Shown: positions 1 through 64,000 of the stretch, piece after piece | Layout: every line of letters starts with the position of its first letter | Position numbering within the stretch: the first letter of the stretch is position 1 | Assembly: GCA_019054805.1 (NCBI GenBank) | Contig: JAHQIY010000001.1 | Span: 10,058,501-10,122,500, forward strand | Length of the DNA: 64,000 nt | Direction: 5' to 3' | Source of the DNA: Brachionus manjavacas | Taxonomy: Eukaryota; Rotifera; Eurotatoria; Ploima; Brachionidae | Made by a program: the position numbers and the translations under genes | Notes under the pieces: generated by a model | Database searches by the model: none | The model's input: only the letters and a program-made list of their open reading frames with translations | Told to the model about the DNA's origin: nothing

Positions 1-21
1 ACAATAAAAATTTTACTTTAG

Positions 22-1096
22 AGATCCTTATGACTCGAGAAATTTTCAAACTGTTCAGGAATACGATTCAAAAATAAACCAAATAAAACTTCCATACGAT
101 AGTTTGAGACAACTTTATTTGGAATATGACAATTTTAATTCTCAGCAAAATGGAGAAACATGGGCACCATATTTGAATTATCCACTCGGCAAAAAGCTTA
201 CTTACGCTGAAAAAAAAATTCTATACGATTCCTATTCTTCAGTAATTTTGTTATTTGGAGTAATCTTTTTTTAATATGTAATTTTTTAAAGCAATTACAA
301 TCCGATGGTAAAAGTCTTTTAGCCTACGCATCATTTGTGGTCGGATATTCGGAATTAAACGAAGAGAATAAAGCTCTCGAATACATGAACCGAATTTCAG
401 CTCATTTTAGTGAACCATTTATGGTAAATTTAAATAAAACTTTTTTTATTTCTTTTTATTTTGTTTAAGATAATGAGCGAATATCCTAATTCAAATTCTG
501 CCCTTGATATGCAGAATACTTTCAACTATTTGCCTGGATATGCAGCTTTTGTTTCAGGCTTTATTGCCGGCTATTGCGGAGTGAGATATCAAGATTTTCA
601 ATTGGATTTAGTCTATCCATCTGAAAATTTTGGACAGTATCAAGCTCAAGTATCATCAGCGCAATTTCCGGTTTTCAAACAACCGGCATCAAATACAGAA
701 AACTGGAATATTACAGGATTAATGTTTCGAGGTAATCGCTTGGATATTATTTATGACCTAAGATCCAAATCTGTGGAAATTCGCAACAGAAGGGGCATTG
801 ATCAATCGGGTCAAGTTGATGACATGCTTGAAGTAGTTGTTTACGAAGGAACTCAACTTACAGTTAAACCATTAAGAACTGGAGATATTGTCACGATCAG
901 CCTTAGTACTGAACTCTGGTTCTATGGTCCAAAGAGAAGCCGTTTGCAGCGAAATCACTATTCTGACAATATGCATATTTTAGCAACCATTTATCCAGTT
1001 CAATACAATAACCGAGTTTTACGGGCGTCTAACTCTGGAAATATTCTAAGATTTAGCATTTTACTTAATTTTGCGTTCTTAATTTTTAATTTTTAA
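22..1096 (+). CDS. GH65-like glucosidase (PGGHG/ATHL1-like), C-terminal part
   Basis: Three exons fit in phase: 22-241, 292-423 and 470-1096, with the stop at 1094-1096. The gene starts upstream of the window. The product resembles the C-terminal part of the animal acid-trehalase-like family (PGGHG, protein-glucosylgalactosylhydroxylysine glucosidase), which removes glucose from hydroxylysine-linked glycans. The similarity lies in an AYASFVVGYSEL segment (family MTWGMFAVGWMEL), then SEPFMIMSEYP, then a glycine-rich LPGYAAFVSGFIAGYCGVR block (family FLTGMGGFLQAVVFG), and the GLMFRGNRLDI strand pair of the small beta domain. The catalytic (alpha/alpha)6 core is off the window. The protein ends in a small-residue stretch (SNSGN) followed by about 15 hydrophobic residues to the stop, which looks like a GPI-attachment signal. 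The family call rests on remembered similarity; the GPI tail is inference. A polyadenylation-like AATAAA lies near 1117. Confidence 0.68.
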
Positions 1097-1467
1097 CATT
1101 TTCGGTTAATTCGTTGAATAAATTTTTTAATTGTAGAATTTTTGGCTTTCTGTGATTAAAACAACGAGTAGTTAAAATATTTTTAATAAATTTTGTGACA
1201 AAAAATTTTATTTTAATTATTGCTTTTTCTTAAAATTTTAACAATCATTAAAAGATATTATTAAAGTTATCAAAATTTTCATATAATTTTATATGTTTAC
1301 TAATATTTAGCCTAAATCGTTGGAAAATCGTGGGAAGCAGAAAGGGGTTTTAAAATAGAAAAATTTTTTGAAAACTTTGAGTGATTATTTTTTATATTTA
1401 AGTTTTAAATTAATAATAATCCAATTATTAAAAAAGACAATCGGTTTGAATGAAAATTAGTCTAAAT

Positions 1468-1949
1468 TTATTGAAATCTACCAGCATTCCAGTCTTCTCT
1501 TTCTTTTTGCTCGTTAACAACTTGTTCAATAAATGGTTTTAAATACGAAACATCCTTTTAAAAAATTAATAATTTATTAACTTTCTATTTTTATTTCTTA
1601 GTTACTTGTTCTGATTTTGTCCATTCGGACTCTGGTAAAACCGATTTTCCTGAACTCAAATTAATTGCTCTTGCCAGTCTGTACTGTCTTTCTTGATAAA
1701 CATCCGCTGGTAATCGTCTCAAAGCTTCTTTTATTAGTTCGTTTTCTTTCATCAAATCATCCGAAAGTAAGCCATACTTCAAATATTTAGATAATGGGAA
1801 CAAGGCCTTGTTTAAACCTTGGCTTGAAACTCCTAAAAAGATGAAAAATTATTATTAAGCATTTTTCAACAACAAAGGTTTGCACCTTTTATTACTCCAG
1901 TTTCGGCTAATTTTTTGGCAAAGGCTAGAGTAGCTTTCAATTGAGCCAT
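1468..1949 (-). CDS. UQCRB: Cytochrome bc1 complex subunit 7 (UQCRB/QCR7)
   Basis: Three exons on the minus strand (1886-1949, 1606-1832, 1468-1554) join in phase to 125 codons, close to the 111-residue human subunit. This is the 14-kDa matrix-side subunit of mitochondrial complex III, which stabilises cytochrome b and helps ubiquinol oxidation. Diagnostic blocks are KYLKYGLLSDDL (family NKLGLMRDD), the IKEALRRLPADVYQERQYR core, VLPESEWTKSEQ, and the C-terminal YLKPFIEQV followed by EQKEREDW. The first exon donor is GTGCAA; the other junctions are ordinary. A likely 5'UTR intron of about 45 nt lies just upstream of the start codon. There is no cleavable presequence, as usual for this subunit. 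The gene is convergent with the upstream glucosidase gene. Confidence 0.93.
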
Positions 1950-2249
1950 CTTTGATTTATCTAATTCGAAAAAATTTTTTAATTAATTAGAATTTACTTT
2001 GCTGTTTTTGAAATATTGATAGAGAAAGTTAAGCAAAAAGATTTCTAGTAAAATATATTTAATATTTTTTCATGTATAAATTTTGAATAAGCAAAATTAT
2101 TTAGCTAAAAAGATGCATGACGCGATTTAGAATTGTGTTAAATTTTAAATTTTGCAATATTTTCTAACCTTTTTATCTTGCAAGCAAGTAAAAATTTTTA
2201 TTGTCTTATTTTTTTTTATCATTAATAAATCGACTTCAAATGATAATTA

Positions 2250-3163
2250 AAAAGGAATAGAGAATATTGTCAAAATGTATGCAGATGATACAAAAATATT
2301 CTCGCAAACGGTATCAGAAATAAGCGCATTGAAACTTCAATCAGATTTAGATTTAATTTTCAAGTGGACTCAAGATTGGCTTCTTCTCTTCAACACATCA
2401 AAATGTGTGGTTATGCATTACGGTCATAAAAACAAAGAATTCACTTATTTTATTAATGGTAAACAGTTATCAACGTCTGAAACCGAAAGAGATCTTGGAG
2501 TAATCTTCAATACAAATCTCAAATGGAAAAATCAAGTGATAGAGGCTACAAACAAAGCAAATCAAATGTTGGGTCGCATCAGGAAATCATTCGCTCGTTT
2601 TGATTGTAAGTTATTTAGATCATTGTATTTAACTTTTGTTCGTCCTTTTTTGGAATTTGCTGTGCCTGTATGGTCTCCATTTCTTAAGTCGGATTGTGAG
2701 AATCTTGAGAGGATTCAACGCAGAGCTACGAAATTTGTTTCTTCAATTAGAAACAAACCGTATGAAAGCAGATTTAAGTCTTTAAACATTCCAAATCTAG
2801 TGGAAAGAAGAAAAAGAGGTGATCTAATTCAATTATACAAGTTCATGCATGGAATAGAATTGGTTGAAAAAAGCAACAATTTTAATGTCACCAAAATCCA
2901 AGGAAGAGGTCACTGCTTCAAATTTCACAAAGAAATTTCGAGGCTCCAACATAGAGATAACTTTTTTTTCAACAGAACCGCTAACATATGGAACTCACTG
3001 CCAAATCAATTAGTTGAAGCCCCTAATGTTAACAGCTTTAAAGCAGGCATTGATTGCTGGATGAGCAGCAATCAATCACATCAGCTGTCATAGTGTGCCT
3101 TATCAGCACACTCGCTGGCTAGCCAGCTACAGTTAAAACTACTTCTACTACTACTAAAATTCA
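2250..3163 (+). mobile_element. 5'-truncated CR1/L2-like LINE, reverse transcriptase C-terminal half
   Basis: An open frame from about 2254 to 3093 starts inside the reverse transcriptase domain at the MYADDTKIF catalytic box. It runs through the ERDLGVIF block, LTFVRPFLEFAVPVWSP, LERIQRRATKF, RRKRGDLIQLYKF and a C-terminal WNSLPNQLVEAPNVNSFKA block. This order is typical of CR1/L2/Jockey-type non-LTR elements, and the abrupt 5' start is typical of aborted target-primed reverse transcription. The frame has no stop, so the copy is young. After the stop come a stem-loop (AGTGTGC / GCACACT), a GGCTAGCC palindrome and a short CTACTACTA tail. A second, older member lies at about 37.25-38.25 kb on the opposite strand. 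Confidence 0.9.
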
Positions 3164-4680
3164 ATGTTTTTAACAGATTTGTCAAAAGTCACAAGTCTCA
3201 AGTGATGTTCAAGTCCGGACTTGGACTTTAAATTGGGATTTTTAAACAACTCTGGTCTTTAAATTAAATAAAATATAATTTAATCTAATGAGTTTTCAAT
3301 GCCGAAATTTTTAAAATTGAAATTAGAAACCAATTCATTTATGTTTACTTAAAATAAAATTATTTAATAATAATTACCGTAAAGCATTGTAAACTACATT
3401 ATTTGGTTTGAGAATTTTTTTTTTAATTCTTTAAAATACAGATTGGATACACGGCCTCGGAGACTTGGAGGAGATGGGTCTACCGAAACTTAAATTGATG
3501 AACTTGGGAAGTTTGTGGCCATAATCAGAACCACAAGCTGACAAAGTGCAGCGTTATAAACTGTATTGATGGTATTTATGTGTTACAGCTTACATTACTT
3601 TTACTGGATATTTATTTAAAAATTCATGATGAATAATAAAATTCTAGAATCACTTGAAAACCGTGTAAATGGCCAACACTTGTAAGCTTCCTATTTGCAT
3701 AAATTTTCGAATCTTTGAGCTTTTTTCGATCTTTAAAAGCGGAATTCAAGAAAATTTCAAGATCTATCTAAATGTATCTTTGGTTTCTTAAGACTCGAAA
3801 AATTCATTCTAAAAGACCGATTTGAAAATGGTCAAAAAATTGGGTTTTCGGAACTTTTTCGAAGGCGCTAAATTTTTTGCTATCTTGCATTTTGGACTCC
3901 AGTAAAAAGTATCATGTATAACTTTTTACGCTCTTTATTGTCGGTGAATGATGTCGATTTTTAATGTGGTCCCATTAATATTAAATCAATAGATTCCCGA
4001 ACTACTTGGTTATCCATGTAGCATGACCAGAAGGTCGAGCATAATTGGATTTGATATAAGTTTTCTCTGAATTTATTTGCTATTCTTTCCAAAAACTTCT
4101 AGCAGTAAATGGTTCCATTGTCGAGGAAGTTTTCAAGATTTTAAGGTAGTTTATTTTTTAGTTAAAGTTTTTTTAGATTTTATTGTCTTTTAATCTCAGA
4201 TTTTCGAACTTTTGTGAAAGTAAGTTCTAGAAATATCTTGGTTAACAGTATATGTGACAAAAATAATACCAATCAGCACAACAATGCAATTTAAGAATTT
4301 AAATTCCTATTTTTCAATCTTAAGTTTTTTTTTCAGACTGTATAATTTTGATTATTAATAGACTAGACCTATGATGATCAATTTATGATGCATCATTTTG
4401 ATTCAACATCATTAAATAATTTTTAGAACTAAAAATTTCAGATTTAGATTTAAATTAAATTTTTAAAATTTTGGAAACTGATCGCTTTATGTTTTAAAGA
4501 ATTTTATTTTAAAACTAGGTTCTTAGTTACCAGAAAGGAATTAGTTTCCATGACAATAAAAGTAAAATTATTACTAAACTCAACAAACGTTTTATTTTCT
4601 TATAATCATAATAAATCTTAATAGCTAAGTTTAAATACAAAAATTATTTTTGTAAGATAGAATAATTGATAAAAGGAAAA
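3164..4680. other. Intergenic region with a relic of a CAGAGTTG-type inverted-repeat element
   Basis: I see no gene here. Around 3178-3255 there are several AAGTC/GACTT words ending in CAACTCTGG, which resembles one end of the element at 63287-63695. A moderately GC-rich patch at 3440-3560 keeps one short open frame but matches no family I know. The rest is AT-rich and unstructured. Confidence 0.4.
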
Positions 4681-6868
4681 ATGGAAAAATTATCCATTAG
4701 TGAAAAGATCGAAGAGCTGAAACAAAAATTAGCTCTATTGGGTAATTTCTGTCTTGATCAAATTTTCTAAAATCCATTTTAATTTAAAAGATGGTGACAG
4801 AAAAGCATTTACCGAAAATGCAGAATGGACCAAACGGAAAAATCAAGAAAAGATTGAACAACTTAGAAAAGAAAATAAAGAACTAAGACACAAACTAAAA
4901 GATTTAATAGAGGTAAATATATTTCAAAAAGAACTAATTAATCATTTTGAATCTTTTTCAATCAGGGTGATGAAAAAGTTCTCAACAAAGCCTTTAGCGG
5001 TCGACATTCGGAAAGAGTTGCTCTTAAAAACAAAACTGGCGAAGTAATATTTATCTTAAATAAACAAATATTCATTAATATCGTTTAGACTGCCATTACC
5101 ATTGTGGACCATAAGCATAGTGATCATATTAAACGGTTAAATGCCATCAAACATGAAAACGCCACTAAACTCAAACAATTAGAAGAATTACAAACAAGAT
5201 ACAACCAAGTGGTCAAAGATGCTGACGAAGCAGTCAAGACTGATGCTGGAGAATCTGAGACTGCCATGGTATGTAAATAAATTTAAAAAAAAAACTTTTT
5301 TTTAATTATTTATTCACCAGAGACTTAGACTTTTGGAAAACAGATTGAACAAGGCGGAATTAAAATGCAATGAAGCTTTGACTATACAGCGAACTTATAA
5401 CCAAATTAAGGCTCATTTATTGCAGGTAATTAATTAATAGTTTTTTTTTATTTTATTTAATTTTTTTAAAAGGAAAGTTTGACTTATTCCAATAGACTAG
5501 ACGATCTTGAAAAACAAATCGAAAAATCAAATGATGAACTGAAAAAATTAAGAATTATCAACAAAGATGCTTCTTTTGCCAAAGAAAATGCTTCAAATGA
5601 ATTCACCAAATTTGAAGATAAAGTTTACAAGTATTCTTTATTAATTTAAAATTATTTTAATAAAAAAAATCTCTAAGGGAACGCAAAGAACGCGAGATTT
5701 ATTTGGAAAGCATGAAAAAAGAGGCTGAGCAAAAGAAACTACAAGCCGAACGAATTGACCGTCGATTGGTAAGCGCTCAATTATTTTTCACTATCATATA
5801 ATTAAATATTTTTCATTGAAAAAAATAAAATAAAACTTTATATTCGAATTTTTATTGTTTTGTTTTAGTTGCAGCGACCATCGACACCGCCTGAGGACAT
5901 TACCAAAGAAATGACCGAAGCAGAACGAGAAAAGATAAGCTCATATGAAGAAGCTTTCGAAAAGATCAAAGAAGAGACTGGAGTTAATTCTATGGCTGTT
6001 TGACTTAGTTGAATTTAAAATTGAATTTTAAAATTATTTTAAAATTAAATTAGGAAGTTGTGGAGAGATATAAAGGTCAAGGAGACAAGACTACTCGTCT
6101 GGAAGCTGATAAGGCAGATGCATTGGAAAAAATAGCTAAGTTAAAAGATGAAAAGGAAAATTTGGTTAAAAAATTTGAAGAAATGAAGTACTCTGGAGAA
6201 CAAAAGATGTCTGAGTATGATTTTTTAAATTTAGTTAATTTCAATATTAAGTTATCTTTTAATAAAAAAAAAAGGGGACAGAGAACTATTGAAGAACAAG
6301 AGGACAAATTACAGAAAGAAGAGCAGCGCAGAGATACTACCAGAGTGAAGATGGAACAAACTAGACGTCTTTTGGTTCAAGTTAAATCTGATATTGAACA
6401 TTTGGCGAACAAAGTTCATCATTTAAAAGCAGTAGTTTTTTTATTATTTTAAAGTTTTAAATTAAAAGAAAAAATTAAATTAACCTAATTAAGACCAAAA
6501 GTCATGTAGCTTCTACTGTAATTTCTCCAAAATCAGATGAATTCGTATTAGATTTGCTTAGTGTAACGGAAGAAAAATTGATAAAGTTGTATGAGGACTT
6601 AGAAGCACAGGGTATGAATGAAACAAAGCAACAGATGAAAGAAGAAGGATTGTATTTTGCTAATGCTCTTGATGCCAAGCTACCGCCTCACAATACTAGA
6701 ATTGTTTTTCCGAATAAGACTGGTGAACGTGGGTTTGATGATGAGGATGGAAGTGGCGATGAGGGCACTGAAGACTTCCGTGGATATAGAGAACAAATTA
6801 AACAAGCGTCTAAACAAATTGTGGACTCAAAAACTAAGCGTAATCAAATTAAGAAAAACAAAAAATAG
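4681..6868 (+). CDS. ODAD3: Outer dynein arm docking complex subunit 3 (ODAD3/CCDC151)
   Basis: Eleven exons fit in phase: 4681-4741, 4791-4912, 4966-5043, 5089-5268, 5321-5425, 5473-5630, 5678-5768, 5869-5997, 6054-6214, 6275-6431 and 6494-6868. The product is about 538 residues (human 595). It is an almost continuous coiled coil that helps anchor outer dynein arms on ciliary doublet microtubules. Family signatures are DGDRKAFTENAEWT near the N terminus (family EGDRKA..SQWT), KNQEKIEQLRKENKELR, the GDEKVLNKAF segment, KKFEEMKYSGE, HLANKVHH, VTEEKLIKLYEDL and KLPPHNTRIVFP near the C terminus. The tail is acidic and then lysine-rich, as in the vertebrate protein. All introns are about 45-100 nt. 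The start is the only ATG preceding the conserved region in phase. Ciliated cells would be the site of action. Confidence 0.9.
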
Positions 6869-7530
6869 AACTAAAAAATTTGTTCTAATTTTTGATTAAA
6901 ATTTTTATAACTTATATAAATTAAATTAATTTTTAAACTTTTATTTTTGATTAAAAAAAATTTTTCTTTTGAATGATACAGATGATTATTTAAATAAATA
7001 GTATAATTTAAAATTTGTAGATTTGATTTAAATTTTTTAGGTTTAAAAAGTACCTACTGCATTCTATTTTTTATTATTGTATCCAAAGGGCTTTATTAAT
7101 GTCACATTATACTTAATAGCTCTAAAAATTATCGCTATCAATTCCTATAAAATTAAATATTTAGATTATGTCTTTAAAAATGAACATTAGTGATTTTTTT
7201 AATATAAAAAAAGACAATATTTCTAAAAAAATTTAGATATTTAATGATTTATTTTGGACAAATTATTTATCATTAATGTCACATTTTTCGACACTTAATA
7301 AAAGATTTACTCAAAAAAAAAAAAGCTCTGTTTTTTTAGGAATATTTTCTTCTCTGAATTTGAAATAATTTTTTCTAATCAAAATAATAAAAGTTAATTA
7401 ATCACCTTTAATGACGGTGCAGTTTAGGTGAAAATAGTTTGACAATAAATTAAAGTCAGACCCGGCCTAATTTTTTTCAATTTAAATGCTAAAAAAATAA
7501 AAAAATGTTTATTTATTAGTTTGTTTCATT

Positions 7531-7660
7531 ATTGTGACCGACATTGATTTTGTAAAGTAAAAAAAAAATTACAAGTAAAACTGTCTGAAATGTTGACTAT
7601 TAATTTTAATCAGCTGTGTACATTTTTAATAAATTGTAAGATAAAATTGTGACCGACATT
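7531..7660. repeat. Pair of direct copies of ATTGTGACCGACATT
   Basis: The 15-nt word ATTGTGACCGACATT occurs at 7531-7545 and again at 7646-7660 in the same orientation, each followed by an AT-rich stretch. A related ATTAATGTCACATT word occurs at about 7097 and 7270. Exact repeats this long stand out against such AT-rich sequence and suggest the ends or sub-repeats of an unidentified element. Confidence 0.45.
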
Positions 7661-7800
7661 CATTATTCGTTTATTCTATTATTCGATAATTCCGTAATTA
7701 AAACCACGATAAGTACATGGTTTTAATTAATTATTAATAATTAAATTTAAAAATAATTACTTAAATATTAAATCATTAAATAAAATTTTAGTAAAAACAG

Positions 7801-7858
7801 TGGAAACAAGGCTACTCGTCTGGAAGCTTTACAGGAAGCTATTACGAGGATAGATGTA
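7801..7858 (+). pseudogene. Fragment of a duplicated ODAD3 exon
   Basis: The segment contains CTACTCGTCTGGAAGCT, shared exactly with ODAD3 exon 9 (near 6090-6106), plus matching flanking bases (GGA-ACAAG) with two mismatches. It lies about 0.9 kb downstream of the ODAD3 stop codon on the same strand and is preceded by a CAG acceptor-like site. It is probably a partial exon duplication. No continuing exon is visible. Confidence 0.5.
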
Positions 7859-10800
7859 GTAACTAAATGCTTTTAAAAAAATAATTTTAATAAAAACTTT
7901 AATAAAATTATTTTCAAATTTTAATTTTAAAACAAAAAGCATTCGCTTATAAAAATTTTGGCTTATTCTTAAATTTTAAAAATTAAGTGTATCTAAGTGT
8001 ATCATAAATTTTAAAAATTAAGTTAATAAAATGTTTTACAGATTTACAGAAAATAAGATACTTTCAACTTAATTTTTTTAATTTAAATCACACATAAAAT
8101 ATTGTAAATTTTCAAAAATAGATTCCCCAACTGTTTTTTTTTGCATTTGAAATGTAATTCAGATAAATGTTTGATTAAATTTCTTAAAGATACCGTGAAC
8201 TATTATAAACAAACGCGTCCACTTAAAACCAAATGTTAACTTCATTTTACATTCAAAATTTACTATCATCAGAATCAAGCTACAGTATCTTTTTTAATAT
8301 TTTTAGATTTTAACAAAATCACAGAATACATTTTTTTTAAATAAAATTTTCCCTAAACTCATAACTTTATTTAAAAAATTTAAAATTAAGTAGCCCATAA
8401 AAAAAATTGCACCATACAATTTCTTTAATAAAACTTTGATTTATCTTTAAAAAAAAATTGGATTTTATAAAATTTTGAAATTAGCATAAGGAAGTTCCAT
8501 CAAGTTCAGTAACAAGTCTAACCAAAATGAATGTAGGATAAAATCTAGATTAAGCAAATATGTAGCTAAACATCTAACCAAAAATAAAATCTGAGATGAC
8601 TTGAAAAGGTGCTATAGCTTTAGTGTTCCTTGATAATGGCACGCTTTACTTTTTTCTTGAATGGGTCTAATCGAAAACCAAAAAATAATAGAAAAATTAA
8701 ACAAAATTTCAAGACGGTTTTCTTTTCTATTTTATTTTAATTTTTTTAACCAAAAATCGCCTTCAACGTCTCAACTAAAATAGATAATAATTATTAAATC
8801 AGTTTTATTTTTTTCTGAGTTTTTTTTAGCTCCAAATAATGATTTTTCAATTTCGGGTTTGAGGGGAGACCATATCAAGGTATTCGAGGTATTTTCTTTA
8901 ACCATATCAATAAAAAAATCTGATAGATATATAGATAGATTTTGAACATAAGCAATTAACTTTCGCTTGATTGAGGGCGTCGAGGAAAGAAAATGATTTT
9001 TGTATATCTTAAATTTAAATTAATATTCTATGTTTGTTTTTTTTAAAATAGAAAATGTTGCGCTTTGTTTATAAATCTCTTTATTCTCTAATAATAGAAA
9101 ACAAATTTGACTTTAATTTTAAAAAAAATCAAAACATAAAATAGATAAAGTAAAATAAAAGAAAAAATTAAAAGAAAATTGGAAGTAAAATATTTTTTTT
9201 AAACAATTTTCCGAAAAACGCACAAAATAATTTTTAATTTAAAATAATTTAAATTCAACAAAATTAATCTATATGTATTGGTTACTAGTACCTTCATAGA
9301 ATATTTTAGACAATTGAACAAATTTTTTTTTAAAAAAAATTTTTAATAAAATATTCTACAATTTTTGGATAATTAAAACAATCCTTTTAGTTAGTCAATT
9401 TTAAATAATCTTTTAAATTCTAAATTTCGCTTTATGGTTAAGTAATTTTCATCCTTTGGATGAATTGGGTCAAGACCCCATTTCGTCATTAAGTTAGAAG
9501 ACAAATTATGGCCAATTTTGAAGCTCTTATGACAAGGATTAAAAATGTTCATAGTTTTGCACTATTTAGATTGATCTTTTTCTTATAATACACCCAGAGT
9601 TATCAAAAACAAGGTTTGGTACCATTTGTCGAAATTTTAAGCTAAGAGACCAACTTCAAAAGTGCATAGCTAAACAAATTTTTAATCCGTGCCCCGAGAG
9701 CTTCCAAATGAGCTATTACTTTTGCCCAATACTCTTTATAAAGAGCACAAAGACAAAAGAATATGCCATTGAGAAATGCTGTGAATAATTTTCAAAATTA
9801 TATAAAATTAAATTTAAAACACGATTTTGGAAGTTAAAAAATGCGCAGAGCTCTTGGTCAGTATCACCTCACATTTTCTCCAAAATTAATATTCATTTGT
9901 TTACACTCGCTGCTCAAAACATGAAAAATCAGTCTAATTAAGTAATAAATTCTTAAATTTAATTTTAACTTCAAACATGGTAAATTAAGCAGAAAAATAG
10001 ACACGTCTCATCTGACAATCCAGGTGAGAAATCGACACAAATCTTCACATGATAGAAAAAAAAATTATTTTACTACTTTAAATAATAAAATATCCGAATT
10101 AATCAATAAAATTCAGCTTAATTAAGCTCTATTTGATCTAACCTTGCATTTTTGTGGCATTACACCTTGTAAAATAGGAAAAAAATATACAATAAATATA
10201 TGAGAAAAAAAGAGCATCATTGCATCCAGATCAAATAAATTCAAATTAGTCCAAGTGGTTTATTAACACTAAATTAGATATCAAAAGCCGAAACAAGGCC
10301 CATGTAAACAATTTTATTTGTTAATCACACGCAATCAAATGCTTATTGCATAAGGTTTACACGATTTGGCTTTTATCAAAAGATTTTTATCATAAATAAA
10401 TATTTTTCTCTAAAAGTACAAGTCCGAAACGATTCATTGATTTCGCTTTTGTACTTTAGTTGAGCTTTGATTTTTGTCTCCTTTTGCTAATCATGGCTTT
10501 ATTATCTGTTTAAAATTGAAAGCTTAAACTTGTCAAAAATTATTCGATAATCCCTGAACATTTATTATGTCATGCTAAATCGGGCGGCTTGGTTTCAAAA
10601 TCTGATTTATAGATCACATTCACATTTTTTTCTTTTTTTTTGTTCTTATCTTATTTTATCTTGACACCTTGCCTGCACAGCACTATACACTGATCCATGT
10701 CCATGCTTGCAAATTTAAGCTTAGAATCAGTGCAAGTCTTTTAAAGAGTCTCTTTGAAACAAGATCACAGTCTATGATCTCGTTGAGTTAGCAATTTCCT

Positions 10801-10899
10801 TACTAAATAATTTGAGGAAAACCCTCATGCAAATTAAAATGGTACCAAGTCCTTCGTAACGGTACGGGACGCATGTTAAAAGGCTTCGATGCAGCTACC

Positions 10900-11400
10900 T
10901 CTGGGTCAGATTAAGCATGATAAAGCTAAGACATCTTTTGATGAACCTCAAGCTCAAAACATTAAGAATCACTGTAAATCTTTAATGGGGTCACATTGAG
11001 ATTATTCTCATACTTGTTTAAATGCATTTTCAGAAGCTAATATCAAAAGAATACAGGAAGTTCAAAATTCAGCATTCCGGTCTATTCTAAATTTAAAATA
11101 TGTTACTCTCTCCAACATTGAACATCTAAAGGCTTTGATTTTTTATTTATAAATTTAAGGGACATCTCAGAAAGATTAAAATGGAGTTAAGTTTTTAAGA
11201 AGTTTAATGAATAAAGAAAGTAAATGAGAACCGTGCACAAGCTTAGGAAATAAATGATTATGTGTTTAATGAGCATCTTTCTTTAAGCTTGATAAAGAGT
11301 ATCAAGAGTATGTCCTTGTTCTCAGAAGATAATATCAAAAGCTATTCGAAATTCAGCATTGTGATCTATTCTAAAATGTGAATTCTCTTCAACATCAAGA
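10900..11400 (+). mobile_element. Decayed LINE reverse transcriptase fragments
   Basis: Around 11035-11105 one frame reads NIKRIQEVQNSAFRSILNLKY, a form of the 'thumb' block seen after the DDYS-type motif of non-LTR reverse transcriptases. A diverged second copy of the same segment occurs at about 11328-11390, with stops and indels. The copies are old and non-functional and belong to a different LINE type from the element at 2250. Confidence 0.5.
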
Positions 11401-11838
11401 ACACTTTATTTTAAACATTGTTATTTAAATAATTTGAAGAAGATGCTCAGATTGTGTAGAATAAATCTAGTCCTTGTTTTCAGCCGAATGAAAAAATTGC
11501 ATATTGCTACCTTGTGACTGCTTCTTTCTTAGACAGAGTATACAATTTTAAAATTTTGGACACTGTCACATCATTTCTAGCTTTTGCATTCCACTTTTTT
11601 TCCTACTCTTGAATAAGCATTAGCTCGGCAGAAAATAAACTAACAAATCCTAGATCTGTTCTAATCGCTGAGTTCTAGTGCTTGATCTTGCACACACACA
11701 GTAGTGTTAGAATTATGAAATGATGATGAGAACATTTTTGTTTTAGTTTCGTGCTGTTTTAAAGAAATAAATAAAATTTTGTTTGATAATCATTTATTTT
11801 TAATGCAATTTATCAAAAGTAAAATTTTGTCCTTAAAT

Positions 11839-11932
11839 TGTGTATGTGTGTGTGTTTTTTTTTAATTTTAATTTGATAGACTTGAGCAGAGTAGGGGTAG
11901 TGGAAAAAAATTGTTGTTGTTGTTGTTGTTGT
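11839..11932. repeat. Microsatellites (TG)n and (TTG)n
   Basis: A TG-rich run at about 11839-11855 and a (TTG)7-like run at 11911-11932 lie about 0.7 kb upstream of the Hox3 promoter. Confidence 0.85.
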
Positions 11933-12330
11933 ATTTGTACGAGTAATGAGAACAACGAGGCCAATAAGTGAATCAGCTGGGGCTACGCTTCTGACAATTA
12001 ACTCATTAAAACAAAATTTATCTAATTTGGTCATTTCACCCAGATTTTAGCAAATTTTTCAAAAAAATATTTTTATTTTTTTTCATTTTTTTCTAAATTA
12101 TTTTTCAATTCTAATAAATCAAAGTTTTGTCAAAATTTAAAGAAGAAGAAAAATAAAAATTAAATCGCACTTTTTATTTATTTGTGTTAAGTTAAATTCT
12201 AACTTCTTAGCACAAAGAAGCTTTTACTTTTAAGATTTTTGATCGGAGTTTGAAAGATGATCCTTAATTACATTTTAATGAGTAAGTTAAAAAAAAAGCC
12301 AAAAAGAGAACAAGAAGAATATTTGTGCTT

Positions 12331-12360
12331 TTTCTCTCTCTCTCTTTCTCTTTCTCTTTC
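12331..12360. repeat. CT-rich (GAGA-type) tract upstream of the Hox3 promoter
   Basis: A 30-nt pyrimidine tract made of CT and CTTT units lies about 200-230 nt upstream of the predicted Hox3 TATA box. In other animals such tracts can bind GAGA-type factors and keep promoters open. That role here is inference from position only. Confidence 0.6.
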
Positions 12361-12556
12361 GTTTCTTTAGTACAAGCAGCAATCAGAAAAAAGCACCGAA
12401 AAATCGATTAATCATTCTTTAAATACAAAGCAAAATTCTTACTTTTTTTCTTATATTTTTATTTTTCAAAAAAAAAAATAATATAAATTCGTCTAATCTA
12501 ACTGGATCATGTTATTCTTGTATTTTGTTCTAAAAGCCCGCACGTCTACTCAAAGC

Positions 12557-12590
12557 TATAAAAAGCACATGTTCTACAAGTCACTGCCAG
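12557..12590 (+). promoter_or_regulatory. Predicted Hox3 core promoter (TATA plus initiator)
   Basis: TATAAAAA at 12557-12564 is followed 24-26 nt later by TCACTGCC at 12581-12588, a fair initiator with its A at 12583. The flanks are less AT-rich than the surrounding sequence. The spacing from TATA to initiator is ideal. The leader to the Hox3 start codon would be about 870 nt, possibly with an intron. Confidence 0.55.
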
Positions 12591-13219
12591 TAGTTTTTTC
12601 TGCCGCTTGTGTTCCATTTATTCAATAAATTTTGTTGTTGGATCTTTTTTGTATTGTCACAAATAAAGAGGTAGAAGCGATCAATTGAAAAGCGAGTGTC
12701 CGGAGGGCGATTGCTAGTTTGGCCGAATTGTCGCCTCTCAAACACTCGTATTGGGCATCGTGTTCATTAGACTATTTTAGAAAAAAATAAAACAAAACAT
12801 GCTCTTTGGCACAAAGCTATAATTAAATTACGCACTTTAACCACGACACTCTAGAACGAATCGCATACAAAGCCACTAAACTACAGAGCCAATAAAATAT
12901 TCAACAACAGAGCTAAGCCCTCCGCCTCCAATCTACAAAATAAATAAAAAATATTTTATTGGTTTAGTTTGCTATTTTGTTGCCAAATATCAACCACAAC
13001 CAATAAAATAATTATTTTTTCTCTTTATCATTTTTTCTCTTTAACTTTCCACACACACACACACTCAGTTTATTCTTTCTCTTATTCAATTGTTCAAGAG
13101 AAAACCACAAATATTAATCGAACCAACAAAAAGAAAAAAAAAATTTTTTTATTTTTTTATATATATTGTGAGTGAGTGTAATTGGCATTCTAAATAATTT
13201 GTTGTTTCCCTTTCTTGCC

Positions 13220-13288
13220 ATGGCCGAAGCATTCCTATTTGACTTAAGTAAATTAAAAAAGAGAAAAAAAAAGAAAATTCAAAAATGA
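13220..13288 (+). promoter_or_regulatory. Upstream ORF in the presumed Hox3 leader
   Basis: An ATG in a strong context (TTGCCATGG) opens a 22-codon frame, MAEAFLFDLSKLKK followed by a lysine-rich end, that stops at 13286-13288. This is 163 nt before the Hox3 start. A possible splice donor (TTA-AGTAAAT) lies inside it. If it is part of the mature leader it should reduce initiation at the Hox3 ATG; it could also be removed in a 5'UTR intron. Confidence 0.4.
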
Positions 13289-13451
13289 TTTATTACACTA
13301 CATTTTGTTGTCTACGCATTCGCTTCTCTCCAAAACTTTAAACCCAAAACTTTTCGACACAACAATTTTCCCAACTTTTCTTTTTCCCTAAAATTGTGTA
13401 GATAAAATTTTAGAATTAAATCTAGAGACTAACCAACTTAGACTGAACACC

Positions 13452-15253
<1,802 letters not shown>

Positions 15254-15321
15254 CTTTTACTTTCTTATATTATTATTTTTATTTTTATTATTATTATGGT
15301 TATTATTAATATTATCTTTAT

Positions 15322-15602
15322 AATAAAATTTTTTAAGAAAAATTCTGCTAATAAATCTTTTTTCTGTTTTTACCTTTTAATTTAAAGTCAAAGTCAAATT
15401 TAAAGTGGACAAGATAATCATTTGAATTTTTTGTTTTTTTTTTCTATTCTTTTTTGTTAGCAGTGTTGATTTTTTTTTGTAAAAAAATATTTTTTTATGT
15501 TTTTCATTTCTTTTTTGTTTGTTGTCGATTCAATTTGTAAATGTTTTTTATTTTTAATCTCAAAAGATTGAATAAAATTATTTTTAGTCGAGTGTGAATA
15601 AA
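15322..15602 (+). other. Hox3 3'UTR with several polyadenylation-like signals
   Basis: AATAAA words occur at about 15322, 15571 and 15597 downstream of the Hox3 stop codon, within a T-rich stretch. Alternative 3' ends are plausible. Confidence 0.45.
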
Positions 15603-15904
15603 AAATTTAGCCAAAAAAATGTTTTTGTTGTTGATGTTGTTTGCCAAGACTCCTGGGTTTAATTAATGTGAGTTGTTTATTAAAGAACTGATAATTTAAT
15701 TATTAATTTTAATAGTTTCTTTTAATTTAACCACGCTAAATAATTTAAATCTTAAACAGAAACTGCAACAGATTTGCGGAGTAGTTTTATTACGAAGACT
15801 TCATTACTAGCTCTTTAACCCATGCATAGAAATTTAACATGAGGCTACATAAGACAAAAGAAATAACAAAAATTTAAAAATTTAAAAGAGAATTAATTAA
15901 TCTA

Positions 15905-16225
15905 ATTTCCAATTCAGAACTACATATAAAAAACTGACACATAAAACAGACCCACTCTAACCAAAACCAATCTAACTCCAAAACTCATGTGGAATCTTGT
16001 TTCACTCATAATCTATCCTGATGGTAAAAAAGTTATTTCTCTGACAGTAGTTCTTGGTGATTTGACCTCATAGACTCTTCTTTTGTCCTCGAATCCTTTT
16101 TGCCGTGATCTAAAACGTTGATTGAATTGTAGTTGACCAGAAGTTTTATCCAATACGTCTGATTTATTTTCCTTTATAGTTTAAAAAGCTGGACGATTTC
16201 TCCTCTTTTTATTATTTTGCTCAGA
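15905..16225 (-). mobile_element. Decayed LINE, C-terminal end of the reverse transcriptase ORF
   Basis: On the minus strand, fragments in shifting frames read KRGEIVQLFKL, then RFRSRQKGFED, VREITF and NKIPHEFW. This is the order of the blocks near the end of CR1/L2-like ORF2 (RRKRGDLIQLYK ... RNNFF ... WNSLP). Frameshifts and stops show it is dead. Confidence 0.5.
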
Positions 16226-19199
16226 GTTGTCAGACTAGTATAAATATATATTCAAACATTTTATTTCAAAAAACATCTCTTAGGTGATGAAAAATAAAAC
16301 AAAAAAATCAAGATACTGTAAATAACAAAAAAAAACATAAATTCTAGGAGTGTTTGAGTTTCTGTAATGAAAAAGTTTAAATAAAATAATTAATTTTTTG
16401 TTTTACAAGCAATAATAATGACTTTTTTTAAAGTATTGTATTCGGTTACAAATTAGATCTTTACATGAATGTTAAAATTTTACCAAACGCAATTAATAGC
16501 GTAATAAAAAGTTTAATAAACTATGCTGACTGGAATATGAGTGATAAAAAATAACAAAAAAAATAAAATTTGCTTGAATAAATATTTTTAATTAAAATTT
16601 TGAAAATTATTTGCATGCTGAAAGGAGAGCGTTCGTTCTTTAAACAGCAAGCTCTTTGTAGGTAAAATTTTCGAAAGTACGAAAATTATGATATTCTTCA
16701 TTCAAAAATTTTGAGTATTCTTCTTAACGTGACACTTTTAAACAAAAATAAGTAAAATAATAGTAGCTTTGAAAAAAGATGTTAATAGGTAATAACAGAA
16801 ATTTTTTTGTAATAGATGATCTAGGTGTTATCTAGGAGCCAACGAAATATCACAGAATAGATAGAAATATGGATATTTTCGATGATATTGACTTAGAATT
16901 GAGCAATCCCTTTTTGTGTCAATCATACATATCTAAATATAAAAAAAAATTTGAATTTAAAAATCTATATCACTTGATTGAAATAAGTGTCTGATTAATA
17001 AATTGATTTGGATTGTTTTTCCTATTTCCGAATTCACGACTCTCCTTCTGATTAAAGTCAAATATTGATTGAATTGACTTAATTTTCATTCCTCAAACTA
17101 CTTGAGTTAAAGTTCAATTTAATAATACAATTTTGAGTACTTATATTAAATAAACTATTAGAATGCTAAAATCTTCCATTTATTATCTAATAAATAATTT
17201 GATTAATTTGTCTTAAAAATTTCGAAATTGTCAAGTCTGTTGTAATTTATTTATTAAATAATGACAAATTTTTGATTTTAAAATTGTTATTATTAAATCA
17301 TAGTTAAACAATATATCTACTGATATTTGTTAAAATTAGCATTATTTTTTAATTTTATTCTATTAAGTTCATCAATTGCCAGTCATGGTGATTAATGGCA
17401 AAAAAAGTAAAAAAAAAACACAAAAGTTAGAGTAAATTTTGTAAAAAAATAAGAATTGAAAAATTGAACAGTATATTTTTATACTGTTATAAAATTAACC
17501 TAAAAATAATGAAATGTACTCAAGTATTCTTGTTAAAATTTGAATTCTGCTTACCAAGCTTGAATCAAAAGCTATGATGATGAAGCATACATGTTCAATT
17601 ACTTTTAATTTTGAAAGCAAGAGAGTTAATTATCAAAATAATTAGTATTACGATGCAATAATTTAATAATTTAGCTATTGATTAAGAAGCTTACTCAATG
17701 AACAATTAGTTTAGTTTAACAAGTTATAAGCAAATGGTCATTTTTAATTTTCGAATAGCATTGGGAATGGACGGAATAATAGAAAAAAAGTGCTTTATTT
17801 AAGATTTATTTTATTAAAACATTTATTTTAGTCATTATTAATTTAGGAACTTATTAATAAAGATAAGGTATATAATAGAAAAAAATTGGCATACAATAGA
17901 GAATGAATAAAATTAGATTCGATATGCTTAGATAAATTTAGTAATTTTATTTATTTTTTTTTAAACAAACAAACTGAGGTATCAAAGACCACGCGGCACA
18001 ATAAAGCCATGTGAAACTAGTAATTTGGTTCATGTTACACAATAAACTACTTCGGCTTTTAATTATAATTGTGTGCCAGAGGCATCGATCAAACTTTTTT
18101 TTTCAATTTTTTTCTCAAGCAAAACAATTTCAATAAAATTTGAAAATTTCAAAATAATTACTTTTTATGTGTGTTGGCAGTGAATCTGAGCTTTAATCAA
18201 GAATGGAGAGTAAAGTCACAATGCATTTGCAAAGTTTTATTATGGCAATAAAAATTAAGCAAAATCGATCAATCGGAAAAAGGTTTCCTAAAACAAAATC
18301 TTTGTTCTAGTTTCAATTTTTTCATTTCTTTTTTTATCTTAATGTTTTCTTAATGAGAGTTAATCAATCGTACAGCAGAGCTAGTAAATAGGCATGGATC
18401 TGCTTTGAAAATTTTCCAAAATTTCGAAAAAGCAGCTGAACACGATTTAAAATCAATGGCAATAAAGATAAATTCCATGCTCTGTTCGAATTCAGAAGAT
18501 CAAACAAAGCCTAGAATAAACAAATCTATAAAGTTTGCTTTTTAAAAAAAATATCTTCTTCATGCAAAGTAAATAATTTCAATGTGAAATTTGCTTTTTC
18601 ATTCCAGCCTTTTGTTGCTTGTATTTCATTAGGCGCAATTCGAAAATGAGGGATTTTAACAAAAATAGGAAAAATGATAAATTACCTTTCTAATCAATGG
18701 AAATTCATCAACGTCAAATTTTTACTAAAAGTTTATAAGTGAATGAAATGTGTTCCCAGTTAAGAAAACATTGAAAAATGACTTGTTAAATGAATAGAAT
18801 ACGAACTAGTCATTTTAGAATTTGGAACGCCCAGTCCCACACAAAATGTTGACACTAATAGGCATAGCCAAATGGACTCGATTAAAACTTGTCCGCAAAA
18901 CAATTTCAGCTAGTGAAGTGTGTAGAAAAATTTGTCATCTTTTTGAGCAAATACTTTATTTTATCAGTTAATTTAAAATTTTTTAGTATCAGGATTAAAT
19001 TTGTAAAAAAGTTGGGCAAATTTGCATAGATTAATCAAATTAGGCAAATTATTAATTTTTGAACTAATTGTTCGGAAATATTGCGCAATTTAAATCGTTT
19101 GATTTTAAGAATTTTTGTCCACCTTACTTAGTAATCTTTTAAGAGCTAAATTGAGCGTGTTTAGTTTAATTTTTAAATAATATTTACATAATAAATAAC

Positions 19200-19422
19200 T
19201 AGACCGCTTTACACCAATACTTCCTCTAAACGCCGATTGCCTAATTTAGTTCTAAAAACACTTTTGCCTCTAAGATCTGCCGTTCAAAAAATGAATAGAA
19301 TTTACAAAGGATTTTTACATGACAAATTAAGTCAAATTAATATTCTCAGTGGAAAATTTTCAACTGAAAAAAACAGCTCTACTCTTTTTGACTTTTTAAC
19401 ACTCAAAGAAAATCTAATCTAA
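19200..19422 (+). other. Unidentified open segment, possible relic exon
   Basis: After an acceptor-like ACTAG at about 19202 there is an open frame of some 73 codons with balanced composition, including SSKRRLPNLVLKTLLPLRSA and a serine/threonine-rich end, closing at 19422 before an A-rich stretch. I do not recognise it. No partner exon is visible on either side, so it may be a processed fragment or chance. Confidence 0.2.
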
Positions 19423-21604
19423 TTTTAGAAGAAAAAAATAAAAATAAAAAAAAATTCAAGGTCGACATCAAAGCTTCCTAATGAGCATTCAATCATAAAA
19501 TGGCGTTCCAAAGAAATGGAATTTAATTTTTTTTTAAATTGCTTTAAACGAATTATTCTTTTCTTTGATAATTGTGATTAAAAACAATTTTAAATTAAAA
19601 TAAATATTTTTCCTGAAAAATTTCAAGTCATCTTTAATAAAGCCAAAAAATAAAAGACAAATTCAAAATTTTTTATAATTTTAATTAATATAAAAGTAAC
19701 AAAATAATTTAACTTGAAGAACAAGGTGCAAAGGGTCTATTCTAAAATTCTCCTAATTCATCATTGAACGTTTTTAATAGAATTACAAGATCCTCTTTAT
19801 AAGAAGAATTCTCATCTTAATATGTGTGCCAGATCATTAACCGAAATAGGACAAATTATTTTAAAGTCAAATAGCCTTTGTCAAACTCTTCCAATTTTAA
19901 GGCTGGTAGAATTCTCTACAATATTCTTTTTTTGATTAAAAATTTACTTTGACTAAAATAAATTAAAAATAATATTTTTTAAGTAATAAATGAAGAAATT
20001 TACAATCAATCTATTTTTAATTAAGTTTAATTTTTCTTAAAAATTGATTTTCAATTATTATGTCATAGGAAATTATGGTATTTCTAGTTATTTGGCTAGA
20101 TTATATTAAAAGATAAATGATGTTAGATAAATTAAAATTGAAATGTATTAAAAAAATGAGGCATTGCTACTTAAAGGTAAAACAAAAATGTTTTTTTAAA
20201 AACACCTAATTTACCGAAAAAATTTATGTTGTGATGTTGAATTTTATTGTTCAAATTTTATAAAATTTTAATTGGAATATTTAATGGCTTTTTTAATAAA
20301 AGGTTTTTAAATGCAAGAATGATTTTAAAAAATAAATTAAATATTGCATTGAAAATGGAATTCAGTTGAACAATTTGTTTTTTTGTTGCCTAAAAATTCA
20401 TAAAATTTTTAAAGACTAGCTATTTAATTTAAAAATTATTATTTAAAAAAATCATAAATGTATATAAATCTAAATTGATTCCAACAATTATGCTACAATT
20501 CAATCAAATCAAAATTAAGCAAATTAGAAAATAAACAAAAAATTAACCTATCAAATTAATATCAAAAAGAAGATTTTTATTTTTAATTAAAAAATTTGCT
20601 ATTGAATTTTTTGTATATTTTAGTTATTTTAGATTTTTTAAACACAGAAATGCATCAGAGAACTCAAAGTGTATTATGTAGTGGAAAGAAGAAAAAGTTT
20701 AATTAAAAGTTCTCATTTTAATCAAGAGAATTCATAATCAAACGTATTTTTTATTTTCATGAAGAAATAAAATTTATTGATAATTAATCTAGAGGACATT
20801 TTTTATTTAAAATTTTTTTATTTTTTGAAAGTTTTAAAAAAATTTAATAATAAAATTTTTAAATTAATCTATGTTTTTAATAAAATTAATAATAAAAATG
20901 ATTTGTCTATTGCTATAAAAATATTTAAATGAAAATTTAAAAAAATTCGTTTGAAATAAGATACTAGTTTAAAATTCATTCTTTATTTTACAAGGTAGTG
21001 TCAGAATTATCAAATGTATATGTTTTTTTCTAATACATGCTGTTTTTATTTGAGTTCATAAAATTTAAAGCACTGTGGCTTTGTATTTAAAAGGTAATTA
21101 AGAAAAAAGTGGCGATTAGATAAAATCAAGACAATCCACATTATTGGATTATTTATTTTTAATGAAATTTATCAATTTTTTTATATTATAAAGCGATATC
21201 TAAGTCAGATAGGGTTTAAACTCATTAAAATATATTTAAAGCATTTTTATCACAAGGATGATGATTAAATGAAAAGCGTTCGATTTCTTATCATGATCGA
21301 AGATAAAGCTTAGAAATGTGCTTTTAAACTCAGTTAATTTTTTTTTTAAAGATAATAAAAAATATTAGTAATATTTGATTATTAAAAATATTGAAATTGA
21401 AATTTTTATTGAGATTTAAAAATAATTGAATTTTAGTTGATATCGAAAACGAGAAATAAATCGAAAATTTACAATTTTTTGCTTGGATATCTTACATATA
21501 AATAACCAAATGTGAATTTTTTCCTTTAAGTTGGTTATGTAGATTAAAATTCTGAAAACTTTTATGTAACTTTAAAATAAACTATGTTTTCTATTAATTT
21601 TTTC

Positions 21605-24604
21605 TTAAACTTGTTCTTTGGCAAACTGTTTGATTTTTTCCAGAATACGTCTACCACTTTGAACATAATCAATCGGCTCTACTGTCACAGCGCTTACTTT
21701 AACTCTTCTTTCATCCTAATAAAAAATATAAAGAAAAAATTTTTGAAATTTTCGCATCATTACATTGTAAGTTTCCATTTTAGCTCTTAGTTTAAAATTG
21801 AACTCTTTAAATGCACATTCTGAAAAAATTTCATCAAATTTGGGATCATTCTTTTATAAAAATATTTAACTTGTGATTAAAAATTTGAAAAAAAAAAATT
21901 TTCTCACTGAGTTTTTCAATTCTCCCAATTCTTCTGTTCCTATACCGAGAATGGTCTCAGCAGTTTCTTGAAAACATGTAGCCCAATTCGAGTCAGCAAA
22001 ATCGGCTAGATTTATCTTAAATTAATCAAAATTTAGGAAAAGTGGAAATAATAAAACACATTTGAAAAGTACATTCAAAATCATTCGCCATTTAAAATTT
22101 GGATAATTTCTAGCACATTTTTCGCAACGATATGTACCATCGTTTTGATCAAAAATTTTCTTGTTACAATTTTCACCAGGACATGCTGTGTACATAGAAT
22201 TGTCTTTTTTGGCATATAAAACATAGGCTTTGGTTGAAAAGTAGTCGGCTTTGTCACCCATTCCAAGTTTTTCATCTTTCAACTGATCTAAGAATTTCCA
22301 ATTTGTGTGACCAATGATGGATGTACCAGCACCCATTCCGCTTCCAGCAGCTCCTTGACTCGACAAATCTTGTATTTCTGATTCACTTCCTCCTTGTTCA
22401 AACCAACCTTTTACGGTATGAGCTTCGGGTATATCTGGATTTATCTGAACTACAGTGGTAGAGGTAACACTCAGTGTTCTTCCATTGTAGTCTCCAACTT
22501 TTGCACCTTTTAGTAATATAACTGGAAAACTATCGCTCGGGTCATAATCTTCAGCCTTTAAAATAATTATTCGACTAAAATTTTAATTAATTTTATAAAA
22601 TATAACTTGTTTTCCCCATAGAGTTGCAGTGATGGCACATTCACTGTTATCAACAATGCTCAACTCTCGTTTTTTTAGTTCTCTGTTAGTTGATTTAGTG
22701 ACAATGGTCATGCAATCACCAACAGACTTAACTACTCCAATAACATCTATAATAGAAAAAAAAATATATTTTTTTATTCAAATTAGATTTTTGAGACACT
22801 ACTAGATATTTTTCAAAAATCATTAATGAAAATGCTTAAAAAAACTAGTTAAAAAAATTATCTTCCTTAATATATTTTCTATTTTTTCTCTTAAATTATG
22901 TCAATTCTAACAAAATCGACACAAACGAAGTCTATAGCCATTCGACCAGGTCTTGAGAACACTACTATAAATTATTTTCTAAATAATTACTAATAATAAT
23001 TGTCCATTTTATTTTATGGTTATACATAGTAATCTTATTCAAAATTTTCGTAAACTTTTACCTACTAATCTAAGAAATAAGGCAAATTTCAATTTCATTC
23101 CTTTTGAAATTGATAAGACATTTCGAAAGAAATAAATCTATTTCCATCAAAACCATGTTTTTATTAAGAAATTTTTTTTATTTATTTTTCTAGAAAAAAT
23201 TAAAAATCTAGCTCTCGTTTAATTATTAAAGTTCATTCAAGGTTTTGAGTTATATAAAAAAAAATTTTCTCATGGAGTTAAATTTTTTTTTAATTATTAA
23301 TTATTTAATTATTCCATTTACATAATTAGATGATATTAAGATACGTTCGCTTTATTTCTTAGAATACCATGTAAAGGTTTAATATATAAAATAATTAAAA
23401 AATATTAAAGATATTAAAAACCATAAATAAATGTGATTGTAACTAAAAAATTTAACTTTATTATTATTTTACTTACCAACAAAATCATTAGCGGCGTGAT
23501 TAGATATATCACTAATTTTAGCAAGGTTTAAATTTATGCGCGGAAGATTGTCTGTTTCATCACAAGGCTGGATGACAGTTTCATTATTAAAAGTCATCTC
23601 GTAGTCATTATCTAATCTGCAATATTGTTTATTGGCAGTCTTTAGAGTAGCTTTTGAAATGTAATAGACTTGGTCAATTTGCAGCATTTCATAAAATTTG
23701 TCAACTTGGTCATTGAAACCATTGGCTCTAATTTCACCAGTATTATCTATTAGTTCCACATTGAAAAGTTTTCCTTCGCCTCTGGCATTCGAGTATGTTC
23801 GAATGTTTGATTTATTAGTAACTCTGGCTTTTATTGCCCATCTTTAAAATTAAATTTAATAAATGAAACTGAAAATGACCATTTGGTGTACTTGTTCTGA
23901 TAAGGGTTCAAACTTGAGATGCCGAAAACTTTAAAACCATTGAAGGTACCGGGTGGGTTAGTTGACTGAGGTTTTTCAAAATCAGCTTCTTTTTTGTCAA
24001 AAAATGATTTTGCATTGCTCTGATTAATTGACTTTTTGGGCTCTATATTCTCATTTTGAACTTGTTTGCTCGGCTGGGTAATTGCGGCTGTAGATTGCTG
24101 CTTAGGGTTGGCGTCCATTTCACCCAAAATTTCAAAGTTTAACAAAATAATTACAACTCTGGAAAAAAAATTATTTTTAGGAACATTTTTTTTGGTCAAA
24201 AATTTACTTTGGTGGATCTTTTGACAGCACATTAGCAGCGAACTCTTCCAATTTGATTACACTGCCTATTCTCAATTGGTTTGATTCTACCAAGGAATTT
24301 TTTTGAGTTGCCAATATTCCGACTTAATAAAATAATTGTTAATTAATTAATTTTTTTAATTTAATAATAAATAAAAATTAATTACATGTATGCTGAGTTT
24401 CACCGTCAAAGAGGGTTACTTTATATCTAGTCATGCCATCCATGTTGTTTTGTATATTTTTCATTTGAGTTATTTGTAAAATTGGATCAGCAACATTGTT
24501 TCCGTCCAAAATTTTCTATTAATAAAAAAAAAATTAATTAATTAAAGTCTTGAATAGCTCTTTTGCTCAATTACCTTCAAAGAACCTCTTGTTAATTGGA
24601 ACAT
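21605..24604 (-). CDS. RPA1: Replication protein A large subunit (RPA70)
   Basis: Ten minus-strand exons (24575-24604, 24386-24515, 24208-24322, 23892-24158, 23477-23841, 22607-22746, 22073-22555, 21908-22015, 21764-21850, 21605-21715) join in phase to about 611 residues (human 616). RPA1 is the main single-stranded-DNA-binding subunit of the RPA trimer in replication, repair and checkpoint signalling. The N-terminal protein-interaction OB fold is followed by a low-complexity linker. DBD-A begins at SLNPYQNKW and ARVTNKS, with RGEGKLFNVEL. DBD-B has NDYEMTFNNET. DBD-C contains the zinc ribbon with Cys at about 474, 479, 493 and 496 (ACPGENC and RCEKC), in a NYPNFKWRMIL context. The C terminus (FKEFNFKLRAKMETYN, VEPIDY) binds RPA2. 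The donor after YQNK was chosen over a nearby GTCATT because only it keeps the frame. One intron (22747-23476) is 730 nt; the others are about 50. Confidence 0.95.
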
Positions 24605-25587
24605 TTTCAATCCAAATATGACTAATCTAAACACAAACAAAAGTTAAGTTTGAGTATTTTTTTTTTAAGCTTAAAGTATTAAATCATTCCACGATGATAT
24701 TTCAAATTATGAAAGAGTTTAGAATTAAAGAATATTTAAATAAAAATAAAACTTTGCAAAATAAGTATCTCTTTTATTCTAACTTTCATTTAAGTCCTAT
24801 TTTTATTTGTATAACAATGTACCTTAGATAGCATTGATCGAGTACTTAATTGACCACAAAAAGAATTCATGAGAGTTGGAATTAAGTGATAGTGATATGT
24901 CTTTACAGAAGAAACTTAAAAGACGAGTAAGTGTAAATTTGTATTTTGATGACAATTAATTTTAAAATAAGGAAAGTAAAATAAAAAATTCTATTAAATT
25001 TAATTAACGCTAGTTTTGTTTATTTTAATTCTCAAAATTTTCTTCCGAAATTCAAATTTCTTAAGAATCTTGAAAAAATTCTAGGCCTCTTCACTTACAA
25101 AAACCTAAAATATTTTACTAAATCCAGTTAAACTTTTATAAATTAATTAGAAATAAAAATCAAGTTCATTTCGTTCTTTAATTTATCAATTACCAATTAA
25201 GTATTTTAATCTACCAATTCTAAATTTAAAAACTATTGAATATCATGATCTGTGAATGTTCTGTTAATTATTATTTATTTGATTCAAAATAAAAATAATT
25301 AGATGATTTAAATTTTTGGACTTTTTGAAAACAATATTTACTCACCTTAGTTTAAATTTTTTTCACAATACTCTGAAATTTCCTATTTATGATAATAGAA
25401 CATTAAATTTCAATAATATTGTCTAACATTACTATCAGGCATTATGTATCCATATTGAAATAAAATAAACATTCTTCTTTAACTTCACATTTTTCTTAAC
25501 TTTATCCAAGTTTTAGGTAATTCATAAATTAGTTCAATTCTTGAATAAAATTCATTTTTGGCATTAATTAAATTTGAGAAAAAAAAT
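24605..25587. other. Divergent intergenic region between RPA1 and HDAC6 copy A
   Basis: The two genes are transcribed away from each other, so both promoters should lie here. An acceptor-like TTTGTGTTTAG (minus strand) ends 22 nt before the RPA1 start codon and indicates a 5'UTR intron or a trans-splice site. I see no clear TATA box. Confidence 0.4.
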
Positions 25588-28500
25588 ATGGAAAATATTC
25601 TGGAACAACTGAGTGATCTTGTAAAACTTTCTAACTGCTTTTAAATTCTATTTTAAATGCATTTATTTAAAAGAAATTACAAAATAAAGAAAACGAATTT
25701 GATCACAATATAAAGAAGTAATTAACTGTAATAAACTTTCCTAATTGGATTTTTAAAATTTTAAAATCTTAGAACAGGAATTGTGTCAATTAATAGAAAC
25801 TGGTTCGTTAACGAAAGCATCTCTTTATTGTCAAAATTAAAAACTGTTCCGGTAAATAAAAAAAAGATCCTAAACTACTTTTTATTTGGTCTGATTTAGG
25901 TTCGTACAATTGATGAGAATGAAAATGCCATTATGCTTCAAACAAACCAAGTGTGCGTCAATGAAGAAGATAAAATGATGATTGGCACATCTCTTCAATT
26001 GATTTCTGATATAATATCCCAAAAGGTTGATAACGGATTTGCATTTATTCGCAATTTACCAACGCAAAACATCACAAGCCAAATAACGGAAATGACCATG
26101 GCTGTTCATGGAATTAAGCGTATTTTGATACTTGATTTGAGCAACCATTCTGATTCAAAAATTCAAAATAAATTTTATCAAAGTTCCAAGTAAAGAATAA
26201 AAAAATATTAAAAAATAATTTACTAATTATAAAATGACATGATTAAAAGGGTTTTATATGCTTCTATTCATCAATACACACACGGTCTCAGTGCTGAAGA
26301 GAGGCAATTTCACTTTATTGGAAATGACCAAGGAAAGGGATTTAATATTAATATTGTTATGGATGAGGTAGTATAAAGTTTTCGAGTAAAAATATTTTAA
26401 TTTCCTTTAGGAATGTTTTGGTGAAAGCGAGTACATGGCGACATTTTTTAACATTATACTCCCTGTTGCTTATGAAGTAAAATTTTCATTATTTTATTCA
26501 GATAAAAAATTCATTCTATTTAAGTTTAATCCGGAGATAATTTTTATACCATTCAATTTCCAAGAATCAAAAGTAAATTCAACAAAATTTGAAAGAAAAA
26601 TTTAATTTTTAATGTCAAGTTGTCACCTTCAATTTTTGGTCACATTATCCATTTTTTGTCTTGTTTGGCAAATGGAAAAATTTTTTTAATCCTTGATGTA
26701 AGTGCATGAGATAAAAATGAAAACAAAAAAAATTATTTTCAAATTTTTAAGGAAAAAGAGTCATCAGAATATTTCAAAAAATCTGTAAATGAACTTATCG
26801 GATGTTTGATGGGTTTACCATGTAAAAAACTAAAGTCTCTTCGGGAACCTGCTTCAAGGTATTATATTGAGCATTTAAATAATTGCAGTTGATACACTTT
26901 TTTCAATTAAAGTTCTATTTTAAAATCAATTTCAGTACTGAGACCATACTGGTGTTGTCTACAGCTATTGAACGATAACGATGAATCATTGAATTTGAAT
27001 GAATTTTTAGACAATCAAAAAAATAATTTCAAGATTACAAAACGAGGATCTTTGAGCAAACATTTTGAAAGAACGCTTAGATCTGATCTCAAGTTGGATA
27101 GCATAAAAACTAGAACTTGTTTATCATCCGATCTCGAAATGATGAAGCATTACAATCTATTACAATCGTAAATAAAATAAATTTAAAATAAAAAGTTAAA
27201 TTTGAAACAATTTAGAGATCATCCTGAAAAACCGGATCGTATTCAAAAAATCTTAGACACTCTGAAAGAAAAAAAATTGTACAACAGATGTCAAGAATTG
27301 AAGTCAAGATATGCCACTGAACACGAAATTCATTTATGTCATTCGTATTCATATATTGAAAAAATAAAATCTGTAAAATTTAAAAGTGAAAATGAACTAA
27401 AAGACTTGTCTGTAAATAGTCATTCAGTTTTTTTCAATTCTTCAACATTTGACTGTGCTTTGCTTGCCACAGGATGTCTTTTACAAGTTGTTGATGAAGT
27501 CTGCTCTAACAAAGTAAAAAATAATAATCTAGTTTATTCATTTAATTAAGTAAAAAATATTAAAGAGTTTAAATGGAGCGGGGGTTATTAGGCCACCGGG
27601 CCACCATGCATACTATAAATCATGTTCTGGTTTTTGTTTTTTTAATTCGATCGCTATTGCCGCTAAATATGCCCAAAAAAAATTTAATCATATTAAAAAG
27701 TAATCAAATTTTTTCTATTTCTTTCAAATTTTTTTTACTGTTCTCCTTCGAAGAGTTCTCATTGTTGATTTTGACATTCATCATGGAAATGGCACTCAGG
27801 ATATTTTTCTGGAAGATGAAACGTATGTAAAATTTAATTTAAGAACAAAAAGAATTATTATTTAACTCTAGAGTTTTGTTTATATCTATTCACCGTTATG
27901 ATAATGGTACATTTTATCCTATTGATGCCGGATCCAATTATGACGAGGTTGGAAAAGCTAAAGGCAAAGGTTTTAATATCAACATACCCTGGAATCAACC
28001 AACAGCTGGTGATGCTGAATATACTGCTGCGTTTCTTCGTATTGTGATGCCAGTGGCTTATGAGGTAAATAAATAAATTAATTAAAAAAATTAATTTTTT
28101 TTTTAAAGTTTAATCCTGATTTGGTTTTGGTTTCTGCTGGTTTCGATGGTGCAACTGGTGATCCACTAGTAATTTTCTTTTCTTTTTTTAGATAAACATA
28201 TAATTTCTTTCAAGGGAAGGTATAACATTACACCTACTGGGTTCGCTCAAATGACAAAAATGCTTTGCTCCTTAGCCAACGGCAAAGTCATCCTTGGACT
28301 AGAAGTACATGAAATAAACAAAGCAACTTTTAAATAATTAACTAATTTTAAGGGAGGTTATAATTTGGCATCAATAAGTGAGAGTATGGCAAGCTGCGTG
28401 AGCATCCTTTTAGGTGACATTTGTCCTTCTCTTCCTCCTATAAATGCTAAGCCAAAGTATGAAAAATTTATAAAGAATCGGAAGATTTAATTTGTTTTTC

Positions 28501-29222
28501 AAGAGCTTATGAATCAATTCGTAATGTGATTAAAATTCAAAAAAAATACTGGTCATGTCTAAAGTTTGATGGTGCGTCCTGTTAAATTAAAAAATAAAAA
28601 TTTATATTTTTCTAAATTAAAGATAAATTGCCAAATTGTGAATTTATAAAAAAATTCAAGTCAGACCGAAAACAAAAAAACAATAAACAGGCAGAAAATA
28701 ATTATACTTTGAGGAGTCGAAATAAATCCAAAGGTAAATAACAAAAAATAAAATTTATTTTTAAATTATTTTCTAGGGTAAATTTTTAAAGAAAATGAAA
28801 ACAATGAACAAGAATCAATTGAAATTTCCGATCCGATATCAAACACTCCCGAGATTTTGTCAACAGCCAGTAATGAAAGTTGTGAAATAGATATTCTTTC
28901 TGCATTCTCTATAATTCCCTTAACATATTGTCCACATTTGTCAGAATTAAATTCTAATCTGGATCCGAGTTTAATCGATGTAAATAGACCTTGTTTTAAA
29001 TGTAATGGCACAAAAGAAAATTGGATTTGTTTGTCCTGCTTTGAATGCGGATGTTCTCGGTTTGTCAAAGAACATATGCTTGAACATCATGACACAACTC
29101 AGCACCCCATGGTACTCTCATTTAGCGATTTATCTGTATGGTGCTATTTTTGTGAATCATATGTCCACAATGACCTATTAACTCAAGTCAAACAAATGGC
29201 TTATAAATCCAAGTTTGGCTAA
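25588..29222 (+). CDS. HDAC6-like deacetylase copy A: dead domain 1, active domain 2, ZnF-UBP
   Basis: Twenty exons fit in phase: 25588-25620, 25674-25717, 25773-25851, 25900-26189, 26250-26367, 26411-26476, 26525-26572, 26620-26697, 26752-26858, 26913-27167, 27216-27513, 27566-27699, 27754-27822, 27872-28064, 28109-28168, 28215-28304, 28353-28456, 28504-28571, 28623-28733 and 28792-29222. They encode about 891 residues. HDAC6 deacetylates tubulin and other cytoplasmic proteins and binds ubiquitin. Domain 2 (about 355-715) is complete: IRPPGHH (His 485/486), the zinc ligands Asp524 and His526 in DFDIHHGNG, Asp617 in SAGFD, and Tyr657 in LEGGYNL. The C terminus (about 795-891) is a UBP zinc finger with [32 protein letters not shown] and WCYFC. 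Domain 1 (about 27-300) is clearly homologous, with [18 protein letters not shown] and LPVAYEFNPE. It has lost the catalytic PPGHH (NLPTQ instead), the WDVHHG ligands (DLSNHS), the GFD aspartate and the GGY tyrosine. Its frame and splice sites are intact, so it is a pseudo-enzyme domain rather than a pseudogene. Confidence 0.93.
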
Positions 29223-31191
29223 TTTTCCGTTATATAATGTTTTATTTTTTTTAAGATTAATTAAAACATCATCAAAATAAATATTAAATTTTTGATCAAA
29301 TGTGAGTTTTTTATGTGTTCAAAAAATTCCTTGCTTACTGTTGAAAAAATCTAGTAAAAAACAAATAGATATCTTTTTATTAGTTAATGTTTTTAAGATT
29401 TTATCGATCTTTGACTCCCTGTTACTCATAAAACCATTATGACAAGACTTATAAAAAAGTTTACTAAACCAAACTACATAAAGCTATCGTTATAGAATAA
29501 GCTTAAAAAATTAGTTTTTAAGTCAATTTAACCACTTATACTTTTTAATTATTTTTTCGACTTCAACTTTTGTTTCCTTAGGCTTGGATAAATGAAAATT
29601 AAAATTTTTTACATTACATATTCCTTAAATCGAGAAAGTGTTTCATAATTTTTTATTTTAGTTCAATTTAGATTTTTTATCTTTTTAAATAAGAATGGTT
29701 TTAAAATTATTTCTATGGTTTCCATTATGAAAAAAAAATGATGTAACAAAAATTTTATTAAATTTTATTTAGAATAAGAAATTTTAAAACACAGAAGAAA
29801 TACTAGTTATTCAAATTTTATAATTTTTGGAGTTATTTTAATGAAAGAAACAGAATAAATATTAAAGCAAAACAAGGTTAAATTTTCAAATAATTATTAA
29901 TAATTTCAAAATAGGCAGGGAGAGAAACTATCAATTAATTAAGAGAAATGTCAATTATATTTATTATTATTTATTTGTAAATCTGTATCGAGCGTTAGCT
30001 CCTTCAGAGAAAAATAAAAAATAAAAATAAAATTAAATCAAAATAAAATTTAAAAAATAAAATAAGAATTAAAAAATATAGTTAAATAAATGAAATGAAA
30101 TGTTTTTGAAAGGCAGAAATATTTTTTTTTTATTTGTTTTCTGTGCTGAGCTAGGGCTCCTTCAGAATAAATTTAAAAAAAAATCAAATTAAAAAAAATT
30201 AAAGTTAATAAAATGAGATAAAAAAAAATCAAAATAAAGTAAATAAGCTAAAAAAAATGAAAATTTAGAAGACATAGATTGTTACATGTGGCAAATGTTT
30301 ACATAATTCAGGTTTCAGGAAAAAAGGAGGAAATAGTAAGCTTGCAATTACACAATAAAGTTGGGTATTCAATATATCTCGATTTTTTAATTATATTTTC
30401 GTCAATAATTGCTTGTCAATTATATTAAATATTTGTAGCTTAAAATAAATAATTCTGAATTAAATTTAATTTTTGTCAGTAAAATTAATTTATTGTAAAT
30501 TAAAGCCATTAAAAAGGATTTTGTATTAAAAAAAATAAATGACAAATAATTATTTAATAATTGTCTTCATTTTTTGAGACTACGTGGATAAATTCTTCGG
30601 TTAATGGTTGGTTTGATGGTCCATCGTGGTTTAAACATTACATGTGCAAGCACATAATAGGAATTGCATATCTGACGAATTATCTAGTATTAATTGAAAA
30701 ATATTTGTTTTTTAATTGACATTTATTTATATTAATTGACAAAATATCATTTTGTCTTTCAACAATTTTTTATAATGAAATGAATAATTTTTTTGTTTTT
30801 ATTTTCAAATAGAATTGATTATTATAAAGTATTTACTTCAGATAAAAATGATTTTTTCAAAGTTAAAAATTAATGAAAATTTGTTTAATATAATTATAAA
30901 TAAAATTTATCTAAAAAAAAATTAAAAAAGACTTTTTAAAACTAAAAATTTGAATTTTACATTCGTTCATGAACTTAAATTTACCGCAGTATTAATATAT
31001 TTACATTGTCCTTGTTTTGACACGGCTGACTTTTTATAAAACATAAACTATTCTACATTTTTGCAAATTAGTATTTGAAAAAATTTAAAACTTCAAGTAT
31101 TTGGATAATTAATTATATGAAGTAAGATGGATAATTATATTTTTTGGTATTGTTCTTACATTAATTTTTTATTTTAAAACCCAAAAGGGTT
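29223..31191. other. Intergenic region between HDAC6 copy A and U2
   Basis: No gene seen. It holds two related A-tailed repeats (29985-30215) and scattered TTGTCAATTA-like words near 30410 and 30715-30750. The region is otherwise very AT-rich. Confidence 0.5.
29985..30215. repeat. Two related repeats with an AGCTCCTTCAGA core and A-rich tail
   Basis: TTAGCTCCTTCAGA at about 29995-30008 and AGGGCTCCTTCAGA at about 30152-30165 share flanking words (TTTATTTG upstream). Each is followed by 60-80 nt of AAAATAA-like sequence. The core-plus-A-tail layout suggests 3' ends of two short retroelement copies, but too little is left to classify them. Confidence 0.45.
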
Positions 31192-31382
31192 TTGTGGACC
31201 GGTCCTAGCAAAATAGTGCAACGCCAGGTCGATCCGTGACTGGTGCCGAGCAAGCTCTGCGCAACCAGTCCATTCACAAAAATCGATTTAATATCGCGGG
31301 GACCCAATGGACCCCCCATCAGATATTAAACTGATGAGAACAGATACTACACTTTGATCTTAGCCAGAGGCCGAGAAGCGAT
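31192..31382 (-). ncRNA. U2: U2 spliceosomal snRNA
   Basis: The minus strand from 31382 begins ATCGCTTCTCGGCC and continues GGCTAAGATCAAAGTGTAGT, ATCTGTTCTCATCAG and TTTAATATCTGAT. This is the highly conserved 5' part of U2, including the GTAGTA that pairs with the intron branch site. The Sm site GATTTTTGTG and the loop IV region (GGATCGACCTGGC) follow. The gene is about 190 nt long, the normal size. U2 forms the U2 snRNP that selects the branch point. Stem IIb/III sequences differ from vertebrates, as expected. The 3' end is placed within a few bases. All key elements are intact, so it should be functional. Confidence 0.96.
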
Positions 31383-31403
31383 AAAGAGTATTAGAATTAC
31401 ACC

Positions 31404-31414
31404 TTTTATATATA
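31404..31414 (-). promoter_or_regulatory. TATA-like box upstream of U2
   Basis: On the minus strand, TATATATAAAA lies about 22-32 nt before the U2 5' end. Vertebrate and insect U2 promoters are usually TATA-less with a proximal sequence element, while a TATA box at this position is typical of U6. In a genome this AT-rich it may be chance, but its position is exact. Confidence 0.4.
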
Positions 31415-33321
31415 CGAATTAAATTTTTTTAAATTAAATTATTTTGCATTTACTTTCAGCCACGATTTCTAAATGAACTGACATCTTTAAGTTATGATTT
31501 TTTTTCTTGATGTTTTGTTCGTAGGAATTTAAGTGTGTTTTTTTCTAACATGATTTTAAGTTTACATTTAATTATAAGTAGATTTTTGCACAAAGTAAAC
31601 AATTTCAAACTTTATTTTTGAATATTATATTTTTTTAATGTAACTAATGATTGAAACTGATAAATAAGATTTGCTTAATATTATAATTTTGTGATTAGAA
31701 AATATTATTAAACTCAATATTTATTTTGACATTTTAAAGTTAAAAATTCTCAGAAGAAATTGAATATCCTTTAAAAAAAAAATTAGCAAAATTTATAATA
31801 TTTCTAATTTTGAAAATAAAATCTAAAGAATTTTTTTTTAAATGTTAAGATTCAACTAAAAATAACTTGGTAATCATCTGGTCTGTATATCTTTGCAGAT
31901 ATCTTGTTTCAAAAAAAAGACAAGAATTTAAATGAATTTTTTTAATTTAGTTGAATATTGACATTATTAAAATATTATAAACCTTTACTTTTCACATGAA
32001 GCAAAAAGGATAAAAATGGCATATAATTGTTACCAATGTTATTTTCATGCACTAAAAACAAATAAATTAGGTATAATTTTATTGATTGATTTTAAATTTA
32101 ATAAAAACAGAGAAAAATTTTGTAAACTGATGCAAAAAAAGAATAAAAAAAAGATTTAAAATTCGAAATTTATTATAAAAATAATAAATAACCATCTTTT
32201 TTATTTATTAACTTTAAAATGATATTTAACTTTCGATATTTATTTAATTCAATTCGAATGCTTTTGTATTTTAACTGATTTTAATTTTCTTAAACCCTCT
32301 TTAAAAGTTATTTTAATTAAATTCCTTTTTTTATTTTTATTTTGTAATCTAAATGATTATTTTTTAATCTTTTTAGCTTGGTATGGATAAATAAATAATT
32401 CAATAATTTATTAATTTTGAAATATTGAAGGGCTAAATCTAACGGTTTTCACGACCTTGAAAAATTTAAATATCAAAATTAATTAGGAAAAAATTGTTAG
32501 AATCTGAAGAATTTTCAATATTTTTATTTTTATAAATTTATACGCGATAAAATATATCTATTATTTTCCACAAAATTTCTAATTTGAGTAAGCTTTTAGG
32601 ATCATTATTTAGAATAATTTTTTGTGGATATAAGGATATCTGAAAAAAAGTGTAGAATTTGGGATCAACTATTTTTTCTATTATTTATAGACTAAATGAT
32701 ATTATGTCAATTAATATATATATATGTCAATTAAAAAACAAAAATTTGTCAATTAAAAATAGATAATTCGTCAGTTATACTAGTGTCAATCTGAAAAAAT
32801 AAATGTCATTAAAATAAATGTTTTGTCAATTAGTTTTTATATTTGTCAATAAAAAAAAATATTTGTCAATATAATATAAACAAATTTTTCAATGAAAAAA
32901 TTTTTTTAATTATTTCTTATTTATATTAATCAATTCAAAAAGAATTTTTAAAATTTAAATATGTTTATTTCTTTTCAAAATACAACTTTTTTTTTTAGAA
33001 TTTATTATTCTGAATTTTTTAGACCTTTTTAATGCAATATTTTAAATTTGGCATCTTTATCTATAATAATTTGGCGTCACAATGAATAAAAATATTGTTT
33101 TCAAAAATTGGCTTTTCAATTAGGTGAAAAGCACATAAGATCTCAAATTCATTTGTGGTAATTTTATTAATAAATTCAAATTTTATGTTTTGAAGGTGTG
33201 TTTAATATTTGTTAAAATTTTAGTGGCTAAATTATGTTAAATTTTCCAAATAGGAAGGTGTCATAATTGAAACTATACTTTATTAATAAAAAAAATAAAT
33301 TTTGTTTGTAAATATTTTTGC
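31415..33321. other. Intergenic region between U2 and PNPO
   Basis: No gene seen. It contains the clustered TGTCAATT words at 32703-32890. The remainder is AT-rich without visible structure. Confidence 0.5.
32703..32890. repeat. Cluster of irregular TTGTCAATT words
   Basis: Within about 190 nt the word TGTCAATT or a one-base variant occurs about nine times (for example TATGTCAATTAA, TTTGTCAATTAA, TTTGTCAATAAA), all in the same orientation at 15-35-nt spacing. Inverted copies (TTAATTGACA) occur near 30715-30745, on the other side of U2. It could be a decayed tandem repeat or a cluster of protein-binding sites. Confidence 0.5.
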
Positions 33322-34231
33322 TTATGGTGCTAATCTCTCAATGACCCATCCATTTTCACCTTCGATTGCAAATTCACCCAAATTTTCCCCTTCTTTTAAT
33401 TTTCTAAACCTAATTCTATCATGAAGCCTGATGTCATTTCCTTGCCAAAATTCTATTTCTTCAGGCACTACTAAATAACCTCCCCAATTTTCCGGTGTCG
33501 GTACAGTCTGAGTTGGTTCGAATTCTTTCGCTGCTTGCTGTTGTAGATCAATCAAATACTAAAAATGAATTAAAATAAAAAGCTATTGTTAAGAATTTTT
33601 TGATTACTTGTTTATCTTTAATAACTTTGCTCTGATCGCTTATATAGGCACTTATTCTTGAATTTAAAGGGCGTCTTGAAAAATACCCTATTGATTTTTC
33701 ACGATCTATTTTAGAAACTTTTCCATCAATTCTTATCTGTCTTGACATTACATCCCAATAGAAACACAAACTAGCTTGCGGATTCTTATCCAATTCATGC
33801 CCTTTTTTACTTGTGTAATTGGTAAAAAAAGTGAATCCATTTTCCGAAAAGTCTTTCAACAACACCATCCTACTTGATGGTCTTCCTTCACTTTAAACAA
33901 CGTAATTTACAATTCAAATTTTTAAAAGAAGAATTAATTTTAATTACAGTGTCGCAGTAGATAAACACATAGCGTTCTAAAATTTAATAATTGAATTTTA
34001 TTTTAAAGAAAAAAAAAGAATTTCTAATTTACTGGTTCTTTTATTCCTGGATTTTTTCTGGCCAGTTGAAACCAAGAGTCAAACTGCTTAATAGGATCTT
34101 TCGAGACTAAGTCCTTAACATCGAATATTTCGCTAGGATCTCCGTAATGAGCTCTAACATCTAAAAAATAATTTATTTTTTGCTAATGTCTAATTTTTAT
34201 CTATTAGTTTACTTGCAAAATCCGATGACAT
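33322..34231 (-). CDS. PNPO: Pyridoxine-5'-phosphate oxidase
   Basis: Five minus-strand exons (34213-34231, 34033-34160, 33948-33976, 33608-33890, 33322-33558) join in phase to about 231 residues (human 261, E. coli 218). The FMN enzyme makes pyridoxal 5'-phosphate from pyridoxine- or pyridoxamine-phosphate in the cytosol. Signatures in order are [73 protein letters not shown], the PENWGGYLV loop, [18 protein letters not shown] and the C-terminal WVIERLAP, which closes the active site. The 29-nt third exon is tiny but its phase and residues (NAMCLSTAT) fit the family exactly. It lies between the two HDAC6 copies in the opposite orientation. Confidence 0.95.
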
Positions 34232-36005
34232 TTTAGAAAAAACTAATTTAAAAGATGAATGTTTGAATAAAATATTATTTAGCTTTAAAATAAGCATGAT
34301 TTATTATACAACTAATAGATAAGTTTTTAGTATTGTTAAAAATTAAAAATTTTGATCGAAATTACTCGATCTTAATGAATAAAATTAAAAAAAAATCATA
34401 TAAAAATCTATCGTTTAATACACACATCGACAGCCGATTCAGGATAAAATTCACTTAAATAAAAGAATTTAAATTATCATTTGAGTCTTTAACTGAATTC
34501 AAGAAAAATAAACTATTATAAATTATTTTTTAATATTCAAATAATTAAATTTTCAAATTTGTTGTATAACTATTTCATAATTTTCTCGTGTTAAAAAACA
34601 TGAAATCGTGAAAATATATTTTTGTCTTAAACAAAAACTATCTAAAATATTTTAGCGTCTTTTACTAAAAATTTACAAAATTTTTTTTGTTAAAATGGCA
34701 TCAATTAAATTTATTAACAATTTAAATTGAAAAATAATTTTAATAAAAATTTACATTATTATTAATAGTTAATACTTTTTAATAAATTTTTTTATTAAAA
34801 CAAACTTGCAACCATTTATGTTGGTTAAAGTCAGTTTTTGACTTTGGCTCTTTTTTTATCATTTATCATTAGTATTTAAAATTAATTGAATTGGAATAAA
34901 TATTTTATCTTCTTATTGCTTGTTGTTTCATTTAAAATATTGAAAAATAAAAATATTGAATTATAAGCTATTTGTGATTTGAATTAAATTTTCTGCAAAT
35001 TAATCAAAATAATTCCCAATTTTCTGTCACTAAATTTAAAAAATGATAGTTTAAAAAAGATTTATAAAATGATATTGATTTAGTTAAGGATGTATATTAA
35101 CCCGTCTTATCAATAATTAAATTGTCATTTGGAAAAAATAAAATCTTCATATGGATAATTAAATAAATGATTTTAATTTTTTAAAAATTTAATTATTAAT
35201 TTTAATTTTAACTAATTAGTTCTCTATTTCACAACATACCCAAATCCCTAAACCAGGACTGTGCCCCGGATCCTTCTTAAATTTTATTTGATAATCATTT
35301 TTTTAAATGACTATCTAATCATTGAAATTACGGCTTTACATTTTACCGTTAATTAATAAAGTTTTATTTTTTTAATAATTTTTTTATTAAAGATAAAAAT
35401 AGAATGATAAATCGATCTTATTTTAAAAAGCGCATTAAATCATATTGTATTGTATTGTTTAAAAGTTTTTATGTATATAAAATATATTTGTGAAAAATTC
35501 ATAAACTTTTGTTTAAGTCAAATAGAATTCTAATTTTTAAATATTAACACTTAAACATTCTATTTTAATTAAGAAGAAATATAAGTAAAAATTAGAGAAC
35601 AGAAGCTAATTTTCCTTTTATGAACTTTGAAAAATTCAAAATTCTAAAAATATTCAGCTTCCAAATATCATTTTTTAATTTTCAGATAATAAGCCGTATT
35701 ATTTTTCCATTTTAATTAACTTTTTTTGATATAAAACTTTTAGATTCTTGATTTAAAAGTTTTCAAATTAAAAATTTAATTATACAAACTTTCAATTTTT
35801 CCGATTTTGAATGTTATCTGAATAGTCTAAATCCAATTTTCTCATTTCAATTTTATTTAAAAAAAATATCCTTTTTACCGCATTGATATGCTTCTCTCAG
35901 TCTAGATGAAGATCTAATAAAAAATTTTAATATTATAATAAATAAATGAAATAAATTATTTAAAATTTTTTTTTCATTTTTTTTAGAAAATTAAATTAAT
36001 TTCAA
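34232..36005. other. Intergenic region between PNPO and HDAC6 copy B
   Basis: No gene seen. It holds one copy of a short dispersed repeat (35231-35280). An acceptor-like pyrimidine tract ending TTTTTTTTAG lies about 17 nt before the copy-B start codon. Confidence 0.45.
35231..35280. repeat. Dispersed repeat with CCCTAAACCAGG core (second copy at 38325-38380)
   Basis: A segment containing AATCCCTAAACCAGG and then GGATCCT recurs with a few changes at 38325-38380 in the same orientation (AATCCCTAAACCAGG ... AGATCCT). It is clearly less AT-rich than its surroundings. It may be part of an element lying between or around the two copies. Confidence 0.5.
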
Positions 36006-39000
36006 ATGTCCAATTTTCACCAAAGAAAGCATTATAAAAAAAACAGGTGGATAAATTTCCAATTTGATTTCATGTAAAAAATAACTAATATTTTTTAAAA
36101 GAACTGGATTGATTTATGATCCTTTAATGCTTGATTACTATTGTTTATGGGATCCGATTTATCCCGAAAAACCTGACAGAATAAAAAAACCATACGAAAG
36201 ATGCCAATTTTATGGTTTAGTCGAACAATGTATTAATATTCCAGTAATAAGAAAATAAAATAATAATTATTTCTTGATTTATAAAAATAAATTTAGGGAA
36301 GACCAAGTACTGATGAAGAAGTTTTGAAATGTCACACTGATAGAGTGAGCAAATTGATGGGCAATTTGTCCAATATGAGCTACGAAGAACTAATGCATTT
36401 GTCAACTCAATATGATAGCATGTATTTTCATCAGAATTGCGATAAAGCAGCTAGATTTGCTTTGGGTTCTTCAATTGAGCTTTTGGATCATTTAATGAGT
36501 GATAAAGTAGATAATGGATTTGCTATTATACGGCCACCAGGACATCATGCAATGCACGATGAACCAAACGGCTATTGCTACTTTAACAATGCAGCTGTGG
36601 TTGCTAAAACAGCAATAGAAAAGTATAATCTAAATCGAATTATGATTATTGACTGGGATGGTAAGTTTAAAAAATTTAAAATATTTTTTGATGATGTTTC
36701 ATCTAAATTAAGTTCATCATGGACAAGGAGTTCAATATCAATTTTATGATGATCCAAGGTAATTTTTTTAAACTTTTAAAAAGTCTTTGATTAAAAGGAC
36801 AACTCAATTATTAGAGTTTTGTATTTTTCTTTACATCGTTATGACTACGGAGATTTTTGGCCAAATTTGAGACAATCAGATTTTGATTATATTGGCGAAA
36901 AAGAAGGCAAAGGTTACAACATTAACATCCCATTAAATAAGGTTTTTTTTTTAAACTAATTTTTTTAAAGACGGTTTCTATAAAAAACAAAATTCCGCGG
37001 GCATAGCTCGTTACAAGTAATGTTAGAATATTAAAAAGAGAAGACGACCTTGTGAAATTACTTAGATTTTTCTACCTTCAATATAAGTTTATAAAACAAA
37101 CATACCAAAAATAATAACAAGGTGCCCTAACAAGGTAAAAGTTACTGATTTTTTATATTGATTTTACAAAAATTTCACGAATTTACTAGAAGGTATAGAC
37201 ATTGAGAATATAAAAACGTAAAAATCCTTTCTGTACTTTTAGTACATTTTGATTATTATTATTAGAAGTAGTAGTATCTGCTGTATAGATATTTCTATCT
37301 ACATCAACGCTTGAAAGCGTTTAGCCTTATAAACTAAGGTTTTGGCAGACTTTGCTTTTCACCATTCCAAAAACTTCATTGTCAATGACTGCTTTAAAGC
37401 TGTTTATTGTTTGCGCACTAACAGCATTAACTGATAAGCTGTTCCATAATTTTACACACCGATTTGTTATGAAATTATATCTTAAAGAGCCTCTGCGATT
37501 TATTTCTCGAACTAATCTATTGTCATGTGATCTTCTTAGGTTTTTTACACCTAAACCCATTTGTTAACGATACTTTTTCAAAACCTTTTAAAATTTTGTA
37601 TCTTTGAATTAGATCTCCCCTTAGACGACGATTTTCAAGCTTCATTAGATTTAAGTATTTCATTCTGTCTTCATAAAACTTGGTTCTGGTATAATTAATC
37701 AATTTTGTCGCTCTTCTTTGCACTTTTTCAAGAATTATAATGTCTTTTTTTAAATACGGACTCCAGGTTCCTACTGCATACTCCAGATAGGGTCTCACAA
37801 GTGATGTATAGAGAAGTCTTAATGATTCTCTGCTAAGGTTCTTAAAAGAATTTCTAATTTGATCAAGTATTCGGTTAGCTTACATAGCTCCTACAGTACA
37901 TTGTTTATTCCATTTCAGATCATTTGTGATAAAAACACCCAAATCCTTTTCTTCTTTTATCTCCTCAAGGAGATGAGATATATTTTGGTTTGATAATAAG
38001 TATTTGGCTTTTTATTTTCTCTTTCCTAGATACATTGCTTTGCATTTGTTCAGGTTTAGATTTGTTGAACAATTTTCTGTCCATTCCATTAGGAGATCGC
38101 GGTCTTTCTGAAGTTCTAATGATCCTACGTTAGAGAATTCGGAGAGACTAATTAATTTTAGGTCATCAGACTGAAACTGTTGAAGCTCTCAAGGAGATCA
38201 TTGATATAAATTATAAATATGATTGGACCTAGTACGGATCCAAGTATCGGATTATAAAAAAAAAATTAATTAATTAATAGTTTAAATATTATTTTAAATT
38301 TTTTACTAATATTTCTCTCGCCTTTAGCATACCAGAATCCCTAAACCAGGGCTCCATCCCAGATCCTGTTTAATTTTTAATATAATGATTAAAACTCCCA
38401 TAAGGTATAATAAGTAACAGGGCTAAATGAAATAAAATTCTGATTAAGTACAAAAAGTACAGAAAGGAAAATGGTTTTTTAAAAATGTTTAATCTCTTTG
38501 TTTATCCATGAAAATTTAAGGACATTTATTTTGAATTTCGTTAATTTTACGTAAATTAGAAAAGTTAAAAATGGTAAATAAATAATTTGTTGTCTGTGTA
38601 GTTTTAGTATGTTTGTTGTGATGGCGTTTGCTTAATTTGCGTTTTTTGTTTCCTTTTTGGTTTAAAAAAATTTCCGAAAACTTTAGTTCATTTAGTTACA
38701 AAAAAATCTGATGTACTCTTAAAACTTTTTCAATTTTACGTAAAATTACAAAAGTTTCAAGTGAATGTTCTAAAATTTATGTAAATTTGCGAAAATTTCT
38801 GTTAGTTAAATCTAAAAGCAAAACTATATGAAAAAATAAAAATAAAAAAACTTAAATGATAAGAATGGAAATTAATTTATTTGATGACAAAAAATTTTTA
38901 AATGTTAAAAAGATAAATTTTATCATCAAAAATATAAAATAAATTTAGCAATTTATTTAACTAAACGATTCTTATAAAATAACACACTTATCTAATTAAA

Positions 39001-42000
39001 GAGTATTTTGTTTCCCGAAAAGCGATAATATTATTAATAATTAAATTAAAATTAATACCTTGAAATTTCTCATTGAATGTTTTACTCAATATCTAACCTG
39101 ATAAATCGTAGATGTTTTATTTAAATATTTTTAATTTTTTTTATTTAAAGCATTAAATTTTTAGAAAATAAACTTATAGATTTAATTTTATTTTATAATT
39201 TAGACAGGCTTTGGAAACAGTGAATATTTTGCTTCATTTTTCAACATTTTACTTCCGATCGCATATGAAGTTTGTATAATTTTTACTATTTATGCTAAAA
39301 ATGCTTATAAAAATCAATTGATTAAAATATAAACTTGTAGTATAAACCAGAACTAATCATTATATCATGCGGTTATGATTCAGCAATTGGTTGCTTTGAA
39401 GTAAGAATTTGTTTTTTATAATTTTTCCTATTTCTAGTTCCAACCCGAACTTTTGTTAATTTCGTGTGGATTCGACTCTTGTGTCGGAGATGAAAAAGTG
39501 ACTTTGACTCTGATCTTAAAAAAATTTTGAACAAAATAAATTTTTTTAAATTAATTTCTTTCAGGGACGAATGAATGTGACACCAGCTGGTTATGCGCAT
39601 TTACTAAATGCTCTGTCATGTTTCACCAACGCAAAACTTTGTGTTCTCCTAGAAGTAAAATTCTAATAACAATTAATGAAATTTTCTTTAATAAAAAAAA
39701 AATCAAAGGGCGGATACTGCATTAAATCATTAAGCGAAGGGGTCGCTTTGTCTGTGAGAGCTCTGCTTGGTTTTCCATGTCCAAGAGTTGAAGATTTCAA
39801 ACAACCCGACCCAGTGTAATTTTAAAACTAAATAAAAATTAGTATAAAAACCAAAATACTAATTTTCTTAATAGATTTGTCAAAACATTGTTAAATTTAA
39901 TATCGGTATTGAGACCCTACTGGAAGTGTTTACAATCACTAAATGATTCTGATGATTCGATTTCTTTAGAGAAATATCTTTTAGATTGGGACCTGAAGTA
40001 TAGAAAGGACATCAAATTTTACACTGATGAAACAAAGCCTGAAGAATTTGAATTAACTGGTTTTTATCCAATGTACTCGGATGAAGAAAACTCACACTGG
40101 GATAAAAAAATAGATGAACTTATTGACTCAACGGATTTGTTTGTGCCAGAAAAGAGAACTTGTTTTCAGATTGAAGATGGAATTGAGTTCTCATGTGACC
40201 TTTTTTCTCGAATTGATAAGTCCGAGTGTTCATCGGAAATATTGTCTGTGTTCCAAAATATAGCACAAAGAAATGTGACTTTAATAATTTTAAATTAGTA
40301 TTAAAATTAGGTCTTGGTTATTTTTAGTTCACTAATGGTTTAGTCTTGGTCAAAGAGCTTAATATTTCAAGTGGTTTTACAGAAATTGCGAAGCAAATAC
40401 GAGAAAAATATACCAGAATAAAAAAGTAAGAAAAAATAAGATTTTGATCTTTTACTTAAAAAGTTCGAAATAAAGATTTCTGAATATATTTTTGGCTGAT
40501 GATGTTCATCTATTAAACAAGGATCCAAAGTAAGTTTACTTTTGGTGCAATCATTCCGATTATAATTAAAAATATTTAGCGTATTTAACATTATAATTGG
40601 GTGCAGAAATGACCGGAATCAGCAGGATGATACCTCTAGTTTGTTTGTCATATTTGAAAATTTAGATGATGCTGCTTTGGTAACAATATTCTTAAGAATC
40701 ATTCTACCAATCGCTTACCAAGTAATGTCCTTTTTTTAAATAATTTAATATTTAATAATAGACAGGGAAAAAATAGTAAATTACAGAAACTTAATTGTTA
40801 ATTGGATTTTATCTTGGTTAATATTCAGAAAAATTCAAATGGATAAAAGATTTTTGATAATAATTTTGTACTCTTCTTTTTTTTGCTCAAAAATTTCTAT
40901 TAAGATTTAAAAATTAAGTTTTTTTTTAAAAGAAATTTTTAGTTTTGAGGATCGAAGAGTTGAAGATTTCAATCTATTCATATTAAAGTTGAATAATTTA
41001 GACGAAAAATTTTATTAATAAATAAATGAGTAAATACTACAATACAAAAAAATAGAATAGAAATACTAAAACAAAAATAGAATAGAAATCTTTTAATCAA
41101 AAAAAGTAATTGGTAATTGTTGAGTAGAACTTTTTTTCAATGTTGGGTTGTGAAGTTCAATTCAATTCAAAAATATTTGAATAACTTTTTTACTAAAAGA
41201 GATAATTCAGTTATGTAAAATGCAGAAAATTGCAGAGTATATTATTTTACTGAATGCTTATTATTAAACATTTTACATAAGTAAATTATCTCTTTTAGTA
41301 AAAAAGTTATTCAAATATTTTTGAATTGAAATGAACTTAACAACCCCTAAAAAATGAAAAATATTTCAAAATTCATGTTCTGATTTACTTTTTAAAAAAT
41401 AATTTTCGATTTTTTTTTTTAAATAATGATTAGCTTTTTTGGTTATGAAATTTCTTCTTAACAGAATTTAATGAATTGAAAATAGATGGTACTAAATATT
41501 GACTGATTTTTACAATGATTTTTTCAGGAAATTTTATTTTATTAAATTAAAAAAAACTTTAAATTTCTTAAAAAAATTACCGAAATTTTAATAAGGCTAT
41601 TGTTAGAACTTTCGTAAATTAATTTTTACTATTTACAAGTCAATTAACAAGTCTGAAAAATTCATTCTTGAATTTAAAAAAAAATTAAATTTGGAAATTA
41701 GGTGAATTTAAGGACCAAAGTATGAGAGTGAAACTTCATTGTTGTTCATGCTCATAAAAGTAGTTTAAATTATAATCCTTTAATTATTTGTTAAAAATCC
41801 TAATTTTTTTAAATTAAAAAAAAAAGTGATTAAACCCTTTGCGGTACACTCATGAATCGCGAAAGCTTCTACGAGAAATTCAAATTTTGTATCAGTTTTT
41901 CTGATTTTTGCTGTACATAGCATCCGAATAATCGAGAGGTCAAAAAATTCAAAAAAGTATTCGTAGGCTCGATTTTTTATTCCACAATTTGGTGTCTCAC

Positions 42001-43832
42001 AACGACCAAAACTATCGGGTGGTCGGCAAAGGTTTGAATTTTTTTTGGACCATACTATTTCTTGCTCAAAAAACACTCTTCTTCATCGTCGGAGTCATTA
42101 CAAGAGTAGTCCAAATCCGAAGATGATGAAATAAAATCATCATTATGATCGTTCAAGATCATTATCTAAGAATTTTGATATTTTTTATTTAAAATCAAAG
42201 CCAAAAAGTAGATTCAAATTAATTTAACAATTTTTATAAAAGCCAACAGCAAGATAATCATGTAATTTGAAATTCTTGCTGAAAATCGTCAGTTTTTAAA
42301 GTAAAATGCATCTAAAAATGCCAAAATAAAGTATACTTTATCTTATTATTTAATAATTAAATAATTGTCCCTATTCTATCCTAGTGGATAATGGGGAGGC
42401 GCTCATCTCCTTTTCATGTACCTTTTTGAGCAACAGCTATGATCTGACACAGAGGCTACTGCATCGGGTTGATCATCTACACCGCAATTATTACCCAGTC
42501 GAAACTAATCCCCCTATTTTTTTTGCTGAAAGAGGTTTAAACATTCGCCCCGTATTGCAGAGATATTTTGCAGATTTTTTCACCCTCAGCGGGTTTTGAA
42601 CCCTCGATCCTCTGCTTGCATGACTAACACGCAAACCATTCGGCTATACGGGCTCTTAAAAAATCTCAAATCAATAAATTTTGAACTTTAGGTAATAAAA
42701 AAGGTCGAAACGAGTAATAGGGAATTTGTTCAACAAGAGTCCTAAATCAATTTTTACCGTAGTTTTTAAAAATGTATTTATTTTTTTCCGTTTGAGAGTT
42801 AAAGCGAAAAATAGTTAGACCTTGAATTTTGGGACAAAAACAGCACAAATCAGAAAAACTGATAAAAAATTTGAATTTCTCGTAAAAAATCAACCTATTA
42901 AGTGTTTTTGAAATATAAGTAGCTATCGCGGTTCATGAATGTCTCCCAAAGGGTTAAAATAATATAATTTGTCAGAATTAAAAAAAAAATATCAAGATTA
43001 AAAATATAGGTTTTTTTAAAGTCCGAATTGATATTTTGTGATTTGATAATTGAAAAGTAAAATTTCTTTAATTTACATATGAGAATTAATTCTGAGCTCG
43101 AAAATTACTTAAAGAAAATTCAATTTTAATTATTTTGGTTTTGAAAATTTTAAATCTATCATCAAAGTAATTATATCGCACTTTGATTATCATTCGGTAG
43201 ATGCCTAATGCCTTTATACTCTATTAAAGCAATTCTTGAAAAAAATTTTTTTTTAAATTCTCTTGAAGATATTAAACAAAAAATAAAATTTAAATTTATT
43301 TTTTATTAAGTATAATCCTGATTTAGTGTTAATATACACCACTGATTTGGAAGCGATTAAAAGCAATAAAGTAACGATCTTAAAGAAATTTTATTTTATA
43401 TCTAAAATCTAAATTAAGGTGACTCACTTTGGCCTGGGTCAAGTCTACAAATATCTTAGCGCTTTGGCAGAGGGAAATTTGGTGCTAGCTTTTCAAGTAT
43501 TATTCCACTTTTTTAAATTATCAATTTTATTGAAGGTTTTAGGAGAAAGGATCTGATCCCTACCAGAAAGTGATCGAAATATCCAAGTTAGTTTTAAACG
43601 GTGATTCTCTTCAGTTACCCAACCCTTTGATTCCCGATGAAAAGTAAAATTTTAAAATTAAATAAATGAGAAAATGTTAATTTAATTTCTAAAGTCAAAG
43701 AAATGCCATTAAACAAAAGATTGATAAATTGAAAAACATTTGGAATTGTTTTCAATTTAATGGTAATTTTGATAAGAAAAATATTGAATCAAATTTAAAA
43801 TTTAATTTTTTTTAGAAAAACTTCCAAAATAA
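36006..43832 (+). CDS. HDAC6-like deacetylase copy B: active domain 1, dead truncated domain 2
   Basis: Exons in phase: 36006-36046, 36102-36243, 36297-36660, 36713-36758, 36815-36941, 39204-39269, then 39341-39400 and/or 39438-39497, 39565-39654, 39709-39815, 39875-40274, 40328-40425, 40476-40529, 40580-40721, 43311-43370, 43419-43496, 43543-43643, 43695-43762 and 43816-43832. With one of the alternative exons the product is about 686 residues. Domain 1 keeps all catalytic parts: IIRPPGHH (His 144/145), DWDVHHGQG (Asp182, His184), the zinc Asp in SCGYD or SCGFD, and LEGGY. It also has the HDAC6 domain-1 feature DFWPNL. Domain 2 aligns from RTCFQIEDG through NGLVLVKEL, LPIAYQ and YNPDLVLIYTTD to the end. 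It lacks the PPGHH segment, the HHG motif (ADDVHLLNK) and the ligand Asp in its proper context. The protein ends at NEKLPK, the same point where copy A continues to its ZnF-UBP. Two introns (2.3 and 2.6 kb) are full of transposons. Confidence 0.9.
37225..38468. repeat. Inverted 21-nt repeat flanking the intronic LINE
   Basis: TCCTTTCTGTACTTTTAGTA at about 37225-37244 is matched by its reverse complement, with one change, at 38448-38468. The LINE lies between the two arms, so it may have inserted into an inverted-repeat DNA element about 1.2 kb apart end to end. Alternatively, the arms are unrelated copies of one repeat. Confidence 0.45.
37250..38250 (-). mobile_element. Degenerate 5'-truncated CR1/L2-like LINE in an intron of HDAC6 copy B
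   Basis: Reading the minus strand from about 38247, fragments give GSVLGPI, INDLLESF, a frameshifted SDDLKLI catalytic box, EEKDLGVFITNDLKWN, LLYTSLVRPYLEYAVGTWSP, LEKVQRRATKLI, ENRRLRGDLIQRYKILKG and WNSLSVNAV. One in-frame stop and at least two frameshifts make it inactive. After the stop comes a hairpin (AACGCTTTCAAGCGTT) and a tail of TACTACTACTT and TAATAATAA repeats. It is the same family type as the copy at 2250-3163. Confidence 0.88.
39341..39497 (+). other. Tandem, probably mutually exclusive exon pair in HDAC6 copy B
   Basis: Exon a (39341-39400) encodes YKPELIIISCGYDSAIGCFE and exon b (39438-39497) encodes FQPELLLISCGFDSCVGDEK. Both are exactly 60 nt, phase 0 at both ends, and code for the same strand-loop carrying the third zinc ligand (Asp of G[FY]D). 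Both have good acceptors (TTGTAG, TTTCTAG) and donors (GTAAGA, GTGACT). The intron between them is only 37 nt, shorter than every other intron I measured here. This would hinder joining a to b. Including both would duplicate an active-site segment, so alternative use is the sensible reading. Exon b is closer to the HDAC6 consensus (GFD..GD). Confidence 0.75.
41132..41356. repeat. Foldback (MITE-like) element, arms about 79 nt
   Basis: The arms 41144-41222 and 41268-41346 are near-perfect reverse complements. Shared words include TTGAATAACTTTTTTACTA and AAAAGAGATAATT. The arms enclose a loop of about 45 nt. The outer ends read GGGTTGTGAAGTTC and GAACTTAACAACCCC. It lies in the large intron of HDAC6 copy B and would form a long hairpin in the pre-mRNA. 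Confidence 0.8.
41834..42953 (-). mobile_element. Internally deleted piggyBac-like transposon with TTAA flanks
   Basis: The ends are inverted: ACCCTTTGCGG at 41834 and, read from the other side, CCCTTTGGGAG at 42953, both directly next to TTAA. TTAA is the hallmark target site of piggyBac. The inverted similarity extends inward through CATGAATCGCG/CATGAACCGCG, AGAAATTCAAATTTT and ATCAGTTTTTCTGATTT. On the minus strand from about 42161 there is a start codon, an acidic stretch (DLDYSCNDSDDEEE), a one-base shift in a T run, then WSKKNSNLCRPPDSFGR and a KNRAYEYFFEFFD segment. These look like the N-terminal part of a piggyBac transposase. The frame then runs straight into the terminal repeat, so the catalytic core is deleted. 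A SINE is nested at 42366-42658. Confidence 0.72.
42366..42658 (-). mobile_element. tRNA-derived SINE nested in the piggyBac relic
   Basis: The minus strand from about 42658 begins like a tRNA. It has an A-box-like TAGCCGAATGG (42635-42647 region) and a B-box-like GGTTCAAAACCC (42591-42602), spaced as in a polymerase III promoter. The predicted anticodon and acceptor arms pair poorly, so it is not a working tRNA. About 220 nt of unrelated body follows, ending near GGATAGAATAGGGAC before an AT-rich flank. Its composition is much less AT-biased than its host. Tail and target-site duplication were not securely identified. Confidence 0.6.
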
Positions 43833-44165
43833 ACTCAAGCCTACAAGCGTTTTTAAAATAGATTTTATGCAAATTAGTTTACTGTAATTGTATGTTAAAG
43901 ATTCATACAGCGTCAATATTTTTATTTTTAACAGTTCAAAATTTTAGTTGTAATTTTAGAATGTTTTTTTCAATATTTCTATTATTAAAAAAGTTTATTA
44001 AATCATTCAATTTTCCTATACACTTATCTAAAGCGTGATTTTATTATTATGCTTTTATTCAGTATTTAAAGTACTTTATATTGATATTTAATAATACATT
44101 TACTTAGAAAATTTTTTGAATAAAGCGTTAAAAATATTATTTTTCTCTTGAAAAAATAAATAACA

Positions 44166-46610
44166 ATGGGTAATACGAACGCAGTTAATTTGGCTGAAAC
44201 TGAAGTGCCGCATTTAGAAAACTTGCTCAACTATGATCCGTATCTAAAGCCCTATGAATCTGAGATAAGACGAAGATACGGCTGCTTAAAATCATACATT
44301 GACCGTGTTGACCACTATGAGAATGGATTATTAGATTTTACTAGATCTTACCAGACATATGGAGTGCATGTTGATGAAAAGAATAGCATTCACGTAATGG
44401 AATGGGCGCCTGGTGCTAAAAACATGTACCTTAAAGGAGATTTCAGTAAACTACGAAGAAGAAATTATTTTCATAAAATTAAAATTTATTATAGACGGCT
44501 GGAAGCTGTACGAGTACAAATTTGAAAAGCTAGAGTTTGGTAAATGGCGTTTGACAATTCCTGCTCTACAAGATGGCTCTCCTCCCATAAAACATGGTTC
44601 AATAATAAAAGTAATAATTTTAAATGAACGAATTTGTTTTCTGATAAAATTTAAAACAAAAATTTAGCTGGCTATTGAAACTCATACGGGCGAAATTGTT
44701 GACAGAATATGTCCTTGGGCTACTTATGTTGTCCAGTGCAAAGAAACAAATCTTTATAATCAAGTTTTTTACAATCCACCTGAAAATGAGGTATTATTTT
44801 TATTTATTTTTATTTTTATTTTTTATTTTTTTATTCTAGAGATATAAATTCAAATATCAAAGACCAAAACGTCCAGAACGCCTTAGAATTTACGAGGCCC
44901 ATGTGGGAATTTCGTCTCCTGAGGCCAAAATTGCCACATACGATCATTTTAGAGTGAATATTTTGCCCATCATAAAAGAACAAGGCTACAATGCTGTCCA
45001 ATTGATGGCAATCATGGAACATGCATACTATGCTAGTTTTGGTTACCAAGTCACTAGTTTTTTTGCTGCATCAAGGTAAATTTTGTTTTTAATTAAATTT
45101 TTGTCTACTTTTTTTACTCAAGTCGTTATGGAAATCCAGAAAGTCTTAAGGCCCTAATTGATGAAGCTCATCGTCTAGGAATCGCAGTATATTTAGATTT
45201 GGTGCACAGTCATGCGTCCAAAAATGTCTTGGATGGCCTAAATCAGTTCGATGGTACTAATGGCTGTTTCTTTCATGATAACGCCCGAGGGTACCATGAT
45301 TTATGGGAGAGCAGATGTTTTAATTATTCTGAGTAAATAAAATTAAAAAAAAGTTTACCAAAAATTTTTATTAATCTTAAAGGACAGAGGTGACTCGCTT
45401 TTTGCTTTCAAATATTCGATTCTGGATGGATGAGTACCAATTTGATGGTTTTCGTTTTGACGGTGTTACTTCTATGCTGTATCATTCGCACGGAATTGCG
45501 CATTCATTTAGCGGTAATTATGATGAATACTTTGGATTGGCAACTGACACAGACTCATTTTTGTATTTGATGCTGGCTAATCATTTGCTACATGAGTACT
45601 ACAGTGACGTGGTGACGATTGCTGAAGATGTATCTGGAATGCCGACTCTTTGTCGTCCAGTGACAGAAGGAGGTGCTGGTTTTGATTACCGTTTGGCAAT
45701 GGCCATACCGGACAAATGGATCAAAACTTTGAAAGAACAGAAAGACGAAGATTGGAATTTAGGTAATTTAGTGCATACTTTGGAGAATAGGCGCTATAAA
45801 GAGGCTAGTATTGCATATGTTGAATCGCATGACCAAGCTTTGGTCGGTGACAAAACAATTGCGTTTTGGTTAATGGATGCCGAGATGTACACAAACATGT
45901 CCGTGCTGAGCCCACTTACTCCTGTCATTGAGCGTGGAATTTCTTTGCATAAAATGATTAGACTGCTCACTCACGGTCTTGGCGGAGAGGGATGGCTTAA
46001 TTTTATGGGCAATGAATTCGGACATCCTGAATGGCTCGATTTTCCAAGAGAAGGAAACAACAGTTCGTATCATTATGCCAGGCGACAGTACAATCTGGCC
46101 AAAGACGAACTACTAAGGTACAAATTTTTGAACAAATTTGATGAAGCAATGAACAACTTAGAAGACGAATACAAATGGTTAAACAAAACCCAAGTATATT
46201 TTTTTTCCAATTAATTAGAAATAATTAAAATTAAAATTTTAAATTTTATTAAATTAGTATGTTAGTCGCAAGCATGAAGATGACAAAGTTGTAGTTTTTG
46301 AGCGGGGCGAAAAAGGTCTTGTTTGGATTTTTAATTTTCATCATTCGAAAAGCTATCCGGATTATTTTGTTGGATGCTCAATTCCAGGAAAGTAAGTTGA
46401 TAATGATTAAATTTGAGAATAAAAATTTTTAACTCATTTTCAAGGTATAAAATTGTTCTAGATACTGATGCAGAAGAGTTCGGTGGTCATAAACGACTCG
46501 ACCATTCGGTCGACTATTTTACCAGCGAAAAAGGTTGGGACGGACGAAATTGTTCACTCAGTGTCTATATACCTAATAGAACAGCCATCTTGCTAGCCAA
46601 AGTTGACTAG
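44166..46610 (+). CDS. GBE1: 1,4-alpha-glucan (glycogen) branching enzyme
   Basis: Eight exons join in phase: 44166-44445, 44495-44610, 44668-44790, 44840-45075, 45123-45332, 45383-46193, 46258-46391 and 46445-46610. They encode about 691 residues (human 702). The cytosolic GH13 enzyme introduces alpha-1,6 branches into glycogen. The N-terminal CBM48 region has [17 protein letters not shown]. The catalytic barrel has [44 protein letters not shown] (nucleophile Asp about 348), [10 protein letters not shown] (acid/base Glu about 403) and [11 protein letters not shown] (Asp about 472), then [15 protein letters not shown]. The C-terminal beta domain has FNFHHSKSY and GGHKRLDH. The three catalytic residues sit nine positions below the human numbering, so length is conserved. 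An intron at 44791-44839 is a run of ATTTTT units. The gene begins only 333 bp after HDAC6 copy B, same strand. Confidence 0.97.
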
Positions 46611-46844
46611 ATGTTTTTTAGTAAAAAAGAAAATAAAAACTTTAATTTATAATGTTTGTTGATGATTTTTAGTTATTTTAATAGATTTAGTTTATTAAAA
46701 TAAAGGTATTTTAAAAAATAGATCACTTTATTTAAAATTGTACAAAATATAATAAATACTTTTTTTTAAAATCTGGATAAGAATTATCGTTAAATTACAA
46801 CAAAATTTAGAAAATACATTATTGGAACTATAAAATAAACACTT

Positions 46845-49628
46845 TTAGTATGAATATTCAAAAATTTTCACACAATGATTTCCACTGTCGGCAATGGCTA
46901 TGGTGTTATTTATGACCGCCAAGTCTTGCGGTCCATACAGCTTATTGACTTGACATCGAATGTAGCGGATAAATGTACCATGTTTGTCGAAAACCTTTTA
47001 TTAATTTTTTACAAAAATATTAAAACAAATTTTTTCACCTGATTACTTGAACTCTCGAGTTTCCCCAATCAACTATTATCAAATTATCATCTGAATCAAC
47101 AGTTATACCTTAATTGTAAAATGATAAAAATTTAAATTAAAAAAGGGATTTTGAACACGAAAACCTTTAAATTTGCAAAAAATTTAAATTAAGAATTCAT
47201 GAAGCTTTGAAAATTCTCTATTTTGGTCTACATTTAAATCACTAGGACTTATAATTTAAAATTTCAAAAAAATTAAAATAAATAAATCATGGCAAGTTTG
47301 ATAAACAGCTTAATTATTTATATTTATATTACAATTATTTTCAACTTTGAAATTTAGATTAAGAGAAATTAAAATAAAAAAAAAGATTGAATAATTCTTT
47401 TTTAAATTTAAATTTCAAAACTTTAACACTAAAAAAAAAATAAATAATTTTAATAACCTTACATTAAATCTTTTATTCTTTTATTGGATTAAATATTATA
47501 TTTACCAGAAAGGGAATTTTAGTTTAACTTTAAATTTAAATAAAAAAAATATTTTTTTGTTTACCTTTTAAGTAGTGCTTTAGTTTATTTTATTAGAATC
47601 ACTAAATTAAACTAACTAAACTAAGTCTTAAAATTTAAATAACAATCCACAAATAAACTCAAACAAAAAAGTACTTTGATTTGGTAATTTGGATTAAATT
47701 ATTTTTCATCAAACTATTTAAAAAAAAACAATTAAGTTACCAGTGGGTCCATTAAATTGACCTTGATCAGATCCATTGGATCCAAAACAAAATTTAAAAC
47801 TGCCACTACTGTCGAATATTTTGATACAATGATTATAAAAATCAGACACACAAATGTCACCATTTGACATACAAGCTACATATTGTGGTCCAGCAAAATT
47901 TTCATTTTTGCTGCCTGCATGACCAAATTTTTGCAAAAATTTTCCACTTGAGTCAAAAACGCACACCGAATTGGCTTTGGCATCGGCAACTATTATTTGA
48001 TCGTCACAAGCTTTGTTTAGACAAATGCCCTTTGGACCGAGCAATTTACCATGACAAATTTTTTTAACAAACTTTCCATTCTCTTCAAAAACATTAACAC
48101 ATTTTAGCTCATAGTCGACAACTAAAATTTTTTTGCCAGGTCCGGAAACAATTCCACATGGCCGTTTAACTATTTTTGTGCTAGATGAACCAGTATGAGT
48201 AGTCATTGAAAACTTATACTCTCCACCGTGACTGAATACGTCTATTTTTTGATTGTTACTATCTGTAACATAAATTGAGTCATTGGTTGCACAAACAGCC
48301 TGGGGATTCATGAACTCCGAGCTGTGTCGTCCTCTTTGACCAATTTGAAACAAAAAATCATCCTCTTCTTTGCTAAGTTCGCCAAAATTTGCTAAATTTA
48401 ATTTAGAAAGTCTAGGGCTAGTTGGGTTACTCAAACTGTCAGATAACACAGACGGTACACTGCTCATTAAAGAGTCATCATTGCTGCTGATCGATTTGGA
48501 GTCGGCTTTTTTGCTGAGAGAAAAAGTGCTTGATTGATTCGCCTTAGGCACATTTAAAAACATGGAACTTTTTCGGATCGAATTATTTGGCAACAAAGGG
48601 TTAGATGAGCTAGACTTTTTGCCGGATAAAATACTCGAAAATTTCGATTCACTTGGTTTGACTTTTAATTTGTTCTCTTTGCCTTGGAAATTTTTTATTG
48701 AATTTGAGCTCAAAGATTTGATGGGTGTCGAACACCGAGCTGGTTCTGGCTTGCGAAAATTCTTGTCCAAACAAACTAATTTATAAGGCGAATTGGCGAC
48801 GTGTTTTTTGTTTACCATGATATTAAGTGAATAAGTTCCTTTTTTGTTCAATTTGTATTTAACTTCATAGACCCCATCGGATAAGCACTCTAATTTGCAC
48901 TCACAGTCGACTTTTTCCGGCTTGGTAACATTTTTTTTGCTGCTAAAAACTTTTCCCTGTATCTCGTTTGGACGCTTAGGAGTTGAAATAAGACGTGCTT
49001 CGACTTCCGAGCGAACTATAAAAATATCCAAGAAAGAAAGATGATTTTTACATGGGCTAATTCCATCTTTAGTCTTAAATTTTAAGGAAAAAAACTGCTC
49101 CTCATTGACAAAGCATTGTTTCAGGCCTCTTCCACTTATCGAATATTCCAAACTGGCTGAATTATTTTCGCATGATTTTATTAATAATTTTCCAAAATTA
49201 TTTATCACGTCAAAAAGGCTAATATTTTTTATCCTATTAAAATTTGAATATTCACTATTTATTAGTCTAGTGTTAACGCCGGACAATTTTAAATGTTCGA
49301 TTATATTAATGCTGTCATGAGGCACAAAATCAAATGGTTCGGTATCCAGATCTGGCGACACAGTCTCTAAATTGTTCTCAAAGTGCATTTTCTTGTCATT
49401 AAAGGCACTGTTTAGGCTGTCCAGCAAGTTTTTTTGCCTGTCCTCGAGCATTCTGTGAAGCAAATCGAATGATTCGAATATTTTAAGCTCGATTTTTTTA
49501 TAATTTAAAAGTAATTTTTCCAAAAGATCACTTTTTGTTGAACTATTTATTTCTGTGTCTAAGTAAGGGTCTATTAGAGGGTCGACGTTTTCCAAGCCGG
49601 CCAAATCTTTTCCGTCATAATGTGACAT
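46845..49628 (-). CDS. Filamin-repeat and NHL-repeat protein (TRIM2/3-like, no RING or B-box)
   Basis: Three minus-strand exons (47741-49628, 47047-47108, 46845-46994) join in phase to about 699 residues. The order is an N-terminal helical region (about 30-90, resembling the post-B-box coiled coil), then an Ig-like filamin repeat (about 200-295, with GTYSLNIMVNKKHVANSPY), a serine-rich linker, and NHL repeats from about 425 to the end. The NHL signatures are FMNPQAVCATNDSIYVTD, GPKGICLN, FAGPQYVACMSNGDICVSD, GQFNGPTG and LYGPQDLAVINN with IADSGNHCVKIF. TRIM2/3/71 and Brat use the NHL propeller to bind RNA or protein. The RING and B-box zinc fingers that should precede the coiled coil are absent. 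The exon starts with its own ATG and I see no upstream zinc-finger exon in the next kilobase, so ubiquitin ligase activity is unlikely. It is convergent with GBE1, 234 bp apart. Confidence 0.82.
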
Positions 49629-52600
49629 TTTTTAAAATCTAAAACAAATAAACAATTCTAAAGTTTGTTTGTGATTTTTAGTGCTACTAGTAAGCCGAGC
49701 TTTAATTAAAATCATAAACATTAAAATTTAAATTTATTAAATTATTAAAAAATTTTAAGGCTTTAGAAAAATTTAAATAATAGCAAAAATAAGTAGGACT
49801 TCTCGCTTAAGTACCTGAAACTTTTGTCGAGCTTTTAATCAAAAATTCAATCTAGTTCTAGTGAAAAATCAATCTAGTTTCAATCAATTTTCTCCTAAAG
49901 AGATTTTTATCTAAAGATAAAAAATGAATATTTGAAAAAAAATCTTGAAATAGAATTAATTTATTAAATAAATTGATTTCGGTAACCTAATATGAAAAAA
50001 AAATTTGCTTGTAACTTTTTTTCTCACATCTAATCATGAACAAGACTGAAAGTAAGAGGAGGCCTAAATTGTTATCTTATCTGGAGATATTTTTTGATTT
50101 AGAAGGATTTAATTACACTTGTCGAATCTATATTTTGTCGCATAAACCTTTTCAAAAAATGATGTTTAAAGTTTAATTTTGTTCGATTTTTGAACTTAAT
50201 ATAACCAGACCAGAATAAGGCATAATTTTTACATAATTAAAAAATAATGTTCATTCAAACAATTTGCTAATATTTTAAATTTAAATTTAAATTTGAATAT
50301 GCGACATCATCAACACTAGTGTAGTGATTTTCAAAAAAAAATCCATTAAATCATAATTAAAGGTGACTAATCATAATCAATAAATTCTGGATTATATAAC
50401 AAAAAGTATTTTATTTTAAAATATTTTTAAGATCAGGTAAAATATCCAAATATTTGATGAATGATCTTAGTCACTTGAGCAAATTGTTAAGTTTGAAATT
50501 AGAGAAAAAAAGCTTAGATTTCTCTTCTTAGATTATTAATTTCAACAAAAATTTTTAATCACCTAAAACTACACATCAATGCGCTCGGGTTAATTATTAT
50601 CTTTATTATAATTTTTTTTATTACTGTTCTAATGAAATTAATTTTTTTTATATCTTTACTCATGTATTAAGATCATTCGATCAAATCTGTTAATATAAAA
50701 TTTAATATTTAGGATTTTTTTTGATAAAATTCATAAATATTTGGAAATCTTTTTTTATATAGTATTTATTTTTTTTAAATTAAGCCTGATCTTTTTTCCA
50801 CGTGAAACCCTAAAATCATGTATCTTTGGTTTTGAATATTAATGGTGACTACAACTCGATGAGAAAAAAAGGAGAATTTTTCAATTTTTATAATTGAAAA
50901 AATATTTACATAAAAAACATTGAAAAATAGGAATCTTAGTTATTGTCTTTGCGGTGTAAGATTACTGTTGCTATGAATATGGTTCATTTTGTAAACGATG
51001 TAACTAGTTGACTTTGATCACGTGAAATTTTTCTCTGAACAACTTATAGTGTCATTACGTTTTTTTCTAATTGTTATGGTAATCTTGTAATTAAAAAAAA
51101 TTTTCAAGACGTGTATCGATCTTTAGGCTCTAAAACCAATTAATTAAAAAAGGGAATTTTTTGAAAAATTGTCATCTGAGAAATAATAGTGTTTCTAATA
51201 AAAATATGCAATTTTAGCACCATATGGTTTTACCTAATTAAAGATTTTTCCATATGTTAAATTTTAATTTCGGATAGAAAATTTTAAATATTTAAATTTA
51301 TTTGATTGAGTCTAAAATCAATGGACAATTCTTATGCAGTTTAAAAAGACTTCAGTTAAATCAGACCTTAATGGTTTTTAGAAATAATTGAATCTTTTGT
51401 TCATAGATTGACCGATTGTTCTGATTAAAAAGAAATATTTTTACCGATAACATAGAAGCCTTGAAAGCATAAATTTGAATAAATAAATTCTTTCTAAAAT
51501 TTAATTTTTTTATTAGTTGTAGAACTTGTCATTTTTGACACTTGTATTCTCTTGTTTAATTTATATAATTCCAAATATTTAACACAAATATTTGAAATTA
51601 AAATAAAAGCTAAAATTTACTTTTGTCCGAAATAAAAAATTAAATGACTAATTGATGTTGAGTACAGTATTCAGAGAGAAACGAATTGTTTTATTTCCAA
51701 AAACATGATTTCATTCAAATCCTCGAGCAATTAGAAATTAATGTAGTTTTGAATAAAAAATCACTTAAGGCTAAGAGCCATTTGGAAAAAAAACATTATT
51801 TTTTAAAAAAATGATTATATTATTAAAAATTAAGTAAATGCTAAACTTTATGTGGATAAATACCTTGTAATTTGTATCCAAATTTTGCCTGAATTAACAA
51901 ATAATACAATTTATTCTTAATTTAAATAAAGCTTTTTAAAATTACGTAAAATTGTTCAAAACTTTGACATAAACATTAAATACAAATAAAATAAAAAAAG
52001 TTATTTGATCCACAAATGGCTTCGTTTGGATTAAACTGAACCATACTTGATATATTTTGATTTGGTTTTGGTCCGAACCTGAATCAGCCTTAAGTGAATT
52101 TTGATTTTAAAGATTTTAGCTCAAACGAATTTAATTGTTTATTTAATTAATAAAATGAACTTTAACGATAAGATACCTAATGCAATCTGGTCAATACTCG
52201 ATTTAATATTTTTAAAAAAGCAAATTTTTAATCCAAACTAAACAAATTTATCCTAAGCACAAACAACATATTTAAATGTAATTAATGAAAAAAAACTTGA
52301 ATGAAATATCATTCAAATTTCAGGCTCATTTAGAACTTCTTAATCAATTTTGTTGCTTGCTAGATACAAATCATCAAATATTATTTCAGCTCTTGTTTGC
52401 CTGATTCTAAAATATGAATAAATTTTTTCCTAATTCTCTCTGAAACTTGTGTCCTCGCAATTTACATGAAAAATTGCCCACATAAATATTTTTTTTGAGG
52501 CGAATCCCTAACGTACTCATCAAAATTTTTTGTACATCATTCATCAAAAAGATCCACTTTTAATTCATTAATTAAAATAGAATATTAATTAATTCAACAT

Positions 52601-55600
52601 TTGATGCCTGATTACGAAAATGAGATCATATAAGAATATAAAAAAAAAGAATCTATTTTAATGAAAGAATTTTGCTCTAATTTTTTAGTTAAAGATTTAT
52701 TTATAAACTCTAATCTTGATTTTATTTTTAATTTTCCTTTTTTGGATAAAAAAAATTGCTCAAAACATATTCAGATGCCTTTTTGAATTAAGATTTCGGA
52801 CAATTTCGGTCAAGCTATTTTAAAGAGCCATGCTGAATGAGCCCGATCCTGTTAGACTAGATATTTTTGAATGAACAACTTCAAGTATTTTCATGTAACT
52901 AGTTTTGATTGAGATTCAAGTCATTTTTTCATGACTAATTTTGGATCTACCTTTATTTTTATGTTAATTGTTTGATTAAAAATACTTTTAAATCAATTTG
53001 AATTTTGTAATAAAAAATGTTTAAATTAATATAAACTCTTAACATTAAATTCTAGATTTCAAATTTTTAACTTTAGAATTTGTGAATTGAATGATTTTTT
53101 TTTTCAAATGAACCAAGCAAACATCGAGTATTTTTTCTGATATTCATGCCAGTTAACTTAAGTATTTAAAATTATAAAATAAATCCAGTCCAAGCAAATA
53201 AGAGTGATTTCTTTTTCTGAAAATAAAAGAGAATTAAAAGAACGATGAATTCTCTAGTGGCCTTTAGACCTCGAACTCAAAATACTTTTTGATGTTTTTA
53301 TTAACTTTGCATTAAAATATGAATTGATTGTTATTTGGTCCAAAATCTCGTCTATAAGCCATATTTTATCTATTGAATTACCGAATCATTCTGTTAAAAT
53401 AGAGAGCTTAATCGAAAAAAAGGCTTAAATATGATATTTAAATTAATCGAGATGGTTAATATATTTAATTTATTTAAACAATTTAAATAATAAAAATCAC
53501 GTCCGTGCAAGTAAAATCAACTAACTTAATTTGATAAATGAGTTAATTGATGCCGATATGTCCTTTATCAGAGAAATTTATTCAAATCTATTTTAGGAAA
53601 AAAATAAAATGCGATTCTGAAGCATGATTTTATGTATCAAAATAGACTATCTCAAACGAATTAATCTATAAAAATTTTTGACGGATAACATTTAAAAAAT
53701 ACTGGAATCCCTGATTAAGATTGTTGGCTGAAAAACAAAAGTGGAGCGCAGTTCTTATCAAACCATACCTTTTGCCATGAAAAGATTTTTCCATAAATTA
53801 AAAATTTTATCACTGGATTCATTTTTCATTCAGTAATTAATAAAATATACTGGATAATGAACTAGTAAAAAGAGAAAAATAGAAAATTCATTTAAAACGA
53901 TCATTTTGGTCAAAAATATGAGGCTAAAACCAGTGATCTTTATGCAAAAACTTAAATTAAAATCTTAAATTATTAAAATTCAAATCTAATTGAAATTCTA
54001 ATTTGAATTTAAAAACCTTTTCTATTTTATGAATTTTTCCTTTTTTTTTGCTAAATCTAAAGACCAAAAATTTCAGCTTTATTTTTCACTAAAATTAAAT
54101 GAGAAACAAATAGATTTTTAATTGTTTTTAAACAACGATTAGAATAATTTAATCTTTTAATCGATCCAAAACAAATTTAAATTCAAATTATTTGAATTTT
54201 ATTCGAAATAGTTTCGATTAGCTTTAAAAGTTTCACAATAGAAATAAATAACTTAAACTTAGGCTCTTGATTCAATATATTCCAAAACTAACTCTTAATA
54301 AATAATTATTTTAAACCCGAATAATCTTAGAAAATTTTTTTTTAATTAAGTCATCAGTACCGATAGTCAATACTTGCTTCTAAAATCAATTTTTTGAACG
54401 ATTTTTTCAATAAAACTGAAAGTAAAAAGGAAAAATCTATGCTAGGTTAATATATATTTATTAGAAAAGATAAGATTGATTAGAAATCTAAATTCAATTG
54501 ACTTTTTTCATGATTTAAAATTTGATTAATATCAATAATCCTTATCAATTTTATTTCTGTACTTTTATTCTTAAATAAAATTAATTTTCTCTGATTTCTG
54601 GAATAATAGCTCTTAGAATGGTTGTAAGAAAGACAAAAACCATCGAAGCTGAAAATTTTATTTTTTTATGTTAAATTAAAAAAATTTTTTAGAAATATTG
54701 ATGTTGAATTAAAGCTTTTAAAACTATTACCATTTTTTAAGGAATATTTTTATAGGAACAAGCAGGCTAGACAATCATAGCTAAAATGATAAACACACAT
54801 TAAAACTTATGAAAGTTCATTGAATTTTGATTTTTCTTTTGAATATTATTAATTTAAAAAAAAGGAAAGATTTGAAATTTCTCTAATTAAAAAGTTTCAT
54901 TGCTTGAATGTTATTTTGTTATTAAAATAGAATTATCATGTGGATTATATTTAATCTTCGTGTTTTTTCGATTTGTTGTTATTTAAAAAATCTTATGAAA
55001 CCTTTAAAAAAATTACAAAACAATGACAATTTAGGAAGAGATGATGAGTTTTTATTTATTTGTTATAACTAATCTAATATTTTTTAAATCAGAAAAATAT
55101 TTTGAGCAAATACGAAACGTTTTTATTTCTTTTTTTTCAGGAAATTCATAAATAAAGCTTATTTTTAATAATAATTCAATTCACTCAAAAGCCTCAGTGT
55201 CAAACTCAAAAAGAACCAAGTGGTCCTATTAATAAAAAGATAAAAATAATCTTATTTGATATCAATTTCCATTATATTAAATGTAATTTTTCAAAATTTT
55301 AAAAAATTCGAAATGATGCTATTTCAAATTCGTGAGTTAAATAGATACTAGTGATTATTTCACAGTATAAATTTTGTTTTAGAGATATTAATTTAATAAT
55401 ATTCAATATAAAATTAATATGATATAATATGATTCGAGTGTACACGTCTTAAATTTTTTTCAGATGATGAAAAATATCCAGAATTGTTTTTGTTAATTCA
55501 CAAAAAAATAATTATCATTGCAATTAAACATTGATTTTTTCAATTAAATAAATTCTTAATTTTTTTTAAATTTATATATTTTAAAGCTTATTTAAAATTT

Positions 55601-58600
55601 GTTGGACTGAAAATAAACAGCACAGACTTTTTGAATGAAAATAAATTTAAAAATTAAAAAAAAATGGATTCTAATTTATATATTATTTTAACTTAAAATA
55701 ACTTAAAATTGCAGAAATTTCAATTATTAAAACTTTAAAAATAGTTTTTAAAGAATAAATTTATTTCTTCTCAAATAAAAGTATTCTTTAAATTTTTTTA
55801 TATAATTTTTTTTTAATTCAAAAAGATTTCCTAAAAAATCCTACTAATTAAATTGTTGATAAATTTATAAATTTAAAATACAAAAATAATTATTTCTTAA
55901 ATCATCAATTTAATTTTAAGAATTCATCTTAACTTAAGATGAATTACTTGAAGTTTTATTAAAGGCAAGTTATATAAAAATTTTGTTTTGTTGAATTTTT
56001 TTATAATCTCAAATAAACATTTTTAAAAACAGGAAGCAAAATGATTCTAAAATTTCTTGAGAATTAATTCAAACGTTCTTAAAATAAATATTTGATGCAA
56101 AAATGAAACTTTAGAAAATTTAAAAAAATCACTTGCAAGAACACAGTACAAAATTTTATTTTATTGAAATTATTTTTTTAAATTAATAATAGTAAGTTTG
56201 CTGAATATGAACCCTATTCTATCTGAACACCTCACCTATTTAAATCACGGTATTTGTCATCAGGAATCTTTAGAAAATCTGATTGAATTTTGTTTATCAT
56301 TTTACATCGGCTTTGTTAAAATTTTTGTAATTAAACTATTTAGACAAGGAAATTTTTCTGACCTTTACATATATATTTTGCGACATTTTAACTTAAGCTT
56401 TGAATGTTTTGAAATTTGGGCTGAAAAAAAGTAATAAATATTAACTCTACTAAAATATTTTTTAATTGTTTCTTATTATTAATCAAGAAAGACGCAAAAA
56501 TATTTTGACAAAAAATTGATTTATAGTCTTAAATTCAATTTCAATTACTTTAAAAATGATGTTAAAATGTGAATATTTTATTAAAAAATAAAATGAAATA
56601 TATATCAAAATTAAGTATTTAAAAAAACTGATTCGGATATATCGTGATATTTATAATTTTAAACAAACAAACAATCCTTTTTAAAGCAACATTTAAAACG
56701 AATTGATACAAATATTTATTTTATTTTTATTTTAAGGGAACTTTTTGTCGATTTCATTTTATGGTAAAAATTTTTATCACTTTATTTTAAATAGTTCAAA
56801 CTCAAAAAAAGCTAACTAAAATGAGATTTCTTATTTATTTAAAGTGATAGTTCTTCGCCGAATCTTCACCATAGATGAAATTTAAGAATTTAAACATCAA
56901 CTAGTATCACATAAGAGTAACAAAAATCAAAAGCTTAATAAATAAGATATTTCAATAATTATTATTTTAATTAAAATATTGGATATTTTTTTGTCCCTTC
57001 AAACGCATAAAATGACCTTTTGATGAAGATTTATGTTCGGGTTATGAGTCTGTAGTGGTGATAGACGTGGTCTTGGCTCTTATGTTATGCATTCTGGATT
57101 ATTGTAGAAGATCCAAACTTCATTCCACCAAGCTATTTCTATTTCACCAAAAAGGCGTCAAAAAAGATTATAAGAATGCTAAACAATTAAACTAACAAAT
57201 TTACAAAATTTTATTACAAAATAAAAGTTAAAGATTTTTTCTAAATAATTTTTATTAATTAAAAATAAATTTGTATAAAATAAAAATTGATGTGATGATT
57301 AAGTGAAAAAGTGATGATTGTCACATTTGTCTTTATATTTTCATAGTCACATACAAGGATTTTGCTTTGACTCAAGGAAACAAGGAAATTTACGAAATTT
57401 TACGTAAAATTAAATCTAGATAAACTCAAAGTACGATTTGCGTTATTGTGGAAACGCTAGAAACAATCTTAATCATGATGATTTACAGATCTTCTTAGCA
57501 TTTAACGTGCTAAAAGCAATTAGTAAATTTGCTTTATGCTTACTTAAATAATGACCCAGATGGACTATACCTTTATGTGATTATTTGCATGAATACTTGG
57601 TGAAATATTTAAATGCTCGTTTATGAATGGTTGTGTCTCAAATGTCTGGAAAGATGAAAATCACCCCTATCATCCGAGATGCTTTGATGGACCATATAAT
57701 TGTAAATTATCTTATTCCAAGTGAACAACACGATTTTGCAATCAAAAAAATTTAATCTAGGAGCTTATAATCCTTTCAACTCTCTGGCTACGCCGCTGTT
57801 TTGACTTCTTATTAATAATTTAAATCCTTGAACCTTTTGAACAGAATACAAAAATAATTCAATATTTTGCGATTGTCTAGCTTACATCATGTTCTTTAAC
57901 ACTAGAACATCAGATTAGTTTCTAAATCAAGTAATTAAAATTTAAAATCACGATACTTTCTTAATGTAGAAACACAGTCCAAGAATTTTATTTGTATGTT
58001 TAATAATTAAAAAAAAATAAATATATTTTGCTAAAAATATAGAAGATAAAGTTCATGAAATTCAAAACTTTAGTGTTTTTAAATTCGTAATCTACGCCCT
58101 CGAAAACCCCATAAAAATTTTTTTTTGAGGGGGCTAGAAAAAAAGTTTTTACACCCAGGGTTCCAAAAATAGTAAACCCTTTAAAAAGTTGTTGTTCTTT
58201 AAGACTCAAAATCTCAAAGATAAAACTTAAATATACTTAAATAGTATACATATTCTGAAAGAGCATAAAATTCTCTACATGCTAATGTAATTTAGAAAAG
58301 GGTGTGGCGGTTTTTGTTGACTAAAAAAAGGAAAAAAATGTGTTTTTTCTGGTTTAAATCGTATCTCCTGCGAAGGATCAATTATGAGCCAAATTTTTTT
58401 TTATAAATATATGGTTTTACAAAAATCTGAACAAATCTATGGTTTTACTTTTTTACTTTATTGCTTTATTTTTCTTAAAAAATCTCTTCAAATCATGTGT
58501 TTTTTAACAAATTTGTCAAATTTGAATTCTTTTATTAGAATTTTTAGATTAAACTAAAGAATTCGATATTTTTAGGTGCTCAACTACTGTTTTTTTCGAT

Positions 58601-58849
58601 TTTCCTGAAAAATATGCTTTTATGACTTGACCGAATGTCGCACCATTATTGTAACCTCCTAATTACCGTCTTTGGTGTTATTAAAAGCAGCATATTAGAG
58701 CAAGAACAAATCAGACATTTCCAAGAATGATGGAGCTAGTGTTATAAAATCTAAATCTTGAAATTTTTCTTATATTTATTCAAATAAATTGCCAAAAAAC
58801 TTTAAATACGATACTTGATTAAAAATCCTTTTGGAAATTTGTATTAAAG
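49629..58849. other. Gene desert between the NHL gene and ATG13
   Basis: About 9 kb of AT-rich DNA in which I can support no gene. Short open frames (for example 56198-56434) have no splice context or family similarity. Patches of more balanced composition at 57000-57180, 57600-57830 and 58070-58400 are probably old transposon pieces. At 57780-57830 a frame reads LATPLF-stop-LLINNLNP, faintly like a LINE polymerase block. Confidence 0.5.
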
Positions 58850-59110
58850 ACGTCATTATTGTATTTTCTCCCACACAGTCTGTTATGTCTTAAATTTCAA
58901 GAGTTTTTGTCGTTCAAGACTATTTTAAAACAAGATCATTTTAATGTGGCTACCCTTCATTACGAGAATAGATATCTTTTAAAATTCCCTCTAGAACTTT
59001 ACAAGGAATAGAAGTTAATGAGACGTATCTGTAATTGGAAGCAAACTTCAACTGATGTGTAGCTCAGAAATAATACTCAATGACTTTTTCAAAAATCAAC
59101 CTCAAATTTC
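58850..59110 (-). mobile_element. Decayed LINE, reverse transcriptase N-terminal block
   Basis: The minus strand at about 58980-59045 reads ASNYRYVSLTSIPCKVLEGI, the well-known NYRPVSLTS..CK..E block at the start of non-LTR reverse transcriptase domains. Flanking frames are broken. It lies about 400 bp upstream of ATG13. Confidence 0.7.
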
Positions 59111-59475
59111 TTGCTAACTTTATAAGTACAATTCAAAATAAAAATTCTAAATAAACAAAAATTTTGTTAAAAAAATTTTGCTAAATTAATTTCAACTAAA
59201 CGATCTTAGATTTAAAAATTATTTTATCAAAATTTTTATTCTATTCAGATTTACTCAAATATTTGAGCATAATTGGAAGCATAATTTTCCTATAGCTTAA
59301 TTCTCTGGTATTTTAGCCCAACAAAAAAATCCAACTAAACTAATTAACCAATATATTCTCATTCATACTCATTTTTCGTTTTCAGATTGATTAAGAAAGG
59401 GAAATTTTGATAAAATGATTTTTGAATTTTAAATGTCAGTTTAGAGCTAAAATTAAAATCGTAATAAGAAATTTA

Positions 59476-59493
59476 ATGTGTGAAATTTTTTAA
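59476..59493 (+). promoter_or_regulatory. Minimal upstream ORF before ATG13
   Basis: ATG TGT GAA ATT TTT TAA ends one base before the ATG13 start codon at 59495. If the leader includes it, it could modulate initiation or be leaky-scanned. An in-frame GTG at 59480 is not needed as the start. Confidence 0.35.
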
Positions 59494-59494
59494 A

Positions 59495-62400
59495 ATGCTA
59501 GCTTCTTCACCATTGAACTCATCACCAACCATAAACGGCTCGCCAGCAGGTCAATTTTCCCTAAATAATCCCATAACATCGGCAAAATTTTTGTCCAAAC
59601 ATGACCGTGAGGCCCTTCTACAATACACAAAACATTTTACGCGCAAAGCCGTTCAAATAATTGTTCAATCTCGCCTTGGCGACAAAAAACCAACAAAATC
59701 ACGAGTTTACGCGCACAACACAGATTGGTTCAATTTGAGTATCAAAGATCTGGCCCAAATTACCAACATGACAAAGTTGTCTCTGGGCAATGTCGAATCC
59801 CTTTTCAACTCTTCTCCTTTCTGCATCGAAATTTCACTTAGAACACCCGAAAATCAAACAATGATTTTGGAGACTTGGTGCATTTTGTTCAATGACCAGC
59901 TGGTCGATGCTTCGCAAAAGGTCTGTTTTAGTGTTTACAAGAAAATGAGCCTAGTGCTCAGATCTCTGATGTGCTTAACACGCTCTTTGCCCACATATCA
60001 ACTATCACGACGACAAAATTCAGACACGTATGTGCTCCTGTACCGAATGTACTGCGGTGAGCCCATAGTGCATCATTTGGGAGAAAATTACGCAACAGCT
60101 AAAGTGGGCACTGTGGGCACGCCGATAGGCTCCATAATAGTCAATGTGGCCTATCGAACGCGTCTTACAATGACACCTCAAAATTCTCAAAATTCCGCCG
60201 AATACTGCGGCATACAAATCAAAGATGATCATTTTACTCCAAACCAGACTCGAACCGAGTCACCCGCACTGACAAAAAAACAGTCTGCCGCAATATCTAT
60301 TTCGCCGAGCTCACCACCTTATTCAGACAAGTCCCCTCGAAGCTTTTCTGACCAAAATAGTCTTTGCAAACGCTCCACGTCCAATTTAAACACAATTTGT
60401 GAGACTAATTTGTTCAAGAACACGCCAAAAACACAGCCAATTCCAATGAGGTCCGATTCCGAAGGGAATAATATGCAGCTTAAAAAATATAGAGATCCGG
60501 ATGAGAGTTCAGCAGATGAATACAATAGCAGCTCGATTGGAAGCACGCCCGATACAATTTACTATTTTAAGCTTAAAAGTGCTGCCTTTGTGCCATCAAC
60601 TAGCTTTAATAATAATTATTTTTCATCATCCTTTAGTAATTTAAGTGAAAATGACCTGCCGCCATTCATTACTTTGTTATCTAATGATTTTGGTAACATG
60701 AGCACATCAGATGCGAAGAATGCTGAAAATTTTCTCGCTCAATCGCCCCCACCTCCAAACAATTTGGTCGAATATCAGCAGCAAAAAATCATGCCAAATA
60801 GACATTTAAAAATGCTGAACAATGATGAGCATTTGGCATCGCCGTGTTCGTTGCCAAATTTTAAAATGCTCGAGTATCATAACAATAACTTCAATGAGGC
60901 TAAATCAGTCCTAAATCAAGCGACAGATGATTTTGTTTTCATTGAATCGGTGAGTTTATTTTTTTGTTTGGTGCAGATATGGACAATTTTTAGAAAAAGT
61001 ATCCAATTTTAGAATCTTATCTTAAAAGTGAAATTTACCGAAAAAATGTTGTCATTTTTTTCCAGCTTTAATTTAAGAGTTAATATATCATTTTCGGCAA
61101 AAAAATTTAATCCATGATCACAAGAATAAGCTATTTATGAAAATAAAATCTATTTTTCATTTTTTAGGCTTTAAAATTTTTTATAATGGGTCAAAATGAC
61201 CCGACTGGCATGAATAATTTTAAAATTCCTTTAATAAAAAATGGAATTTTAAAATTATTCAAATATTTAAAATTCCATTTTTTATTAAAGGAAAAATATT
61301 GGTTAAAGTCTTTATTTTAAATAATTGAAAATTATTGATTAAAAAATTTTAATATTTTGAGTTTTTTTTCATCAAGCTAACTAATTATGTTAAAATGAAT
61401 GATGGTTAATTTAGTAATACCATTTCTATTAGAGATTGGTGACTTTTCGGCTAATGTAATGAGAAAAGTCTGACTGATTTTCGGCCCAGATTGACTGGGA
61501 TAATTTATTGAAAAATTGAAATAATTTTGGTGAATACTTTCTTACCTTAAACACTAGTGGCCCAAACCTCGAAACGCAATAAAAATAGAAGATAACTATT
61601 ATAAAACAACTTTTTTATTTATTTATTTATTTAAAAGCCGCAACCAAGGCGATATGAATGTCAAAGGTCATAATCCTTATGACTTCCAATATTTTATTTT
61701 TAAAAAGAACTTTTTTTTTTATTCTATTTTCTAATTAAAAAAAAAAAAAACTTTGTGATGTAAACATGAGGGTTCAAGCGAAGGTTATTGTCATTCGTGC
61801 GATCCCCGGGTTTTCAATTTTTATTTTATTTTTTATTTTAAAAATAAATTATAAATAATTTAATCTAGATTGTTCTAAATAATTTATATATATGCATTGA
61901 TTTGTTGCAAAAAATAAACAAAAAATTTAGTTTAACAATTAAAAAGATTTAAAGTTTTAATTATTCCACTTTTTTATAATAGTCAATTATAAAAATCCGA
62001 TTTTAGTCCCTTAAATCAAAAAGTGAAAAAAAAAATTCTAACATCTTAGAGTCACCAAATACTCAAAGATAACGGTACTTGTTGATTTTATGAGGAATAT
62101 ACTAATTGAAAATTACATAAAAAATATTTGCTGGAATCTAAAATTAATTTAAGTATTTAAGTAATGATTTAAGTAAAAAACATTCTATCTAGAATTGGTT
62201 TTAAAATAAATTAATAAAACTTTTTTATCTATTTTTTTTAATCTTATTATTAGAAATTGTCTCTAAAAAGTTATAATATTTAAAATTGTCCATGTTTATT
62301 TAGATAAGGATAAAAATTAATCTTTTTTAAGAAGAAAGTTGCGTTTGGGTTGAGTGATGCAGCCGATGATTTGAGAACATTTTACAAAGCTTGTGAGAAT

Positions 62401-62532
62401 GCGCCTATTCTCGATTCGTTCCAAAGTGAACCGAGTTTTAGCGAGGTTTTAAAAGATTTAGACCAACAGTTGTTTAACTATGAGTCAAAAGTAGCTGAAT
62501 TTGATGATTTAATAAAATCGTTTGAGAATTAA
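59495..62532 (+). CDS. ATG13: Autophagy-related protein 13
   Basis: Two exons, 59495-60949 and 62332-62532, join in phase to about 551 residues (human 517 in one isoform). ATG13 is the regulatory subunit of the ULK1 kinase complex that starts autophagosome formation. The HORMA domain (about 30-235) has LLQYTKHFTRKAVQIIVQSR, DWFNLSIKDL, FCIEISLRTPENQTMILETW, SVYKKMSLVLRSL, YQLSRRQ, VLLYRMYCGE, VGTVGTPIGSI and VAYRTRL, all close to the animal family. A long serine- and asparagine-rich disordered region follows, then DDFVFIES at the exon 1 end (human DDFVMIDF). Exon 2 encodes the short C-terminal tail with KVAEFDDLIKSFEN, matching the extreme C terminus of vertebrate ATG13. The start at 59495 is the first ATG in frame with the HORMA domain. 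The single 1382-nt intron holds a foldback repeat. Confidence 0.93.
61226..61293. repeat. Perfect 28-nt inverted repeat in the ATG13 intron
   Basis: The arms 61226-61253 and 61266-61293 are exact reverse complements (TTCCTTTAATAAAAAATGG ... CCATTTTTTATTAAAGGAA) around a 12-nt loop. It may be the core of a foldback element or a recent local inversion-duplication. Confidence 0.85.
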
Positions 62533-63286
62533 GCTAGAATGGAATATCAGAACACGGTGATAATTCAGTGTATATTTAATTAAAATAAAAATTTTAGAAA
62601 AATTCATTAAAAATATGTAAAATTTGTTCAAAAGTTATCATTTTAATACAATTTACTTTAAGAAACTAATTTATGGTTTTTTTAGATTGATTGCTTTTTT
62701 TTCCTCGAGTTTTTATCAAAATAATGGGTTCATTTTTAAATAAATTATCACAAATTAATACGATCGCTTAAAATGAAAAATAAACAGATTAAAATCAAAT
62801 TTTTTAATATTTTTTTATTTATAAGTTGAAATTTTATTAAAATTATTGTTCATTAATTGTTATTTGATAATAAGGGAAGAACAAAAATATTAACAAATAT
62901 TGAATTTAAATTAAGAAATTTTTTTTCATCGATTAAATTACAAATTTGACGAAATTGACAAAATTGACGAAAAGTATTTGTTCATTACTATGTGAATTTG
63001 AAACAAATTTGACAAATTAAAAAAAGTTGATACTTAGAACTTTGTCACTCATTGAAAATAGACTTGTGATTTAAGTCAGCGCTCATTGTAAACCTTTATT
63101 TAAAAAAACTTAACTAAACTCATTCTTATAAATCGTAGTACTTAGCTAAATTTCGTATTAATGATGTCAATTGGTGCCAAGTTAAAAATCTAAAATTTTT
63201 ATTTTTGCATTAATAGAATAATTCACCTAAATATCTAAATCATATACACTGTATCAAAATTTAATCTTATATTAAACAAATTTGAA
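62533..63286. other. Intergenic region after ATG13
   Basis: AT-rich; the ATG13 3' end lies here. Nothing else seen apart from short GACAAATT/GACGAAATT words near 62945-63020. Confidence 0.45.
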
Positions 63287-63695
63287 CAGAGTTGTTTTTA
63301 AGTCACAAGTCTTAAGTCAAGTCAAGTCAATGACTTAAAAATTTTTAAGTTTAAAAAATCGGTAAAAAAAAAGCGGCAAGTCAAAGTTACGGTCAACATT
63401 GTGGCGGGCGGTCATTTAGCCGTTCAGCTTGGCGGCCAGAATTTGGGACTGCGGCGCTGAAAAAAAGATGCCAAAATATCATAAAAAATTAAAAAGTTAA
63501 GAAAATTAAATATGTTTATTAATTAAAAAAAACCATAATTTTATTAAAAAAAAAACCAACGGCCAACAATCATCCACTACCAATAATACTCAATTTTAAT
63601 GAAATAAATAATTAAAAGTATTTCTAATCTAACTCATGACTTTGACTTAAATTTTTGTGACTTAGACTTAAAACTGTGACTTAAAAACAACTCTG
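63287..63695. mobile_element. Non-autonomous inverted-repeat DNA element, ends CAGAGTTG, AAGTC subterminal repeats
   Basis: The left end CAGAGTTGTTTTTAAGTCAC at 63287 is matched in reverse complement by the right end at 63676-63695. Multiple AAGTC/GACTT words follow on both sides. The 410-bp element has a GC-rich centre (about 63372-63464) with no coding capacity. CAGAG-type ends with subterminal repeats are reminiscent of hAT-like MITEs. An 8-bp target duplication is not clear (an ATTTGAA-like word flanks imperfectly). A relic of the same element lies near 3178-3255. Confidence 0.7.
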
Positions 63696-63814
63696 ATTTT
63701 GAATTTAAAATAATGAATATTAATTTCCACACGAAAATCTCATCAAGTTCCACATCATTTTATAAAGTAAAATAAAAGTAATGAAAAACAAAAAAAGACT
63801 CAAATAAGCAAAAA

Positions 63815-64000
63815 ATGAGCATGAAGTTGTCTCTGAAGAAACTAAACAAACGAAAATTTATTGAAAATTTAGAAAACACCTTTTCACAGGAATCGAAAGC
63901 TTACTTTGAGTCTAAATCATTTCTAAGTCCTTTCTATTATATATCTAGTGTTAAACACAATAAAAAGCACAAAAAAAAATTTATTTTTTTCCTGAGAATC
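63815..64000 (+). CDS. Unidentified open reading frame running off the window
   Basis: From ATG at 63815 the frame stays open to the end of the window (62 codons), beginning MSMKLSLKKLNKRKFIENL and rich in lysine, serine and phenylalanine. I do not recognise it. Its length without a stop in such AT-rich DNA is mild support for a first exon. A downstream splice site cannot be judged. Confidence 0.35.
   Translation, partial: MSMKLSLKKLNKRKFIENLENTFSQESKAYFESKSFLSPFYYISSVKHNKKHKKKFIFFLRI

Follow-up and report, generated by a model that had tools for sequence, protein, structure and literature searches.

Complementary loss of deacetylase domains in a tandem pair of HDAC6-type genes from the rotifer Brachionus manjavacas, with a candidate Glu/Lys gatekeeper exon pair

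The genome of Brachionus manjavacas contains two HDAC6-type genes on the same strand, copy A and copy B, each of which encodes two tandem HDAC-type regions, one of them dead, as seen both in the alignments and in the models of the B. koreanus orthologues. We think it likely that the two genes arose by tandem duplication from an ancestral HDAC6 with the order domain 1 - domain 2 - ZnF-UBP, the functions of which were divided by complementary loss, and that copy B also chooses between two versions of one exon, 7a and 7b. The original prediction for this locus, a split of a two-domain HDAC6 into two genes with a single activity each, is supported by the residue losses, by a common clade and by the congeners, the activities being those predicted from the sequences.

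Locus and genome setting

The window, that is the whole stretch of 64,000 nucleotides that was analysed (C1:10058501-10122500), belongs to an assembly with a total of 114,169,980 bases in 61 contigs. The two genes and their domains are located as follows.

25588-29222, + strand: copy A gene with dead domain 1, live domain 2 and ZnF-UBP; 20 exons, 891 aa; B. koreanus orthologue P0121
25773-26858, + strand: dead domain 1 of copy A, spanning exons 3-9 plus a small part of exon 10, with loss of the catalytic and zinc residues
27112-28571, + strand: copy A live domain 2, with RPPGHH, DFDIHHG, AGFD and EGGY; gatekeeper Leu
28992-29174, + strand: copy A ZnF-UBP (zf-UBP, PF02148), 67.1 bits
36006-43832, + strand: copy B gene with live domain 1 and dead domain 2, without ZnF-UBP; 18 exons, 686 aa with either isoform; orthologues P0001 (B. 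plicatilis) and P0002 (B. koreanus)
36102-39815, + strand: copy B live domain 1, with RPPGHH, DWDVHHG, G[F/Y]D and EGGY
40140-43832, + strand: copy B dead domain 2, ending in NEKLPK-stop

The coordinates first proposed for the pair were exact to the single base, from the ATG at 25588 to the end of the stop codon at 43832. The two short 5' exons of copy A were positioned using the B. koreanus protein P0121, which likewise starts with MENILEQL. Between the copies are a U2 snRNA gene (31189-31382, - strand, full-length match, 157.7 bits) and a second, short gene, also on the - strand, which we take to encode pyridoxamine-phosphate oxidase. A reverse-transcriptase-like frame on the - strand (37523-37879) within intron 5 of copy B (2262 nt) is, judged by eye, probably a LINE fragment. 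Elsewhere in the window, positions 14001-16000 have a GC content of 0.417, as compared to 0.186-0.349 in all other 2-kb steps.

No further class IIb HDAC gene was identified in genome-wide searches, and neither a third HDAC6 copy nor a detached ZnF-UBP was found close to copy B. The remaining genomic HDAC matches were labelled by eye as HDAC1-, HDAC3- and HDAC8-like, class IIa and one bacterial-like. In a class IIa-like gene (L002, C14:2383887-2387843), PPGHH is replaced by PPGSH and EGGY is present, at a position where class IIa presumably usually has His. The gene with a bacterial look (L004, C43:244496-248287) consists of one long open frame on a contig of 249 kb, and looks like contamination or horizontal transfer.

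Catalytic residues and gene structure

We scored seven catalytic and zinc-binding residues per domain in the domain alignment. In domain 1 of copy A, in which the L1 and PPGHH regions are shortened, the seven sites read T, Q, S, H, S, Q and E, with a single His by chance, confirming that the catalytic and zinc-binding residues have been lost; in the B. koreanus orthologue P0121 they read I, Q, D, N, S, Q and E. Domain 2 of copy A has kept all seven residues and scores highest against CD2 chains, and Pfam recovered two HDAC matches from copy A, the better of them on domain 2, as well as the zf-UBP domain, which is absent from copy B. In the fold comparison of the copy-A orthologue model, the rows were likewise dominated by domain 2. 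P0121 additionally contains a partial repeat of domain 2 at residues 713-839; the confidence of its predicted structure is very low, and the repeat probably arose during assembly or annotation.

In copy B, all seven residues are kept in domain 1, on which the only Pfam HDAC match in this protein falls, and domain 1 of the copy-B orthologue is 42-43% identical to zebrafish CD1. Domain 2 is dead, as had been claimed: deletions have removed three of the seven residues, D and H persist near WDVHH, and the GFD and GGY sites have changed to E and G, respectively. The same domain in B. koreanus has Asp and Ser near WDVHH and V at the GGY site. The closest database protein to copy B is from B. plicatilis, with 90% identity over the entire length. 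The EKLPK-stop of copy B, shared by P0001 and P0002, falls where copy A and the HDAC6-type protein P0003 continue toward the ZnF-UBP. No zf-UBP match was found downstream of copy B, to which its exons might be joined, and the five other zf-UBP matches in the genome are all on different contigs. Thus, copy B does stop short of the ZnF-UBP.

The spliced models of both copies are stop-free throughout, and every modelled intron is GT..AG (36 introns in the two models, the shortest of which is 43 nt), so that frames and splice sites are intact. We also compared the intron positions, which had been said to be shared. Of the 17 introns in copy B, 13 coincide in alignment column and phase with introns in copy A, and three more (B7, B14, B17) equal copy A in phase at a deletion edge or outside the aligned block; intron 3, which separates WD from VHH, is the only one without a counterpart. 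Both domains are catalytically intact in HDAC6, but exactly one is live in each of copies A and B, which are, as judged from sequence, HDAC6 members by descent only.

Descent of the two copies

Trees were inferred from 39 of the 301 fetched proteins, hand-picked for spread, to which three Brachionus proteins and those encoded in the window were added. The columns of the alternative exons were left out of the domain-1 tree, and P0121 was represented by residues 355-711 only in the domain-2 tree, with its second partial copy dropped. The domains of copies A and B group with HDAC6 domains in both trees. In the domain-1 tree (44 rows), a single clade (SH-aLRT 100) unites P0003 with copy B and the dead domain of copy A; in the domain-2 tree (41 rows), P0003 is united with copy A and the dead domain of copy B, with a support of 99. 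In reduced sets of 21 rows, the six-row clade was kept for domain 1 (99/100); for domain 2 there was no supported clade, and the dead domain of copy B was placed on a very long branch.

P0003 is the closest unsplit relative of both copies, with 68.9% identity to domain 1 of copy B and 62.6% to domain 2 of copy A; unlike these, it has both domains and the ZnF-UBP intact within a single protein. If the duplication predates the split from P0003, this protein would represent the B lineage in unsplit form, and the decay would have occurred later and only in the Brachionus line. A concatenated tree, in which P0003 joins copy B (SH-aLRT 95), favors such an order of events. However, we do not rely on this grouping because each Brachionus row mixes a fast and a slow domain, and AU tests performed per domain do not separate the three possible orders (p 0.23-0.47). 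We consider an early duplication of this kind rather unlikely. Of the proposal that A and B are sister copies, the common clade with P0003 stands; within it, the AU tests favor no particular pairing among the three.

Two versions of the gatekeeper exon in copy B

The GFD exon of copy B, which encodes the strand and the loop bearing the third zinc ligand, is present in two versions, the second of which was missed in the original prediction.

39341-39400, + strand: alternative exon 7a, YKPELIIISCGYDSAIGCFE, which carries the zinc ligand Asp and finishes with the gatekeeper Glu; found in P0001 and P0002
39401-39437, + strand: 37-nt stretch between 7a and 7b
39438-39497, + strand: alternative exon 7b, FQPELLLISCGFDSCVGDEK, which carries the zinc ligand Asp and finishes with the gatekeeper Lys; 20 of 20 aa the same in P0001

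The two exons are adjacent and homologous, 60 nt each, with phase 0 on both sides and 10 of 20 amino acids identical. Residues K353 in CD1 of human HDAC6 and E272 in human HDAC10 align exactly to the residue at the exon end (in P0126 and P0182). As described in an excerpt of a study on HDAC10 (PMC5454378), HDAC6 CD1 owes its specificity for C-terminal acetyl-lysine, with its free carboxylate, to the Lys gatekeeper, while the Glu gatekeeper in HDAC10 favors N8-acetylspermidine, and the E274L substitution makes zebrafish HDAC10 a lysine deacetylase; the PECE insertion in loop L1 of HDAC10 also contributes to specificity.

We infer that 7a and 7b are spliced in a mutually exclusive manner in B. 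manjavacas. The annotated gene models of the congeners could be taken to mean that both exons are included, as in P0001, where 7a and 7b are joined, or that one is a relic, as in P0002, which holds 7a only, in which case there would be no switch. Yet inclusion of both would duplicate a core strand and the zinc loop, and the 37-nt gap is shorter than every one of the 36 modelled introns, with the proviso that the true minimum of the species may differ. Furthermore, both exons are conserved, 7a with 19 of 20 amino acids in P0001 and 7b with all of them, and annotated isoforms in an ant use one version each at the same position. Joint inclusion or a relic exon is in our judgment improbable.

The Glu/Lys pair in other animals

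We surveyed the gatekeeper residue in 181 fetched proteins of the HDAC6 type, with groups set by hand from names. Among the 128 protostome proteins, Brachionus included, 84 have Glu, 29 have Lys, nine have Glu and then Lys in tandem, and six have neither. The 21 deuterostome proteins have Lys (20) or neither (1), and the 32 proteins not assigned to either group have Glu (30) or Lys (2). In nine out of nine tandem models, the order is Glu then Lys and the two residues are exactly 20 residues apart. These models are from B. plicatilis, the molluscs Mactra, Saccostrea, Ruditapes, Ostrea and Bulinus, and the insects Neodiprion, Ladona and Anopheles (P0001, P0013, P0018, P0021, P0035, P0041, P0051, P0057, P0090). 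They are probably misannotations of an exclusive exon pair that would be widespread in protostome HDAC6. In the ant Acromyrmex echinatior, the annotated isoforms X1 and X2 have Glu and Lys, respectively, at the same position and with equal protein length, while isoform X3 lacks both versions and is shorter by 20 residues. These patterns are most simply read as one exon pair of ancient origin with mutually exclusive use. Duplications that independently reached the same Glu/Lys outcome may also account for them, since a segment of 20 residues is too short for tree inference and the other species were represented by proteins only.

The motif GDPE was identified in 87 of 120 HDAC10 proteins (the pattern was not found in 33), as compared to GCxE in 115 of the 122 Glu segments, and the motif in deuterostome HDAC6 is mostly GDPK. 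Descent of the HDAC10 Glu from the protostome Glu exon thus finds no support in the motifs. GDPE resembles the deuterostome GDPK rather than GCxE, and HDAC10 may therefore have gained its Glu through a change from Lys to Glu.

A broader scenario, which we put forward tentatively and rate slightly below an even chance, is that ancient exclusive exons in protostome HDAC6 swap Glu and Lys in domain 1, so that a cation-selecting, HDAC10-like form and an anion-selecting form like HDAC6 CD1 come from a single gene. In deuterostomes, these states would be divided between separate genes, HDAC10 and HDAC6, and Brachionus would have freed the switchable domain 1 as an HDAC10-like enzyme, leaving the domain-2 and ubiquitin functions to the sister gene. 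The best matches in the open-licence literature contained no report of a rotifer HDAC6 split or of E/K gatekeeper exons; insect isoform catalogues may list the exons without comment.

Age and constraint of the dead domains

The dead domains are stop-free over 308 codons in copy A and 250 codons in copy B, where 24.5 and 19.6 stops are expected from 2000 base shuffles per domain; none of the 2000 shuffles was stop-free in either case. In B. koreanus, both copies are in the same state of decay (P0121 for A, P0002 for B), and so is copy B in B. plicatilis (P0001); a copy A protein from B. plicatilis was not among the 120 matches listed. Because B. koreanus proteins match for both copies and a B. 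plicatilis protein for copy B, the decay is old. The concern that the dead domains are assembly artefacts is excluded for the decay itself, as the congeners keep the same dead domains.

We measured constraint as amino-acid identity per domain. Between the window and B. koreanus, the identity is 90.8% for domain 1 of copy B and 89.1% for domain 2 of copy A, both live, but only 78.2% for the dead domain 1 of copy A and 61.8% for the dead domain 2 of copy B. In the comparison with B. plicatilis, the values for copy B are 96.2% for domain 1 and 88.0% for the dead domain 2. In both dead domains, conservation between the window and B. koreanus is higher in the C-terminal, helical half than in the catalytic half, with 87% versus 72% in copy A and 70% versus 51% in copy B, a gap that is smaller in the live domains (93 versus 90% and 95 versus 86%).

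The dead domains have become shorter, and their evolution is faster than that of the live domains, as would be the case if they were decaying remnants without function and the gene pair a by-product of relaxed selection. Such an explanation is difficult to reconcile with domains that are stop-free and spliceable in the window and have been retained in the congeners, with 70-92% identity in the helical half, and the dead domain of copy B is moreover predicted by modelling to fold. We regard functionless remnants as a distinctly improbable explanation. The same helical half is recognisable by alignment in the pseudo-domain of HDAC10, the interface helices of which are highly conserved according to the excerpt mentioned above (PMC5454378).

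A possible division of functions

Under the preferred reading, a divided tandem duplicate, copy A would be a ubiquitin-binding, domain-2 deacetylase. In vertebrates, domain 2 of HDAC6 has the tubulin-type activity. Copy B would be a free-standing domain-1 enzyme. The dead domain of each copy would most likely serve as a structural partner, by analogy with the pseudo-domain of HDAC10, since the active site and the loops have been lost but the helical half is best kept. Copy B would select one of two exclusive exons, each of which provides the zinc-ligand Asp and a gatekeeper, Glu or Lys. By analogy with HDAC10 and HDAC6 CD1, this choice may set the charge at the rim of the pocket, and thereby favor either cationic, acetylpolyamine-like substrates or anionic substrates such as C-terminal acetyl-lysine. 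Copy B lacks the PECE insertion, and the Glu isoform therefore need not be a strict polyamine deacetylase. We infer the activity of the live domains from their conserved residues, and likewise infer the scaffold role of the dead domains and the switching of substrates.

Excerpts of two reports on B. manjavacas describe transcripts named HDAC6/10 that peak after reproduction (PMC5333405) and an increase of HDAC6 and HDAC10 with age (PMC12571253). Our guess is that the HDAC6 and HDAC10 transcripts in these reports are copies A and B.

The role of HDAC6 domain 1, and the reason why the two domains stay joined, are hard to study because one protein carries both. The natural separation in Brachionus, a laboratory animal, would open the two activities to separate study in vivo. 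If both isoforms are made, the Glu and Lys exons would represent a splicing-based substrate switch in an enzyme class of drug targets. The exon pair also suggests where to seek polyamine-deacetylase activity in animals without a recognised HDAC10.

Comparison with known systems

Copies A and B share domain order and sequence with HDAC6, a class IIb enzyme with CD1, CD2 and ZnF-UBP, of which copy A has retained the ZnF-UBP. They differ from HDAC6 in having one predicted active domain per gene rather than two, and copy B differs further in the absence of a ZnF-UBP and the presence of putative alternative gatekeeper exons.

Copy B is similar to HDAC10, a polyamine deacetylase with a PDAC and a pseudo-DAC domain, in that a predicted active N-terminal domain is followed by a dead C-terminal HDAC fold that keeps its helical half, with no ZnF-UBP and, in the 7a isoform only, with a Glu gatekeeper. 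In contrast to HDAC10, copy B lacks the PECE insertion, falls outside the HDAC10 clade, and has a second isoform with Lys. An ancient animal gene pair, with HDAC10 represented by copy B and HDAC6 by copy A in the rotifer, is very unlikely as the origin of the two genes: this layout, the Glu of exon 7a, the scores of copy B (up to 386.9 bits against HDAC10 chains versus up to 372.5 against HDAC6 CD1 alone) and a Foldseek search with the copy-B orthologue model, in which the first 28 matches are all HDAC10, speak for it, but copies A and B have a common intron pattern, the PECE insertion seen in the HDAC10 rows is absent from copy B, and copy B groups with P0003 and the dead domain of copy A in the domain-1 tree, where the three mammalian HDAC10 rows, the only ones in a set without invertebrate HDAC10, nest among the vertebrate HDAC6 domain-1 rows. 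The tree and the missing insertion led us to reject copy B as an HDAC10 orthologue, and its likeness to HDAC10 is, on these sequence characters, convergent. A whole-fold likeness of copy B to HDAC10 over HDAC6, top-ranked in Foldseek, was not retained, being a near tie in VIA-align.

The exon pair in copy B resembles the general class of mutually exclusive, tandem-duplicated exons, of which human cases are known (PMC9741552), in that the two homologous exons lie side by side and agree in length and phase. Within this class, the pair in copy B is distinguished by a predicted swap of the substrate gatekeeper of a deacetylase.
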